The notes below the pieces were generated by a model. That model was not told the origin of the DNA. It did not search any database and saw only the letters and a list, made by a program, of their open reading frames with translations. Below, piece by piece: positions 1-48,494 of a stretch of DNA of 48,494 nt. Source of the stretch: a virus; the IMG/VR virus record IMGVR_UViG_3300017773_000016, positions 1 through 48,494 of that record, one strand, 5' to 3'. Position numbers and translations under genes: made by a program. Positions within the stretch are counted from its first letter, which is position 1, and the number at the start of each line of letters is the position of its first letter.

Positions 1-18
1 CACCACCAGTAATTCCCC
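1..18. repeat. 18-bp terminal direct repeat, copy 1 (assembly circularisation overlap)
   Basis: CACCACCAGTAATTCCCC is identical to bases 48477-48494. Merging them yields a 48,476-bp circle and an uninterrupted gene. Confidence 0.92.
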
Positions 19-259
19 TCGTGCCACCCCACGCGATGCCAGCAGCCGCAAGAGATATTGTTTTAAACTCACTGTTAATATATTGATACAGTGCTGAATT
101 TGTACTATCCCACCAAATATCTCCTTCACTCGGAGATGATGGTTCTGTACCACTTGCAGTATATCCTTGCTCAATGGCGTTTCCTCTAACCGTAAGCTTG
201 TTAGGAAAGTCAACCGCTGAACCTTTGTTACCAATTGTGTTTACTTTTAACGTACTCAT
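1..259 (-). CDS. Propeller-repeat tail protein, paralogue A, N-terminal part (gene spans the contig join)
   Basis: The ATG at 257-259 opens a frame that runs off the left end and continues in frame from the right end (to the stop at 47632) once the 18-base terminal overlap is merged. The joined gene is 1104 nt, 367 aa. This piece holds the N-terminal module: a MSTLKVNTIG start, a NKLTVRGNAIE segment, and the PSSPSEGDIWWD motif also found in the five downstream copies. A WGGTRGITGGG segment then begins the first repeat. A likely Shine-Dalgarno TAGGAG lies just upstream. The role is probably tail fibre or receptor binding, inferred from repeat architecture and position; no enzymatic motif is seen. 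Confidence 0.85.
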   Translation of the reverse strand, partial: MSTLKVNTIGNKGSAVDFPNKLTVRGNAIEQGYTASGTEPSSPSEGDIWWDSTNSALYQYINSEFKTISLAAAGIAWGGTRGITGG

Positions 260-268
260 TTTTCTCTC

Positions 269-1393
269 CTAAGAAGCATTGCCTGATGCTGCGTTACAAT
301 CAAAACTTTCACCAACTAGGTTGCCAAAATCGGTAGCATTACCAGTGCTTGCAATCGTAACATATTCAATTGTGTCAACGGTAGATCCCTCATAACCTCC
401 TGCGACAGTAGCCCTATCTGCATTACAACAAGCTGTTGGTCCTTGCCTCGCAGCCGTCAGATCACCAAAATCGGTAGCATTACCTGCGGTCGCTACTGTT
501 ATATAATCAATGATATTTGAATTAGCTCCGCTTGCTTGACCGCCAAAAAAAAGACCATAAGTAACATTTGCTGCTCCACAAAAATTATATCGCACCCCAG
601 TTAAATCACCAAAATCTGAACTATTAGATGAACTATCAAAAGTAATTTTTTCAATTGTGTTTACGTTAGAGCTAGCAGAAGTTGTCGTTGTACCACCTGC
701 TACAACAAAAGTAGTTCCATCTGATAAACCTGCACTATCACCTCTAGCAGTAGTGAAGTCATATCCAAAATCTGTGCAATTTGCGGCTGTTGCTATTGTA
801 AGTTTATCAATATGTGAAGGGGAAAAATAAAATCCACTATTAGCATATCGACTAAAATTTATTAATCCAAGAGTACCATTAGAACCTGCTGCTATAGTAA
901 TAATACCATAAGTCATGTCACCGAAATCAGCCGCGCTTCCAGTGGTTGCAAATGTAATGTAATTTAAATCTTTTGTAGAGTTATAAGATACTGAATAAAC
1001 CCCACGCGATTTATTGGAAATACCACCATTTTGATAACCCCTTTGAGCAATCAATAAATCACCGAAGTCAGCCGCGTTCCCTGTTGTTGGAATTGCATAA
1101 TAATCTAAACGGCTTGCCGCTAAACTAGCACTATAACCTCCATGATGTACTGCCCTATCACCTCCGTTAACCAATTGTGCTGCAAAAGAAACGGTTTTAA
1201 ATTCCGAATTTATATAATGTTTTAAAACGTCATTTCCTGTGTCGTACCAAAAATCACCATTAGATGGAGAGCTTGGTTCTGTGCCTGATGAAGTATAAGT
1301 TCTTTCAATTGCATTTCCGCGCACTGTCAATTTATTTGGAAAATCAACTGCACCGCCTTCATTATCAATCGTATTAACCTTAATTGTACTCAT
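269..1393 (-). CDS. Propeller-repeat tail protein, paralogue B
   Basis: 374-aa paralogue starting MSTIKVNTID. I chose this ATG over an upstream alternative because it aligns with paralogue A and overlaps the preceding stop as ATGA. The N-terminal 70 residues carry NKLTVRGNAIE and EPSSPSNGDFWYD. Six repeats of about 48 residues follow. Each has a GG-containing strand, a hydrophobic stretch like IDYITVAT, then a GNATDFGDLT-type turn. One copy is divergent (CTDFGYDF). The C-terminus ends ASGNAS, as in its relatives. Six kelch-like repeats suggest a six-bladed beta-propeller. The N-terminal module matches paralogue A best, so A and B look like a recent duplicate pair. Exact binding target unknown. 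Confidence 0.85.
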   Translation of the reverse strand: MSTIKVNTIDNEGGAVDFPNKLTVRGNAIERTYTSSGTEPSSPSNGDFWYDTGNDVLKHYINSEFKTVSFAAQLVNGGDRAVHHGGYSASLAASRLDYYAIPTTGNAADFGDLLIAQRGYQNGGISNKSRGVYSVSYNSTKDLNYITFATTGSAADFGDMTYGIITIAAGSNGTLGLINFSRYANSGFYFSPSHIDKLTIATAANCTDFGYDFTTARGDSAGLSDGTTFVVAGGTTTTSASSNVNTIEKITFDSSSNSSDFGDLTGVRYNFCGAANVTYGLFFGGQASGANSNIIDYITVATAGNATDFGDLTAARQGPTACCNADRATVAGGYEGSTVDTIEYVTIASTGNATDFGNLVGESFDCNAASGNAS

Positions 1394-2523
1394 GAAGCTG
1401 CTCCTGATGATGCACTTAGATGCCATACTGTCGCAAGTAAATCTCCAAAATCTGTTCCATTACCTGTTGTTTGGATAGTTACATACTCAATAGAGTTGGT
1501 TTTTGCATAACTTGCATTTTCTCCACCACCAAAAATAGCCCTAGTACCGTTGGATGTTCCTGTTGTCATTTGACGCGCTTCATTAAGATCACCGAAATCC
1601 GTAGCATTAGCAGTGGTTTGTGTAACGACATAATCAATCGTATTTACCGCAGCACCACTACTGTTATCTCCACCTGCAAACAAAGCATATGTTGTATCAC
1701 TAGCACTTCCCCTGCCCTTATTTGATGAGCTTGCATCTCCAAAATCTGTTGCATTACCAGTTGAAGCAATCGTTATGTAATCCATTACATTGCTTCTGCT
1801 CCCAGTATCACCTGTGGCAAATATTCCTCTTGTGGCATCATTAGCACCTGCAAGTAATGATCTTGCAACCGTAAGATCGCCAAAATCCGTAGCATTGCCA
1901 GTAGATGAAATTGTAACATAACTTATTACATTTGTAACACTTCCACTATTTCCACCTCCAAATACTCCATAAGTACCATCGGATACTGCCGCCAATCCCC
2001 AAGTACCAACACCTAAATCACCAAAATCTTGAGCGTTGCTAGTAGTTGAAACAGTTATATAATCAATTGATGCTAAAACAGCGAATGATGCATTATAACT
2101 ACCTGCAAATAAACCTCTAGAAGAATTAGAACAGCCAGAATTAAAATAAGCTCTTGCATCAGTTAGATCGCCAAAGTCAACTGCGTTACCTGTTGACGTT
2201 ATATCAACATATTGCATTACATTTTGAATTGCACTAGCTTCACCACCTGCAAATACACCTCTATCACCGCCCCAACCGAATGCAGGTGCAGCATTTACAT
2301 GAGTAAGCTGCTTAAATTCACCATTGATATAAGTGTAATATTTGTCGTTTGCAGTATCAAACCATACATCACCATTTGCAGGTGAACTTGGTTCAGTACC
2401 GCTTGCCGTGTATGCAAAACCTGCAAGACCGCTATCCGACCCACCGCTATTCAACCCATAGGTAAAATTAGGTGCTCCCGACCCTGCCCTGTTGGTTATC
2501 TTTTCAAATTCTGCATCACTCAT
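1390..2523 (-). CDS. Propeller-repeat tail protein, paralogue C
   Basis: 377-aa paralogue starting MSDAEFEKITNRAG. Its N-terminal module (GAPNFTYGLNSGGSDSGL, then EPSSPANGDVWFD) is nearly the same as in paralogue D and unlike A/B or E/F. Six repeats follow with DFGD motifs (NAVDFGDLTDAR, NAQDFGDLG, NATDFGDLTVAR, NATDFGDAS, NATDFGDLNEAR, NGTDFGDLL), and the chain closes with SASSGAAS. The stop overlaps the start of paralogue B by four bases, implying translational coupling. Predicted as a virion surface or receptor-binding propeller from architecture; no catalytic residues recognised. Confidence 0.85.
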   Translation of the reverse strand: MSDAEFEKITNRAGSGAPNFTYGLNSGGSDSGLAGFAYTASGTEPSSPANGDVWFDTANDKYYTYINGEFKQLTHVNAAPAFGWGGDRGVFAGGEASAIQNVMQYVDITSTGNAVDFGDLTDARAYFNSGCSNSSRGLFAGSYNASFAVLASIDYITVSTTSNAQDFGDLGVGTWGLAAVSDGTYGVFGGGNSGSVTNVISYVTISSTGNATDFGDLTVARSLLAGANDATRGIFATGDTGSRSNVMDYITIASTGNATDFGDASSSNKGRGSASDTTYALFAGGDNSSGAAVNTIDYVVTQTTANATDFGDLNEARQMTTGTSNGTRAIFGGGENASYAKTNSIEYVTIQTTGNGTDFGDLLATVWHLSASSGAAS

Positions 2524-2532
2524 TTTATTTTC

Positions 2533-3651
2533 CTAAGAAGCTGCTCCAGAACAACTCGCACCGCCATAAAATTGTGTAGCTAAATCTCCAAAATCTTGAG
2601 CGTTTCCTGTTGTTGCAATTGTAATGTATTCAATTGAATTATCATTATTACCACCTGCCCAGATTGCCCTAGTCCCATTAGAACACCCCATCGTGTAATC
2701 TCTGGCTGCCAAAAAATTACCAAAATCAGTGGCATTTCCAGTAGTTTGAGTAGTGATATATTCTAATGTGTCATTACTACCATTGCGGCAATAAACTGTA
2801 TATGTTGCATCACTTACTGCGGAAGGTCTGTTCATCGATGCTATTGAATCACCAAAATCAGTGGCATTACCAGTTGAAGCATATGTAACGTAATCAATTA
2901 TATTTGAGGAAAATGGAGAGGCATCAAGCCACCCACCAATATAAACACCTCTGGTTGCATCACCTGCTGCGCCTACATGATACCTTGCTTGTGTTAAGTC
3001 TCCAAAATCAGTTGCGTTTCCTGTTGAAGCTACTGTGATGTAATCTATTACATTATTTTGAGCACCACTTACTACCCCACCTGCAAACAACCCATACGTA
3101 CCATCACCATTGCCGCTTGCATATGTTCTAGCTGATGTTAGATCACCGAAATCTTGAGCATTTCCTAAAGTAGAAGTTGTAACGTATGCAATTCTGTTAT
3201 CTGCGCTTGGTGTTGCACCACCTCCCCATACCCCACGTGAACCATTACTTAAAGCAGCAGGGTAAGAAACAACGGATGTTAAATCACCAAAATCTGCTGC
3301 ATTACCTAATGTAGAAATAGCGCGATACTGAATTACATTACCTCTTGCGTGACCAGATTGAGGAAGGTGTCCACCGCCCCATAAAGCTCTTTCGCCACCC
3401 CAACCAAATGGAGGGATAGCATTGCTATGAGTTATCTGTTTAAACTCACCTGCCACATAATAATACAATTTATCGTTGGTGCTATCGTACCAGAGATCAC
3501 CGTTTGCAGGGGAAGAAGGTTGTGTTCCTGATGAAGTGTATGCCTTACCAATTAAACCGCTATCTGATCCGCCAGAATTTAGACCGTATGTAAAACTTGG
3601 TGCGCCTGTACCTGCACGATCTGTAATTTTTCTTGTTGTAAATTCTGACAT
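2533..3651 (-). CDS. Propeller-repeat tail protein, paralogue D
   Basis: 372-aa paralogue starting MSEFTTRKITDRAG, sharing its N-terminal GAPSFTYGLNSGGSDSGL module with paralogue C. The motif QPSSPANGDLWYD is followed by WGGERALWGGG and six repeats with NAADFGDLTS, NAQDFGDLTSAR, NATDFGDLTQAR, NATDFGDSIA, NATDFGNFLAAR and NAQDFGDLA. The first repeat has a short insertion rich in Gly and His (GGHLPQSGHARGN) and the fifth is shortened, so the variation sits in loops between conserved strands. The C-terminus is SCSGAAS. A GGAG ribosome-binding site precedes the ATG. Same inferred tail role as its neighbours. Confidence 0.85.
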   Translation of the reverse strand: MSEFTTRKITDRAGTGAPSFTYGLNSGGSDSGLIGKAYTSSGTQPSSPANGDLWYDSTNDKLYYYVAGEFKQITHSNAIPPFGWGGERALWGGGHLPQSGHARGNVIQYRAISTLGNAADFGDLTSVVSYPAALSNGSRGVWGGGATPSADNRIAYVTTSTLGNAQDFGDLTSARTYASGNGDGTYGLFAGGVVSGAQNNVIDYITVASTGNATDFGDLTQARYHVGAAGDATRGVYIGGWLDASPFSSNIIDYVTYASTGNATDFGDSIASMNRPSAVSDATYTVYCRNGSNDTLEYITTQTTGNATDFGNFLAARDYTMGCSNGTRAIWAGGNNDNSIEYITIATTGNAQDFGDLATQFYGGASCSGAAS

Positions 3652-3660
3652 AATTTTCTC

Positions 3661-4785
3661 CTATGCAGCAGAACCTGATGCAGCCGCAGACCCATATCTT
3701 GCCTGTGTAAGATCACCAAAATCCGTTGAATTACCTGTTGTTTGAATAGTGACTTGTTCAATCGTGTTAGTCGGACTACTGACTGATCCAGTTGAACCTA
3801 AAGCAACGACAGCTTTTGTTCCATTTGCACTTGCTGAATGATGCCGTGACGCTGAAGTTAAATCACCAAAATCAACCGCATTTCCTGATGTTGTTCCTGT
3901 TGTCCAATACTGTATGACATTTGTAAGCGCATCGGGATAACCCCCAAAATAAACAGCCCTTGTTGTATCAGAACACAAACCGCCTGTTTGGTTATTACCT
4001 AACAAGTCCCCAAAATCTGCTGCATTGCCAGTTGTTTGAATTGTTATGTAGGAAATATCATCACGACCACTAGCAGCACCAGAAGTACCCCCTGCCCGAA
4101 AGCCATACGTTGAGTCACTAGTTGCTCTACCACCGTTTATACTAGCTACATCATCTCCAAAGTCAGTAGCGTTTCCTGTTGTTTCAATGGTAACATAATC
4201 TATCGTATTGGTACTTTCACCTGCCCATCTAATACCTCTACTTCCGTCTGAACACGCACCACCATTATAAGTAGTCGTTGTTAGATCGCCAAAGAAAGTT
4301 GAATTACCTGTTGTGGCTGTAGTCACATAAAGTAAATCATTACTTGCTGAACCTTTAAAACCTTGCGTAACAATCGCTCTTGTTCCGTTTGAAGTTGCCG
4401 CAGGGTAGTATGCGTTATGTGCCATATCTCCGAAATCAGTTGCATTCCCTGCACTAGAAATAGAAACGTAATCTATTACATTTGTAGTGTTTGCACCACC
4501 TGATGAGTCACCTGCAAAAAACAAGCCTCTTTCGCCAAACCATGCAGCTGGTGCAATACCAATTGTTTCCTTCCACTCACCTGCAATGTAAAGAAATATC
4601 TTTTCGTTTGTTGTATCCCACCAGATTGAACCGTTTTCTGGAGAACTTGGTTCACTAGAACTTGCGGTGTATTCTCCTAAGTTAAGCGTAGAAAGTGCAG
4701 CACCATTCATTGTTACGCCATTAGAGAAGTTTGGCTTTCCTGTACCTGCCGCGTCTACTACTGTATCAACTTTTATTTCTGACAT
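3661..4785 (-). CDS. Propeller-repeat tail protein, paralogue E
   Basis: 374-aa paralogue starting MSEIKVDTVVDAAG. The N-terminal module (GKPNFSNGVTMNGA, STLNLGEYTASSSEPSSP, then WWDTTNEKIFLYIAGEWKE) matches paralogue F and differs from the A/B and C/D pairs. Six repeats follow; one has a substituted turn (NSTFFGDLTT), the others keep xDFGD. The chain ends AASGSAA. Spacing to its neighbours is nine bases on each side, with GGAG ribosome-binding sites placed directly after the stop codons. Function inferred as tail fibre or receptor-binding propeller. Confidence 0.85.
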   Translation of the reverse strand: MSEIKVDTVVDAAGTGKPNFSNGVTMNGAALSTLNLGEYTASSSEPSSPENGSIWWDTTNEKIFLYIAGEWKETIGIAPAAWFGERGLFFAGDSSGGANTTNVIDYVSISSAGNATDFGDMAHNAYYPAATSNGTRAIVTQGFKGSASNDLLYVTTATTGNSTFFGDLTTTTYNGGACSDGSRGIRWAGESTNTIDYVTIETTGNATDFGDDVASINGGRATSDSTYGFRAGGTSGAASGRDDISYITIQTTGNAADFGDLLGNNQTGGLCSDTTRAVYFGGYPDALTNVIQYWTTGTTSGNAVDFGDLTSASRHHSASANGTKAVVALGSTGSVSSPTNTIEQVTIQTTGNSTDFGDLTQARYGSAAASGSAA

Positions 4786-4794
4786 TTCTTTCTC

Positions 4795-5922
4795 CTAAGA
4801 AGCGTTTCCTGATGTAGCTGCACCCTGTCTAGACGCGGTAGTTAAGTCACCATGATCAGTTGCATTTCCTAAGGTTTGTATGACCACACTTTGTATTGTA
4901 TCTTGTGGACTTGCCGAACCATTACCACCAATAAAACAAAGATTAGTTCCATTTGATGCTGCACTGTATTTTTCAATATTTGATAACATATCCCCAAAAT
5001 CCACTGAATTACTTAGTGTTTGCGTTGTGATATATTCAATTACATTTTGAGTGCCATTAGGATGTGCATTACCACCGCCAAATACAATTCTTGTAGCATC
5101 ACTTCCACCTGCTAAATATGATCGTGGTGTAGTCATATCACCGAAATCGGTAGCATTCCCTGTCGTACCTGTCGTAATATAATCCATTGTGGAATCAGGA
5201 TTATTACTTGTTGATCTTCCGCTTGCAATTACACCTCGCGTTGCATCATTACCACTAGCAAGGTGCGCTCTTTCAACTGTCATATCGCCAAAATCTTGTG
5301 AGTTTGCAGGGGTCTGTACTGTAACATATTGAATAACATTTGTTCTTGCAGATGCCGCCCAACCCCCTGCTACAAAAGCATATGTTCCATCACCAAATCC
5401 TGTTGCTGTCCATACTGGTTCTACTAAATCGCCAAAATCCGTAGCATTGCCAGTAGTAGAAGTGGTAATATAATCTATTTCATTTCTTGGAGAATTGATA
5501 CCACCGAAACGCAAGGCTCTTGAACTGTCTGATGCTGCGGAACAATATCCATTTATAGTTGTAGTGTCTCCAAAATCACTCGCATTCCCAGATGAACTTA
5601 TATCAAAATAATCTATATTATTTATATTACTAGAAGAATTATAACCTAAATAAGCAATTCCCCTACTGCCACCCCAAGAAATACCTGCCGCAACTCCAAT
5701 AGTCTCCTTCCACTCACCTTCTGCATAGATAAAGGTTTTCTCATTCGCAGTATCCCACCACAAAGCACCATTATCAGGATTGCTAGGTTCTGAGGAACTG
5801 GCGGTATATTGATTTAGGTTAAGCGTAGACGTAGCTGCACCGTTTACAGTAACCCCATTTTGGAAATTGGGCTTACCAGTACCTGCTAAATTTACAACTG
5901 TATCTACTTTTAATTCACTCAT
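4795..5922 (-). CDS. Propeller-repeat tail protein, paralogue F (first of the array to be translated)
   Basis: 375-aa paralogue starting MSELKVDTVVNLAG, paired with E by its N-terminal module (GKPNFQNGVTVNGA, then WWDTANEKTFIYAEGEWKE). Six repeats: NASDFGDT, NATDFGDLV, NSQDFGDMTVER, NATDFGDMTTPR, NSVDFGDML and NATDHGDLTT. The last has His in place of Phe. The C-terminus is ATSGNAS. Its start overlaps the stop of the 890-aa propeller protein as TAATG, so translation of the whole fibre region is probably coupled. No chaperone or peptidase domain is visible in it. Confidence 0.85.
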   Translation of the reverse strand: MSELKVDTVVNLAGTGKPNFQNGVTVNGAATSTLNLNQYTASSSEPSNPDNGALWWDTANEKTFIYAEGEWKETIGVAAGISWGGSRGIAYLGYNSSSNINNIDYFDISSSGNASDFGDTTTINGYCSAASDSSRALRFGGINSPRNEIDYITTSTTGNATDFGDLVEPVWTATGFGDGTYAFVAGGWAASARTNVIQYVTVQTPANSQDFGDMTVERAHLASGNDATRGVIASGRSTSNNPDSTMDYITTGTTGNATDFGDMTTPRSYLAGGSDATRIVFGGGNAHPNGTQNVIEYITTQTLSNSVDFGDMLSNIEKYSAASNGTNLCFIGGNGSASPQDTIQSVVIQTLGNATDHGDLTTASRQGAATSGNAS

Positions 5923-8594
5923 TAGACTACAACGTATCTCGCTCCTGATGAAATCGTAAGTGTGACTCCATTTGCTACTGTTAATGGTCCTACTGACATT
6001 GCATTATCTGTTGCTGCAACCGTTGTATTAGAACTTAATGTTTGAGAATGAGAGCTTACAACATTCAACCCACCACCATCCGCTGTCCATGCGTAATCAC
6101 TACCATTCCAACTAAGAATTTGCCCAGAAGAAGCACTACTTACATTAAGGTGTGCATCGACTTGAGAAGTTCCAAAAGTTGCAGGATTTGTATCTGGATT
6201 TATCAATAATTCTGTAGCTGAAACAGCCGTACCTGCTAATACTTCAATTGTATCAGGAGATAATCCAAGCGTTCCATTTGACTGCACATAATAACTTTGA
6301 CCTGCGGTTAATCCGCTTTGTGCATCATCCGTAGACCCTGCGGTTTGTATTGTCGCTGTTGCACCGCTAGCATAAGCACCGTCTGAAATACCTACAAAGT
6401 TTTCTGATGTTAAAATTGATGATTGGCTTTGAGGGCTATAAACCACTCCTGTTCCATAACTTGAATTACCAATATCACGATAAGCTATTAAATTCTTACC
6501 ACTTGCAACATCGTGAACAATGGCGTTGTAATAAGCCTGTGCACTTTCAAAAACCGTTGCTGTATCAAAGCTTATTGATGTTCCAGAAACTGTACCTGCA
6601 ATGACTGTTCCATAGTCTGAATTACCTGCGTCTGAGTATGTAATTAATACTTTACCTGCAACTGGATCATATACAGACATACCGCTTTCTATAACAGCAT
6701 CTTCAAATTCAACAGCCGATCCAAATGAAACAGTTGTACCCGATACAGTTCCTACTTTGGCATATCCATGAGTATTATTTCCTACGTCTGAATATGCAAC
6801 TACTACTTTATTGTTAGCCGTGTCATATGCTAACGCATTAATACCAGTGTTTGCTGAATTATAAACAACAGGCGTTCCAAAGCTTATAGATGTTGAGCTA
6901 ACTGTGCCAACCGCTATTGTACCATAATATCCATTTCCACCATCACGATAAGAAACTAAAACTCTGCCAACATCAGGATCATAAACTGTATCTTGAACCT
7001 GCGTGTTTGCGCTTTCAAATGTTGCCTCTGAACCAAAGGTGATTGACGATCCCGAAACCGTGCCTACAACAGCATTTCCTGAGCTAGTTCCTGTAGCATA
7101 AGTTATTACAACTTTCCCATTTGCACTATCAAAAGATGCTTTAACTCCTGTGCCTAATGTTGCACTTTTGAATACTGTCTCTGAGCCAAAGCTTACACTT
7201 GTACCCGAAACTGTGCCGACAATTGCTGTACCATAACTGCTATTTCCTGTATCTTTATAGACAATTACGACTTTATTAGCTGCCGTGTCATAAGCAATGC
7301 CTACTGAGCCTGTTGCACCACTATTAAAAGTAACAGGAGACCCGAATGAAACAGATGATCCACTTACCGTTCCAACAACTGCTTTACCAGTATTATCTCC
7401 TGCATCTGAATACGCTACAATAACTTTTGCACTGTCAGGATCATAAACAGCATCTAAATCAAAAGTCATACCACTTTCAAAAACTACGGCTGTACCGACT
7501 GCCGCTGCATTAGTTTTATAAACATTGCTCACCGTACCATCAGCATTGACAGCAACTAATGTTCCGTCAGATAATGCACCATCTGCCGTAGCTGTAAGGC
7601 TTCCCCCACCACCCCCTGTTGATTGTGCAACAAAGCTAAGATTTCCAGAACCATCAGTTTTAAGGACTTGATCTGCACTTCCGTCTGCCGTTGGGAAAGA
7701 TAGCCCATCAAGAATTATTTTACCTGATCCGTTAGGCGTTATAGCAATATTGCCGTTACTTGCTGAGACAATAGACTGTCCGTTTACATCAAGCGAACCT
7801 CCTAACTGCGGAGTAGTATCAGCCGCTACACTTGCAATGCCGCCTGATGATTGATCTACGAAACTCAGATTTCCGCTACCATCTGTTTTTAAAACTTGGT
7901 TAGCTGATCCATCTGCTGTTGGGTGTGAAAGCCCATCAATAACAACCTTTCCTGATCCATTTGGCGTAATTGCAATGTTACCATTTGATGCAGAAATTAT
8001 TGATTGTCCATTTACATCAAGCGAGCCTCCCAATTGAGGAGAAGTATCTTCAACAATATTATCAATTCCGCTAGTGTCACTGTCTGCAACCCAAGCATAA
8101 TCTGAGCCATTCCAACCTAATAGCTGACCGCTAGATGCACCGCTTGTGTTCAAATGAGTATCTACATCACTGTTTCCATACGTTGACCCTTGTGGTGCGG
8201 TTTCTGCACCTGCGCCCATGCCGCTATGAGAGGAACAATAGTAGTAAAGTAAATCAGGAGCGTCTTGCTGTAATTGAACTTCAACATATGCTCCAGAACT
8301 ACCTGCTGTTCCTGATGTTGTAATACCAGTTGTATATGCAGAGCCACCGCCATGAGTACCATCTGATGTTGTTGAGAATACTAATGGATGTCCACTTACC
8401 GAACTATCTGAAACGTCAAAGCGATATTTTACACCTTTCGGTATAAACATTGTTTGCTGTGAAGTGCCATCAATTACATATTTTCCACCTGATACTGTGA
8501 CTGTAACCGATATACCCTGCACACTTGAGTCTTGTAATGTCCCATCTGTTTGAACATCTTTTGCAAAAGTCGCTAAATTTCTGTTTATACTCAT
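5922..8594 (-). CDS. Tail fibre protein with cupredoxin-like domain and seven-repeat propeller
   Basis: 890 aa. The ATG giving MSINRNLATF is preferred over a TTG six bases upstream because AGGA lies eight bases before it. Residues about 20-135 look cupredoxin-like: FIPKGVKYRFDVSDSSVSGH near the start and YYYCSSHSGMGA at the end, giving the Cys-His-Met pattern of type I copper sites. Next come two near-identical segments (QSIISASNGNIAITPNGSGK type). Then seven repeats of about 50 residues occur (VYDPDSAKVIVAYSDAGD ... VVGTVSGSSVSFGS), suggesting a seven-bladed propeller. The C-terminus ends ISSGARYVVV. Similar domain mixtures are known in marine phage fibres. Copper binding is not established. 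Confidence 0.8.
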   Translation of the reverse strand: MSINRNLATFAKDVQTDGTLQDSSVQGISVTVTVSGGKYVIDGTSQQTMFIPKGVKYRFDVSDSSVSGHPLVFSTTSDGTHGGGSAYTTGITTSGTAGSSGAYVEVQLQQDAPDLLYYYCSSHSGMGAGAETAPQGSTYGNSDVDTHLNTSGASSGQLLGWNGSDYAWVADSDTSGIDNIVEDTSPQLGGSLDVNGQSIISASNGNIAITPNGSGKVVIDGLSHPTADGSANQVLKTDGSGNLSFVDQSSGGIASVAADTTPQLGGSLDVNGQSIVSASNGNIAITPNGSGKIILDGLSFPTADGSADQVLKTDGSGNLSFVAQSTGGGGGSLTATADGALSDGTLVAVNADGTVSNVYKTNAAAVGTAVVFESGMTFDLDAVYDPDSAKVIVAYSDAGDNTGKAVVGTVSGSSVSFGSPVTFNSGATGSVGIAYDTAANKVVIVYKDTGNSSYGTAIVGTVSGTSVSFGSETVFKSATLGTGVKASFDSANGKVVITYATGTSSGNAVVGTVSGSSITFGSEATFESANTQVQDTVYDPDVGRVLVSYRDGGNGYYGTIAVGTVSSTSISFGTPVVYNSANTGINALAYDTANNKVVVAYSDVGNNTHGYAKVGTVSGTTVSFGSAVEFEDAVIESGMSVYDPVAGKVLITYSDAGNSDYGTVIAGTVSGTSISFDTATVFESAQAYYNAIVHDVASGKNLIAYRDIGNSSYGTGVVYSPQSQSSILTSENFVGISDGAYASGATATIQTAGSTDDAQSGLTAGQSYYVQSNGTLGLSPDTIEVLAGTAVSATELLINPDTNPATFGTSQVDAHLNVSSASSGQILSWNGSDYAWTADGGGLNVVSSHSQTLSSNTTVAATDNAMSVGPLTVANGVTLTISSGARYVVV

Positions 8595-8603
8595 GACCAA
8601 ATC

Positions 8604-9317
8604 CTAAATAGCATATTGTTGAACTTGTATAATATCGCCAGTATTTGCACCGCTAACTAAGGTCACTGCCGACGCACTGATAGCATAATCAGTGGTTGGT
8701 AATAATAAGATGCCATTTAAATAAACGGCTGATTTGTTAATATTATAACTGCCAGAAAATGCAGTCTGTCCATTTGTTGCAGTAAACTCTGTTGTTGAAT
8801 AGTTTGCAGATGCACCACCATATTCAACGACCTCTACTATATCGCCAGTTGAAGCACCAGAACCAAGAACAACTGATGTTCCATTTGTAGCCGTAAATGA
8901 ACCTGCATCTAATTTAGCACCATTCATAAATACCAAAATATTACCTACTGTGTAATTTACACTGAATGAGGTTTGTCCTGATGTCGCTGTGAATGCTGTA
9001 AAATTATGCGCTGCCCCTGATAAAGTTAAATCAGCCGCACTTGGACTGATAAACACATAAGCTGAACCACCTAAATTTAAAAGTGATCCTGTTGAGCTAC
9101 TACTAAGAGTTCTAGATAATGTTGTTCCGCTATGAGTATAAGTACCCTGCCCGATCTCCCAAGCTGTACCTTCCTCAATAACGTAACGGACGGTATCTCC
9201 ATTAGAAATACCGCCACTAGCAAATGTTTGATAACCACTAGAAGCAGACCCAAGAGTAACTGTTCCTGTTCCTGTTGTTGAAGTAGCTACCTTGACCCGA
9301 TCTGCAAATTTTACCAT
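8604..9317 (-). CDS. Tail fibre or tail-associated structural protein
   Basis: 237 aa, starting [19 protein letters not shown]. The first 100 residues contain [20 protein letters not shown] and [17 protein letters not shown], a module common in phage and prophage tail proteins that follow the tip protein. The rest holds two copies of a roughly 50-residue unit ([17 protein letters not shown] / [17 protein letters not shown], each followed by a VxxNG strand). The repeats are beta-rich. It sits in the fibre operon ten bases before the 890-aa protein. No enzymatic motif; structural role inferred from context and family resemblance. Confidence 0.7.
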
Positions 9318-9319
9318 CT

Positions 9320-9451
9320 TTACTTGCTTTCGTCTTTTACATCATCTTCTTCGGTTTTTTTCTTTTTTTCTTTAAGTACAACCGAAAAATCTTTTTCAGC
9401 AATTTTTTTACCGTGTTCATCTGAAACGGCACTTAGATTATGATGAACCAT
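9320..9451 (-). CDS. Small charged hypothetical protein in the tail fibre operon
   Basis: 43-aa frame between two tail genes, starting [18 protein letters not shown] and ending in a highly charged Lys/Glu/Asp tail ([17 protein letters not shown]). It fills the gap exactly: it starts ten bases after the upstream stop and ends two bases before the downstream ATG, on the operon strand. The ribosome-binding site is weak (TAGG eight bases upstream). Function unknown. Confidence 0.55.
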
Positions 9452-9461
9452 TTAAAAAAAC

Positions 9462-9833
9462 CTATGATGGGTCTGGAATGCCCACTGTAAAAGAAGCAAG
9501 GCTAAAAGTGTTACCAGAAGTTACTGATTGTGAGGCAGAAAGTGATCCGGTCACTAATAATCGACTGTTTGTTGTGTCAATTATTGCATAATGGGTTACA
9601 GTTCCTGTTCCAGTGATACTTCCATCTGTAATAGCTGCCGCAGTAACTTCACGACCACCGCCTGATCTATCCGCAGGTGCGGCAATAGAAAGTGATGTTG
9701 AATTACCTAGTGCATAAGTTGCGTTTGCCTGTGCAAAAGTTGTAGCCTCTTGAGAAGTAACCACAATTTTATTTGCTTCTGTGTCCAAAACGGTCAATCC
9801 GTTATCAAACACCCTGTCCGCTATAGTTGCCAT
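9462..9833 (-). CDS. Hypothetical tail-region protein
   Basis: 123 aa, starting MATIADRVFDNGLTVLDTEA. The sequence is beta-rich with Thr/Ser/Ala (TAAAITDGSITGTGTVTHYA, then SRLLVTGSLSASQSVTSGNT) and ends VGIPDPS. This kind of small protein is common beside fibre genes in phages of alphaproteobacteria, where it is probably a minor tail or fibre component. I recognise no catalytic motif. Role inferred from position between the tail chaperone-like gene and the fibre genes. Confidence 0.65.
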   Translation of the reverse strand: MATIADRVFDNGLTVLDTEANKIVVTSQEATTFAQANATYALGNSTSLSIAAPADRSGGGREVTAAAITDGSITGTGTVTHYAIIDTTNSRLLVTGSLSASQSVTSGNTFSLASFTVGIPDPS

Positions 9834-9902
9834 AATTTAAATCTCCGTTTCAATTTGCATATGCACCTGCACTCTACATCATTTCTGCAAATAATAGAAG
9901 CC

Positions 9903-10292
9903 CTAAGATGGTTCTGTAGGATACGATGGATTTAGAGGATCAAAACTCTCTTGTGACGGCATATCGCGAAGTGCTTGACGATATGTTTGCCATTCTGTTT
10001 TTTTGCTATCTGAAAGAGGACTATCAATCATTTGCGTCCAATCAGATTTATCTAAGAGTTGGTTTCTATCTTCTCTAAAATCATCTAAATATTTTTCACC
10101 ATAAATATTATTTATATCTGTTTCTGATAATGATTGAACAACTCCATCAACACATTTTGTAAGTTCATCTTCATAAGTATCAAATATCCAAAAATCATCT
10201 AAGGGAAAACTACTTAAATCAGGTTCGTTACTAGATTGTACTCTAAAAGCTAATAAACCATCCGCTTTGCTATAAATGCTTTTATTAATCAT
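9903..10292 (-). CDS. Tail fibre assembly chaperone-like protein
   Basis: 129 aa. The C-terminal half contains RNQLLDKSDWTQMIDSPLSD followed by WQTYRQALRDMP. This is the hallmark of the phage tail assembly chaperone domain (Phage_tail_APC) found next to tail fibre genes. The N-terminal half is acidic and carries a WIFDTYEDELTKC segment. It lies directly after the tip protein and before the fibres, the usual place for a fibre-folding helper. Not expected to be in the virion if it acts as a chaperone. Confidence 0.7.
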   Translation of the reverse strand: MINKSIYSKADGLLAFRVQSSNEPDLSSFPLDDFWIFDTYEDELTKCVDGVVQSLSETDINNIYGEKYLDDFREDRNQLLDKSDWTQMIDSPLSDSKKTEWQTYRQALRDMPSQESFDPLNPSYPTEPS

Positions 10293-10300
10293 AACTATCT

Positions 10301-13300
10301 CTATGCCTTAAATGCAATTGCCGCGCCAAAAATATCCGCATAAATAGCACGGCTATTACTTAAACTTCTATATTGAAATGTAATTGAAGCATTACTTGAT
10401 GAACCTGATACTACCATCAATGCTGTTGATGCAACTGCATTTGTCGCCAAACTGTTTTCTGGAACAGAGAATATTGGAGTTCCGCTTGGGTAAGTTCCAG
10501 TAGTAAAACTACTAAATGAAGTGCTAAAATTTACACTTGACGCATATAAAGCAAGTCTTTCACTATTAGCTGAAGAACTAGGAGTATTGTTATTTTTCTT
10601 AGCACCTACTGGTAATAAGATAACAGAACCAGAATCTACTGCGCCTAAAGAAAGCGTAAAACTATTCATCGATGAGCCTATTGGGTTATATATTGTATGC
10701 GAAGCATTATAAAAGGCGTTTGAAGTAATACCTGCAAGCTTATCAGCCGTAATAGTACCTGCATTTATGTTTGCACCATTAATCGTACCTGCATAAACAT
10801 AACTTGCAACAATACTATCTGCTTCAATAGAGGCTTGCACAAAACCACTACCATTATGATGAAAATATTTGCCAGTAGAAGTATTAAACCACAAATCACC
10901 AGACGATCCGCTAGGCTGCGAACTTTGATAATAGACTGTAGACTTACTATTTAGCTGTGATGTTGTAGCATAACCTGATAATGCAGAACTACCTATAAAC
11001 CCTGCATCATTATTCAAATCACTGGTGTTTAACGTAGGAATTTGACCGACTGATAAAGTATCTCTTATTGAAGCTGCACTGAATTCTGCCGTACCATTCT
11101 CTTGAATTCTCCAACCTGCACCGCTTGATCCTGTTACAAAATTAGAACTTTCAATCGTATCAGTAATTTGGAAAGCACCATTAGTTTCACCATAAGTAAT
11201 ACTTGTTACTGTTCCGCTTACATTAGCCTCAACTGTATAAGGAACAGTCCATTCTTTTTCTGAAAAACTTGTATTGCTTACTGTTGTTTGGCTATGAGAC
11301 CATCCTGTTGGTGGTGTGCTAAATGCTTTATTAGATACACTAAATGTACCAGTATTATTTGTTGGCGCTGTAGGTGCAGAGGCTTGTAAGGTTGTATAAT
11401 ACAATATTCCAGAATACACGCTTGTATCTGTATCTGCACCGCCTGTTGAAGCATCAGTGGTTGCATTTGCAGTAATGGCGGTGCTTGCATTTCCTGAGAA
11501 ATCAACTGCCTCAACCCAATAATAATATTGAGTATTTACTGCTAATGCTGTGTCTGTAAATTTATCTGCTAAAGCAAAAGCAATTGGATTTGCAGGTTTA
11601 GAATTAGATGTAGCACGATAAATATTATATCCTTTTAGATCATATAAAGCACCGCCCCCAACTTGCGTAGTTGGCGCAGTCCAATCTAAGGTTACAAGCT
11701 TTGCACCACCTGTTGCTGTCAGTGATGTTGCAGGTGATGGGGCTGTCGTATCTCCCCCAACTGTATGTGTTGTTGCAACAAATGAACCAGTATTTCCTCT
11801 TACTGATACCGCCCGAACCCTTACGTTATATTGCGCTCCACTTTCTAAAGGACCGATATTTGCAGCCGTATCTGTTGATGGAATTTCGGTTCTAAAATAA
11901 TTACTATCGCTAGTTTTTTTCCATTCTATTTCATAATGACTGATCATTTCACTTGCAGCCGCAGTCCATGAAACTCTCGCTTGCGTTACAAATGAACCAT
12001 CATTTTGAATATTACCAATATCTGTAACGGTAACATTTGACGGACTTAAACCTGCGCGAATATCTGTTAAAGTACTATCATTTGCTTTTAATTCTGCTTC
12101 CTCTGCCGACCATGAAAATGCTGCCGATGATGTTTCTCGTAAAGTCAAAGCGACTTTTAATTCACCACCAGAACTATCATTTCTTAATTTCCATCCAATA
12201 ACTTCAAAATCTTTAGCACTCCATCCATATCTTGCATTTGTAATGCCTATGATGTCACCGACCTGTATTTCTAATGCTGATAAACTAAAATCAGCCGTAA
12301 CAGTCATTTGTTCTCTTGATCTAAATAAGGTTAATTTTGCTAATCTTTGCGCCATAGAACTTGATGTGGTGAGAGGCAATCCAAAATCTAACGCATTTTC
12401 TACCCCTGCATCATCTGATATAAATGTTGCGCTTTTTATTTCGGGATAATCTGATCTTATATAATCTGCGTTACTATCATTAAACATTCCGCGAACTATA
12501 TTGAAATTATCTCGCCTAGAATGTTTTGTAGAAATTGTTATATCGCTTCTAAAATCAGAAAGCGTTAATGTCTTGACAGGTGTGGAATATGCACCAACTA
12601 CAAGCTGCCATTCGCCTTGCCCCCAATAAAGAGTACCTGCACAAGCAGCAACCATATCACCTAAAATATCTTTTGGTTGTCTATCTAGAGAAAGAACACC
12701 ATTTATTTCATATCTTTTTTCGTTCCCACTACCGCTAAGAGAAACATTTTCATCACAAGTATTTGCAGCAGTAGAGAATACGGTGTCGTTGATAGCTGTG
12801 GCATTATTTAATCCATATTTTGATATTAGATAATCTCTTATACACAATGCTGCATTTGCAGAAAAAGACGTAGAAGAATTTCTAGGATCAAAAACCTTTT
12901 TACCTTGTACTAAAGCGGTGAATAATGGAACGCCTTGATGAAATACATCTTGGTTATATTTAAGTCTTACATAGATACAAGCGATGCCTTGACCACGGAA
13001 ATTTGTATCATCGCCAGTTGAGCCATTTGCCCAACTAGGACCATTAGAAAGTGCGTTTAGTGTTGTATAAATATTTTGATTAGCTGCACCAGTAAATTTT
13101 TTAATTAAGATTGTTGAATTATTATCATTATCTTTCCATGTTGATGTTGTTACATTACCATCTGTATCAAGCGTAACAACTTCATCATTTATGTAAATAT
13201 TACCAATTGAATTTACTTCATGACCTGCCAAACAAATAATTTGATGCAAATATTCATTAGTACTTCCATTTGACTCAAGATATGTTATTATGCCGCCTTT

Positions 13301-13585
13301 GCGAATTGTACCATATACAAGTTCCTGAGGTGCAGTAGCATTTCTTGTATTAGTCATAAGACCGCTACTTGATCCAAAAGCATCCATATCAAACTTTGGC
13401 ATTAAGGATTTAGCTATCCAAGCAACAGCCGCGATGGTTGCAATACCTACAAAGAAAGCAACTGTTGTGCTTGCCATAATTCCAAGTTGTCCCAATATAG
13501 CAAAACCAACTTGTGTAGGAGATCGCGGAACTCTATCCCAATCATTCCAATATTTTACAGTAAAATCACCTAATTGATATTTCAT
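10301..13585 (-). CDS. Tail tip attachment protein, lambda gpJ-like host specificity protein
   Basis: 1094 aa, large central tip protein. A hydrophobic stretch near residues 30-60 (GIMASTTVAFFVGIATIAAV) is followed by the conserved J-type body, including QELVYGTIRKGGIITYLE and YKLGDF-like strands. Two fibronectin type III-like domains lie around residues 505-715 (VSWTAAASEMISHYEIEWKK; LDWTAPTT ... GYNIYRAT). The C-terminal third contains a PSGSSGDLWFNTSTGKYFHH segment related to the N-terminal module of the propeller paralogues. The upstream NlpC-like gene overlaps its start as ATGA. It probably forms the central spike and holds the receptor-recognition end of the tail. Confidence 0.85.
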   Translation of the reverse strand: MKYQLGDFTVKYWNDWDRVPRSPTQVGFAILGQLGIMASTTVAFFVGIATIAAVAWIAKSLMPKFDMDAFGSSSGLMTNTRNATAPQELVYGTIRKGGIITYLESNGSTNEYLHQIICLAGHEVNSIGNIYINDEVVTLDTDGNVTTSTWKDNDNNSTILIKKFTGAANQNIYTTLNALSNGPSWANGSTGDDTNFRGQGIACIYVRLKYNQDVFHQGVPLFTALVQGKKVFDPRNSSTSFSANAALCIRDYLISKYGLNNATAINDTVFSTAANTCDENVSLSGSGNEKRYEINGVLSLDRQPKDILGDMVAACAGTLYWGQGEWQLVVGAYSTPVKTLTLSDFRSDITISTKHSRRDNFNIVRGMFNDSNADYIRSDYPEIKSATFISDDAGVENALDFGLPLTTSSSMAQRLAKLTLFRSREQMTVTADFSLSALEIQVGDIIGITNARYGWSAKDFEVIGWKLRNDSSGGELKVALTLRETSSAAFSWSAEEAELKANDSTLTDIRAGLSPSNVTVTDIGNIQNDGSFVTQARVSWTAAASEMISHYEIEWKKTSDSNYFRTEIPSTDTAANIGPLESGAQYNVRVRAVSVRGNTGSFVATTHTVGGDTTAPSPATSLTATGGAKLVTLDWTAPTTQVGGGALYDLKGYNIYRATSNSKPANPIAFALADKFTDTALAVNTQYYYWVEAVDFSGNASTAITANATTDASTGGADTDTSVYSGILYYTTLQASAPTAPTNNTGTFSVSNKAFSTPPTGWSHSQTTVSNTSFSEKEWTVPYTVEANVSGTVTSITYGETNGAFQITDTIESSNFVTGSSGAGWRIQENGTAEFSAASIRDTLSVGQIPTLNTSDLNNDAGFIGSSALSGYATTSQLNSKSTVYYQSSQPSGSSGDLWFNTSTGKYFHHNGSGFVQASIEADSIVASYVYAGTINGANINAGTITADKLAGITSNAFYNASHTIYNPIGSSMNSFTLSLGAVDSGSVILLPVGAKKNNNTPSSSANSERLALYASSVNFSTSFSSFTTGTYPSGTPIFSVPENSLATNAVASTALMVVSGSSSNASITFQYRSLSNSRAIYADIFGAAIAFKA

Positions 13586-14001
13586 GGATTAATCCAAGCA
13601 TCTGTTATGTATTCTATCGGCATTGCATTCAGTCCATGATCAGAAACAAAGATTGCATCATTACCAACAGAAATTCCCATCGCTTTACCAATGACCCAAT
13701 ATCTGGCTTTATCCGTTAAAACCAAAGACCCCTTTGGCGGTACAAAACTAATTCTCTGCAATTTTTGATCAATTGCTTCTTCAATTGTTTTTGCATTAAA
13801 TATTTTTCTAAGTTTATCTCTTTTGAACGGCTCACCATCTTTATGATACTTTGAAAGCCAATCATCAGCCCATCCCTTGCCATACATTTTTTTAAAAGCA
13901 TTATTTGTAAAAGTTAAACAATCATGCTCAAACCATTGAAATGGCTTATTTTTTATTTCTGCAATATAATTATTTAACATATCTAAGTCAGGATGTTTCA
14001 T
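13582..14001 (-). CDS. Tail tip peptidase-like protein (NlpC/P60-like, DUF6950 type)
   Basis: 139 aa from the ATG giving MKHPDLDMLNNYIAEIKNKP; an upstream start would add 13 residues over the previous gene. FEHDCLTFTNNA near residue 28 holds a possible catalytic Cys, and GNDAIFVSDHGLNAMP holds a His. This order matches small NlpC/P60-like proteins that sit just before gpJ homologues in siphophages. In such phages the protein may trim peptidoglycan or tip components. Catalysis is inferred. It overlaps the upstream gene by 14 bases and the tip gene by four. Confidence 0.6.
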   Translation of the reverse strand: MKHPDLDMLNNYIAEIKNKPFQWFEHDCLTFTNNAFKKMYGKGWADDWLSKYHKDGEPFKRDKLRKIFNAKTIEEAIDQKLQRISFVPPKGSLVLTDKARYWVIGKAMGISVGNDAIFVSDHGLNAMPIEYITDAWINP

Positions 14002-14578
14002 CGCCTGTCTCCGTCTCACGACCCCAAGGAACTTGAACATCTTGTAATTTAGCTACCCATCGAAAAAAACTATCATTACTATTTGAATATCCTTCTGTTG
14101 CAATAACAGATGAATGACTTCCTTCTGTATATCTACGGATATTTGGACGCTCTAAAATTATTAATTTACTTTCAACAGAAAGTTTAATTGTAGATGTATC
14201 GCCTTTATCTGTGATTATCATTTGATCCATATAACCACTAAAAACTTCTACAACCTCAGAAACACCCCCAACGCCCCAATATATATTAACTTCCCTTCCC
14301 TGATATTCTTCAGTCAAGGCATATGTGAGAATGGTGCTATCAATCCCATTTAGAACAATATCTGTTCCTGTTGCTGATAGATCACTCGCTTCTGCTAAAC
14401 CATCAATAGAAAGTAAATTACCTGACCCAATATAGGTTTCACTATTTATTGTTTTATCACCATATCCTGTCCAAAGAAAAAGTGTTGCTGTAGAAAATGC
14501 CATTTTAACCGCGTAAAACGGTTCAATCTCAGGATTTGCTAATGCTGAAACAATATTTGCATTTATAGATCGACTCAT
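13988..14578 (-). CDS. Minor tail protein (baseplate hub-like, DUF2163-type position)
   Basis: 196 aa, starting MSRSINANIVSALANPEIEP. Beta-rich sequence with FYAVKMAFSTATLFLWTGYG, INSETYIGSGNLLSIDGLAE, and a C-terminal FFRWVAKLQDVQVPWG. It lies between the distal-tail-like protein and the NlpC-like protein, where GTA-like tails carry the gp13/DUF2163-type hub protein. Assignment rests on order and overall character, not on a decisive motif. Start overlaps the upstream stop by four bases. Confidence 0.6.
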   Translation of the reverse strand: MSRSINANIVSALANPEIEPFYAVKMAFSTATLFLWTGYGDKTINSETYIGSGNLLSIDGLAEASDLSATGTDIVLNGIDSTILTYALTEEYQGREVNIYWGVGGVSEVVEVFSGYMDQMIITDKGDTSTIKLSVESKLIILERPNIRRYTEGSHSSVIATEGYSNSNDSFFRWVAKLQDVQVPWGRETETGDETS

Positions 14579-15174
14579 ACAACCTCAACCGCTCCGAATG
14601 AAATTCCATAAGTACTTACATCATCTGCATTCCATGATGTTTCATTGCTATTAAGCCTAAATAGTCCAGATGCGCTTGTGAGGTCCGCTGAGACACTAGA
14701 ACGTGTTTTCCTTAGTGCAGGGAATATTTCAAGGTTAGCTGCACTCCCTGTGCCTGTGAAGTCTGCTACGACCTTATGTAGGGTACTATCACTTCCCGTT
14801 CCAAGCTGAATATAATCACCTGCAAGTAATGTATTTCCATTAGCAACTGTTGCTGAAACAGTCCTATCACCTGCCGCACCACTTATTGTTGCAGCCGTAG
14901 CTGTACCTCTTGGGCTTGTTGCATCAGGATCATTTAATAAAAATGAGCCGTACCTACCGCGTAAACTTGCAAGAAAAGCAATCCATTGTTCTGCATTTGC
15001 TCTTTTCATTTTTGGCAATGTTATATCTGCTTCCCATCGCTCACCATTATAAGCATGAACTTGACCTGCAAAGGTAAATGGACTTTCAGAATAGGATACA
15101 GAATTTACCATTGTCCATGTAATTGACTTAATGCCTGTCGCTGTAGGTAATGCCAAAGGATAAGAAATAGCCAT
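14575..15174 (-). CDS. Distal tail-like minor tail protein
   Basis: 199 aa, starting MAISYPLALPTATGIKSITW. It contains WEADITLPKMKRANAEQWIA and RGRYGSFLLNDPDATSPRG, features I associate with a siphophage protein placed right after the tape measure, in the GTA gp12/Dit position. Likely part of the distal tail ring connecting the tube with the tip. Its start overlaps the tape measure stop by one base. No enzyme motif seen. Confidence 0.6.
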   Translation of the reverse strand: MAISYPLALPTATGIKSITWTMVNSVSYSESPFTFAGQVHAYNGERWEADITLPKMKRANAEQWIAFLASLRGRYGSFLLNDPDATSPRGTATAATISGAAGDRTVSATVANGNTLLAGDYIQLGTGSDSTLHKVVADFTGTGSAANLEIFPALRKTRSSVSADLTSASGLFRLNSNETSWNADDVSTYGISFGAVEVV

Positions 15175-17129
15175 TATGCAAAAGCCCTTCCAAAATTACC
15201 GCCACGCCTTTTTGTGTCTGCCACTGCATTTTTAGCATTTGCAGCTATCTCTGGCATAAGTGATCGGATTTCATTTCTTACTGTCTGTTGTATACCTGTC
15301 GTAACATTGATGTTTTGAATAACTGTAGCACCACTGCTTCCACTCATTGCAGAACGTGTATTGTTGCTGTTCATAATAGAACCTGCTGAATTTGGAACAA
15401 AAATCTCAGGACCTCTTTCACCCACAACATACGCTTGTTTTCCGTGAACAGCACCACCAGAGGCTAGTTTTGGAATAAATGCACCTGATGCTGTACTAGA
15501 AAAAGCACTTGGAAAAATCATACTGAGTATTCTATTTACAACAAATAACTCAATTGCTTTTGCAATCATGGTTCTTACAAAACTTCTAAAAATATCTTTA
15601 AGTGACTCTAGGTTAAACTTACCACTCATAAACATATCAGTGAAAGCGTCTGACATTCCTTGTGCTAGTGAATGAACCGCTTGTAACTGCGCATCATACA
15701 TAGGAGTAATTTCTTCAATTTCTTCGGTCAATTCATCATATTTTTCGCCAAGTTTTTCTAACTCAATACCTAATTGACCACTTACAACAATTACACCATC
15801 TTCAATGCCAGTATATCTTTCTGTTGCAAGCATTAACTTTTCTTCTTTGTTTGTTAAGCTTTCAACAAAACCTGCTGATCTTTTTAATGCAGGGAATTCT
15901 GCAATTCTTAACTTTGCTCTTTCTATTGCCGCTGCATTACCACTGGCTACTGCTTCATTAAGCTGCAATTGCATTCGTACTTGTTCTCTAAGAATTGCGT
16001 TTTTCTCAAGTTCCTCTCTAACATCTTGACCGATTGTTTTACCGCCTGTTGCTTTATTATCAGGAACACTAGCCAGTGCTTTCTCAATATCTGCTATAAG
16101 TTGTAACTGTTCTAGTTCTTCTTCTAAAGTTTTAATAAAGGCTTCTTGTCGATTTATAGCATCTCTAAAATTCTTTCTTGTGCGCCCTGCGGTAGTACTG
16201 TTTTCCGAATCGTCTTGTAATTTTTTCAGTTCTATTCGAGCTGCTTGCAATTCTGCAGTTACACCTGCAAGATCGTCTCCAAATTCCTCAAGAAAACCAA
16301 TTGCAATAAGAAAAGCCCTTGTAGCACCAATCCCATCCCTAAATACTTCAACCAATTGAAGTGCAACTGGAATGAGTTCTTGTCCAATTTCTACAGATAA
16401 ATCAAAAAATTCATCTTTTAATGCTTTTGTTTGGTTGGTAAAACTATCTGCGGTTCTTGCTGCATCACCTTGAGCATCGCCTAAACCTGCCGTAATAAGA
16501 TTTAATCTTGCTTGTACTTTTTCTGCGTTTGTAACTTCTTTAGAACTTTTATTGATACCCATACGATAAAGTTCTTGTTGTAATGTTGCCTCTGTAATTA
16601 CAACACCAAATCTTCTTACCGTTTCGTGATTACCAACTATCGCGCTTTGGAATGCTCTCATGGTATCAACATCACTTGCATTATTAAATGATGCTGTATC
16701 AACTGCTAATTTTGTTAATTCTACTGATAATTTTGCAGCTTCACCTCTAGCAAATCCCATTGGTACAAATGTATCTTGAACACTTGATGCCATTTCTTCT
16801 AATTTATGGGTGCTGCGCCCTACTGCATCTCCAAATACATCTAAATCTGCAACAACTTCATCTCTAAATTGACCAAAAACCACACTTGATTTGGCTTGCA
16901 TTTCTTCAACATCACCTGCCATGTTGATTGCAGCCATTCCCATTTGACCAAGTTTTCTTACAACTATTGCACCAACAGCAACCCCAATGATGGGACCCAT
17001 TCTTTTAAATGCTGCTGCTATACCTGCTGTTGATTTGCCTACATCACGCTCTACTTTTGCAAGCTGTCTTTTTAGATCGCCCATATCCGCTTCTATACGG
17101 ACAAGTAATGTATCAACAGTTGTTGCCAT
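15174..17129 (-). CDS. Tail length tape measure protein
   Basis: 651 aa, starting MATTVDTLLVRIEADMGDLK. Predicted coiled coil over the first 40 residues and again about residues 290-345; a hydrophobic segment around residues 45-70 (GPIIGVAVGAIVVRKLG). The body contains FGDAVGRSTHKLEEMASSVQ and FRSFVRTMIAKAIELFVVNR, typical of the phage tape measure core, and the C-terminus is Gly/Ser rich with AYVVGERGPEIFVPN. It follows the frameshifted chaperone gene with a TAATG overlap. By the usual 1.5 angstrom per residue relation it suggests a tail of roughly 95-100 nm, an inference. Confidence 0.9.
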   Translation of the reverse strand: MATTVDTLLVRIEADMGDLKRQLAKVERDVGKSTAGIAAAFKRMGPIIGVAVGAIVVRKLGQMGMAAINMAGDVEEMQAKSSVVFGQFRDEVVADLDVFGDAVGRSTHKLEEMASSVQDTFVPMGFARGEAAKLSVELTKLAVDTASFNNASDVDTMRAFQSAIVGNHETVRRFGVVITEATLQQELYRMGINKSSKEVTNAEKVQARLNLITAGLGDAQGDAARTADSFTNQTKALKDEFFDLSVEIGQELIPVALQLVEVFRDGIGATRAFLIAIGFLEEFGDDLAGVTAELQAARIELKKLQDDSENSTTAGRTRKNFRDAINRQEAFIKTLEEELEQLQLIADIEKALASVPDNKATGGKTIGQDVREELEKNAILREQVRMQLQLNEAVASGNAAAIERAKLRIAEFPALKRSAGFVESLTNKEEKLMLATERYTGIEDGVIVVSGQLGIELEKLGEKYDELTEEIEEITPMYDAQLQAVHSLAQGMSDAFTDMFMSGKFNLESLKDIFRSFVRTMIAKAIELFVVNRILSMIFPSAFSSTASGAFIPKLASGGAVHGKQAYVVGERGPEIFVPNSAGSIMNSNNTRSAMSGSSGATVIQNINVTTGIQQTVRNEIRSLMPEIAANAKNAVADTKRRGGNFGRAFA

Positions 17130-17667
17130 TAATCAGGATACCTTTCCATCAAATCTTGAAGTTCATCTTTGTTAAGAGGTGACGGCTTACCTCCCGAATG
17201 AAAATCTGCAAAACCATTTAAGGCAGAATAAAATTCTATCATTGACATGTTCCAGAAATCATTTGGTCTCATTTGCATTTTGCCAAGTCCAATTTCCATA
17301 TAATCACGCCAAGGAAATTCATCTAACCCTTTGCCGCCTTTTTTACGTTTCCCTCGTCATTCCCTCCACTTAGGGCTGTTCCGATAATTTCTCCTACAGC
17401 CTTCATAGCCTCTGCCAAACCTGCATCCCAAACTGCATTTTGTATATCTTTTGTTGAAACATCATTGCCACCACCCTTAATAATAGGATGTAAAATATTG
17501 ACTATTTCAGTTGTGGTTAAATCACCGTCCGTTAAACGTCCTAAAATTCTGACAATGCCTGTATTACAAGCTGCCTCAATTCTAGCTATTCCGTCCATCG
17601 TCACTCTTGCTGTCCATGTCTGACTCCCCAGACTCAACTGCATTTCTCCGCGCTTTGGGTTTGTCAC
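17129..17667 (-). CDS. Tail assembly chaperone, -1 frameshift fusion product (gpGT-like)
   Basis: Ribosomes slipping -1 at the A AAA AAG heptamer (17338-17344, minus strand) continue from the 110th codon of the upstream chaperone into a second frame of 69 codons, giving 179 aa. The added part contains LDEFPWRDYMEIGLGKMQMR and PNDFWNMSMIEFYSALNGF, matching the Phage_TAC_6/GTA gp10-adjacent family. It ends LMERYPD with TAA overlapping the tape measure ATG. The second frame has no good start of its own near its beginning, supporting fusion. This mirrors lambda gpG/gpGT, which load the tape measure during tail assembly. Slippage itself is unproven. Confidence 0.75.
17323..17667 (-). CDS. Tail assembly chaperone, short form (GTA gp10-like, Phage_TAC_11)
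   Basis: 114 aa starting at a GTG: VTNPKRGEMQLSLGSQTW aligns with the usual MxNPxRGE start of GTA gp10-like proteins. GAGGAGG lies six bases upstream, which decides this start over a longer upstream one and over the internal ATG. RIEAACNTGIVRILGRLTDG and EIVNILHPIIKGGGNDVS are family features. The frame overlaps the end of the preceding gene by 86 bases. It ends KKAAKG just after the slippery heptamer, so it is the gpG-like short product. Confidence 0.8.
   Translation of the reverse strand: MTNPKRGEMQLSLGSQTWTARVTMDGIARIEAACNTGIVRILGRLTDGDLTTTEIVNILHPIIKGGGNDVSTKDIQNAVWDAGLAEAMKAVGEIIGTALSGGNDEGNVKKAAKG
17338..17344 (-). promoter_or_regulatory. Programmed -1 frameshift site, slippery heptamer A AAA AAG
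   Basis: On the minus strand the zero frame reads GTA AAA AAG GCG GCA AAG GGT TAG. A_AAA_AAG is the classic efficient bacterial -1 slip site (as in dnaX). It lies five codons before the zero-frame stop, and the -1 frame is open to the tape measure start. I did not identify a clear stimulatory stem-loop downstream. Confidence 0.75.
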
Positions 17668-17872
17668 TCTTGACCTCCTCTGTTTCAATTTCAAAAACTT
17701 CGCCACGACCTGCCACATCTATGACAGATGTTACTTTAAATTCATTACCATTGGCTGTGATCACATCACCAACTTCAAATTTTGCTGCACATGGAATGGT
17801 GAACATGGTGCCGCGAGAATGGCCTAGAAGCATTGTCTCATTGAAATGTATTGTTACTTTTTCCCAAGCCAT
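17582..17872 (-). CDS. Hypothetical protein between tail tube and tail chaperone genes
   Basis: 96 aa, starting MAWEKVTIHFNETMLLGHSR. The N-terminal 65 residues form a beta-rich stretch (CAAKFEVGDVITANGNEFKV, then GEVFEIETEEV); the last 30 residues are polar and charged (SDKPKARRNAVESGESDMDS). Its end overlaps the chaperone gene by 86 bases in another frame. Position suggests a minor tail or assembly protein. I do not recognise the family. Confidence 0.6.
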   Translation of the reverse strand: MAWEKVTIHFNETMLLGHSRGTMFTIPCAAKFEVGDVITANGNEFKVTSVIDVAGRGEVFEIETEEVKSDKPKARRNAVESGESDMDSKSDDGRNS

Positions 17873-17884
17873 TCTCTAAACTCC

Positions 17885-18310
17885 TTAAACTGTTGCAAAT
17901 GTAAATGCGCCAGAATTTTCTAGTGTTACAGAATATGTAACCTCACCATTATGTTCTCCACCGTATTCTAATGATGCAACCATAAATTCACCTGTGTATG
18001 TTCCAAAATCAGGTACAATTATTTGAAAGTTATGGAAATCACTTGCACCAAAAGCAGAACGTAATGTTGCCTCTGAAGCTGCATCCGTAAACACACCAGA
18101 ACCACTTATTGACATTGATTGTACACCACCGTTTGCCAACAATGCTCTAATACCTGAGCTATCTTTTGATGTTACATCAACCGCCTCATCATTTAATGTA
18201 AGTGAGGTTGATCTCAAACCACCGATAGTTGTGTAGGTATCTGAACCTGATGCAGCCGTTGCATCTGCACCAATTTTTAATAATAGGGCTGAACCTTTTT
18301 GTGCCGCCAT
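17885..18310 (-). CDS. Major tail tube protein (TP901-1 / GTA gp9 type)
   Basis: 141 aa, starting MAAQKGSALLLKIGADATAA. Features of the Phage_tail_2 family: TTIGGLRSTSLTLNDEAVDV (strand followed by the D-V-T-S turn), then SMSISGSGVFTD and a C-terminal VTYSVTLENSGAFTF. It polymerises as hexameric rings to form the tail tube. It lies between the tail terminator-like DUF3168 protein and the chaperone pair, the standard GTA-like order. Confidence 0.85.
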   Translation of the reverse strand: MAAQKGSALLLKIGADATAASGSDTYTTIGGLRSTSLTLNDEAVDVTSKDSSGIRALLANGGVQSMSISGSGVFTDAASEATLRSAFGASDFHNFQIIVPDFGTYTGEFMVASLEYGGEHNGEVTYSVTLENSGAFTFATV

Positions 18311-18322
18311 GTCTTTACTCCT

Positions 18323-18727
18323 TTAGCTGTCAAACACAACGACACGAAATCTCATAACCCCATGCCGCGTTAAATTATCATTCTCTACCAGTGTTGTCGA
18401 AAACTCTTGTCGAATATTCACCAGTGAAGCACCTGATACTGTTATATCAGTATTATGCAAGTTTTCATAGACCGATTGCATAATCTCTTTTATCTCGCGC
18501 AATCCACGATATTGAGACCATACGTGAATTGTTTGAGTGTGTTCAATACTATCTTTTGTTTTTGTTCCATTATTGGCTGTTGTTTCTTCACCAATAAGAA
18601 CATAAGGATATGCTGTACTTTCATCTGCATTATCAAAAATTGAAACAGATGCACCAGAAAGTCCTGTTGTTGATCCATTCAATTTATTGAATATGGCTTG
18701 TTGAAGTGGAAATGAGTGTAAGGACAT
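18323..18727 (-). CDS. Tail completion/terminator protein (DUF3168, GTA gp8-like)
   Basis: 134 aa. MSLHSFPLQQAIFNKLNG at the N-terminus, STAYPYVLIGEETTAN in the middle and HTQTIHVWSQYRGLREIKEI after it are typical of DUF3168, which caps the tail tube and mates it to the head. C-terminal RHGVMRFRVVVFDS closes the beta sheet. It overlaps the upstream HK97 gp10-like gene by one base. Role from family knowledge and conserved order. Confidence 0.85.
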   Translation of the reverse strand: MSLHSFPLQQAIFNKLNGSTTGLSGASVSIFDNADESTAYPYVLIGEETTANNGTKTKDSIEHTQTIHVWSQYRGLREIKEIMQSVYENLHNTDITVSGASLVNIRQEFSTTLVENDNLTRHGVMRFRVVVFDS

Positions 18728-19155
18728 TATCGTTTTTTAGCCCTTATTGTTTTATACATTTGTTTGATTTTGCCTCTGTTTTCTTCTAAAGCAGGTTGTA
18801 GAAAAGGTCTTGCACCCATTTTACTTGTACCAAATTCTAAAGCTTCTGAATAATCTGCACGACTTTCTACACTTGCACCAAGTCCGTCACCATCAATAAC
18901 TACATTAATATTGTTAACCAAAAATCCTGTATCGGTATTTGGTGGATTTCCCGCTGTTGATGCCGTGTGCTCTCTTCTAGGATTATATTTTTGATATATA
19001 CGTCCTGAACTTTGATTTGATTGAATAGATTGAACAGCGGTGTTACGAACTAAATTACCACCTCTAGCAACAATTTCTTTAACTTGTTTAAGATATTGAG
19101 GTGGGATTTGTCTAAATGAAGATTTTCTTGTGATACTGGTACGAATTTTTGTCAT
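18727..19155 (-). CDS. HK97 gp10-like head-tail or tail component
   Basis: 142 aa, starting MTKIRTSITRKSSFRQIPPQ; strongly basic. YNPRREHTASTAGNPPNTDT and EALEFGTSKMGARPFLQPAL match the HK97 gp10 family (GTSKMxARPFLxPA is its hallmark). These proteins act at the head-tail joint. The start overlaps the upstream head-closure gene by four bases (ATGA). Confidence 0.85.
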   Translation of the reverse strand: MTKIRTSITRKSSFRQIPPQYLKQVKEIVARGGNLVRNTAVQSIQSNQSSGRIYQKYNPRREHTASTAGNPPNTDTGFLVNNINVVIDGDGLGASVESRADYSEALEFGTSKMGARPFLQPALEENRGKIKQMYKTIRAKKR

Positions 19156-19505
19156 GTTGGCACACCTGATCCTTCTTGTGCCGCAATCTGCATATATTTA
19201 AATTCATTATTTATATTTTTTATGCCTTTAATTGCAAAGGTTCTAGAAAATTGCTCTCCAAGTCTTGTATGATTTTGAACTAATCTATCTGCATGAGTTA
19301 AATCTCTACGATACCTAATCATAATTACGTGACTGGTTACTTCTCTCATTTGATCACCAAAAAGATTTTCTTTTGCATCTTTCGGCATTATCTGTGCAAA
19401 AATATCAGCTACTTTATTATAAACAACGGTTGATCCTCCACCACCATCGGGGGTTTTTGTATAGCGTTGTATCTGCAAATTTTGCCGCATTTTACCAATA
19501 GACAT
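19152..19505 (-). CDS. Head closure / head-tail adaptor protein
   Basis: 117 aa, starting MSIGKMRQNLQIQRYTKTPD. DGGGGSTVVYNKVADIFAQI and RYRRDLTHADRLVQ fit the phage head-tail joining protein family (SPP1 gp16 / PF05521). It plugs the connector after packaging. Overlaps both neighbours by one to four bases, consistent with a tight connector operon. Confidence 0.85.
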   Translation of the reverse strand: MSIGKMRQNLQIQRYTKTPDGGGGSTVVYNKVADIFAQIMPKDAKENLFGDQMREVTSHVIMIRYRRDLTHADRLVQNHTRLGEQFSRTFAIKGIKNINNEFKYMQIAAQEGSGVPT

Positions 19506-20179
19506 TAGCTAATCCCTGTTCGTAAAATATTGGTATAGGGATGAACTCCTAAACGCATAATCTTATATGGGGACAATAAGGTATTTAGGATGGTGGGCAA
19601 CATGGGAGGAGCATTGCCGTCCTGTTCACCCCTATGCTCATAAGCAAATGTCATATACTGTAACATTGCTAATTTTATATCCGATGGAATATCACTTCTA
19701 TTTGCGCCATAACCTGCGGTATAATTTATTTCTAAACCGTTCGCAGCCCTAAGATCAGTAGGAAATGTTCCTCCATCCCTAAGATAAACGCGTCCAAGAT
19801 CAGAGACATTATCAACATAATAATTTGATGTAGCCCAAGTAGATTGTGTATCTGAGTCATTATAATAATTTATGCTTGTTACTGTTATTGCAGGAGAAGC
19901 CGCCAATTCAATGTAATTAGCATATGGTGCCGCAAGAACACCTGACCTCATGCCCTCGTATAATGGATTAAGTGTAGACGCCGAACTATCTAAAAACTGT
20001 TGTACTGTTCTGGTTATAAAAGAACGACCTGTATATTTTTCTGCCCAAAGTCTTGCAGCTTTTATAAAAGTAAGAACAGGTATATCATCTATATCATCAT
20101 CAAGTCTTAGATGCTCTTTTGCCTCTTCAATGCTGATAGGCTCAATTGTTGGTTGTGTTGTTATCTTAATTCCACTCAT
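19505..20179 (-). CDS. Head-tail connector (gp6-like adaptor)
   Basis: 224 aa. ITTQPTIEPISIEEAKEHLR and FIKAARLWAEKYTGRSFITR near the N-terminus are the conserved alpha-helical core of the phage gp6-like connector (phiE125 gp8/HK97 gp6 group). The C-terminal part includes NGLEINYTAGYGANRSDIPS and KLAMLQYMTFAYEHRG. It forms the ring under the portal. Conserved position between the capsid gene and the head closure gene. Confidence 0.85.
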   Translation of the reverse strand: MSGIKITTQPTIEPISIEEAKEHLRLDDDIDDIPVLTFIKAARLWAEKYTGRSFITRTVQQFLDSSASTLNPLYEGMRSGVLAAPYANYIELAASPAITVTSINYYNDSDTQSTWATSNYYVDNVSDLGRVYLRDGGTFPTDLRAANGLEINYTAGYGANRSDIPSDIKLAMLQYMTFAYEHRGEQDGNAPPMLPTILNTLLSPYKIMRLGVHPYTNILRTGIS

Positions 20180-20196
20180 AGCCTACCGCTTCCTAT

Positions 20197-20478
20197 TTAT
20201 TTTGTTGGTGCTTTACCACCTTCCCAAGCTTCATTGACATCAGGTGTGCTTGGATCATCACCTACCAATTGACCTTTTTCGTTTCTTGCACGTTTTGTTT
20301 CTGTCACTGGTGCATTGCCACCGATTTCATTTGCAATACCCATTTCCACAAAACTCTTAAAAACGCCCTCTTGCCATGCTTCGGAAGAATTATATTCTTT
20401 ATTTTTTTCGTAAGTCATTGTTTGCGCTCCATCTTCTCGCGCAATACCAACACCGTTTTTTAACATCATTATTTTCAT
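20197..20478 (-). CDS. Small conserved protein after the capsid gene, unknown function
   Basis: 93 aa, starting MKIMMLKNGVGIAREDGAQT, with SEAWQEGVFKSFVEMGIANE and a C-terminal polar tail (DDPSTPDVNEAWEGGKAPTK). Small proteins with this layout lie between capsid and connector genes in many phages of alphaproteobacteria; a structural or assembly role is inferred only from that position. Confidence 0.65.
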   Translation of the reverse strand: MKIMMLKNGVGIAREDGAQTMTYEKNKEYNSSEAWQEGVFKSFVEMGIANEIGGNAPVTETKRARNEKGQLVGDDPSTPDVNEAWEGGKAPTK

Positions 20479-20496
20479 ATTACATCCTTGTAATAA

Positions 20497-20518
20497 ATGG
20501 GGAGCGTAAGCCCCCCAT
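20497..20518 (-). terminator. Hairpin after the major capsid gene
   Basis: As minus-strand RNA, ATGGGGGGC TTAC GCTCCCCAT forms a 9-bp stem (one G-U) with a 4-nt loop, followed by TTTATTAC. It lies just past the capsid stop. The weak U-tract suggests partial termination or 3' end stabilisation that would favour capsid mRNA. Confidence 0.5.
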
Positions 20519-20525
20519 ATAAGTT

Positions 20526-21749
20526 TTATGAAGTTGCGTGCTTAAGAGAAGTTAATGCTTCTGCAAGCACAACCTCACCACCAACTCTTCTTCTGGCAAT
20601 ATAACGAACATTACCTGTTGCTGCTTGGCTAAATGGGTCACGTAGAACAGAAAGCGCAACACGATCCACAATCATGTAACCTCTACGGAAATCTCCAAAG
20701 ATTACTGATCTTGCTCCACTTGCTGCATCAGCAACATCAGCTGCTTCTACATATGGGTGACCAAGGATTGTGTTTGGCAAACCAGATTGACCTGAAAAGC
20801 CAGTTTGGAAAATATACGCACCTGCAGTATCTTTCAGCTTACGGATTATCCCAAGAGTAGCTCTGTTCATCATCATTGTAGCATTTCTTGCATACTCTGA
20901 CTTTAAACCATGAACCATATCCATCAGATTATCTGTAGTAATTGCTGCTGATGCTGCACCTGTAGCTGTATGACCAACAGTTGTACCATTCATTAATCCA
21001 GTCGGCTTGTTTGTACCGTTACCAGTAATAAACGATTCACCTTCTGCTTTTGCAAATTGTTCTGCAAATTCAGTGTTCATTTCTGCTTCTAGATCAAATA
21101 CACTATCTTCTAACAACTGTGAACTAATATCAACTAAAGCATAAAGCTCATGTGTTGGTATTGTATTCAATGTAGTTTGATAACCAGTTGTTTCTGATCG
21201 TGTGCCGCCTTCAGCAGTCCATGCCGCAGAAAATGTTGCTGATTTGCTTGGTACTTCAATTTCTTTGTTTGAAGTCGAGCGAACTCTTGCAACAGATCGT
21301 ACTGGTGAAATTTCAGTTACAACTTTGATAAGTTCTTCAACATACTCGGCAGGTGCTAAATTACCTGCTGTTGCAGCTGTACCAACTGTCAAAGCCTTCT
21401 TTTCCATTTCATCAAGACCATCTTCACCTTTACGCATGAAGTGATCCCAAGCTTTTAAAGCAACATCAACGTCTTTAGCTTCCATAGCATTTGCAGGACG
21501 CTTCAACATTGTTTCAATTTCAGAAAGCTTTTCTTCCATGCCTTCTGCTGCTTTTTGCTGTTGAGTGATTGACTGATTGATTGTCTCAAACTTGTCCATT
21601 TCACCTTCAAGCTTTGCAAGCTTTTCTTCAACAAGTGGGTCTGCTTCCCCCTTGCTTTCAATTTCCGCTAAACGCTCGTCATTTACCTTTTTAAATTCTT
21701 CAAAGGCACTTGTCATTGCGTCTACGGCAGTTTTGACTTCTTCTGTCAT
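20526..21749 (-). CDS. Major capsid protein, HK97 fold
   Basis: 407 aa. Residues about 1-110 form a charged coiled coil (the delta/scaffold domain: FEEFKKVNDERLAEIESKGE, KLAKLEGEMDKFETINQSI). The shell domain begins near residue 140 (VGTAATAGNLAPAEYVEELI) and includes SAAWTAEGGTRSETTGYQTT, TGNGTNKPTGLMNG and a C-terminal DPFSQAATGNVRYIARRRVG. The delta domain is expected to be cut off by the protease encoded upstream. Standard HK97 gp5-type size before processing. Confidence 0.93.
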   Translation of the reverse strand: MTEEVKTAVDAMTSAFEEFKKVNDERLAEIESKGEADPLVEEKLAKLEGEMDKFETINQSITQQQKAAEGMEEKLSEIETMLKRPANAMEAKDVDVALKAWDHFMRKGEDGLDEMEKKALTVGTAATAGNLAPAEYVEELIKVVTEISPVRSVARVRSTSNKEIEVPSKSATFSAAWTAEGGTRSETTGYQTTLNTIPTHELYALVDISSQLLEDSVFDLEAEMNTEFAEQFAKAEGESFITGNGTNKPTGLMNGTTVGHTATGAASAAITTDNLMDMVHGLKSEYARNATMMMNRATLGIIRKLKDTAGAYIFQTGFSGQSGLPNTILGHPYVEAADVADAASGARSVIFGDFRRGYMIVDRVALSVLRDPFSQAATGNVRYIARRRVGGEVVLAEALTSLKHATS

Positions 21750-21769
21750 TTTACTAACCTTCCATAGAT

Positions 21770-22627
21770 TTAAGATTTAAGGATGTTTGTGAAGCGTAAC
21801 ATTGCTTCGAGAACTTCAGGCTGTTCTTCTTTTACAGCATCCCGCTGTTCAAGTGCCTTGGAAACTGCGCTTGCAGCCGCCTTTGCCTCAGTGCGAGATA
21901 GGCTACCTACATCCCGTAGAAGTTCTTCCCATTCTCTCACTGTGCGTTCTGCACCTTTTACCGACTCTACCCTTGCGCGAGGGTTCATTGGAAAAGTAAC
22001 TGCAGAAATCTCCATTAGATCAACCGACTTAAGCATTCTACGCCTTCGTCGTTTGTCGTAATCATAACCTTTTTCGTCTACACGGTAACCAATTGATAAA
22101 CCATCAATTGCTCCCATTTTCATCAATTCGTAAACTTCTCTACCTCTTTGAGTTCCCATTGCAAGACGACCTTTTACCTTAAGACCTTTATCGTCCTCTT
22201 TAAGCTCGTCAAACACACCAATTGGCTCATCTTGTTTATGCTGATATAAAAATTTTACTGATTTAGCACCCTTACGACCAATAGATCGTGCAAAAGCCCC
22301 CTCTAAAACAATATCATTTCCTAAATCTTTATTTCCAAAAATCGAGCCGTAACCAGTAAAAACGCCTTTTTCTTCTTCTTCGCCATATGTTTTAAGCTCA
22401 AAAGAAACATTTAAGGTACCATCCTCGAGTTTTTGTTCAGTTTGTTCTAAATCTTCAAACTGTTCTTCAATTACTTCGTCAGTCATTTTACTGCCCTCAT
22501 ATTGTGTGCTGCAAACCGCAAACCTCTGTTTATTGCTTGCAAATTCCGATACGACCTTATCATCTTGTAAACATCTACCCATAAAATCGTTTCTGCTTTC
22601 ACCCAATCTAGGTTTTGGCAATGGCAT
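21770..22627 (-). CDS. Prohead protease (HK97 family, peptidase U35)
   Basis: 285 aa from the ATG giving MPLPKPRLGESRNDF, with AAGAGG six bases upstream; a start nine codons earlier is less likely. After a roughly 45-residue N-terminal segment containing RCLQDDKVV and QRFAVC, the protease core carries GYGSIFGNKDLGNDIVLEGA. The likely catalytic His is in FLYQHKQDEPIG and the Ser in GAIDGLSIGYRV. It matures the capsid by removing the delta domain. The N-terminal Cys-containing segment occurs in other marine phage head proteins; its role is not known to me. Confidence 0.88.
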   Translation of the reverse strand: MPLPKPRLGESRNDFMGRCLQDDKVVSEFASNKQRFAVCSTQYEGSKMTDEVIEEQFEDLEQTEQKLEDGTLNVSFELKTYGEEEEKGVFTGYGSIFGNKDLGNDIVLEGAFARSIGRKGAKSVKFLYQHKQDEPIGVFDELKEDDKGLKVKGRLAMGTQRGREVYELMKMGAIDGLSIGYRVDEKGYDYDKRRRRRMLKSVDLMEISAVTFPMNPRARVESVKGAERTVREWEELLRDVGSLSRTEAKAAASAVSKALEQRDAVKEEQPEVLEAMLRFTNILKS

Positions 22628-22680
22628 AAGTAACCTCTTTTTGCAATTTAGCACACTTGTACAAGTTTTTGAACACTTTG

Positions 22681-23463
22681 TTAATCCCTAAAAATAACGT
22701 CCTCTTCTGCTATGTACAAAGTAACACATCTACAATTTATATTATTTATTGCACCACCACGCGGATCGTGGGTATGTGCCATTCTATATTCAATGCCTTT
22801 TGCCCTTACAATAAAGTCTTCATCATGCCCAACTTGTACGCCGTTCATTGCAGCATGATGGCTTCTTGTTCGTGCATCAGCTACAGAACTCCATTGTTTT
22901 CTAAAAGGCAAGGGAAGTTCATTTGTTACCTCGTGGGTTGCAAAAGATGCTGCGGCATGGGTTTCGGTTCTTGCAATTGTTGCTGCCCTTGATCTACCAA
23001 TTGATCCAGACGTACGTTCTACAATTAATTTTGAAGTTTCGTCTACGCCCAAACCTTCTTTTTCTGCTCTTCTTATTGCACCTAATATAAGATTTCTTGT
23101 TGTTCTAGAAATAGAAACAACCTTTTCTGCACCGAAAAGTTGATAAAATTGATCTATTAAAACCTCAAACCGTGTTTCAAATTTATAACCATCAAAAACT
23201 CGCGCACCAAATTGATTAATAATATCTGTGTAATGTGCTCTTAATATTGAACCAGTTTCATTTTCTAAATCTGATGTATACGAAGAAATAGAACCACCAT
23301 TTTCATGGCCATTTGCAGCCATTCTAGCTGTTTTTCTAAATAAACTAATAAATCTTCTAGTTAAACTACGTTCGTAACTTAAACGTATCCTATTTACCTC
23401 TGCAACTTCTTTTGCAAGATTTATTCTTCGTCTACCAGATTTTATATATACAGGAAAACCCAT
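22681..23463 (-). CDS. Minor head protein (SPP1 gp7 / Mu F-like)
   Basis: 260 aa, starting MGFPVYIKSGRRRINLAKEV. The C-terminal half is diagnostic: RSRAATIARTETHAAASFAT, then PFRKQWSSVADARTRSHHAA and the terminal GGAINNINCRCVTLYI with paired Cys. This is the phage_Mu_F/SPP1 gp7 domain, a capsid protein that sits inside or near the portal. It is separated from the portal gene by a plus-strand cassette, which is unusual for a head operon. Confidence 0.88.
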   Translation of the reverse strand: MGFPVYIKSGRRRINLAKEVAEVNRIRLSYERSLTRRFISLFRKTARMAANGHENGGSISSYTSDLENETGSILRAHYTDIINQFGARVFDGYKFETRFEVLIDQFYQLFGAEKVVSISRTTRNLILGAIRRAEKEGLGVDETSKLIVERTSGSIGRSRAATIARTETHAAASFATHEVTNELPLPFRKQWSSVADARTRSHHAAMNGVQVGHDEDFIVRAKGIEYRMAHTHDPRGGAINNINCRCVTLYIAEEDVIFRD

Positions 23464-23507
23464 AGCCCCTTATAACATAGTATTTTTTTCTCGTCTAACA
23501 TACTTTT

Positions 23508-23549
23508 TGTAAATATTGTATTGACAAACATATGTAGATTTGATAGTTT
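23508..23549 (+). promoter_or_regulatory. Phage promoter, shared family (cassette at 23.6 kb)
   Basis: TGTAAATATTGTA immediately upstream of TTGACA (23521-23526), a 17-bp spacer, then TAGTTT (23544-23549) preceded by TGA, giving an extended -10. AGAGAGGTTCTAAAATG follows at the first gene. The same TTTGTAAATATTGTATTGACA block recurs exactly at the 28.4 kb cassette. Confidence 0.75.
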
Positions 23550-23576
23550 AGACTTATCAAAAAGAGAGGTTCTAAA

Positions 23577-23918
23577 ATGTTAAGTAGAAAATATGTTGTT
23601 AAAACACAAGCACTAGAAAATTATGGTTCACATTGTGAGTCTGGTAAATATTCAGACGGAAATCACCAATGGAAAGTTAAATTTGGTGATGATTACATTG
23701 TATCTGACTTAAACAGTCCTGCAGATGCATGGGCATTTGTTGCAGCCATTTCTATCACCAATACCATTGATTACAAAGAGTTCCCAACCACAGTTATTAC
23801 ATATGACGAGTGGCTTGCCGAACTTGATAACCTAGAATGCAAACAATACTGCGATCATATTCTAGAATCAGCAATCAAAGTATCTCCAAACGATATATTG
23901 AAAAAGGAGGCAGCGTAA
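23577..23918 (+). CDS. Hypothetical early protein in a plus-strand cassette within the head operon
   Basis: 113 aa, starting MLSRKYVVKTQALENYGSHC. Contains KFGDDYIVSDLNSPADAWAF and VITYDEWLAELDNLECKQYC. It has an acidic overall character and three to four Cys. The AGAGAGGTTC leader and the shared promoter precede it directly. No domain recognised; as a promoter-proximal gene of a moron-like cassette it may act early against the host or in replication control, a guess from context only. Confidence 0.75.
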   Translation: MLSRKYVVKTQALENYGSHCESGKYSDGNHQWKVKFGDDYIVSDLNSPADAWAFVAAISITNTIDYKEFPTTVITYDEWLAELDNLECKQYCDHILESAIKVSPNDILKKEAA

Positions 23919-24259
23919 TGTTAGATTTATTCAATACACATCTAAGGCGTATGTCGTTTTCTACTGCATGGCAAATTGTTAAAGAGCGATCACATAATCA
24001 ACCAAAATATCAGAATATTTTAGAAGGGATGTATTCTATTAAAGATGAATACGATCGTGAATTTTATAGTCATTTTGATGCAAAGGATATGGTTCTATAC
24101 TGTATCAAAAACCAAAGACCGTTAACAGCCTACAATATTGTTTACAAAGAACTTGCAGATTTATTCAATTCTTTTGAAAGCAATTTAGATAGGGTTGATA
24201 ATTATAAAAAAAGCAGACGATTAAGAAGGCTTTTAAAAAGAAGCCACCTTGTTGAATAG
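23918..24259 (+). CDS. Hypothetical protein, second gene of the cassette
   Basis: 113 aa from the ATG at 23918, overlapping the previous stop as TAATG with AAGGAGG eight bases upstream; the longer frame starting earlier lacks such a site. MLDLFNTHLRRMSFSTAW begins it; the C-terminus is basic (NYKKSRRLRRLLKRSHLVE), suggesting nucleic acid contact. The stop codon lies in the hairpin of a terminator. Function unknown. Confidence 0.75.
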   Translation: MLDLFNTHLRRMSFSTAWQIVKERSHNQPKYQNILEGMYSIKDEYDREFYSHFDAKDMVLYCIKNQRPLTAYNIVYKELADLFNSFESNLDRVDNYKKSRRLRRLLKRSHLVE

Positions 24260-24272
24260 GTGGCTTAGTTTT
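24241..24272 (+). terminator. Intrinsic terminator-like hairpin ending the cassette
   Basis: AAGCCACCT and AGGTGGCTT (24241-24249 and 24258-24266) form a perfect 9-bp stem around an 8-base loop that includes the stop codon, followed by AGTTTTC. The short T-run makes it moderately strong at best. Confidence 0.6.
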
Positions 24273-24290
24273 CATAAAATGGAGCGTATT

Positions 24291-24398
24291 ATGAATTTTA
24301 TTACTTTTATCACAAATTTTACTTTAATACTAGCATTTACAATACTTGTTTTTTACATGCCTGCTCTTATTGCATATTTTGGTGGCATTCTAAATTAA
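24291..24398 (+). CDS. Small single-pass membrane protein
   Basis: 35-aa frame starting MNFITFITNFTLILAFTI; residues about 10-31 are strongly hydrophobic (LILAFTILVFYMP ALIAYFGG pattern), consistent with one transmembrane helix. GGAG lies seven bases before the ATG. It sits after the hairpin of the cassette and ends ten bases before the convergent portal gene stop. Real but short; function unknown. Confidence 0.5.
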   Translation: MNFITFITNFTLILAFTILVFYMPALIAYFGGILN

Positions 24399-24407
24399 AC
24401 TGGTATA

Positions 24408-26681
24408 CTATTCGGCTGCGATTTGTATTGTCTTTTTAGCATTACTTTTTAAAGGGTGACCAGAAGGCAATAAATCAAGGTCGAATTTTCCACTTCTAAA
24501 TCTTCCTCGGCGTACAGCGAATAAAAATGCGTTTACTCTAGCATATGCCCATTGATCAGAATTACTTACACTTGGCCTTACAGAAGATGGATTTGTATTG
24601 TAAGCACCTACACCTCTACGAAATACGGCTTCTAACATTCTTTGAGTAACACGTTTACCTTTTTTATCACCATGTTTTTCGTTGTGATCTTTGACCTTAT
24701 TAGCCAAACCTTTTTTTACAGACTCTGAAATTGGTGCTTTTGTTTCAATATATGCTGCTGTGATATGTTCTTCTAATTCAAATTGTTTATCACGGGCTTT
24801 GTCTAATTCAGCTGTTTTTCGTCTTGCCCACGACTGACCTTCATCACCGCCCCAGAGCAACCATGCTATCAAACCTGCACTTGGATAACCTTTTTCGCCT
24901 CGATTAAAACCTTCAGCCTGTTTATCTACCTCATGTCTAGAAAAAAATGAGTGCATACGTCTTACACTTCTTGGACTCAACCGTTCACGATTTTTAAGAC
25001 TACTGGCTCTTTGAACGCCAACCATTGTACCACCGCGATTGAATTTTTTACGAAGTTCTAAACCTCTGGTTGCATTTATAGCCATTGCCGAAGTTGGTCT
25101 TGTATCTACATCACTTTCTGATTTTTCTTCGTAATCCTCGTCCTCGTCTTTGCGCTTTGGCTTTTTTCGTTTTGGTTTTTTTCTTTTATCATCCTCATCA
25201 TCGTCATCGTCATAATATTTCAAAACATCACCAGTTGCATCTTCATAATCTTCATGGGTGCGACATGGCATAAAAATGGTTTGACCATCAGATGTATGAC
25301 TGTGTGTACCAACACATCCTATTTCTTTTGCCCTTTCTTCGGCTTCTTCTTCGGTTGTGTAGACGTCTTTGCGGATTTCTCTTTTTTCTTCACCGTAGGC
25401 TTCTTTCCCAGCAACCTCTGGATCAACCCCTTTATCTTCTGCAACATCTGGTCCTCCTAACGGAAATAAATTTGCAGCAATATATACTTCATCACCGCCT
25501 GTTATAGGTTCGAGACCTAATCGCTCTCTAGCCTCATTTCTACTTATAATACCTTCACGAACAGCAGCAGTAACATTTTCATAAATTCTTCTACGTCTTT
25601 CTGTAATTGCAGGTACACTTTCAAAATCATATTGAATGGTAATATCATTACCAAAACTTGGTGCTAACCATTCATTAAGATCACTTATTATTCTATTAGC
25701 GAGTGGAATAATAGTTTCTTCATACAACGCAAGTCTTGCCTCTTGAACATTGGCATATGTTTGACTGTCAGGTATTCCAATTAACTGTGACGGAACACCA
25801 AAACATAAAGCAATGTCTTTTGCTGCCATGTGTTTGTTCTGTAAAAAATCCATATCTTTAGGTGACATTGCCATTTCTTTCCAATCAAAATCACCTTCTA
25901 AAAGAACTGGTCTACCTGCATTTTTTGTACCAACAAATCTTTGTTCTAAATCTTTTGATATTTGCTCTCTTTGACCATCCGAAAGCATGGTTGTATTACC
26001 CATATCATCTTTTGGTTTGAAAACTATTGCACCAGACGGTCTTGCACCATTTACCAATAAACCAATGTTGTGTTTTGCTATCATGTTGTGTTGGTCTAAA
26101 TCTACTGCTGCTGCCATAAGTGGAGAACATCCTAGATAATCGTCGAGCGGATTAAACAATTTGAAATGTTTCACCTCTGATTGTCCAGATACTGGATCGG
26201 CCTCATATCGTGCCGCAACCTGCCCATTTAACTTATATTTGTATGCCTTAGGGATTGATGTTTCACTCGGCTCTACTTCCATACGATCAGGACGTAAGAG
26301 GTACATTTCTGTTGGTACTTGGTTTACCGCACTTGCAAGAGCATAACTATTACCAGAAAGTAAAAGATAAGCGTAAAGCGATTGGAAATATTCAACACCT
26401 GCCTGAGTTGGGTTTGGTCTTTTTAACAAATCAATTAAAGGATGATTATCAAGTTCAATATCACCTTGAAAAATTTTCATAGGTACTGACGCTGCACCAT
26501 TTGCAATTTCATTAACACATCTATAAACTATTGCATTTTCTTGATAACCTTCTTTAGCATAATCTTTATATCCATCCCTGCGATTATGGGAGTAAAGCGT
26601 ATGCCCTGCCATGTAAACTTTTGGAGCTTCTTTAGTTTCAATATTATTTACAAACAAATTTTTGATATTATCAACGATGCC
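24408..26681 (-). CDS. Portal protein with long C-terminal extension (HK97-type portal plus DUF5824-like domain)
   Basis: 757 aa from MGIVDNIKNLF, two bases after the terminase stop; an upstream start would overlap the terminase. Residues about 1-410 are an HK97 family portal (YCVNEIANG-like start, HPLIDLLKRPNPTQAGVEYF, LPSGAIVFK-type core, FGVPSQLIGIPDSQTYANVQ). Then comes an acidic/basic linker (poly-Asp and KRKKPKRK around residues 505-535), and an RMHSFFSRHEVDK / GYPSAGLIAWLLWGGDEG module. Last is RMLEAVFRRGVGAYNTNPSS with ARVNAFLFAVRRGRFRSGKF, resembling DUF5824. Most HK97 portals are about 400-450 aa, so roughly 300 residues are extra. Confidence 0.85.
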   Translation of the reverse strand, partial: GIVDNIKNLFVNNIETKEAPKVYMAGHTLYSHNRRDGYKDYAKEGYQENAIVYRCVNEIANGAASVPMKIFQGDIELDNHPLIDLLKRPNPTQAGVEYFQSLYAYLLLSGNSYALASAVNQVPTEMYLLRPDRMEVEPSETSIPKAYKYKLNGQVAARYEADPVSGQSEVKHFKLFNPLDDYLGCSPLMAAAVDLDQHNMIAKHNIGLLVNGARPSGAIVFKPKDDMGNTTMLSDGQREQISKDLEQRFVGTKNAGRPVLLEGDFDWKEMAMSPKDMDFLQNKHMAAKDIALCFGVPSQLIGIPDSQTYANVQEARLALYEETIIPLANRIISDLNEWLAPSFGNDITIQYDFESVPAITERRRRIYENVTAAVREGIISRNEARERLGLEPITGGDEVYIAANLFPLGGPDVAEDKGVDPEVAGKEAYGEEKREIRKDVYTTEEEAEERAKEIGCVGTHSHTSDGQTIFMPCRTHEDYEDATGDVLKYYDDDDDEDDKRKKPKRKKPKRKDEDEDYEEKSESDVDTRPTSAMAINATRGLELRKKFNRGGTMVGVQRASSLKNRERLSPRSVRRMHSFFSRHEVDKQAEGFNRGEKGYPSAGLIAWLLWGGDEGQSWARRKTAELDKARDKQFELEEHITAAYIETKAPISESVKKGLANKVKDHNEKHGDKKGKRVTQRMLEAVFRRGVGAYNTNPSSVRPSVSNSDQWAYARVNAFLFAVRRGRFRSGKFDLDLLPSGHPLKSNAKKTIQIAAE

Positions 26682-26683
26682 CA

Positions 26684-27898
26684 TTAACTTATTCTCCAAA
26701 CTGGTGAACCGCTTACTTGCGATAGTTCTGTAATAGCCCACACTAAGGCATCTAATCTATCAGGCGATATATTTCCAGAACCATTATAAAAAATCATTTG
26801 TTCTTCCAGTTCTGAAAATTTACCTGCATGAAATACTTGCTCACTTTCATATAACGCCGCTACTGGTTCTGCACGCAGCATTTTTCCCCTTGTTGCTCTT
26901 ACAGACCTAAACGAAACATTCCTATCTGTATTTCTTAACAGATTTTCCACCAAATCGCCACCATTGTTTACTTCTGCAATAATTCTGTCTGCCTGATATT
27001 CGTGATATTTTAAAATTGCTCTACGAATCCACTGATCAGGCGATCCTCGCAAACTACAATCTTCAAGTATATAATACCTATTTTTGTTTGCCCTACCTGC
27101 TACAACAATACCTGTTTCATCGGATGTGGCTTTACCAGTTACTGCAGGATCAATTGCAATAACAATTCTTTCTAATTCTGGAACTTTGTCTTTGTCTATT
27201 CTGCATTTTTGTATATCGTCTGAATTCCAAAGGGCACCTTCCACCTCTCGCATGTAATCACCAAGCCAAATATGATTATATTTGATCGGATTTTGACCAC
27301 GTATCCTATCTGCCATTTCTTTTGTTGCTTCGGTTACAAACGGATTATCCATATAATTTACATGAACCAATACAGCATTCGAATTATCTTTGAAAAGTTG
27401 CTCTACAGGATCATCTGCTTTGTTTGGATTCCAGCTACACCAGATTTCTGATCCTGTTTTTCGTAATGTTGGATCAAGCAATTCTAACGATCTTGTCGAC
27501 AACGATTGTGCTTCTTCTATCCAAGCTACATCAAAACCTTCTAATGATTTAACACTTTCTGCTGTATGATCTTGCATCCCTTGAAAAATAATTACTCCTG
27601 TGCCAAGCGTACAAGATATTCTGGTCTTTTGTATTTCAAAGTAATGACCAACTTCTAATGCTTGTATTTTATCATGTAATAATTGTTTTGATGAAAATTC
27701 TAGCGATTTTTGAACTTCTCGAATACAGATAATTTTAGAATTTGGGTGACTTAACATTCTCTCTACTATTAATTCTGCAAAAAAATGTGATTTACCAGAA
27801 GCACGACCACCTTTCGCACCTCTATACCTTGGCTTTCCTAAATCACCAACTAATAAGGGATTTGCCCATCTAGGTGTTTGTATTTGAAGGGTCGACAA
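26684..27898 (-). CDS. Terminase large subunit (PBSX-like)
   Basis: 404 aa. Walker A GGRASGKSH at residues 30-38, Walker B-like FDVAWIEEAQSL near 130, WCSWNPNKADDPV after it. The nuclease domain has ERIVIAIDPAVTG and IIAEVNNGGDLVENLL, ending with DRLDALVWAITEL. It packages DNA into the prohead with ATP. The frame needs a non-ATG start: TTG giving MSTLQIQTPRW, overlapping the small subunit gene by 29 bases; no ATG lies before Walker A. PBSX-type terminases usually cut by headful packaging, consistent with a circular map. Confidence 0.92.
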   Translation of the reverse strand: MSTLQIQTPRWANPLLVGDLGKPRYRGAKGGRASGKSHFFAELIVERMLSHPNSKIICIREVQKSLEFSSKQLLHDKIQALEVGHYFEIQKTRISCTLGTGVIIFQGMQDHTAESVKSLEGFDVAWIEEAQSLSTRSLELLDPTLRKTGSEIWCSWNPNKADDPVEQLFKDNSNAVLVHVNYMDNPFVTEATKEMADRIRGQNPIKYNHIWLGDYMREVEGALWNSDDIQKCRIDKDKVPELERIVIAIDPAVTGKATSDETGIVVAGRANKNRYYILEDCSLRGSPDQWIRRAILKYHEYQADRIIAEVNNGGDLVENLLRNTDRNVSFRSVRATRGKMLRAEPVAALYESEQVFHAGKFSELEEQMIFYNGSGNISPDRLDALVWAITELSQVSGSPVWRIS

Positions 27899-28292
27899 TT
27901 ACACGCTCAATTTTTGTTACAATTGCGCCACCATCCTTACCAGTAAGTTCAGCATCTAATCTGTCACGTTGACTTAAATACTGTTTACCAAGCCAAACTA
28001 GCATGGTTGCATTTCCATTTTCTGCTGCTTGCCATTGCATCCGTCTCAATGACATTTTGCCCTCATCGTTGTGCTTTTTATAGAGGTCTTCAAAATTTTC
28101 GTACCCACGTTCCCTTAATCTTCTGTTCAAAGTCGTATCTGACATACCGAGAACATTACAACATTCTGTCTGTGTGCATTGTATACGGATCATATTAAGA
28201 AGTTGCATAAAATCTTTATCATTCAAGGCTTTAGATGGTCCTTTCGGGCCTCGTTTTTTTTCTTCAGTATCAACATCTATACTGTTATTCAT
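27870..28292 (-). CDS. Terminase small subunit-like HTH protein
   Basis: 140 aa from MNNSIDVDTEEKKRGPKG, with GGAAAG just upstream; earlier in-frame starts are less well supported. ALNDKDFMQLLNMIRIQCTQ then TECCNVLGMSDTTLNRRLRE form a helix-turn-helix, and RMQWQAAENGNATMLVWLGK is typical of small terminase-type proteins. It likely recognises phage DNA at the start of packaging. It is the first gene of the leftward late operon. Confidence 0.75.
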   Translation of the reverse strand: MNNSIDVDTEEKKRGPKGPSKALNDKDFMQLLNMIRIQCTQTECCNVLGMSDTTLNRRLRERGYENFEDLYKKHNDEGKMSLRRMQWQAAENGNATMLVWLGKQYLSQRDRLDAELTGKDGGAIVTKIERVIVDPSNTNT

Positions 28293-28326
28293 GCTTTCCA
28301 CCATATCTTGTGTGTATGTATATTTA

Positions 28327-28349
28327 ATACATAAATTCTGAATGGTCAA
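28327..28349 (-). promoter_or_regulatory. Candidate promoter for the late (terminase) operon
   Basis: Minus-strand TTGACC (28344-28349), about 15-17 bases, then TATTAA/TAAATA. It lies about 40 bases before the first late gene, divergent from the 28.4 kb cassette promoter. It lacks the TGTAAAT element of the shared family, so it may be driven differently. Weak match. Confidence 0.3.
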
Positions 28350-28376
28350 AGAGTTGTATTTTTTTGTAATTATTTG

Positions 28377-28416
28377 TAAATATTGTATTGACAATATATA
28401 TGCCATTTGATAGTTT
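28377..28416 (+). promoter_or_regulatory. Phage promoter, shared family (cassette at 28.4 kb)
   Basis: TTTGTAAATATTGTATTGACA with TTGACA at 28388-28393, a 17-bp spacer, TAGTTT at 28411-28416 preceded by TGA (extended -10), and a leader with AAAGAGGTTCAAAATG at the start codon. The upstream block is identical to that at 23.5 kb. Confidence 0.8.
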
Positions 28417-28443
28417 GTATATATAAACTAAAAGAGGTTCAAA

Positions 28444-28758
28444 ATGACTTACAATACCCAAGAAAAATTCGAAACAAATACTTACTTTGACGGTGATGTT
28501 ATCAGATGGATCAGCAACAACAGCGTTCCACCAAAAGATATTGTAGAGCAATTCTTTGAAAATGGTTTTATTACTGCAGAACAAAAAGAATATGCAGATA
28601 ATACAAGAGACATCGAAACAGCTCAATTTATTGAAGAATACAAGAAGGCACAGGCAAACAGAACACCAGCACAGATCGAGGCAGAAAGGGCTGCAGTAAG
28701 AGAAGCTTTCTACAGTTGGGAAAATCCTGTTAATATTTTTACTGGGGAGACTTACTAA
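28444..28758 (+). CDS. Hypothetical early protein, plus-strand cassette at 28.4 kb
   Basis: 104 aa, starting MTYNTQEKFETNTYFDGDVI. Acidic, with VPPKDIVEQFFENGFITAEQ and QIEAERAAVREAFYSWE; predicted mostly helical. Directly follows the shared promoter and AGAGGTTCAAAATG leader. No family recognised. Small acidic promoter-proximal proteins of this type are often early host-interaction proteins, but nothing in the sequence shows that here. Confidence 0.75.
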   Translation: MTYNTQEKFETNTYFDGDVIRWISNNSVPPKDIVEQFFENGFITAEQKEYADNTRDIETAQFIEEYKKAQANRTPAQIEAERAAVREAFYSWENPVNIFTGETY

Positions 28759-28967
28759 TGTTTAATTTTGCTACTGATTACGAGAAACAGGTTTACGAAA
28801 ACAGAACACACTTTGTGGCGGTACGGGGAAAGGGGGCAAACCGTATCCGTAAAGAATTCAAAACTTTTTTTGAGGTAGTTGATTTTGCCAGACCATACGA
28901 TGATAAAAGAACAATGGTCTATGCGGTCAATGAACTTGGATCAGCGGCTCATATTACTAATCTTTGA
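28758..28967 (+). CDS. Hypothetical protein, second gene of the 28.4 kb cassette
   Basis: 69 aa, starting MFNFATDYEKQVYENRTHFV; contains VRGKGANRIRKEFKTFFEVV. The start overlaps the previous stop as TAATG. Its last 27 bases overlap, tail to tail, the end of the cytidylyltransferase-like gene on the other strand. Function unknown. Confidence 0.7.
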   Translation: MFNFATDYEKQVYENRTHFVAVRGKGANRIRKEFKTFFEVVDFARPYDDKRTMVYAVNELGSAAHITNL

Positions 28968-29396
28968 GCCACCCAGCTTTGGTGATTCGCTTTTTTCAAG
29001 CTCGGTTACCACGACTCGTTTTCTTAGAAGGCTCGAACTAAAATCGTGCCTTCTTTTATTGTAGTAAATTTCCATATCTGAATTTTTACCAGTAAAATCT
29101 TTATCACGATACTCTTCGCCAATAATTCTTATCTGAATTGGATATAATTTTAAAATATCAAGCAAATCGTTTTCTTTTTGATAAGGTATTATTTCATCTA
29201 CATAAGAAATTGCTTTTAACTGCGTGTATCTTTCTACAAGGGTTTGTATCGGCCTATTTTTTTCTTCACGCTCTTCGTTTGGATTTACATGCAACCCGAC
29301 CAATAAAAAGTCACAAACATTTTTTGCTTCAGAAAGCATTGCAACATGACCTGCGTGAAGCAAATCGAAGGTAGATGCAGTAAATCCTACCTTCAT
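28941..29396 (-). CDS. Cytidylyltransferase-like nucleotidyltransferase
   Basis: 151 aa. GFTASTFDLLHAGHVAML holds the HxGH nucleotide-binding motif (residues about 5-20) of the TagD/HldE-C cytidylyltransferase superfamily; RPIQTLVERYTQLKAISYVD and IRIIGEEYRDKDFTGK are further conserved parts. Such enzymes join a phosphorylated sugar or polyol to CMP or AMP. Its start overlaps the glycosyltransferase stop by four bases (ATGA), so the two are probably co-translated, suggesting that it makes the activated donor for that transferase. The actual substrate cannot be read from sequence. Confidence 0.8.
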   Translation of the reverse strand: MKVGFTASTFDLLHAGHVAMLSEAKNVCDFLLVGLHVNPNEEREEKNRPIQTLVERYTQLKAISYVDEIIPYQKENDLLDILKLYPIQIRIIGEEYRDKDFTGKNSDMEIYYNKRRHDFSSSLLRKRVVVTELEKSESPKLGGSKISNMSR

Positions 29397-30307
29397 CTTA
29401 TCTTAACCATTTTCATGCCATAATCTTTAACTTGACCAGTCCAATCAATATCACCTCTGCGGATTAATTTTTGTTTTTTAAATCTATTATAATCAACATG
29501 ATGATGCCATCTGCCATATTTCTTTACCAACCGAGAACAATCAGGATGAACCTTTACCTGCATTTTTGATTTTTCTAATGTACCAGTATCTGCATATCTT
29601 TGGCCTTCAAGTACATCTCCTTCTTTGTGATAAAATTCTTCTGTGTTACCTCCCCTCATTGTTTGTGTATTTGTTTTTTCTTGAAGAAATACGTTAAACT
29701 GTGTTGTACACCATCCAGCTTTAAGAATATCTAGAGAAAGAATTGTATCTTCGTTATATCTTCCCCTCCATCTATATCTCAGTTCGTTTCGTATAAGGTT
29801 GCAACTGTAAATTCTTGTATTAAGCACAAAAGGTGGTAATCGTGTTTTTCGTGGAGCAAACATCATATAATTTGGACCTGCCATGCCAATATTTGTATAT
29901 CGCTGAACAAAATCTTCCATAACTTTAAAACAAGTTCCGTCGGTTACCTTTACTTGTAAATTTTTATTGAAACGATGAAAATGTTTGATGTTATCATCCA
30001 TAACCCAATGCCATGCATATCCATCGCTTTTAGAATGTTCCCATGCAAAATTTCTGGCGGGTCCCGGTCCTGTACTTTTGCTTAGCCCTAAATCATCACA
30101 AAGCTCGTATTTTTCTTTGAATGATAAATCCAATTCAATAATTGTCGTAAGTAAATCCCAATGTTTAATTGCTTTGGCATATTCATCAATTTGATCGCTT
30201 TCTACGATTAAATAATGCGGTACTTTCATTGATGTAAGTGCTTTAGATGTCATCATATACTCTGCACGACCTTTGCTTGGAATATAAAGAGGAAACTCAG
30301 GTTTCAC
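29393..30307 (-). CDS. TAGT-like glycosyltransferase (candidate DNA base glycosyltransferase)
   Basis: 304 aa from a GTG (VKPEFPLYIPSKGRAEYM) with GGAG six bases upstream; an ATG nine codons earlier is the alternative. Motifs resemble the TET-associated glycosyltransferase (TAGT) family of phage base-modification loci: YIPSKGRAEY, WHWVMDDNIKHF (the D-x-D-like nucleotide-sugar site), RYNEDTILSLDILKAGWC, RGGNTEEFYHKEGDV and KYGRWHHHVDYNRF. The family is thought to glycosylate modified bases in DNA. No TET/JBP dioxygenase or base hydroxymethylase was found here, so the acceptor is unresolved. It overlaps the ParB-like gene by 11 bases. Confidence 0.75.
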   Translation of the reverse strand: MKPEFPLYIPSKGRAEYMMTSKALTSMKVPHYLIVESDQIDEYAKAIKHWDLLTTIIELDLSFKEKYELCDDLGLSKSTGPGPARNFAWEHSKSDGYAWHWVMDDNIKHFHRFNKNLQVKVTDGTCFKVMEDFVQRYTNIGMAGPNYMMFAPRKTRLPPFVLNTRIYSCNLIRNELRYRWRGRYNEDTILSLDILKAGWCTTQFNVFLQEKTNTQTMRGGNTEEFYHKEGDVLEGQRYADTGTLEKSKMQVKVHPDCSRLVKKYGRWHHHVDYNRFKKQKLIRRGDIDWTGQVKDYGMKMVKIR

Positions 30308-30950
30308 TTTCGTCTCCGTGAACTCTATAAGCATCTAAATCTGTTTTTGCAGGCTCTGGAAACCTTATAAATCTTGTTGCCTCTGTGAGAGGTAAACCAG
30401 TTTTCTCTGCAAAAATGTCAACATCTTCTTGGTTATCAAAATGAATTTTTATGGTTCTAAAATAATCCAGATTTTCGTTATCGTATTCTGGCATTTCTTG
30501 CCATTCATCAAATGCGTCTGTGTCGCCAAAATCTTTATCTAAAAATAAATCTGTAAGTTCGTCTAATTCAAAACCCATTTTTGAAATATCAAACTTATCA
30601 AACTCTAATTGTTTAATTTCTACCTTTAAAAGTTCTTCATCCCATTCTGCATTTAATGCTAATTTATTATCTGCAATTACATACGCACGTTTTTGTGCAT
30701 CTGACCAATTTTTTGCAATCATAACAGGAATTTTTTCAAGCTCTAATTTTTGAGCAGCCAATAATCTACCATGACCTGCTATCAATGTATTTTCTTCGTC
30801 AATTAATATCGGGACTGTAAATCCCCACTCTTGAATACTAGCAGCTATTTGTGAAACCTGTTCTTCACTATGAGTTCTACTATTTCTTGCGTATGGTATA
30901 AGTTTTTTTATTTCTACTAATTTAGTAGCCGTAGCAGGCCAAGACTTCAT
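30297..30950 (-). CDS. ParB-like nuclease-domain protein
   Basis: 217 aa from MKSWPATATKLVEI with GGAAAG five bases upstream. KKLIPYARNSRTHSEEQVSQ, IAASIQEWGFTVPILIDEEN and LIAGHGRLLAAQKLELEKIP make the ParB/sulfiredoxin-like domain (residues about 10-105), with the GHGR motif. The C-terminal part has DEWQEMPEYDNENLDYFRTI and a VHF-like strand common to phage ParB homologues linked with DNA methylases or modification genes. It may be a nuclease, CTPase or an adaptor of modification enzymes; biochemical role is open. Confidence 0.8.
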   Translation of the reverse strand: MKSWPATATKLVEIKKLIPYARNSRTHSEEQVSQIAASIQEWGFTVPILIDEENTLIAGHGRLLAAQKLELEKIPVMIAKNWSDAQKRAYVIADNKLALNAEWDEELLKVEIKQLEFDKFDISKMGFELDELTDLFLDKDFGDTDAFDEWQEMPEYDNENLDYFRTIKIHFDNQEDVDIFAEKTGLPLTEATRFIRFPEPAKTDLDAYRVHGDESET

Positions 30951-30990
30951 TATGCTTTCCTTTTTGTAATTATTATAAATACATTTTTCA

Positions 30991-31017
30991 TAAAAAAAAC
31001 CCCCTAAAAAAGGGGGC
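30991..31017 (-). terminator. Intrinsic terminator upstream of the ParB-like gene
   Basis: On the minus strand CCCCCT, five T bases and AGGGGG form a stem-loop followed by eight T residues. It lies about 50 bases after the 163-aa gene and before the ParB-like gene, so it could separate replication genes from the glycosyltransferase set or act as an attenuator. Confidence 0.8.
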
Positions 31018-31067
31018 ATAAAGTTGAGGCAAACCAAGTGGTAATGACGCCAATCGCTGACCCTTGA

Positions 31068-31559
31068 TTATTCCCCTATATTACTAGATTTCTTTCGTGA
31101 TGCAAGAAAATTCATGTAAGGTTTCAAATCATCTTCTGTAATTAAATTTTGTTGTAATAATTTTTGCGCACCACCGCCAACTATCCACCATTCGCCAACA
31201 CTTTCTAAATTTTTAATTCTTTTTGCATTGATTAAAGAAGGATCAAAGTCTTTTGGAGCTTCTTGAATAACTAAATCATCATCCATTTTATCACGATATT
31301 CTTTGACACCTTTTGTGAAAATATTTATTGTCGGCCATTTTCTTGATGATTGGTTTTTTCTTACATACTGTGCTACTTTTTCTAAAAGATACTTCATACC
31401 TGACTCATTTAATTTTGGTATTTCGCTATTAATATCTTCTACCATTAAAACCATTTCTTCTCTACAAGCATCTTCGTCCATATGTGGTGGTACCTCATAG
31501 CGTTTTAATGTTTGCATCAACCATGCAGAAATTTGTCTTTTTCGTTGCTCGTAATTCAT
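31068..31559 (-). CDS. Hypothetical protein next to the replication initiator
   Basis: 163 aa, starting MNYEQRKRQISAWLMQTLKR. Mostly helical. A KNQSSRKWPTINIFTKGVKE segment recalls the WP-motif of lambda P-like or helicase-loader proteins, but this is weak. It overlaps the initiator-like gene by four bases. Its position suggests a role in recruiting the host replicative helicase; I would not assign it more firmly. Confidence 0.6.
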   Translation of the reverse strand: MNYEQRKRQISAWLMQTLKRYEVPPHMDEDACREEMVLMVEDINSEIPKLNESGMKYLLEKVAQYVRKNQSSRKWPTINIFTKGVKEYRDKMDDDLVIQEAPKDFDPSLINAKRIKNLESVGEWWIVGGGAQKLLQQNLITEDDLKPYMNFLASRKKSSNIGE

Positions 31560-32257
31560 TGTTTTTCAATTCCTAAGGTTTTTGATTTGAACAGATTTTT
31601 TAGAAAATCAGATGTTTTTTCTGGTTCTATATTTTCTATTTCATCATCCCATCTTTCTTGATTTAACCATGTTGCAAGATGTGGAATAAACTTTTTCGTT
31701 TTTCCATTGACAGCCTCAATATATTCAAAAACAGCATCGCGAAGTGCTAAATCATTTATTTTTGAACATGCTTTAACCCATGCTTTTTTAGCTGCACCCT
31801 TGCCAACTTTTCTTGGATACCTTTCCCAAACCTCATCAAAAAATAAAATAACCCTTATATTATCTGGTTCAATTACTTGGTTATTATTTACAAGGTTAAG
31901 GGTGTTAAAATCTTTTATAAGCCCTTGTTCATTTTTTTGACTAGGTATGTCAAAATTTTTGACTACCTCTTGTTCTTTTTCGTTATCAACAAGTAACAAT
32001 TCGTATGTATTAGATGTATGCGAACCATTATCTCTAAATCTTTGTTTAATTTCTATTAAACCAGCTTCTTCTAAAATTTTTAATTGATTAATTATACTCT
32101 GCCTTGTCATTTCACAACATTCAGCCAAACGTTTATGGCTGGGAAAACATTCACCACTTTCGCCATTGTAATGATCGGCAAGCCAGTACAGAACAATTTT
32201 AGCAGAAGGTCTAATTCCCTTCTGTTTCATTGCCAGTGCAGTCATATAATGTGACAT
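31556..32257 (-). CDS. Replication initiator-like protein with N-terminal winged helix
   Basis: 233 aa from MSHYMTALAMKQKGIRPSAK with AAGGAG seven bases upstream. Residues about 10-85 form a winged-helix domain (AKIVLYWLADHYNGESGECF, RLAECCEMTRQSIINQLKIL). The C-terminal part carries VWERYPRKVGKGAAKKAWVK and FIPHLATWLNQERWDDEIEN, a region typical of phage replication initiators paired with such domains. It probably binds the origin and recruits host replication proteins, as the phage shows no polymerase. Confidence 0.75.
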   Translation of the reverse strand: MSHYMTALAMKQKGIRPSAKIVLYWLADHYNGESGECFPSHKRLAECCEMTRQSIINQLKILEEAGLIEIKQRFRDNGSHTSNTYELLLVDNEKEQEVVKNFDIPSQKNEQGLIKDFNTLNLVNNNQVIEPDNIRVILFFDEVWERYPRKVGKGAAKKAWVKACSKINDLALRDAVFEYIEAVNGKTKKFIPHLATWLNQERWDDEIENIEPEKTSDFLKNLFKSKTLGIEKQ

Positions 32258-32303
32258 TGATTTCTCCTTTACAAAAATCAAAAATATTGATATGTGAAGG
32301 GCA

Positions 32304-32321
32304 CACTTAAGCCCTTAAGTG
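32304..32321. promoter_or_regulatory. Perfect palindrome, possible operator
   Basis: CACTTAAG, two bases, CTTAAGTG: a perfect 8-bp inverted repeat in the untranslated leader of the initiator-like gene. It could be an operator or an mRNA stem. No protein binding is shown; noted because it lies between divergent genes. Confidence 0.4.
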
Positions 32322-32327
32322 ACGCAT

Positions 32328-32367
32328 AAGGTCATACAGTTTTGATAGTTTCTGTATGACCTTTTTT
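32328..32367 (+). terminator. Strong hairpin terminator, plus orientation, without a plus-strand gene before it
   Basis: AAGGTCATACAG and CTGTATGACCTT form a perfect 12-bp stem, with a 12-base loop, followed by TTTTT (32363-32367). In the plus direction it has the shape of an intrinsic terminator. The loop holds TGATAGTTT, the extended -10 motif of the shared promoter family, but no matching TTGACA at the right distance. Confidence 0.65.
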
Positions 32368-32404
32368 CTTTTAAATAATTATATTAATAAAGTCACCAAA
32401 AGTT

Positions 32405-32448
32405 TTTGTAAATATTTGGTTGACAAATAAATCCTTTAAAATTAGTAT
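32405..32448 (+). promoter_or_regulatory. Phage promoter, shared family (recombination operon)
   Basis: TTTGTAAATATTTGGTTGACA with TTGACA at 32420-32425, a 17-bp spacer and TAGTAT at 32443-32448; the leader AAAGAGGTTCAAAATG ends at the first gene start. Lacks the TG of the extended -10. Confidence 0.75.
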
Positions 32449-32478
32449 CTTACTATCATTTATTTAAAGAGGTTCAAA

Positions 32479-32721
32479 ATGATTACAAAATACGTATCAG
32501 CATTAGACGTTAAATTAGAAATCTGTTCAGCAATACATGAACACAACCATAAGCTGCTTCAAGATTTAGAAGATGATAAAATTTCATACGATGAATACAA
32601 AAGATTGGCATATCCACCAAGATGTTTGCCAATGCTTGATGAGGCTATAGAAAAGGCATTTGATAGAAGTAAGTTTTCTGCTGCATTAACCCTTATAAAG
32701 GAAAAAGAAAATGCAGATTGA
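32479..32721 (+). CDS. Hypothetical protein, first gene of the recombination operon
   Basis: 80 aa, starting MITKYVSALDVKLEICSAIH. Helical and charged, with HEHNHKLLQDLEDDKISYDE. It follows the shared promoter and leader directly and overlaps the Gp157 gene by 11 bases. No family recognised. Confidence 0.7.
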   Translation: MITKYVSALDVKLEICSAIHEHNHKLLQDLEDDKISYDEYKRLAYPPRCLPMLDEAIEKAFDRSKFSAALTLIKEKENAD

Positions 32722-33193
32722 TAGTGGACTTATTACAATGGTTTCTGAAGAATTAGCAGATTACGCTGATGATTTAGAAACATTCTGGGATACTCTTGAT
32801 GGAGAAACAGATGTTCTTGATTTTGTTGGTACTGTTTTAGAAAAAGTAAACGAAACGGAATGTCAAATAGAAGCAATGAATTCTTTGATTGATCGGTACA
32901 ATTTAAGACGTAATGGATTAAAACAACGTAAAGATGCATTAAAAGAAACACTTCATAAAATTCTTTTAATGACCAATCAGAAAAAAATACCACATGGAAT
33001 AGCTACTGTATCGCTTAGAAAAGGAGGTGAAATACTGAATATAACTGACGAGAATAAAATTCCGTCACAACTTTGTAAGGTAAACATCATACCCGATAAA
33101 ATAGAAATCAAAAAACAATTACAAGCAGGTGTACAGATTGATGGAGCCGAATTGGTATCTGGTAACACAACTATAAGTATAAGGATGAAGTAA
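32711..33193 (+). CDS. Gp157-like protein (Siphovirus Gp157 family)
   Basis: 160 aa. A long charged coiled coil (residues about 5-85) is followed by KKIPHGIATVSLRKGGEILN and EIKKQLQAGVQIDGAELV, typical of the Gp157 family, which occurs beside phage recombinases. One member has been linked to phage resistance, but its mechanism is not clear. AAGGA precedes the ATG, and the next gene starts immediately after its stop. Confidence 0.85.
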   Translation: MQIDSGLITMVSEELADYADDLETFWDTLDGETDVLDFVGTVLEKVNETECQIEAMNSLIDRYNLRRNGLKQRKDALKETLHKILLMTNQKKIPHGIATVSLRKGGEILNITDENKIPSQLCKVNIIPDKIEIKKQLQAGVQIDGAELVSGNTTISIRMK

Positions 33194-33820
33194 ATGAATG
33201 AAGTAAAAAATACAGACGCAATCACAGCATTTGTTGAAGCCCAAGCAAATATGGGAAAAGCAATTAAAAATCAAAAAAATGCCTTTTTAAATAACACGGA
33301 CGCAGATTTATCTGCAATACAAGATGCCATTATACCTGCATTTGCATCAAAAGGATTAGCAATTATTCAAGAATGTGGTGCTGACGAACATGGAAAATTT
33401 GTCAAGACAAGTGCAGTACATACATCTGGTTACTTGTTTACAAGTACTGTTTATCTGGAATACAAAAAATCTGATATGCAGTCACTTGGTGGTGCAATTA
33501 CATATGCAAGACGATATGGTTTGGCATCATTGACAGGAGTACCAGTACAAGATGATGATGGTAATAAGGCTGTCGGTGAAGATAGAATGCAAATTAAAAA
33601 AGATTTAAAAGAAAAATCAATTACACCAAAACAAGCAAGTGTCTTAGAACGTGCAATCAAATTAGAAAGAATGTTACCAACAATGGATGCAGATGCACTT
33701 TTAAAATTTGGTAAAGAAGCACAAAATATTATCGACAATATAAAAACATTTAATGAAGAAAGATCAGCAGAATTAGAAGTACAGTGGCAAAGTAGAGAAG
33801 CAGAACTGGAGATTAATTAA
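33194..33820 (+). CDS. ERF-family single-strand annealing protein
   Basis: 208 aa. Residues about 10-125 are ERF-like: FVEAQANMGKAIKNQKNAFL, AIQDAIIPAFASKGLAIIQE, and the conserved LGGAITYARRYGLASLTGVP with a following DDDG turn. It anneals single strands during phage recombination and may help concatemer formation. The C-terminus is a helical tail. It sits between Gp157 and SSB, the common arrangement of ERF operons. Confidence 0.9.
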   Translation: MNEVKNTDAITAFVEAQANMGKAIKNQKNAFLNNTDADLSAIQDAIIPAFASKGLAIIQECGADEHGKFVKTSAVHTSGYLFTSTVYLEYKKSDMQSLGGAITYARRYGLASLTGVPVQDDDGNKAVGEDRMQIKKDLKEKSITPKQASVLERAIKLERMLPTMDADALLKFGKEAQNIIDNIKTFNEERSAELEVQWQSREAELEIN

Positions 33821-34191
33821 TGCATATCCATATGTTTATTGGTAATCTTACAAAAGATTGTTCTGATGTAAGGCAAACCAACAGTGGTCACGATGTGGTT
33901 AATTTTTCTGTGGCTGTAAACGATAGAAGAAAAAAAACAACTGCGTATATTGATTGTAGTTTATGGGGACAACAAACGAGTATTGCGCAATATTTAAAGA
34001 AGGGAACAAAAGTTTTTATATCTGGTGATTTTGGCACCGATGAATATAATGGTAATACAAGAATAACTTGTAATGTTGAGCAGCTTGAATTGCTTGGTGG
34101 GCGGAATAGAACCTCTCTGGACACTGACCAATCAACTGATGTTGACGAAAACACGGAACTGGATGGCTTGGATGATGAAATCCCGTTCTAG
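33820..34191 (+). CDS. ssb: Single-stranded DNA-binding protein
   Basis: 123 aa, starting MHIHMFIGNLTKDCSDVRQT. OB-fold with NFSVAVNDRRKKTTAYIDCS and LWGQQTSIAQYLKKGTKVFI, and the acidic tail ending DDEIPF that recruits partner proteins in SSB. Start overlaps the ERF stop as TAATG. The partner of the annealing protein in recombination and replication. Confidence 0.92.
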   Translation: MHIHMFIGNLTKDCSDVRQTNSGHDVVNFSVAVNDRRKKTTAYIDCSLWGQQTSIAQYLKKGTKVFISGDFGTDEYNGNTRITCNVEQLELLGGRNRTSLDTDQSTDVDENTELDGLDDEIPF

Positions 34192-34588
34192 ACCAACTTT
34201 ACAAGTTATAAAGCGTGATGGGGTCTTGCACCCTGTCACGCGATATGACGCAGAAATGCTAGAGGTTTATAAAAATAATCAATTGTTCAATATTCAAGCT
34301 GTAAGTGAGCGATCGCCTCAACACCATAAACTGTATTGGTCTATTTTAAATAACGTCGTAAAAGCAACACAAAGGTGGGCAACATCTGCACATTTGCACG
34401 ACGATTTAAAAATGCTTTGTGGTTATTACAGAACAGTTGTTAATAAGGCAAATGGTGGTGTATATTACGTCCCAGACAGTATAGCATTTAGTAAAATGGA
34501 TCAAAAAGAGTTTAACGATTTTTTTGAGCAAGCCATGGAAAAGCTTACAACCACCATTGGTTACGATCCTGTTTCGGAAATGTTATGA
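34163..34588 (+). CDS. DUF1367-like recombination-operon protein
   Basis: 141 aa taken from MAWMMKSRSRP (CGGA five bases upstream); ATGs at 34172 and 34175 are possible starts too. SPQHHKLYWSILNNVVKATQ, LHDDLKMLCGYYRTVVNKAN and YYVPDSIAFSKMDQKEFNDF match DUF1367, a family common in lambdoid and related recombination regions near NinB-like and RusA-type genes. Function not known to me. It overlaps the SSB gene by 29 bases. Confidence 0.75.
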   Translation: MAWMMKSRSRPTLQVIKRDGVLHPVTRYDAEMLEVYKNNQLFNIQAVSERSPQHHKLYWSILNNVVKATQRWATSAHLHDDLKMLCGYYRTVVNKANGGVYYVPDSIAFSKMDQKEFNDFFEQAMEKLTTTIGYDPVSEML

Positions 34589-34911
34589 CTAATTTGGCCA
34601 ATAAACCTCCGATTGGTTTAAAAAAAAGTAAACCCAAAAAAAATCCAAAATATTTAAATAAAATACGATCAATGCCATGTTGTATTTGTCGTAAATTTAA
34701 CGAACCGCAATTATCTGCAACAACAGCACATCATCCAATTCACGATAGATATAGTGCAAGAAAGCGATCTGATGATACAGCTATTCCACTTTGCGATGGG
34801 CATCATCAAGGTTTATGGGATCAATCAAAAGTTGCCATTCATAAACAACCACTCGAATGGGAAAGGTTGTACGGAAAAGATTATAAATACTCTGCAGCAA
34901 GTATAGATTGA
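34585..34911 (+). CDS. Ref-like / DUF968-like HNH nuclease
   Basis: 108 aa. MPCCICRKFNEPQL supplies a CxxC, and TTAHHPIHDRYSARKRSDDT plus IPLCDGHHQGLWDQS complete an HNH-type metal site (HH ... HH). This pattern fits the RecA-dependent nuclease Ref family seen in phages. Start overlaps the DUF1367 stop by four bases. Its last 31 bases overlap tail to tail with the phosphomannomutase-like gene. Confidence 0.75.
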   Translation: MTNLANKPPIGLKKSKPKKNPKYLNKIRSMPCCICRKFNEPQLSATTAHHPIHDRYSARKRSDDTAIPLCDGHHQGLWDQSKVAIHKQPLEWERLYGKDYKYSAASID

Positions 34912-35582
34912 GTATCTTTCCAGTTTCTTACGCAATGGTATTTATGACAAGCTAATGCAATGGTGTAATCATTACCATTTGGGAAAATACTATCGCCAAA
35001 AAAAATTGTTTGTCTTTCTGTATAGTATTTATTTTTTATAATTTGACTTTTATCTTTACCTTTAGGAAAAATATCTATTCCAGTTTCCCCTGCAACAACA
35101 GCATCTAAACCACCAAATTTAGTATTTACGTATGCAGCACAAGCAGCTCTTTCTTTGTATTCTCTGTCCCAAGTTTTATACATATCTCTATCTTCTAATG
35201 AAGCAGGTCTACCAACAATGCTAAAATTTAACATTCCCATTCTAAGTTCAATATGATTTCCCAATTTTATGGGGTATGCAGACGCATCACAAAGCGCAGC
35301 TAGGTGCGTAATTAATCTCTCGCTTGGTACCCAAGGCTTTGATGATAAAACCTCACCTAAAAAGCGTTCCTCGTTTCCAGAACACGGAAATACAGCTTCA
35401 CATTCACTGAGTAATTCACCGCCTAACTGTTTTACGATTTGATCATAATTCGCACCACTAACAATAGATACAGAATGTGACTCACAAAACGAGAAAAAAA
35501 ATTCATAAAAATCTTCATGTATTATTTGTTTACTTGGTGTTAATGTACCATCCATATCAAAAATAAATACAGGCTTATTCAT
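34881..35582 (-). CDS. Phosphomannomutase-like HAD enzyme (eukaryotic PMM type)
   Basis: 233 aa from MNKPVFIFDMDGTLTPSK. Four HAD motifs are visible: DMDGTLTPSK (I), SIVSGANYDQIVKQLG (II), FPKGKDKSQI (III) and FFGDSIFPNGNDY (IV). RMGMLNFSIVGR in the cap matches the sugar-phosphate site of eukaryotic PMM2/Sec53-type phosphomannomutases, not the bacterial alpha-PGM type. It would interconvert mannose-6-P and mannose-1-P or a similar sugar. The length is close to that family. Possible source of sugar-1-phosphate for the nucleotidyltransferase and glycosyltransferase 5 kb away. It overlaps RusA by four bases. Confidence 0.82.
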   Translation of the reverse strand: MNKPVFIFDMDGTLTPSKQIIHEDFYEFFFSFCESHSVSIVSGANYDQIVKQLGGELLSECEAVFPCSGNEERFLGEVLSSKPWVPSERLITHLAALCDASAYPIKLGNHIELRMGMLNFSIVGRPASLEDRDMYKTWDREYKERAACAAYVNTKFGGLDAVVAGETGIDIFPKGKDKSQIIKNKYYTERQTIFFGDSIFPNGNDYTIALACHKYHCVRNWKDTQSILAAEYL

Positions 35583-36010
35583 GTTGCATCCCATTGTACT
35601 TTGACTTTTAAATGGGGTTCTTCGTTTATATCTGTATATTTTTTAAAAGCAGAAATATGCCAAACTTGTTTATCATCGTCATAAACAATAGAATTACAAG
35701 CATCTAATGCTGCCTTAACAATGTTATCAATATCAGGGCGAGGTGGCACAATATTACCTGCCTGACAGTGTAATACTTTCATTTTCGAGTAAGATTTTGG
35801 AATCGGAAAAACAGCACTGATTATGACACTGCATCTTTTTTTTGAGGCACCAAGGCGTTTCTTTTTCATTGCAACCCAAGCTGAATTTTTTATTCGTGCC
35901 TCGTAGTCTTTTGTTTCTTTAGGAGTATACGGAACACCAGTTCTTGTAAACCGTGGTCTCCCTTTTCCAACAGGAGTTCCAGAGACTATAAAATTTACTG
36001 TATGTAACAT
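35579..36010 (-). CDS. rusA: RusA-family Holliday junction endonuclease
   Basis: 143 aa. VNFIVSGTPVGKGRPRFTRT at the N-terminus and PPRPDIDNIVKAALDACNSI then VYDDDKQVWHISAFKKY are the RusA signatures, including the acidic metal-binding residues. It resolves branched DNA before packaging. Start overlaps the upstream gene by 16 bases. Confidence 0.9.
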   Translation of the reverse strand: MLHTVNFIVSGTPVGKGRPRFTRTGVPYTPKETKDYEARIKNSAWVAMKKKRLGASKKRCSVIISAVFPIPKSYSKMKVLHCQAGNIVPPRPDIDNIVKAALDACNSIVYDDDKQVWHISAFKKYTDINEEPHLKVKVQWDAT

Positions 36011-36420
36011 TCTTTCTTCTCAAAATTTAAATTTTCATGATCATCAACACCACATATCCACATATTTTCTGTCTGATCATCAAATACAACAATTATATTA
36101 CTTCCGTGACCATTTTTTTCAGAAAATATTGGATGGTATTGTAAATTAACTTTTGTACACCTAAAAAGATTTTGTACATCAATCTTTAATTTTGTAAAAA
36201 GAGAGCTTGAAATACCTTCTCCGCGAAAAACGGTATACGACTGTAAATCAACATTGTTGTCAGCCAAAATTTTATCAATTTTTTTAATTATATTTTTAAT
36301 AGACGCCAACCGAACATCTTTGTTTTTATGATTTTGTTTAATTTCAAAATGGTAATTTTCCATTGCAATTTTAATTGTTTCAAGTTGTGTTACTGCAAAA
36401 TCTACAGCTACCTTTTTCAT
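35995..36420 (-). CDS. Hypothetical protein upstream of rusA
   Basis: 141 aa, starting MKKVAVDFAVTQLETIKIAM. Helical N-terminal half rich in Lys; C-terminal half with HGSNIIVVFDDQTENMWICG. GGAT precedes the ATG closely. No family recognised. Confidence 0.65.
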   Translation of the reverse strand: MKKVAVDFAVTQLETIKIAMENYHFEIKQNHKNKDVRLASIKNIIKKIDKILADNNVDLQSYTVFRGEGISSSLFTKLKIDVQNLFRCTKVNLQYHPIFSEKNGHGSNIIVVFDDQTENMWICGVDDHENLNFEKKECYIQ

Positions 36421-36424
36421 TGAA

Positions 36425-36526
36425 TTATCCTTTTATATTTAATAAAAACATCTGGGGCGGTGGTTTTCTCTTTTCTGTATCGTAGTTAGCAGGTTTCCTA
36501 TCATACAGTTTTTTCCACCGTCTCAC
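36425..36526 (-). CDS. Small basic protein, probable
   Basis: 33-aa frame from a GTG (VRRWKKLYDRKPANYDTEKR), ending PPPQMFLLNIKG. It fills the gap between two genes with ten and four bases to spare, in the operon direction. There is no clear ribosome-binding site, so coupling to the upstream gene would be needed. Basic and proline-rich; function unknown. Confidence 0.4.
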   Translation of the reverse strand: MRRWKKLYDRKPANYDTEKRKPPPQMFLLNIKG

Positions 36527-36536
36527 GAATAATTTA

Positions 36537-36929
36537 TTATATTTTTATACCTGCTGCTCTGCATTTAGCATAAAATTCAGTAAGGTCTTTTTTAGCTAAA
36601 TAATAATTATTTGTTGCATTACGATCTGCATCGGTACGCCATCGCTCTCTTTCCCAATACAAAACCTGTTGCGTGAGATATTTTCTTTCTTGTATCAGTG
36701 CTTCGGATAATTTTTCTTTTGACATTGGCTTCCTATGTTTAAAAAATATGTTGTGATTATAAGCAAAAGTTCTCAGTGTAATTACGTTGATCTGCAAAAT
36801 CTCTGCTATGGCTGGTGCCGAAAAACCTGCATCTGCATAACATTTTATTGTTTCAATTCTCATTTGTCTTTGAGCAAGTTTCAGTTCAGATTTTGCCTTA
36901 TCTACTTTTTGACGTAAGGACATATTCAT
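36537..36929 (-). CDS. HTH protein, hypothetical regulator or DNA-binding protein
   Basis: 130 aa, starting MNMSLRQKVDKAKSELKLAQ. ETIKCYADAGFSAPAIAEIL then QINVITLRTFAYNHNI makes a helix-turn-helix. The C-terminal half is a charged helix with YWERERWRTDADRNATNNYY. It overlaps the 474-aa gene by 32 bases. May regulate the operon or bind phage DNA; not assignable further. Confidence 0.6.
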   Translation of the reverse strand: MNMSLRQKVDKAKSELKLAQRQMRIETIKCYADAGFSAPAIAEILQINVITLRTFAYNHNIFFKHRKPMSKEKLSEALIQERKYLTQQVLYWERERWRTDADRNATNNYYLAKKDLTEFYAKCRAAGIKI

Positions 36930-38322
36930 GTTCGATTATTCCCAGTTCTGCATTTCCAACTGTACACTGTTTGACCCATGTACGCTTTTTAATACGCCCA
37001 TGAACATCTTTTAGAACGCGCCAGTGACCTCTTCTTGTATGCTGTCGTTTGGGTGTACCATGACCAGTAAAAAGCTGTTGATAGATATTTACGCCATGTT
37101 TTGGTAATTCAATTTCAATAACCTTTAATTCATTTCTGGGAACACGCTGACCCCATTTTATTTGTGGATATATTTTTTGTGGTGCGTGTACTTCTCTTAC
37201 AAATCTTGGATAATTCAAAAGAGAAAAAACAGCAGCTAGAAATCTTAAATCTCCATCACATGCCATTGCTGTATGTGTTAGCTGTTGTTTAACCTTATCT
37301 TCTTTATCGAGCTCGGTATGATAATTTAATTTTGTTGCAGTAATATCAGTTTCACCAAATGCAATTTGTTGACCGAAGGTTTTCATTGCTGTTTTAGGAA
37401 ATTCTTCTGCAAAATGATCAGAATATTTTTTTCCAAGAAGTCGATTAAATAAATCAGGACTTTCTGTATACGGTTTCCCTTTATGTTGACATCCAAGAGA
37501 TGCCAAAGAGTCTTCATTTGAAAAAAACCAAGACCAAGAACTCATCATTGCATCTTGTGCAGATTTTTTGGTCATTGTCTTGTCGGTATAAAACTGTTCG
37601 CTCAGACAAACGGTATATTGAAAAATATTGGAACCACGATTTTCTATATGGTAGGCTGTTTTATTTGCTACATATGGACGTCTATCGTATTCTGTGGTTA
37701 TTCCCAATGTTTCATTGTGTTTTTGTACCTCGTCAAATTTTACAAGTTCATTCCACTCTACCCAAAGATTATCAAAACATGGAATTGCTTTCGGTAGCAG
37801 TTGTAAAATATATTTTGGATAAGAGAATGAAAGTGCCACCGCCTTTCTTACAAAATCATCTGATAAGGTTATACGCTCACTTTCAATAATCTTTTTGCGC
37901 ATAAGTTTGAAATCGTAATCAAGGCGTTTCTTTTCTTCAAGTTGTGCAAATGCAAAATCAAGAAAAAAAGCCTTCTTTGGATTTGCTAGTGCCGCAAGAA
38001 AAGTATTGTAAAGATAATTTTCTTGTTCTGGTCTTACGACCAAATTATCTGTACCATCGTGCGCTATACCTGCTGTTTGCCCCCATCCAAACGGTTTATC
38101 AAAATCAGCATCTTTATCGCGATAAAAATAATCATCAAATATTGATTGTTCGTCTTTTGAAAATTGTGATTTGACTTGTTGAACTATATCTTCTCGGTTG
38201 CCAATTTTAATTTCACTTTTGTTGCCCCTTAAATTAATTCCACTGAAATCATTTTTAAGAGATAGTAAATCTTTAGATGCCTGACTACTCAATTTCACTG
38301 GTGATTTTGTTTTTTTTGCCAT
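36898..38322 (-). CDS. Large hypothetical protein
   Basis: 474 aa, starting MAKKTKSPVKLSSQASKDLL. Aromatic-rich central body (YILQLLPKAIPCFDNLWVEW, MMSSWSWFFSNEDSLASLGC). The C-terminal segment RRGHWRVLKDVHGRIKKRTW then VKQCTVGNAELGIIEHEY looks like a small beta-rich module I have seen at the ends of other uncharacterised phage proteins. No catalytic motif recognised. The largest unassigned early gene. Confidence 0.65.
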   Translation of the reverse strand: MAKKTKSPVKLSSQASKDLLSLKNDFSGINLRGNKSEIKIGNREDIVQQVKSQFSKDEQSIFDDYFYRDKDADFDKPFGWGQTAGIAHDGTDNLVVRPEQENYLYNTFLAALANPKKAFFLDFAFAQLEEKKRLDYDFKLMRKKIIESERITLSDDFVRKAVALSFSYPKYILQLLPKAIPCFDNLWVEWNELVKFDEVQKHNETLGITTEYDRRPYVANKTAYHIENRGSNIFQYTVCLSEQFYTDKTMTKKSAQDAMMSSWSWFFSNEDSLASLGCQHKGKPYTESPDLFNRLLGKKYSDHFAEEFPKTAMKTFGQQIAFGETDITATKLNYHTELDKEDKVKQQLTHTAMACDGDLRFLAAVFSLLNYPRFVREVHAPQKIYPQIKWGQRVPRNELKVIEIELPKHGVNIYQQLFTGHGTPKRQHTRRGHWRVLKDVHGRIKKRTWVKQCTVGNAELGIIEHEYVLTSKSR

Positions 38323-38325
38323 TCT

Positions 38326-38535
38326 TTAAGCCCTTTTTGTTTTTTTACCTTTCCGAAATTTTTGCTGTTCGCCAATAAAATTGATATTATGAATTTTACA
38401 GAATTGATAAATCTGTTGACGGTGCATGCCGAGAATACGAGCAGCCTCTGACTGACTGTGACCTTTTTCTATTTGGTCAAATATCAAAGAAATCCGCTCT
38501 TCTTTTTGTTTTCGTACAAGGTCGTTCCATTTCAT
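38326..38535 (-). CDS. Small HTH protein
   Basis: 69 aa. ISLIFDQIEKGHSQSEAARI then LGMHRQQIYQFCKIHNI is a helix-turn-helix of Fis/psq type; the C-terminus is strongly basic (KFRKGKKTKRA). It probably binds DNA and could act on the shared promoters. GGGGAAAG precedes the start. Confidence 0.65.
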   Translation of the reverse strand: MKWNDLVRKQKEERISLIFDQIEKGHSQSEAARILGMHRQQIYQFCKIHNINFIGEQQKFRKGKKTKRA

Positions 38536-38550
38536 TTATTACTTTCCCCG

Positions 38551-38787
38551 CTAATAAATACTGTCTTTAAAATCTTCCTCGAAATCATTGTAACTTGCGT
38601 TCAAAAATTTCATTATTCTGTCTGGTATTTTAAAACCTCCCTTCTCGTCTCCGCGACTATCATTTAAATAAATGTCTGTTATATTTGTTTCTGATGATAT
38701 GTCGTCAAAGATACCTTCTACAACAATATCAAATGCCTTACCTTTTACTTCTACCATCATGAAGTGATTATGATGAATATATGCCAT
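38551..38787 (-). CDS. Hypothetical protein
   Basis: 78 aa, starting MAYIHHNHFMMVEVKGKAFD. Acidic. AGAGGTTCACATG at its start matches the shared leader, although a promoter is not visible immediately upstream; a hairpin separates it from the preceding gene. Function unknown. Confidence 0.65.
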   Translation of the reverse strand: MAYIHHNHFMMVEVKGKAFDIVVEGIFDDISSETNITDIYLNDSRGDEKGGFKIPDRIMKFLNASYNDFEEDFKDSIY

Positions 38788-38797
38788 GTGAACCTCT

Positions 38798-38823
38798 AAA
38801 AATTAGTGGGGGCTGTTGCCCCC
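38798..38823 (-). terminator. Hairpin GGGGGC AACA GCCCCC, minus strand
   Basis: Perfect 6-bp G/C stem with an AACA loop, followed on the minus strand by ACTAATTTTT, just before the leader of the next gene. The same 16-base hairpin occurs in plus orientation at 41221. Confidence 0.7.
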
Positions 38824-38829
38824 GATTGA

Positions 38830-39042
38830 TTATGCAGTCATATTTACTGATGCTACTTGATGTCCTGTTCCGCGTATCCACTGATAAGCATGCATTTTAA
38901 CCAATACAGCGGCTTGCGCTCTGTTTGATGCGTCTACACCTACAAGACAGTTACCTTGATCCGTCCAGACCTCAACTTCATATTCATGTGCTTTTGACGA
39001 ATCGGAAAGCCAGATTTGATTGCTGTGAATTTTGATTTCCAT
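38830..39042 (-). CDS. Small hypothetical protein under a shared-family promoter
   Basis: 70 aa, starting MEIKIHSNQIWLSDSSKAHE; contains NCLVGVDASNRAQAAVLVKM. Beta-alpha composition. The AGAGAGGTTCACAATG leader and the minus-strand member of the promoter family precede it, and a G/C-rich hairpin follows. Unknown function. Confidence 0.7.
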   Translation of the reverse strand: MEIKIHSNQIWLSDSSKAHEYEVEVWTDQGNCLVGVDASNRAQAAVLVKMHAYQWIRGTGHQVASVNMTA

Positions 39043-39067
39043 TGTGAACCTCTCTTTCTATATATAC

Positions 39068-39109
39068 AGACTAATATATTTGCACATAGTTGTCAATATA
39101 ATATTTACA
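39068..39109 (-). promoter_or_regulatory. Phage promoter, shared family, minus strand (39.0 kb)
   Basis: On the minus strand TGTAAATATTATATTGACA (TTGACA at 39091-39096), a 17-bp spacer and TAGTCT at 39068-39073; an AGAGAGGTTCACAATG leader follows. Twenty-one bases here are identical to those upstream of 40.2 kb. Confidence 0.7.
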
Positions 39110-39111
39110 TT
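39091..39111. repeat. 21-bp direct repeat, copy 1 (promoter element)
   Basis: TGTCAATATAATATTTACAT plus one T is repeated exactly at 40275-40295. It contains the -35 box and upstream element of the two minus-strand promoters. Confidence 0.8.
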
Positions 39112-39119
39112 TATTTTAA

Positions 39120-39440
39120 TTAATCTTTAACTTTCCATTTAATACAAGATTTTCCCCATTTGGTTTTACCTCTGTAACCACTGTCAATAACCTTACCGCT
39201 GTTCTGCAATTCACTTAGTCGAGGTTGCACACTTGCGTATGGGCAATTTAGAAAATCTGCTATCTCTTCTGTTGTTAATGCAACACCAGCTTTTTGTAAC
39301 AATTCAAAAACACGATCTCGTATTGTTAATTTATGGTTAGGGCTGCTTTGCGCAGCCCCCTTACTTGTATCTGTCTTTTGATAACCGATGCCTGTATCTC
39401 TAAAATACCCACTGTTATAAATCATTTTATTATTATCCAT
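39120..39440 (-). CDS. Winged-helix DNA-binding protein
   Basis: 106 aa from MDNNKMIYNSGYFRDTG; AAGGAG lies nine bases upstream, inside the end of the previous gene, which decides this start. KLTIRDRVFELLQKAGVALT, TEEIADFLNCPYASVQPRLS and ELQNSGKVIDSGYRGKTKW form a MarR/winged-helix-like domain. Possibly a phage regulator. Confidence 0.7.
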   Translation of the reverse strand: MDNNKMIYNSGYFRDTGIGYQKTDTSKGAAQSSPNHKLTIRDRVFELLQKAGVALTTEEIADFLNCPYASVQPRLSELQNSGKVIDSGYRGKTKWGKSCIKWKVKD

Positions 39441-39441
39441 T

Positions 39442-39972
39442 TTATTCATCTCCTTTGAAATTTTGTACTCCAGTACCTGTGTAATTTTCTTTTTTAACAA
39501 ATCTTGTCTGCCAACCGAAAGGTATGTTTGCTTCTTCTGGCATCACAATTAAGTGATATTGATTAGCTGTATTGACCATTTTACTTTCTTTTGGAAAAAT
39601 TTGTATTGCATCACATTCTGTGCCACAAAGTCTGTTTTTAATTGTTTGCATGTCTTGCCAATTATTAACAGGTCTTCTGTCTTTGCGTCGAATAGATAGC
39701 CAAGTACATTTACCTTTAAATTCTGGATTATGTACAAGTTCGTCTGCCGCTTCTCTGCGATAGACCATGATAATGTAAATATCATTTTTCCAAGTCTCTT
39801 GAAGGTATTCTTTCAGCAAATGAATTTTCATTTCTTGTAAAGTCCGATTTTCATAAGCTTCTGGCAAATCATTCTTCAATTCTTTGGCTTGTTGCTCTAA
39901 CCTATCTTCAGTTGGAATGTGAGTGACAAGCGTTAGCTTGCCACCTTTTGGATTTACCTCTCTAGTTAACAT
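39442..39972 (-). CDS. DUF7694-like phage protein
   Basis: 176 aa. IYIIMVYRREAADELV, CTWLSIRRKDRRPVNNWQDM, QTIKNRLCGTECDAIQIFP and SKMVNTANQYHLIVMPEEA match the DUF7694 family, common in phages of alphaproteobacteria and of unknown function. Its stop overlaps the ribosome-binding region of the wHTH gene. Confidence 0.75.
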   Translation of the reverse strand: MLTREVNPKGGKLTLVTHIPTEDRLEQQAKELKNDLPEAYENRTLQEMKIHLLKEYLQETWKNDIYIIMVYRREAADELVHNPEFKGKCTWLSIRRKDRRPVNNWQDMQTIKNRLCGTECDAIQIFPKESKMVNTANQYHLIVMPEEANIPFGWQTRFVKKENYTGTGVQNFKGDE

Positions 39973-40207
39973 CGTTCATTTTCCTCGCATGATCTAGAAC
40001 CCTCATTCTTTCAGAGTAAGAAAGTTGAGAAATGGTATTCAAAACCTTGATTGCGTATTTACGAACTTCTTCTTTTGAAAAATTATATTGTTTTGGCTTT
40101 TTATTTGCCTCCTTAATAATTTCATTTAATTTTGGATTTTTGTCTTTTAATTTATCTAGCTGATCATCCGTAAAATCATCTAGGGTAAAATATGGTTTGT
40201 TTTTCAT
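39962..40207 (-). CDS. Hypothetical protein, first gene of the leftward early operon
   Basis: 81 aa, starting MKNKPYFTLDDFTDDQLDKL. Charged and helical throughout, with a possible coiled coil; SQLSYSERMRVLDHARKMND ends it. GAGGTTCAAATG leads the start and a shared-family promoter lies upstream on the minus strand. Confidence 0.7.
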   Translation of the reverse strand: MKNKPYFTLDDFTDDQLDKLKDKNPKLNEIIKEANKKPKQYNFSKEEVRKYAIKVLNTISQLSYSERMRVLDHARKMNDVN

Positions 40208-40251
40208 TTGAACCTCGTTATTAGTTTTGTCTAATTATTTAAGACAATTCT

Positions 40252-40293
40252 ATACTATCACATACATTATAATATGTCAATATAATATTTACA
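40252..40293 (-). promoter_or_regulatory. Phage promoter, shared family, minus strand (40.2 kb)
   Basis: Minus strand TGTAAATATTATATTGACA (TTGACA at 40275-40280), 17-bp spacer, TAGTAT at 40252-40257 preceded by TGA, so an extended -10. It is back to back with the plus-strand promoter at 40314; their upstream TGTAAAT elements face each other. Confidence 0.75.
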
Positions 40294-40295
40294 TT
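40275..40295. repeat. 21-bp direct repeat, copy 2 (promoter element)
   Basis: Second copy of the 39091-39111 sequence. Identity extends beyond a normal -35 box, pointing to duplication of a whole promoter or to a shared regulator site. Confidence 0.8.
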
Positions 40296-40300
40296 ATTTT

Positions 40301-40341
40301 TGTAAATTAATTATTGACATCAACTTAGTTTATGATAGTTT
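40301..40341 (+). promoter_or_regulatory. Phage promoter, shared family (cassette at 40.4 kb)
   Basis: TGTAAATTAATTATTGACA with TTGACA at 40314-40319, a 16-bp spacer and TAGTTT at 40336-40341 with preceding TGA; the leader GGAGGTTCATAAATG reaches the first gene. Confidence 0.7.
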
Positions 40342-40375
40342 CTACTTACAAATCAACATCAACGGAGGTTCATAA

Positions 40376-41215
40376 ATGCTTGATTTTACTAATATAAATG
40401 AAATAGACTATAATTTTAAGGTAAACGAAGTTCCACTTACTGCACAAGGTTCTGATACACCGATTGAAGGTTGGAAGGTACTTGTTCGAGAAGATACTGG
40501 GATGCCACTTCATGTTCATCGCAACAGTTATAAAATGCTATCGCATGACGATGTTGTTAATTCTACATATGACAGCATCAAACAAACGAATATCTCACAA
40601 GATTTTGGCTTTGATGTTAAAACACTTGATGATGGTAGAAAATTACAAATAGAAGTACTGTTCAACGATTTGGTTGCAGAACCTGCTGTTGGTGATTATT
40701 GCAAATATCGTATCCGTGTTTGGAATTCTTATGACGGTTCATATGCATATCAAACTGTTGCAGATGCTTTTAGATTATGGTGCTTAAACGGCTGTACCAC
40801 ACCAGACTCTATTTCTAAGGTCTGGATGCGCCATACCTCACAGGTAAATGTAGAAGGTGCTGCAGACAAGATTTCAAACGGTCTTGAAATATTCCACGGA
40901 CAAAAAGAATTGTGGCAAGGTTGGATGAAACAAAAAATCACTGTTAAAAAGGCAGAAAACTTTTTCAAAAAATACCTTATCAATCACCAAACAAAATCAA
41001 GCGAAGAAAAGTTTAATTCTAAACAGCTTGAAAAGTTGATGGGACAATTGAAAACAGAAACCAAAGACCTTGGTTCTAACAAATGGGCATTATATAATTG
41101 CATGACCCATTGGGCTACTCATACCACAGAACATAAATCTCCCGTCAGTGTGACCAGAGATAGAGAACAAAAAATTGCAAAGGCAATAAATACTAAGGCT
41201 TGGGCAGAAATTTAA
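40376..41215 (+). CDS. DUF932-like protein
   Basis: 279 aa, starting MLDFTNINEIDYNFKVNEVP. WKVLVREDTGMPLHVHRNSY, YKMLSHDDVVNSTYDSIKQT and RKLQIEVLFNDLVAEPAVG followed by AFRLWCLNGCTTPDSISKVW are DUF932-type features seen in phage and plasmid proteins. The reaction, if any, is unknown. Promoter-proximal in its cassette and followed by a strong hairpin. Confidence 0.75.
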   Translation: MLDFTNINEIDYNFKVNEVPLTAQGSDTPIEGWKVLVREDTGMPLHVHRNSYKMLSHDDVVNSTYDSIKQTNISQDFGFDVKTLDDGRKLQIEVLFNDLVAEPAVGDYCKYRIRVWNSYDGSYAYQTVADAFRLWCLNGCTTPDSISKVWMRHTSQVNVEGAADKISNGLEIFHGQKELWQGWMKQKITVKKAENFFKKYLINHQTKSSEEKFNSKQLEKLMGQLKTETKDLGSNKWALYNCMTHWATHTTEHKSPVSVTRDREQKIAKAINTKAWAEI

Positions 41216-41220
41216 CTAGA

Positions 41221-41245
41221 GGGGGCAACAGCCCCCATTTTTTTT
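41221..41245 (+). terminator. Intrinsic terminator GGGGGC AACA GCCCCC plus T-run
   Basis: Perfect 6-bp G/C stem, AACA loop, then A and eight T residues, directly after the DUF932-like gene. Same stem and loop as at 38808 on the other strand. A second gene starts only 11 bases later, so read-through must be expected. Confidence 0.88.
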
Positions 41246-41256
41246 GAGGAAAAATA

Positions 41257-41490
41257 ATGATCAAATATTATACATTTATGATTTTAAGTTTTATGATTGA
41301 CGGAGAAACACTTGAGTATCCCCTGATGTTTCCAAGCTATGATGCTTGCAGCTATAACAAAGCAAAAATAAGAGATACCTTTGAACCGTTTGCAACGCAC
41401 CAAAATGTTCATGTTTATTGTAAAGGTACAGATGTTGCTTCTAATGAACTGGTGAAACCAATGCCTCGTCCTGATACGCTTTATCAGTAA
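41257..41490 (+). CDS. Small hypothetical protein, possibly exported
   Basis: 77 aa, starting MIKYYTFMILSFMIDGETLE. Two Cys (SYDACSYNKA and HVYCKG) sit in a layout shared with the 53-aa protein at 43.8 kb. The short hydrophobic N-terminus could be a weak signal. GAGGA precedes the ATG. Its last 50 bases overlap the endolysin-adjacent gene tail to tail. Confidence 0.6.
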   Translation: MIKYYTFMILSFMIDGETLEYPLMFPSYDACSYNKAKIRDTFEPFATHQNVHVYCKGTDVASNELVKPMPRPDTLYQ

Positions 41491-41716
41491 ATTGTTCGGG
41501 CTTTAAACCTGCCATAGATACTAGCCTTGTTAATTCACGCCTTCCTAAATCTGTGAGTTCAAGGCTATTATCATAATCCGAAACAAAACCATTTTCAGTT
41601 AAATCACTTAAAATTGTGTCATATGGTCGACGACCACAAACAAAAGCAATCAAACCACCCAACCTAACTAATTGTCTTTGTGATAGCTTACCAGAGTATG
41701 CAATAGACGTTTTCAT
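41441..41716 (-). CDS. Hypothetical protein at the end of the late operon
   Basis: 91 aa, starting MKTSIAYSGKLSQRQLVRLG. The middle (LSDLTENGFVSDYDNSLELT then DLGRRELTRLVSMAGL) resembles a wing of a winged helix, but that is weak. Start overlaps the endolysin gene stop by four bases. Last gene read from the leftward late transcript across the join. Confidence 0.6.
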   Translation of the reverse strand: MKTSIAYSGKLSQRQLVRLGGLIAFVCGRRPYDTILSDLTENGFVSDYDNSLELTDLGRRELTRLVSMAGLKPEQFTDKAYQDEALVSPVH

Positions 41717-42321
41717 TTAAGCCAATCATAGATTTTGTAAGTTTCTTCTTTTCTGTGTTTAAGACCGTTGAAACCACCATTAATTCGTTTGGTTAATGCT
41801 TTGATTGTATCATCTGTAACTCCTTCGTCACAAATATCCCAAAGCTTATTTCTTTTAAAAAACCATATAGCACTTTCCATAGGGTATTCGCTTGAAACTA
41901 GATCAGGATCAATCATTACATTTGGTAAATTCATATCCGCACAGAATTGATCATAATTATTTTTACCAGTAACCTGTAAAAAGCCTCTACCACGCCACAA
42001 ATAACCTTGGCCTTCGTTACCCATTCTACCGCCATAAACCTTATCAGCAAGCGCCTGAGGGTTTCTGGCACACTGTTCAGCATCACTTTCGGTTTTAAAA
42101 TATTTTCCAAAGACAGCAAGTATAGATTTGGTAGAATAATTTAAATTTTCTTCTGTGTATTTAAACGTACCTGACTCATGTACAAGTTGCCCTAAAAAAT
42201 GCGCTCCACGCTCTGCATTAAGAACATAGTGGTTACAAATCGCCTTTGCAGTATTAGGACCAAAAGAACCATCCGCATTTGTACCTATTTTTTCTTGTAA
42301 TTTTTTAAGAGATTTTGACAT
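41713..42321 (-). CDS. Endolysin, glycoside hydrolase family 19 chitinase-like
   Basis: 202 aa. The first 30 residues resemble a peptidoglycan-binding-like helix-loop (LKKLQEKIGTNADGSFGPNT). The catalytic domain has FLGQLVHESGTFKYTEENLN with the catalytic Glu, DKVYGGRMGNEGQGYLWRGR then GFLQVTGKNNYDQF, and RINGGFNGLKHRKEETYK. GH19 enzymes are common phage lysins. It sits in a lysis cassette with holin-like proteins. Confidence 0.9.
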   Translation of the reverse strand: MSKSLKKLQEKIGTNADGSFGPNTAKAICNHYVLNAERGAHFLGQLVHESGTFKYTEENLNYSTKSILAVFGKYFKTESDAEQCARNPQALADKVYGGRMGNEGQGYLWRGRGFLQVTGKNNYDQFCADMNLPNVMIDPDLVSSEYPMESAIWFFKRNKLWDICDEGVTDDTIKALTKRINGGFNGLKHRKEETYKIYDWLK

Positions 42322-42712
42322 ATTTTTTCTTTCGATCTATGAGTTGTTGTAAATCTTTTTCTTTAGACCCACCGTCATATTTCCAAGCATAACCTTCATC
42401 AATAAGTTGTTCGTTTATAGAAAATACAGAAAATTTATTATTGTAGAACCAACCAAGCATTCTTCCAAATTTTCCATCTTTTTCGGTTTTTACAATTAAA
42501 TCATCAGCAGCATTTAACAATTCCACAAGATATGCTTTTGCTTCAAGCCCCATATGTTTCTCTGCTAAATCTTTTGTTCTGCTTTCTGGTGTATCAATTC
42601 CCGCTAACCTAACACGTTCTTTTTTCGTTAAATCAAAACCAAGATCAATTGTTACATCAACGGTATCACCGTCAACAACTTTCAAAATTTCCTTAATAGA
42701 GTATGTATACAT
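42305..42712 (-). CDS. Staphylococcal nuclease-like thermonuclease
   Basis: 135 aa. VVDGDTVDVTIDLGFDLTKK, ERVRLAGIDTPESRTKDLAE and KFGRMLGWFYNN, then INEQLIDEGYAWKYDGG are the conserved parts of the SNase fold with Asp, Arg and Glu of the active site. It might degrade host DNA or act during lysis; its place in the lysis cassette is notable. It overlaps the lysin gene by 17 bases. Confidence 0.88.
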   Translation of the reverse strand: MYTYSIKEILKVVDGDTVDVTIDLGFDLTKKERVRLAGIDTPESRTKDLAEKHMGLEAKAYLVELLNAADDLIVKTEKDGKFGRMLGWFYNNKFSVFSINEQLIDEGYAWKYDGGSKEKDLQQLIDRKKKYVKIS

Positions 42713-42972
42713 CAGTTTTCAACTTCTTTTGTGCCACACACGCGTTGATAGACCATATCATCTGTATATGACTCAGCCCATTTATTTTCAGTAAAGGTAC
42801 AAAAATACCATAAACTATCCACATCTTCATCTATTAACTCAATTAAGTCCTGTTGCGCTGATACAGTTCCTTGCAAATGTTCCAAGTCATGCACAAGACC
42901 ACTGATATACCAAACCAATGCAACCAACTGAACGACCATTGCAAATGCAAGACCAATATTAATTTTCATCAT
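42712..42972 (-). CDS. Membrane protein with N-terminal anchor (possible spanin or holin helper)
   Basis: 86 aa. Residues about 5-27 are hydrophobic (IGLAFAMVVQLVALVWYISG), followed by a charged helical part (LEHLQGTVSAQQDLIELIDE) and two Cys. The anchor-plus-coiled-coil layout resembles an i-spanin or holin accessory protein. It lies between the SNase and the holin-like gene. Function inferred from layout and context only. Confidence 0.65.
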   Translation of the reverse strand: MMKINIGLAFAMVVQLVALVWYISGLVHDLEHLQGTVSAQQDLIELIDEDVDSLWYFCTFTENKWAESYTDDMVYQRVCGTKEVEN

Positions 42973-43355
42973 TTTCTCCCGAAAAATTTAGTTGCAGACC
43001 TTACACCAAAAGACGCTGCTACGATTACGCCTAAAGTATATTGATACCAATCGGGCATGGTTTCCAATGCTGCAAATCCGTTTGCTGTAATATCTCTGCC
43101 CCAATCCCCACAGAAACTTAGTACCAATGGAATACTGAACAAACCAACCAACCATTCGTCCTTGAGAGAGTTCTGCGAACCTTGTGCCATGATGCGTTCC
43201 CAATCAGCAACGCTTGTTTCTTTTGAAAGCATAATTTTCGCTTTTGCTTCCGCTTCAGTCAATTTTAACTTGGCATCAGCCGCTTGTTTTTGAGTTTTAG
43301 CATTGAGCCATCCACCTGCTAATTCTGCAATCGGACCTATAAATGCTTGTAACAT
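42969..43355 (-). CDS. Holin-like protein (GTA_holin_3TM type)
   Basis: 128 aa. A charged helix with Ala/Lys/Glu (AADAKLKLTEAEAKAKIMLS) is followed by WLVGLFSIPLVLSFCGDWG and YQYTLGVIVAASFGVRSA, two or three membrane segments. This matches the 3TM holin group of gene transfer agents and alphaproteobacterial phages. It likely controls the timing of lysis. Confidence 0.75.
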   Translation of the reverse strand: MLQAFIGPIAELAGGWLNAKTQKQAADAKLKLTEAEAKAKIMLSKETSVADWERIMAQGSQNSLKDEWLVGLFSIPLVLSFCGDWGRDITANGFAALETMPDWYQYTLGVIVAASFGVRSATKFFGRK

Positions 43356-43702
43356 TAATTTTCCTCCATACTTATGGTTGCTTTCTTGGTATCAGCTTTT
43401 GCGCTGTAAGCATTAAAGCCCATAAATGCAGCAACAACACCTGAAGCAGCAATTACATAAACTGATGCAATATCTGTTATGAGAGTTGCAGCTTTATCAA
43501 ATCCAAGAACAGAAGCTAATAAAATGATAAAGGGATAAATTAACATCCCTGCTAATGCAAAGCCAGTAAAGCGTCTCTCAGCATTACGTTTTAAATCCCT
43601 GTCAACCATTTCCAATCTACGATCTTCCAGAGCAAGCGCATTCCATTCTTTGCGTTGAATAACGCCATCACCATTCTTATCTGCTTTATCAAATTCTGTC
43701 AT
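43355..43702 (-). CDS. EF-hand and membrane-spanning protein in the lysis cassette
   Basis: 115 aa. DKNGDGVIQRKEW near residue 8 is a canonical EF-hand loop. Two hydrophobic segments follow (FALAGMLIYPFIILLASVLG and ITDIASVYVIAASGVVAAFM). Similar EF-hand membrane proteins occur in marine phages next to holins. Calcium binding is plausible but not shown. ATGA overlap with the upstream small gene. Confidence 0.8.
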   Translation of the reverse strand: MTEFDKADKNGDGVIQRKEWNALALEDRRLEMVDRDLKRNAERRFTGFALAGMLIYPFIILLASVLGFDKAATLITDIASVYVIAASGVVAAFMGFNAYSAKADTKKATISMEEN

Positions 43703-43812
43703 GTCTTAGACCTTGCATAACCTATTGCAATTTTTTTATCTCGCGTAATTATAACTATTTTACCATTTTTGTCATATATTATATATTTTCCGCGCCATTC
43801 CTTGAGTATCAC
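43699..43812 (-). CDS. Small basic hypothetical protein
   Basis: 37 aa from a GTG (VILKEWRGKYIIYDKNGKIV), ending KKIAIGYARSKT. It overlaps the preceding stop as GTGA and the next start as ATGA, a perfect fit for a coupled operon gene. Beta-rich. Function unknown. It is short, so coding potential rests on the double overlap. Confidence 0.65.
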   Translation of the reverse strand: MILKEWRGKYIIYDKNGKIVIITRDKKIAIGYARSKT

Positions 43813-43970
43813 CGTTCTATTTTAATACATACAACCTTTGAATTTTGATTTGTAACAAGGACTTTTGCTTTACTTAAAGCAGTTTTGCAAGCTTCCTCAC
43901 TTGAATGACTACCAACGTGATAATGGTCAAACGTACCACTGATTACTTGCAACCAAAGCAAAACCCACAT
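43809..43970 (-). CDS. Small hypothetical protein, possible signal or membrane segment
   Basis: 53 aa, starting MWVLLWLQVISGTFDHYHVG. The hydrophobic N-terminus looks like a short signal or anchor; HSSEEACKTALSKAKVLVTN and VVCIKIER give two Cys. It shares the ACxxAxxKA ... VxC layout with the 77-aa protein at 41.3 kb. Starts immediately after the upstream stop. Confidence 0.65.
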   Translation of the reverse strand: MWVLLWLQVISGTFDHYHVGSHSSEEACKTALSKAKVLVTNQNSKVVCIKIER

Positions 43971-44447
43971 TTACCATCTTCCTTGCCACTGACCCAAAAT
44001 ATAAAATCCAATAAATAGTACACCACCACCAACTACAAAAATAGCTGCACCAATGGCAAAATTTATTAGGTTATCTATTTGAGCTTGTTTTCTATATAAT
44101 TCGTCTTTCCGTCTTTTACGCATTTGAGCCTCAATCTGTAAAACTTCATCCCATGCACTTTTCCCATAATGCCAAGTGATGTGTTCCTTTATCTCTGATC
44201 GCATTTGTTCCATTTTCTTTTTGTTTGCGAATATCTCAATTGCTGTTTCTTCATCTGAGCCTTTGAACGTTTTTTTCCAAAATGGAGGATTTTTTTCTCT
44301 TTCCTCAATATTTGTAAAATCAGAAAACGCCTTACCCCATTGAGAAAGCTGACCCGTCATATCTTGAAGGTCTTTCCCTGCACCAATCGCCCCTTTAAGG
44401 GCTTTGAATGCGCCAGTCGCTAGAGCTACACATGAAACAGGGTCCAT
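43971..44447 (-). CDS. Membrane-anchored phage protein, unknown role
   Basis: 158 aa, starting MDPVSCVALATGAFKALKGA. Helical charged middle (NPPFWKKTFKGSDEETAIEI, RKRRKDELYRKQAQID) and one strong C-terminal membrane segment (FAIGAAIFVVGGGVLFIGFY). The same overall plan is frequent in marine tailed phages between fibre and lysis genes. Possibly an internal virion or lysis-associated protein; not established. Confidence 0.65.
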   Translation of the reverse strand: MDPVSCVALATGAFKALKGAIGAGKDLQDMTGQLSQWGKAFSDFTNIEEREKNPPFWKKTFKGSDEETAIEIFANKKKMEQMRSEIKEHITWHYGKSAWDEVLQIEAQMRKRRKDELYRKQAQIDNLINFAIGAAIFVVGGGVLFIGFYILGQWQGRW

Positions 44448-44454
44448 AACAAAC

Positions 44455-44667
44455 CTACTTTGAAAGCAAACTCTGAATGTCGCGCCTCATTTCTTTTTGA
44501 TCGTTACGCAATTCATCAAGAAGTTTGTTTGTTATATCATTTTGATGTTTTAGTAATTTTATTTCAGATTTGTTGGTTAGAATATTATTCATTAACCACC
44601 AACAACCTGCGATAGAAGCTGTAGAAACAGCAATAACATAACCCATATATTGATCCATAATCTTCAT
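44455..44667 (-). CDS. Small membrane protein with coiled coil
   Basis: 70 aa from MKIMDQYMGYVIAVSTAS; the ATG overlaps the upstream stop as TGATG. Residues about 8-26 are hydrophobic (GYVIAVSTASIAGCWWLM); the rest is a charged helix ending RRDIQSLLSK. It may be a holin accessory or spanin-like protein of the lysis region. Confidence 0.65.
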   Translation of the reverse strand: MKIMDQYMGYVIAVSTASIAGCWWLMNNILTNKSEIKLLKHQNDITNKLLDELRNDQKEMRRDIQSLLSK

Positions 44668-44990
44668 CAATTGACATCATCCTTGACTCTTATTCGGATC
44701 GTCGTTGAATTTGGAAATGTTTCTATTCTTCCACTTGCGAAAGTAACTGTAAACTCACCTCTAAATATACCTGCATTTGCTGTATTAGCCGCCACCCATC
44801 CGTATCTAACTCTTCCAGTATCTTCTCCGATGATTGTACAAGCCCCATCAGAAACAACACTATTTCCATCTAAATCACCCATATTAAAAACAACTGATGC
44901 TCCTGTTAAATCAAGAGCTGTTCCTGTTGAGTCTTTTAAGGTTGCAACAAGGAAAGGACTTGTATCACCTTTTTTTATAGTAAATGACAT
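44667..44990 (-). CDS. BppU-like baseplate/tail protein
   Basis: 107 aa, starting MSFTIKKGDTSPFLVATLKD. LTGASVVFNMGDLDGNSVVS and NAGIFRGEFTVTFASGRIET fit the BppU N-terminal family, which attaches receptor-binding proteins to the baseplate. It precedes the lysis cassette and follows the 23-residue-repeat protein. A tail peripheral role is inferred. Confidence 0.75.
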   Translation of the reverse strand: MSFTIKKGDTSPFLVATLKDSTGTALDLTGASVVFNMGDLDGNSVVSDGACTIIGEDTGRVRYGWVAANTANAGIFRGEFTVTFASGRIETFPNSTTIRIRVKDDVN

Positions 44991-44999
44991 TTTTCTCTC

Positions 45000-46487
45000 C
45001 TATCCACCGATAACATTAGTACCTGCTTGATCAAGCGATACTGAATTAACACTTGCATCCAACGCAACTTTATTTGGACCTGCTGTACCTGCAACTAGAC
45101 TTGGTGATAAACCTATATCATAAATTAATGTTGGCAATGTAGGTGTTCCACTCACAACATTATTTGCATTTAATACAATATTTATAGTTGCAATAGGAGT
45201 GCCGATACTTGGACTTCCGCTTGCAACTGATGAAACAAGCAATTGTCCTTCTGGTAATGCAGGGAAAATATTTGTTGGTAATGCAGGTGTTCCAGAAACC
45301 ACACTGACAGGAACAAGTGTTTCTGCCTCTGACATTGTTGCTGAACCTGCAACTGGACTTCCTGATACAGTGTTTGTTAGTGTAATTGAATGTACTTGAG
45401 TTATTGATGAAGAACCAACGATTGGCGTTCCTGATCCAACGCTATCAAGAACAAAAGTTTCATCCTCTGCCATATTGACGCTTGAAACAATCGGTGAACC
45501 TGTAGCAATTGATGTGGCAGTTAAAGAAACATTTTGATCAATGGCAGTCGTGGCAACACTTGGATTACCAGTTGCAATAGAATTAGCTGTTAATGGAACA
45601 ACAATTGTAAGTGTAAGAGACCCAACAACTGGATTTGATGCGGCAACACTTGTAGCTGTTAAGCTGTGTTCTTGAGTAATTGAAGCGGCAGCAACGCTTG
45701 AACTAGAAGCTTCTACAGAATTTGCATTAATTGATTGCGCGGAAGTAATACTTGGGCTTCCAACTTGCGGCTCACCTGCATCTAAATCTGCCGTTGTAAG
45801 AGTTTCAAACTCAGCCATATTAGCGTTATTTGCTACTGGTGTTCCCGATAAGACATTTGAAGCTGCTATTACATGACTTCCAACAATGCTTACGGAACCT
45901 ACGTCAAATGATCCAGAAGTTACACTAGATGCCGTAAGTGTTTCATCTTCTGTCATAGCAACAGATGCAGCAACAGGATTTCCTGATGCAACAGAAGTTG
46001 CAATAAATGTTGTTGAAAGTGTTAATGATAATGTTGAAACAGACGGCACACCTGACGTAATTGACGGTGTTGTGAATGTTTCATCCTCACCCATATTGAT
46101 TGTAGGAGCACTGAGAGAGCCAGTAACAACACTTTGAGGTGTGAGATCATGTATTTGCGTTATCGCAGTAGACGCGGCTTGTGGTGGAGCACACGCAACA
46201 TTTGAACAAAGTAGAGCGTGTTCTGAAACAATTGATGTAGAAGCAACAACAGATGCGCCAGTAAGAAGTGAACTTGCCGTAATAACTGAAATAACACTTG
46301 CTGTGCTTGATTGCACAACGGGCGTTCCAGAAACAACTGAAGTTGCTGTTAATGAATGGACTTGCGTAAGAACAATTGAACCAATTGAAGGTGTGCCAGA
46401 AACAATGCTCGTTACTGTTACTGTTACTTCATTGACAACACCATCATCTGCAATCGGTGCTGATGCAACTGGTGCAAATCCAAACAT
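45000..46487 (-). CDS. Tandem 23-residue repeat protein, tail or surface fibre
   Basis: 495 aa. After a 25-residue lead (MFGFAPVASAPIADD start), eighteen tandem units of about 23 residues follow (one unit of 25). The pattern is like TSVASGNPVVGS then xxxTQVHSLTA or xMAEDETLTA; the two endings recur through the array. The constant length with divergent sequence suggests a solenoid or fibre with one turn per unit. A non-repetitive C-terminus ends SLDQAGTNVIGG. Related V-x-SG-x-P repeats occur in other alphaproteobacterial phage proteins. Function not known; structural role inferred. Confidence 0.75.
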   Translation of the reverse strand: MFGFAPVASAPIADDGVVNEVTVTVTSIVSGTPSIGSIVLTQVHSLTATSVVSGTPVVQSSTASVISVITASSLLTGASVVASTSIVSEHALLCSNVACAPPQAASTAITQIHDLTPQSVVTGSLSAPTINMGEDETFTTPSITSGVPSVSTLSLTLSTTFIATSVASGNPVAASVAMTEDETLTASSVTSGSFDVGSVSIVGSHVIAASNVLSGTPVANNANMAEFETLTTADLDAGEPQVGSPSITSAQSINANSVEASSSSVAAASITQEHSLTATSVAASNPVVGSLTLTIVVPLTANSIATGNPSVATTAIDQNVSLTATSIATGSPIVSSVNMAEDETFVLDSVGSGTPIVGSSSITQVHSITLTNTVSGSPVAGSATMSEAETLVPVSVVSGTPALPTNIFPALPEGQLLVSSVASGSPSIGTPIATINIVLNANNVVSGTPTLPTLIYDIGLSPSLVAGTAGPNKVALDASVNSVSLDQAGTNVIGG

Positions 46488-46491
46488 TTAA

Positions 46492-46800
46492 TTATGACCT
46501 AGCTGCAACCCAATCAGAAACCATTGTTTTGACTTCTGCATTTGTCATGTCTGACATTTCACCATCATCACCTGATTTTTGAAAAGCATTTGCAGAATGT
46601 AAGGCAAGAACCTTTGTTTCTAATTCTGTGGCTGTCAATTCAGTTACAGTATCAGGAATATAATATTCTCTATCAGCTTCATCAGGTGACCAACCTACCA
46701 TTGTATTTTCAGAAGCATCTGAAAAATAACCACCATCTTCTACCCACTCAGGAGTACGCATACCCCCTGCGGTCATGTGCATTTTATATTCTATAATCAT
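46492..46800 (-). CDS. Hypothetical protein in the fibre/tail region
   Basis: 102 aa, starting MIIEYKMHMTAGGMRTPEWV. Acidic with aromatic residues (EWVEDGGYFSDASENTMVGW); the C-terminal part LTATELETKVLALHSANAFQ is helical. Its start overlaps the upstream stop by four bases (ATGA). No family recognised. Confidence 0.65.
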   Translation of the reverse strand: MIIEYKMHMTAGGMRTPEWVEDGGYFSDASENTMVGWSPDEADREYYIPDTVTELTATELETKVLALHSANAFQKSGDDGEMSDMTNAEVKTMVSDWVAARS

Positions 46801-47615
46801 TTTTTTGACTCCTTAGACTTTTCCAGTTGTAACATATAATCTGTATTAAGAAAATCTGCCTTACCAAAAATTCTTTCTGCGGTAATATCTGCATTTTTAT
46901 AATACTTATCTGCCATTTGATCTAAGAAGCTTTCTAGATCATTACTATGCAAATTCTCAAGCTTTGCTATCCGGTCAGCCGTTACTTTGATATATCCAGA
47001 AACTTCGGTCAAAGCTAACTGCGGATGGACGCCATATTGTTGCATATATTCAATGGTTGCTGTAGAAGCTCTACCACCGTCCATTAAATTACGATACATT
47101 AATTCAAACCCTCTGCGTACATGATGTCGCTTTTCTTCTCTTTCAAAAGCAACTTCATCCCATTCATCTATTCCGTAGTTCTCTTTGATGTTATCATAAC
47201 TATCAATTAATGTAGCAATATCTTTAATTGAGCCATTAATTTTATTTTCCATTTGAATAAGATTATGACGCTTCTGTCTTAGCTTTGCTTCACTTACTGC
47301 ATCGTTTGAACCTTCTAGCTCTATAATCTCCATACGAACTTCTGCATGAGAAACTTGTGCTTCATTCAAGGCGTTTTCTCGCTTCTCTACTTCCGCAGTA
47401 ATCTGACGTAACATTCTATATGGTGAGTGACCATTAAGCATTGTTAATGTCATCATATTCAATGTTGTTTGCGAATTGTTTCTATCAAATGCCCTCGTTG
47501 CTTTTGCAATTTCTGGCAATTTTTCAGCTACCTTTGCAGCCGCAACTTGATTGATATTTTTGCTTGCCTCTACTGGCAAAGAAAAAGTTATGGGTTTTGT
47601 AATTACGTTTGTCAA
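46797..47615 (-). CDS. Coiled-coil hypothetical protein downstream of the propeller array
   Basis: 272 aa. Long helical regions (LRQITAEVEKRENALNEAQV, EIIELEGSNDAVSEAKLRQK, KLENLHSNDLESFLDQMADK) predict coiled coils over much of the protein. N-terminus MTNVITKPITFSLPVEASKN. It could be a chaperone or assembly factor of the fibre array, or a virion protein; sequence does not decide. Confidence 0.65.
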   Translation of the reverse strand: MTNVITKPITFSLPVEASKNINQVAAAKVAEKLPEIAKATRAFDRNNSQTTLNMMTLTMLNGHSPYRMLRQITAEVEKRENALNEAQVSHAEVRMEIIELEGSNDAVSEAKLRQKRHNLIQMENKINGSIKDIATLIDSYDNIKENYGIDEWDEVAFEREEKRHHVRRGFELMYRNLMDGGRASTATIEYMQQYGVHPQLALTEVSGYIKVTADRIAKLENLHSNDLESFLDQMADKYYKNADITAERIFGKADFLNTDYMLQLEKSKESKK

Positions 47616-47631
47616 ATTTTACTTCCTTTTA

Positions 47632-48494
47632 TTAAGTACCCGAACACGCTGCCGAAGTACCATATGCTGCCGTATTATCCCCAAAATCTGTAGCGTTTGC
47701 TGTTGTTTGGACAGTAATATAATCCATTGTGTTCACATATGATGAGCCAGTACCGCTTGTAAAAACTCCATAAGTAGAATTTGACATACCACTTGTTTTT
47801 CTGGCTACTGTCAAATCGCCAAAATCCGTTGAATTGCCAGTAGTTTGGGTTGTGAAATAATCCATACCAGAAGAAACGCCAGCGTTCATCTGACCCCCAC
47901 CAACAACACCTCTTGTAGCATCTGAAACACTTCCCATCTCATATCTACCTGTATCAAGATCGCCAAAATCCGTAGCATTACCTTCGGTTGCGTAAGTAAT
48001 ATATTCTGTTGTAACATCGGCACTTGAACCATAGCCACCTGCAATAACACCTCTAGTATCATCAGCAAAGGATGTTGTTCCGTACACATTATTGCTAAGA
48101 ACTCCAAAACTGGTTGCATTACCTGTTGTTGCAGGAACAACTTTTTGAATAGCACTTATAGCACTGGTAATGTAACCACCTGCAAATATTCCAATTGTTC
48201 CATTGCAACTTGCGCCATCAGCAAATCTAGTTTGATATTGTAAGTCACCGAAATCAGTTGCGTTTCCAAGTGTGCCTATAGTTATATAATCTATTACATT
48301 TGAACGACCACCTGAGGTATCAACAGCGCCACCACCAAACAAACCTCTTGTGCCATTACTCAAAGCACCAAGAGTTTCTCTACCAACTGAAAGGTCTCCA
48401 AAATCTACTGCATTGCTTGGCGTTGCAATAGTTACATAATTTATAACGTTAGTGGATGTCTGACCAGACAATAATCCACCACCAGTAATTCCCC
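47632..48494 (-). CDS. Propeller-repeat tail protein, paralogue A, C-terminal part
   Basis: Continuation of the frame that starts at 259 after the contig join. It has the remaining repeats: NAVDFGDLSVGR, NATDFGDLQ, NATSFGVLSNN (turn divergent), NATDFGDLDTGR, NSTDFGDLTVAR and NATDFGDNTAA, six in all, ending AACSGT. The right edge of the window interrupts the first repeat at GGG; the last 18 bases duplicate the first 18, and the frame is kept across the join. Same inferred tail role as the other five. Confidence 0.85.
   Translation of the reverse strand, partial: GITGGGLLSGQTSTNVINYVTIATPSNAVDFGDLSVGRETLGALSNGTRGLFGGGAVDTSGGRSNVIDYITIGTLGNATDFGDLQYQTRFADGASCNGTIGIFAGGYITSAISAIQKVVPATTGNATSFGVLSNNVYGTTSFADDTRGVIAGGYGSSADVTTEYITYATEGNATDFGDLDTGRYEMGSVSDATRGVVGGGQMNAGVSSGMDYFTTQTTGNSTDFGDLTVARKTSGMSNSTYGVFTSGTGSSYVNTMDYITVQTTANATDFGDNTAAYGTSAACSGT
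48477..48494. repeat. 18-bp terminal direct repeat, copy 2
   Basis: Identical to bases 1-18. Most likely the overlap left by assembling a circularly permuted or terminally redundant genome, not a biological terminal repeat of only 18 bp. Confidence 0.92.

Follow-up and report, generated by a model that had tools for sequence, protein, structure and literature searches.

A tandem array of Kelch-type propeller genes in an uncultured phage, with conserved N-terminal modules and heads exchanged between slots

Described phage systems and the array

Among the closest described systems, the tailspikes of Ackermannviridae phages (CBA120, S117; TSP1 to TSP4) combine conserved N-terminal assembly domains with exchangeable, variable C-terminal recognition domains (PMC11414711); two further reports describe the branched tailspike complex likewise (PMC8825819, PMC7506556). 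Gp45 of the Staphylococcus aureus siphophage phi11 is a homotrimer with a five-bladed propeller between a coiled-coil stem and a tower (PMC4901313). Jumbo phage CBB encodes the Kelch-type proteins CBB_550, CBB_552 and CBB_554, of which CBB_552 was detected in the virion (PMC5259590).

The window (the whole 48,494-nt stretch analysed) contains an array of paralogous propeller genes that shares features with each of these systems. Like the Ackermannviridae, the phage encodes several neighbouring putative receptor-binding proteins (RBPs) with slot-conserved N termini and variable, exchangeable C-terminal domains. Unlike their tailspikes, which carry XD/TD domains, the array proteins have short KVxTI-type adaptors and a Kelch-type propeller as the C-terminal domain; the tail module is of siphovirus type, and the arrays tend towards three genes and have a dedicated partner of 272 aa. 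By analogy, and as far as the genes tell, the array appears to work like the Ackermannviridae branched system without belonging to it. With phi11 Gp45 it shares a beta-propeller domain in a siphophage protein that is a putative RBP; it differs in its six Kelch-type blades, short adaptor, lack of a predicted stem or tower and six paralogues. Six-bladed Kelch-type propellers are shared with CBB, and a Kelch-like CBB protein was among the predicted-structure matches (14% sequence identity); the consulted passages on CBB describe no paired adaptors, array rule or partner (PMC5259590). Among isolate phages, only Synechococcus phage S-SKS1 had a detectable sequence relative (29% identity). It likewise has several propeller open reading frames (ORFs) near its record ends but, unlike the window phage, is a large cyanophage (208 kb), and the partner was not found in the stretches of it that were examined. 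A literature search whose coverage left out preprints and most subscription journals found nothing on such a system.

Six genes and their predicted fold

The six consecutive paralogues of 367 to 377 aa stated by the original prediction are present, on the minus strand:

4795..5922 (-), F6, slot 1: alpha-type adaptor and six-bladed propeller head, 375 aa, first in transcription order
3661..4785 (-), F5, slot 2: alpha-type adaptor and propeller head, 374 aa
2533..3651 (-), F4, slot 3: beta-type adaptor and propeller head, 372 aa
1390..2523 (-), F3, slot 4: beta-type adaptor and propeller head, 377 aa
269..1393 (-), F2, slot 5: gamma-type adaptor and propeller head, 374 aa, probable true start 1393
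1..259 (-), F1, slot 6, 5' part: gamma-type adaptor, linker and head start
47632..48494 (-), F1, slot 6, 3' part, across the contig join

The 385-aa call for F2 has an over-extended start. F1 runs from 259 to 1 and then from 48494 to 47632, and encodes 367 aa when the 18-bp overlap of the ends is counted only once. This join is sound, because the first 18 bases of the window are identical to its last 18 and the sixth gene is unbroken at the same place in relatives. Each of the six proteins contains the predicted six repeats (44 to 50 aa), although the DFGD core that was to mark them is degenerate in some (SFGV in F1, DHGD in F6, FFGD in F5).

The six-bladed fold, at first deduced from the repeat number, was borne out by structure prediction. 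An AlphaFold model of F3 built on a deep alignment (pLDDT 92.8) forms a closed ring of six four-stranded antiparallel blades and matches Keap1, KLHL17 and SAKe6 with Z scores of about 38 to 40 across about 280 residues. The heads are thus modelled as six-bladed Kelch-type propellers. An earlier run on a five-sequence alignment only (pLDDT 50) was not used. A Pfam scan of the window array proteins gave no match, and a sequence search against solved structures gave no usable one; among relatives, one of 116 matched Kelch_1 (E = 2.4e-4). In the F3 model the adaptor is shorter than 90 aa, and neither a C-terminal tower nor a stem is predicted. The AB and CD loops of the heads are variable and the BC and DA loops conserved, which yields a hypervariable face and a conserved opposite face, the AB/CD side being the predicted binding face. 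Kelch domains have many roles, and the fold by itself is no proof of receptor binding.

Uncoupling of N-terminal modules and heads

Within the window, the N-terminal modules form three pairs (alpha, beta and gamma), with 73 to 81% identity within pairs and 25 to 38% between them, in agreement with the predicted pairing. Whole-protein identity was 53% for F3/F4, 49% for F5/F6 and 43% for F1/F2, against about 36 to 46% for the remaining combinations. The heads do not share this pairing: their identities within pairs (43, 51 and 37%) and between pairs (36 to 45%) overlap, and only F3/F4 lies slightly above. Recent gene conversion of whole heads in the window array was rejected, as no two window heads are more than 51% identical.

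Comparison with the relatives G001 and G004 revealed the same separation. Slot by slot, the N-terminal modules of the three phages are 84 to 100% identical and in the same order, and the heads show about 43% identity whether slots are matched or not. Slot labels change five times on the N-module tree, which is the minimum, and 15 times on the head tree (shuffled mean, 16.3; P = 0.27). The heads carry no slot signal and are uncoupled from the N-terminal modules. Near-identical heads occur on different modules: A3 and B4 (95%), A4 (beta) and B5 (gamma) (90%), and the beta head of L223 and the alpha head of L231 (87%). The head of window gene F1 (W6, gamma) is 80% identical to a beta-slot head of L202, and the F5 head shows 90% identity with the head on the alpha module of L255. 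Heads have been exchanged between slots among related phages, and the proposal that they arose by the same pair duplication as the modules does not hold.

In all four swapped head pairs that were profiled, identity switched at about nucleotides 210 to 270 of the genes, at the linker/head boundary. The array genes share the linker consensus YTASxxEPSSPxNGxxWWDTxN and the gene-boundary motif TCAGGxxxGCTTCTTAGGAG, which joins the codons of the SGxAS C terminus, the stop codon and the ribosome-binding site in one repeated unit:

5738..5809 (-), linker, slot 1; head switch points of relatives fall just downstream
4601..4672 (-), linker, slot 2
3470..3541 (-), linker, slot 3
2342..2413 (-), linker, slot 4
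1227..1298 (-), linker, slot 5
93..164 (-), linker, slot 6
4783..4814 (-), gene-boundary motif
3649..3680 (-), gene-boundary motif
2521..2552 (-), gene-boundary motif
257..288 (-), gene-boundary motif

The linker also gave weak PHROG matches to a "minor head protein" family.

Our preferred reading, to which we assign a probability of 0.68, sees the array as a siphovirus tail device for receptor binding, built in modules from fixed adaptors and exchangeable propeller heads. Each gene would encode a slot-specific adaptor (alpha, beta or gamma), the conserved linker and a six-bladed Kelch-type head. The adaptors would position each chain in the assembly, and the heads would be interchangeable cassettes moved between slots and between phages, with the linker and the repeated gene-end/ribosome-site motif as recombination sites. 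Head movement by recombination would therefore supply several different heads per virion, on which the array proteins would be located and where the heads would bind a receptor, a glycan or the host. Probable host-recognition modules of uncultured phages would thus be traded between fixed mounting slots with visible and repeatable breakpoints, and rules of phage host-range evolution become testable from sequence alone.

Three-gene tendency, gene neighbourhood and alternative readings

Most close relatives of the window phage have three genes, one per adaptor type; the window doubles this triad (2:2:2), with its genes in the order a-a-b-b-g-g. Among 128 complete arrays, a count partly drawn from partner-based scans and including near relatives, 72 have three genes and 28 a single gene; 20 read a-b-g and 38 read strictly X-Y-Z, the latter from a second phage group that follows the same three-gene rule with three unrelated N-terminal modules. 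When arrays were grouped by 95% partner cluster, the mode was still three (36 of 74 clusters), with 26 one-gene clusters. Because close relatives have one gene per type and the window order is a-a-b-b-g-g and not a-b-g-a-b-g, six genes would have arisen from three by gene-by-gene pair duplication; to this extent, though not for the heads, the predicted stepwise duplication stands. Block duplication of the entire triad was rejected for the window on account of the same order. No triads were found among isolate phages.

The basic unit would comprise a single chain of each type, alpha, beta and gamma, with each slot doubled in the window phage; a hetero-oligomer of the three chain types is plausible, and the three-gene tendency in two unrelated adaptor sets predicts such a specific architecture. 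That alpha, beta and gamma form an obligate heterotrimer at one tail-fibre tip, with two trimers in six-gene arrays, is a stricter form of the modular reading that we consider tentative. It accords with the one-per-type composition of most three-gene arrays, with the 2:2:2 make-up of six-gene arrays in the window clade and with the X-Y-Z group, but arrays of 1:2:1, 1:2:2 and 2:3:2 occur as exceptions to 1:1:1. If the three chains do form one tip, we are aware of no earlier phage receptor-binding tip that is naturally heterotrimeric. The trimeric state of phi11 Gp45, a propeller-bearing siphophage RBP, can be cited for a trimer, but Gp45 is a homotrimer (PMC4901313). A branched rack, in which each slot protein is homo-oligomeric and the adaptors join slots or distinct baseplate sites, is an alternative that we hold equally tentative. 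Such a rack would fit the variable stoichiometry of some arrays, and slot-specific N termini with exchangeable C-terminal parts are an Ackermannviridae hallmark (PMC11414711); it leaves the preference for three in two unrelated adaptor sets unexplained, and Pfam and PHROGs scans found no XD/TD-like domains, although short modules may escape detection.

Other genes of the window bear on the modular receptor-binding reading:

46797..47615 (-), conserved partner gene (272 aa), immediately after the array, weak match to phrog_1409
46492..46800 (-), 102-aa gene after the partner
5922..8600 (-), tail-fibre-like gene directly upstream of the array, phrog_677 match
10301..13585 (-), J-like central tail fibre protein
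33194..33820 (+), ERF-family single-strand annealing protein that may mediate cassette exchange

Of 70 usable propeller loci, 61 have the partner no more than 3.5 kb downstream, and of 73 usable partner loci, 64 have a head gene immediately upstream. Family searches matched the partner to no family of known function, and it was not found among isolate phages. The heads probably depend on it to fold or to be mounted, which gives the phrog_1409-like family a concrete functional hypothesis. ERF may possibly take part in cassette exchange; no reverse transcriptase, a sign of diversity-generating retroelements, was present among those window ORFs that were scanned. A scan of the viral collection for propellers returned at least 526 matches. 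Capsid and portal relatives are scattered over many hosts, and the genome-contig matches are pieces of metagenome-assembled or single-cell genomes of very different taxa, probably phage contigs. A widespread uncultured RBP apparatus, with three obligate chain types, Kelch heads recombining between slots at fixed boundaries and a dedicated partner that mounts them, doubled to six different heads in the window, is a broader proposal that we advance with less than even confidence.

Ahead of the array genes come those for the distal tail protein, for a further tail protein and for J, which places the array among tail genes. In G005, other fibre genes occupy the place of the array, and the partner and the 102-aa gene are absent with it. 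Both the position after J among fibre genes and this replacement suit receptor binding better than a role as decoration or accessory proteins that weakly bind organic matter or cells from the head or tail surface, as does the hypervariable face opposite a conserved one. We regard the decoration role as unlikely, despite the linker's weak resemblance to the "minor head protein" family and the presence in the CBB virion of a Kelch protein of unknown role (CBB_552; PMC5259590). Chimeric assembly of metagenomic contigs carrying repeated paralogues is a very improbable source of the head swaps: misassembly is common in tandem repeats and all data are metagenomic, but the arrangement of G001 is the same in L207, an independent assembly, the L223 array recurs in L224 and L225 from other metagenomes, and the swapped heads are 5 to 20% divergent, while separate lineages have their breakpoints at one and the same domain boundary.

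The propeller array and its predicted fold

The window was predicted to carry six tandem propeller-repeat paralogues, and this was confirmed. The record ends share 18 identical bases (a repeat at window 1-18 and 48477-48494), so that it behaves like a circular or circularly permuted sequence in which one gene spans the join. After removal of the end overlap, this gene (F1) was continuous and encoded an uninterrupted 367-aa protein. The six minus-strand genes across the contig join are transcribed in the order F6, F5, F4, F3, F2, F1 (slots 1 to 6) and encode proteins of 367 to 377 aa with pairwise identities of 36 to 53%, each containing six repeats of 44 to 50 aa. The 385-aa call for F2 was over-extended; the start at 1393 overlaps the F3 stop. 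Upstream, in transcription order, lie genes for terminase, portal, capsid, tape measure, distal tail protein, a J-like central fibre and two fibre-like proteins; this arrangement places fibre genes after a siphovirus-type tail module. An 892-aa fibre upstream of the array (window 5922-8600) contains about six VGTVSGTSISFG-type repeats, which may form a second repeat head of a different type; only a 368-aa version is present in the related phages G001 and G004. A 495-aa protein of short TATSVVSGTPxVxS-type repeats is encoded at window 45000-46487, and its length varies from 493 to 1034 aa among relatives.

The six-bladed fold, originally deduced from the repeat number, was borne out by a structure model of F3 built from an alignment of 116 relatives (pLDDT 92.8), in which residues 87-377 are predicted to form six four-stranded blades. 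The nearest solved structures were the Kelch propellers Keap1, KLHL17 and the designed SAKe6 (Z about 38 to 40, rmsd about 2 Å, sequence identity 11 to 16%). The N-terminal module (N-module; residues 1-37) was modeled with low confidence, and the linker that follows comprises about 45 residues with predicted short strands. Along the six blades, mean entropy was high in the strongly variable AB loops (2.90) and CD stretches (3.28) and low in the conserved BC loops (1.28), DFGD strand (1.07) and D/DA stretch (1.99). In this topology, one face presents AB and CD and the opposite face BC and DA; the chain enters the first blade from the latter, conserved face. Therefore, the conserved face would point towards the N-module, or adaptor, and the variable face outward.

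Fixed adaptors and exchanged heads

The most interesting aspects of the system are the exchange of heads (the propeller parts) between slots, a three-gene rule shared by two unrelated sets of adaptors and a constant partner gene downstream. Relatives were found by a portal-based scan and a whole-record search. The near relatives G001 (portal identity 91%) and G004 (81%) have six copies, and the more distant G009 (68%) has three. In G005 (85%; locus L193, G005:20001-40000), the array, the partner and a 102-aa gene are jointly absent, and two different fibre genes are found there. In comparisons of the window, G001 and G004 with one another, identity was 70 to 97% for most other genes in the array region and 84 to 100% per slot, in unchanged order, for the N-modules; the heads had a mean identity of about 43%, whether or not the slots matched. 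Individual heads matched across slots: G001 slot 3 and G004 slot 4 (95%), and G001 slot 4 (beta adaptor) and G004 slot 5 (gamma adaptor; 90%). In a wider set of metagenomic loci, the L223 beta head and L231 alpha head shared 87% identity, and the gamma-type F1 head shared 80% with an L202 beta head, the N-modules of this last pair sharing 31%. In 4/4 head pairs profiled, nucleotide identity jumped from background to high at gene position about 210-270, the linker/head boundary.

An N-module tree of 24 genes from four six-slot phages required 5 slot-label changes, the minimum for six labels; the head tree of the same genes required 15 (shuffled-label mean, 16.3; P = 0.27). For alpha/beta/gamma labels on 121 genes, 2 changes sufficed in the N-module tree and 44 were needed in the head tree, compared to 57.5 in 500 shuffles (lowest value, 45), so that, in these sequence trees, heads keep some residual association with adaptor type that is far from linkage. 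The proposed three pairs of N-terminal modules were confirmed, with the pairing carried by the adaptors; stepwise pair duplication is seen in the adaptors but not in the heads, which are exchanged slot to slot. Gene boundaries share the nucleotide motif TCAGGxxxGCTTCTTAGGAG, in which the stop codon and ribosome site overlap with each other and with the codons for the conserved C-terminus SGxAS; this motif and the linker would act as natural recombination anchors. The window encodes an ERF annealing protein and an SSB, a possible, unproven agent of head exchange.

Three-gene arrays

The close relatives L202, L205, L206, L212, L213 and L255 each have a single alpha, a single beta and a single gamma gene, and the partner genes of several such one-of-each relatives cluster with those of six-gene phages at 95% identity. 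The alpha-alpha-beta-beta-gamma-gamma order of the six-gene arrays suggests that each slot was duplicated in tandem on its own. For the alpha N-modules, the tree placed slot 2 with the lone alpha gene of the three-gene arrays (support 99/97), and slot 1 therefore looks like the added copy; branching was unresolved in the beta and gamma trees.

Sets of three propeller genes also occur in a second phage group, where the three N-termini are unrelated and are designated X (MPLRPPAGFIS), Y (MPSYSGVWTL) and Z (GVWTLDQ). Three-gene arrays made up 72 of 128 different complete arrays, with 38 X-Y-Z and 20 alpha-beta-gamma in strict order, and were the commonest class (36/74; single gene, 26) among clusters at 95% partner identity; these counts are partly biased, as many loci were recovered via the partner. 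The rule is a strong tendency only, since 1:2:1, 1:2:2 and 2:3:2 arrays occur in the alpha/beta/gamma group. Four arrays were scored alpha-alpha-gamma or alpha-gamma-gamma, although the middle gene of one (L016) is beta-like by eye. The Z gene of X-Y-Z triads (L031:9695-11611, L036, L059, L076) often has about 11 repeats, which suggests two propellers per chain. Nine tandem propeller genes with other, cyanophage-like N-termini occur at L072:3299-13233, with a partner homologue near on the upstream side only.

The partner gene and known systems

The 272-aa partner follows F1. A homologue was located ≤3.5 kb downstream of propeller genes in 61/70 usable loci (propeller query), and a head gene lay directly upstream of the partner in 64/73 (partner query). 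Partner identity was 97% between the window and G001 and 22%, still recognizable, in the X-Y-Z group. The protein weakly matches phrog_1409, a family of unknown function, and had no relatives among 50,697 phage records. Its downstream position, single copy and conservation beside variable heads would fit a fibre-chaperone-like role.

The heads are probably receptor-binding parts, and the chains may form a hetero-oligomer. The branched tailspike complex of Ackermannviridae likewise combines conserved N-terminal assembly parts with exchangeable recognition parts (PMC11414711); however, the present heads are Kelch propellers, and the array is therefore not a member of that system. XD/TD domains were not detected in Pfam or PHROGs scans. 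A propeller-bearing receptor-binding protein is already known (phi11 Gp45; PMC4901313), and a Kelch protein, CBB_552, is known from a jumbo phage virion (PMC5259590). No paper describing the present system was found in the literature searched, which covered neither preprints nor most subscription journals. Synechococcus phage S-SKS1 was the only isolate phage with a detectable sequence relative (29%). The contigs of L282, L284 and L287, which bear the labels Porticoccaceae, Epulopiscium and Thermoprotei, also contain propeller relatives and are probably phage pieces.
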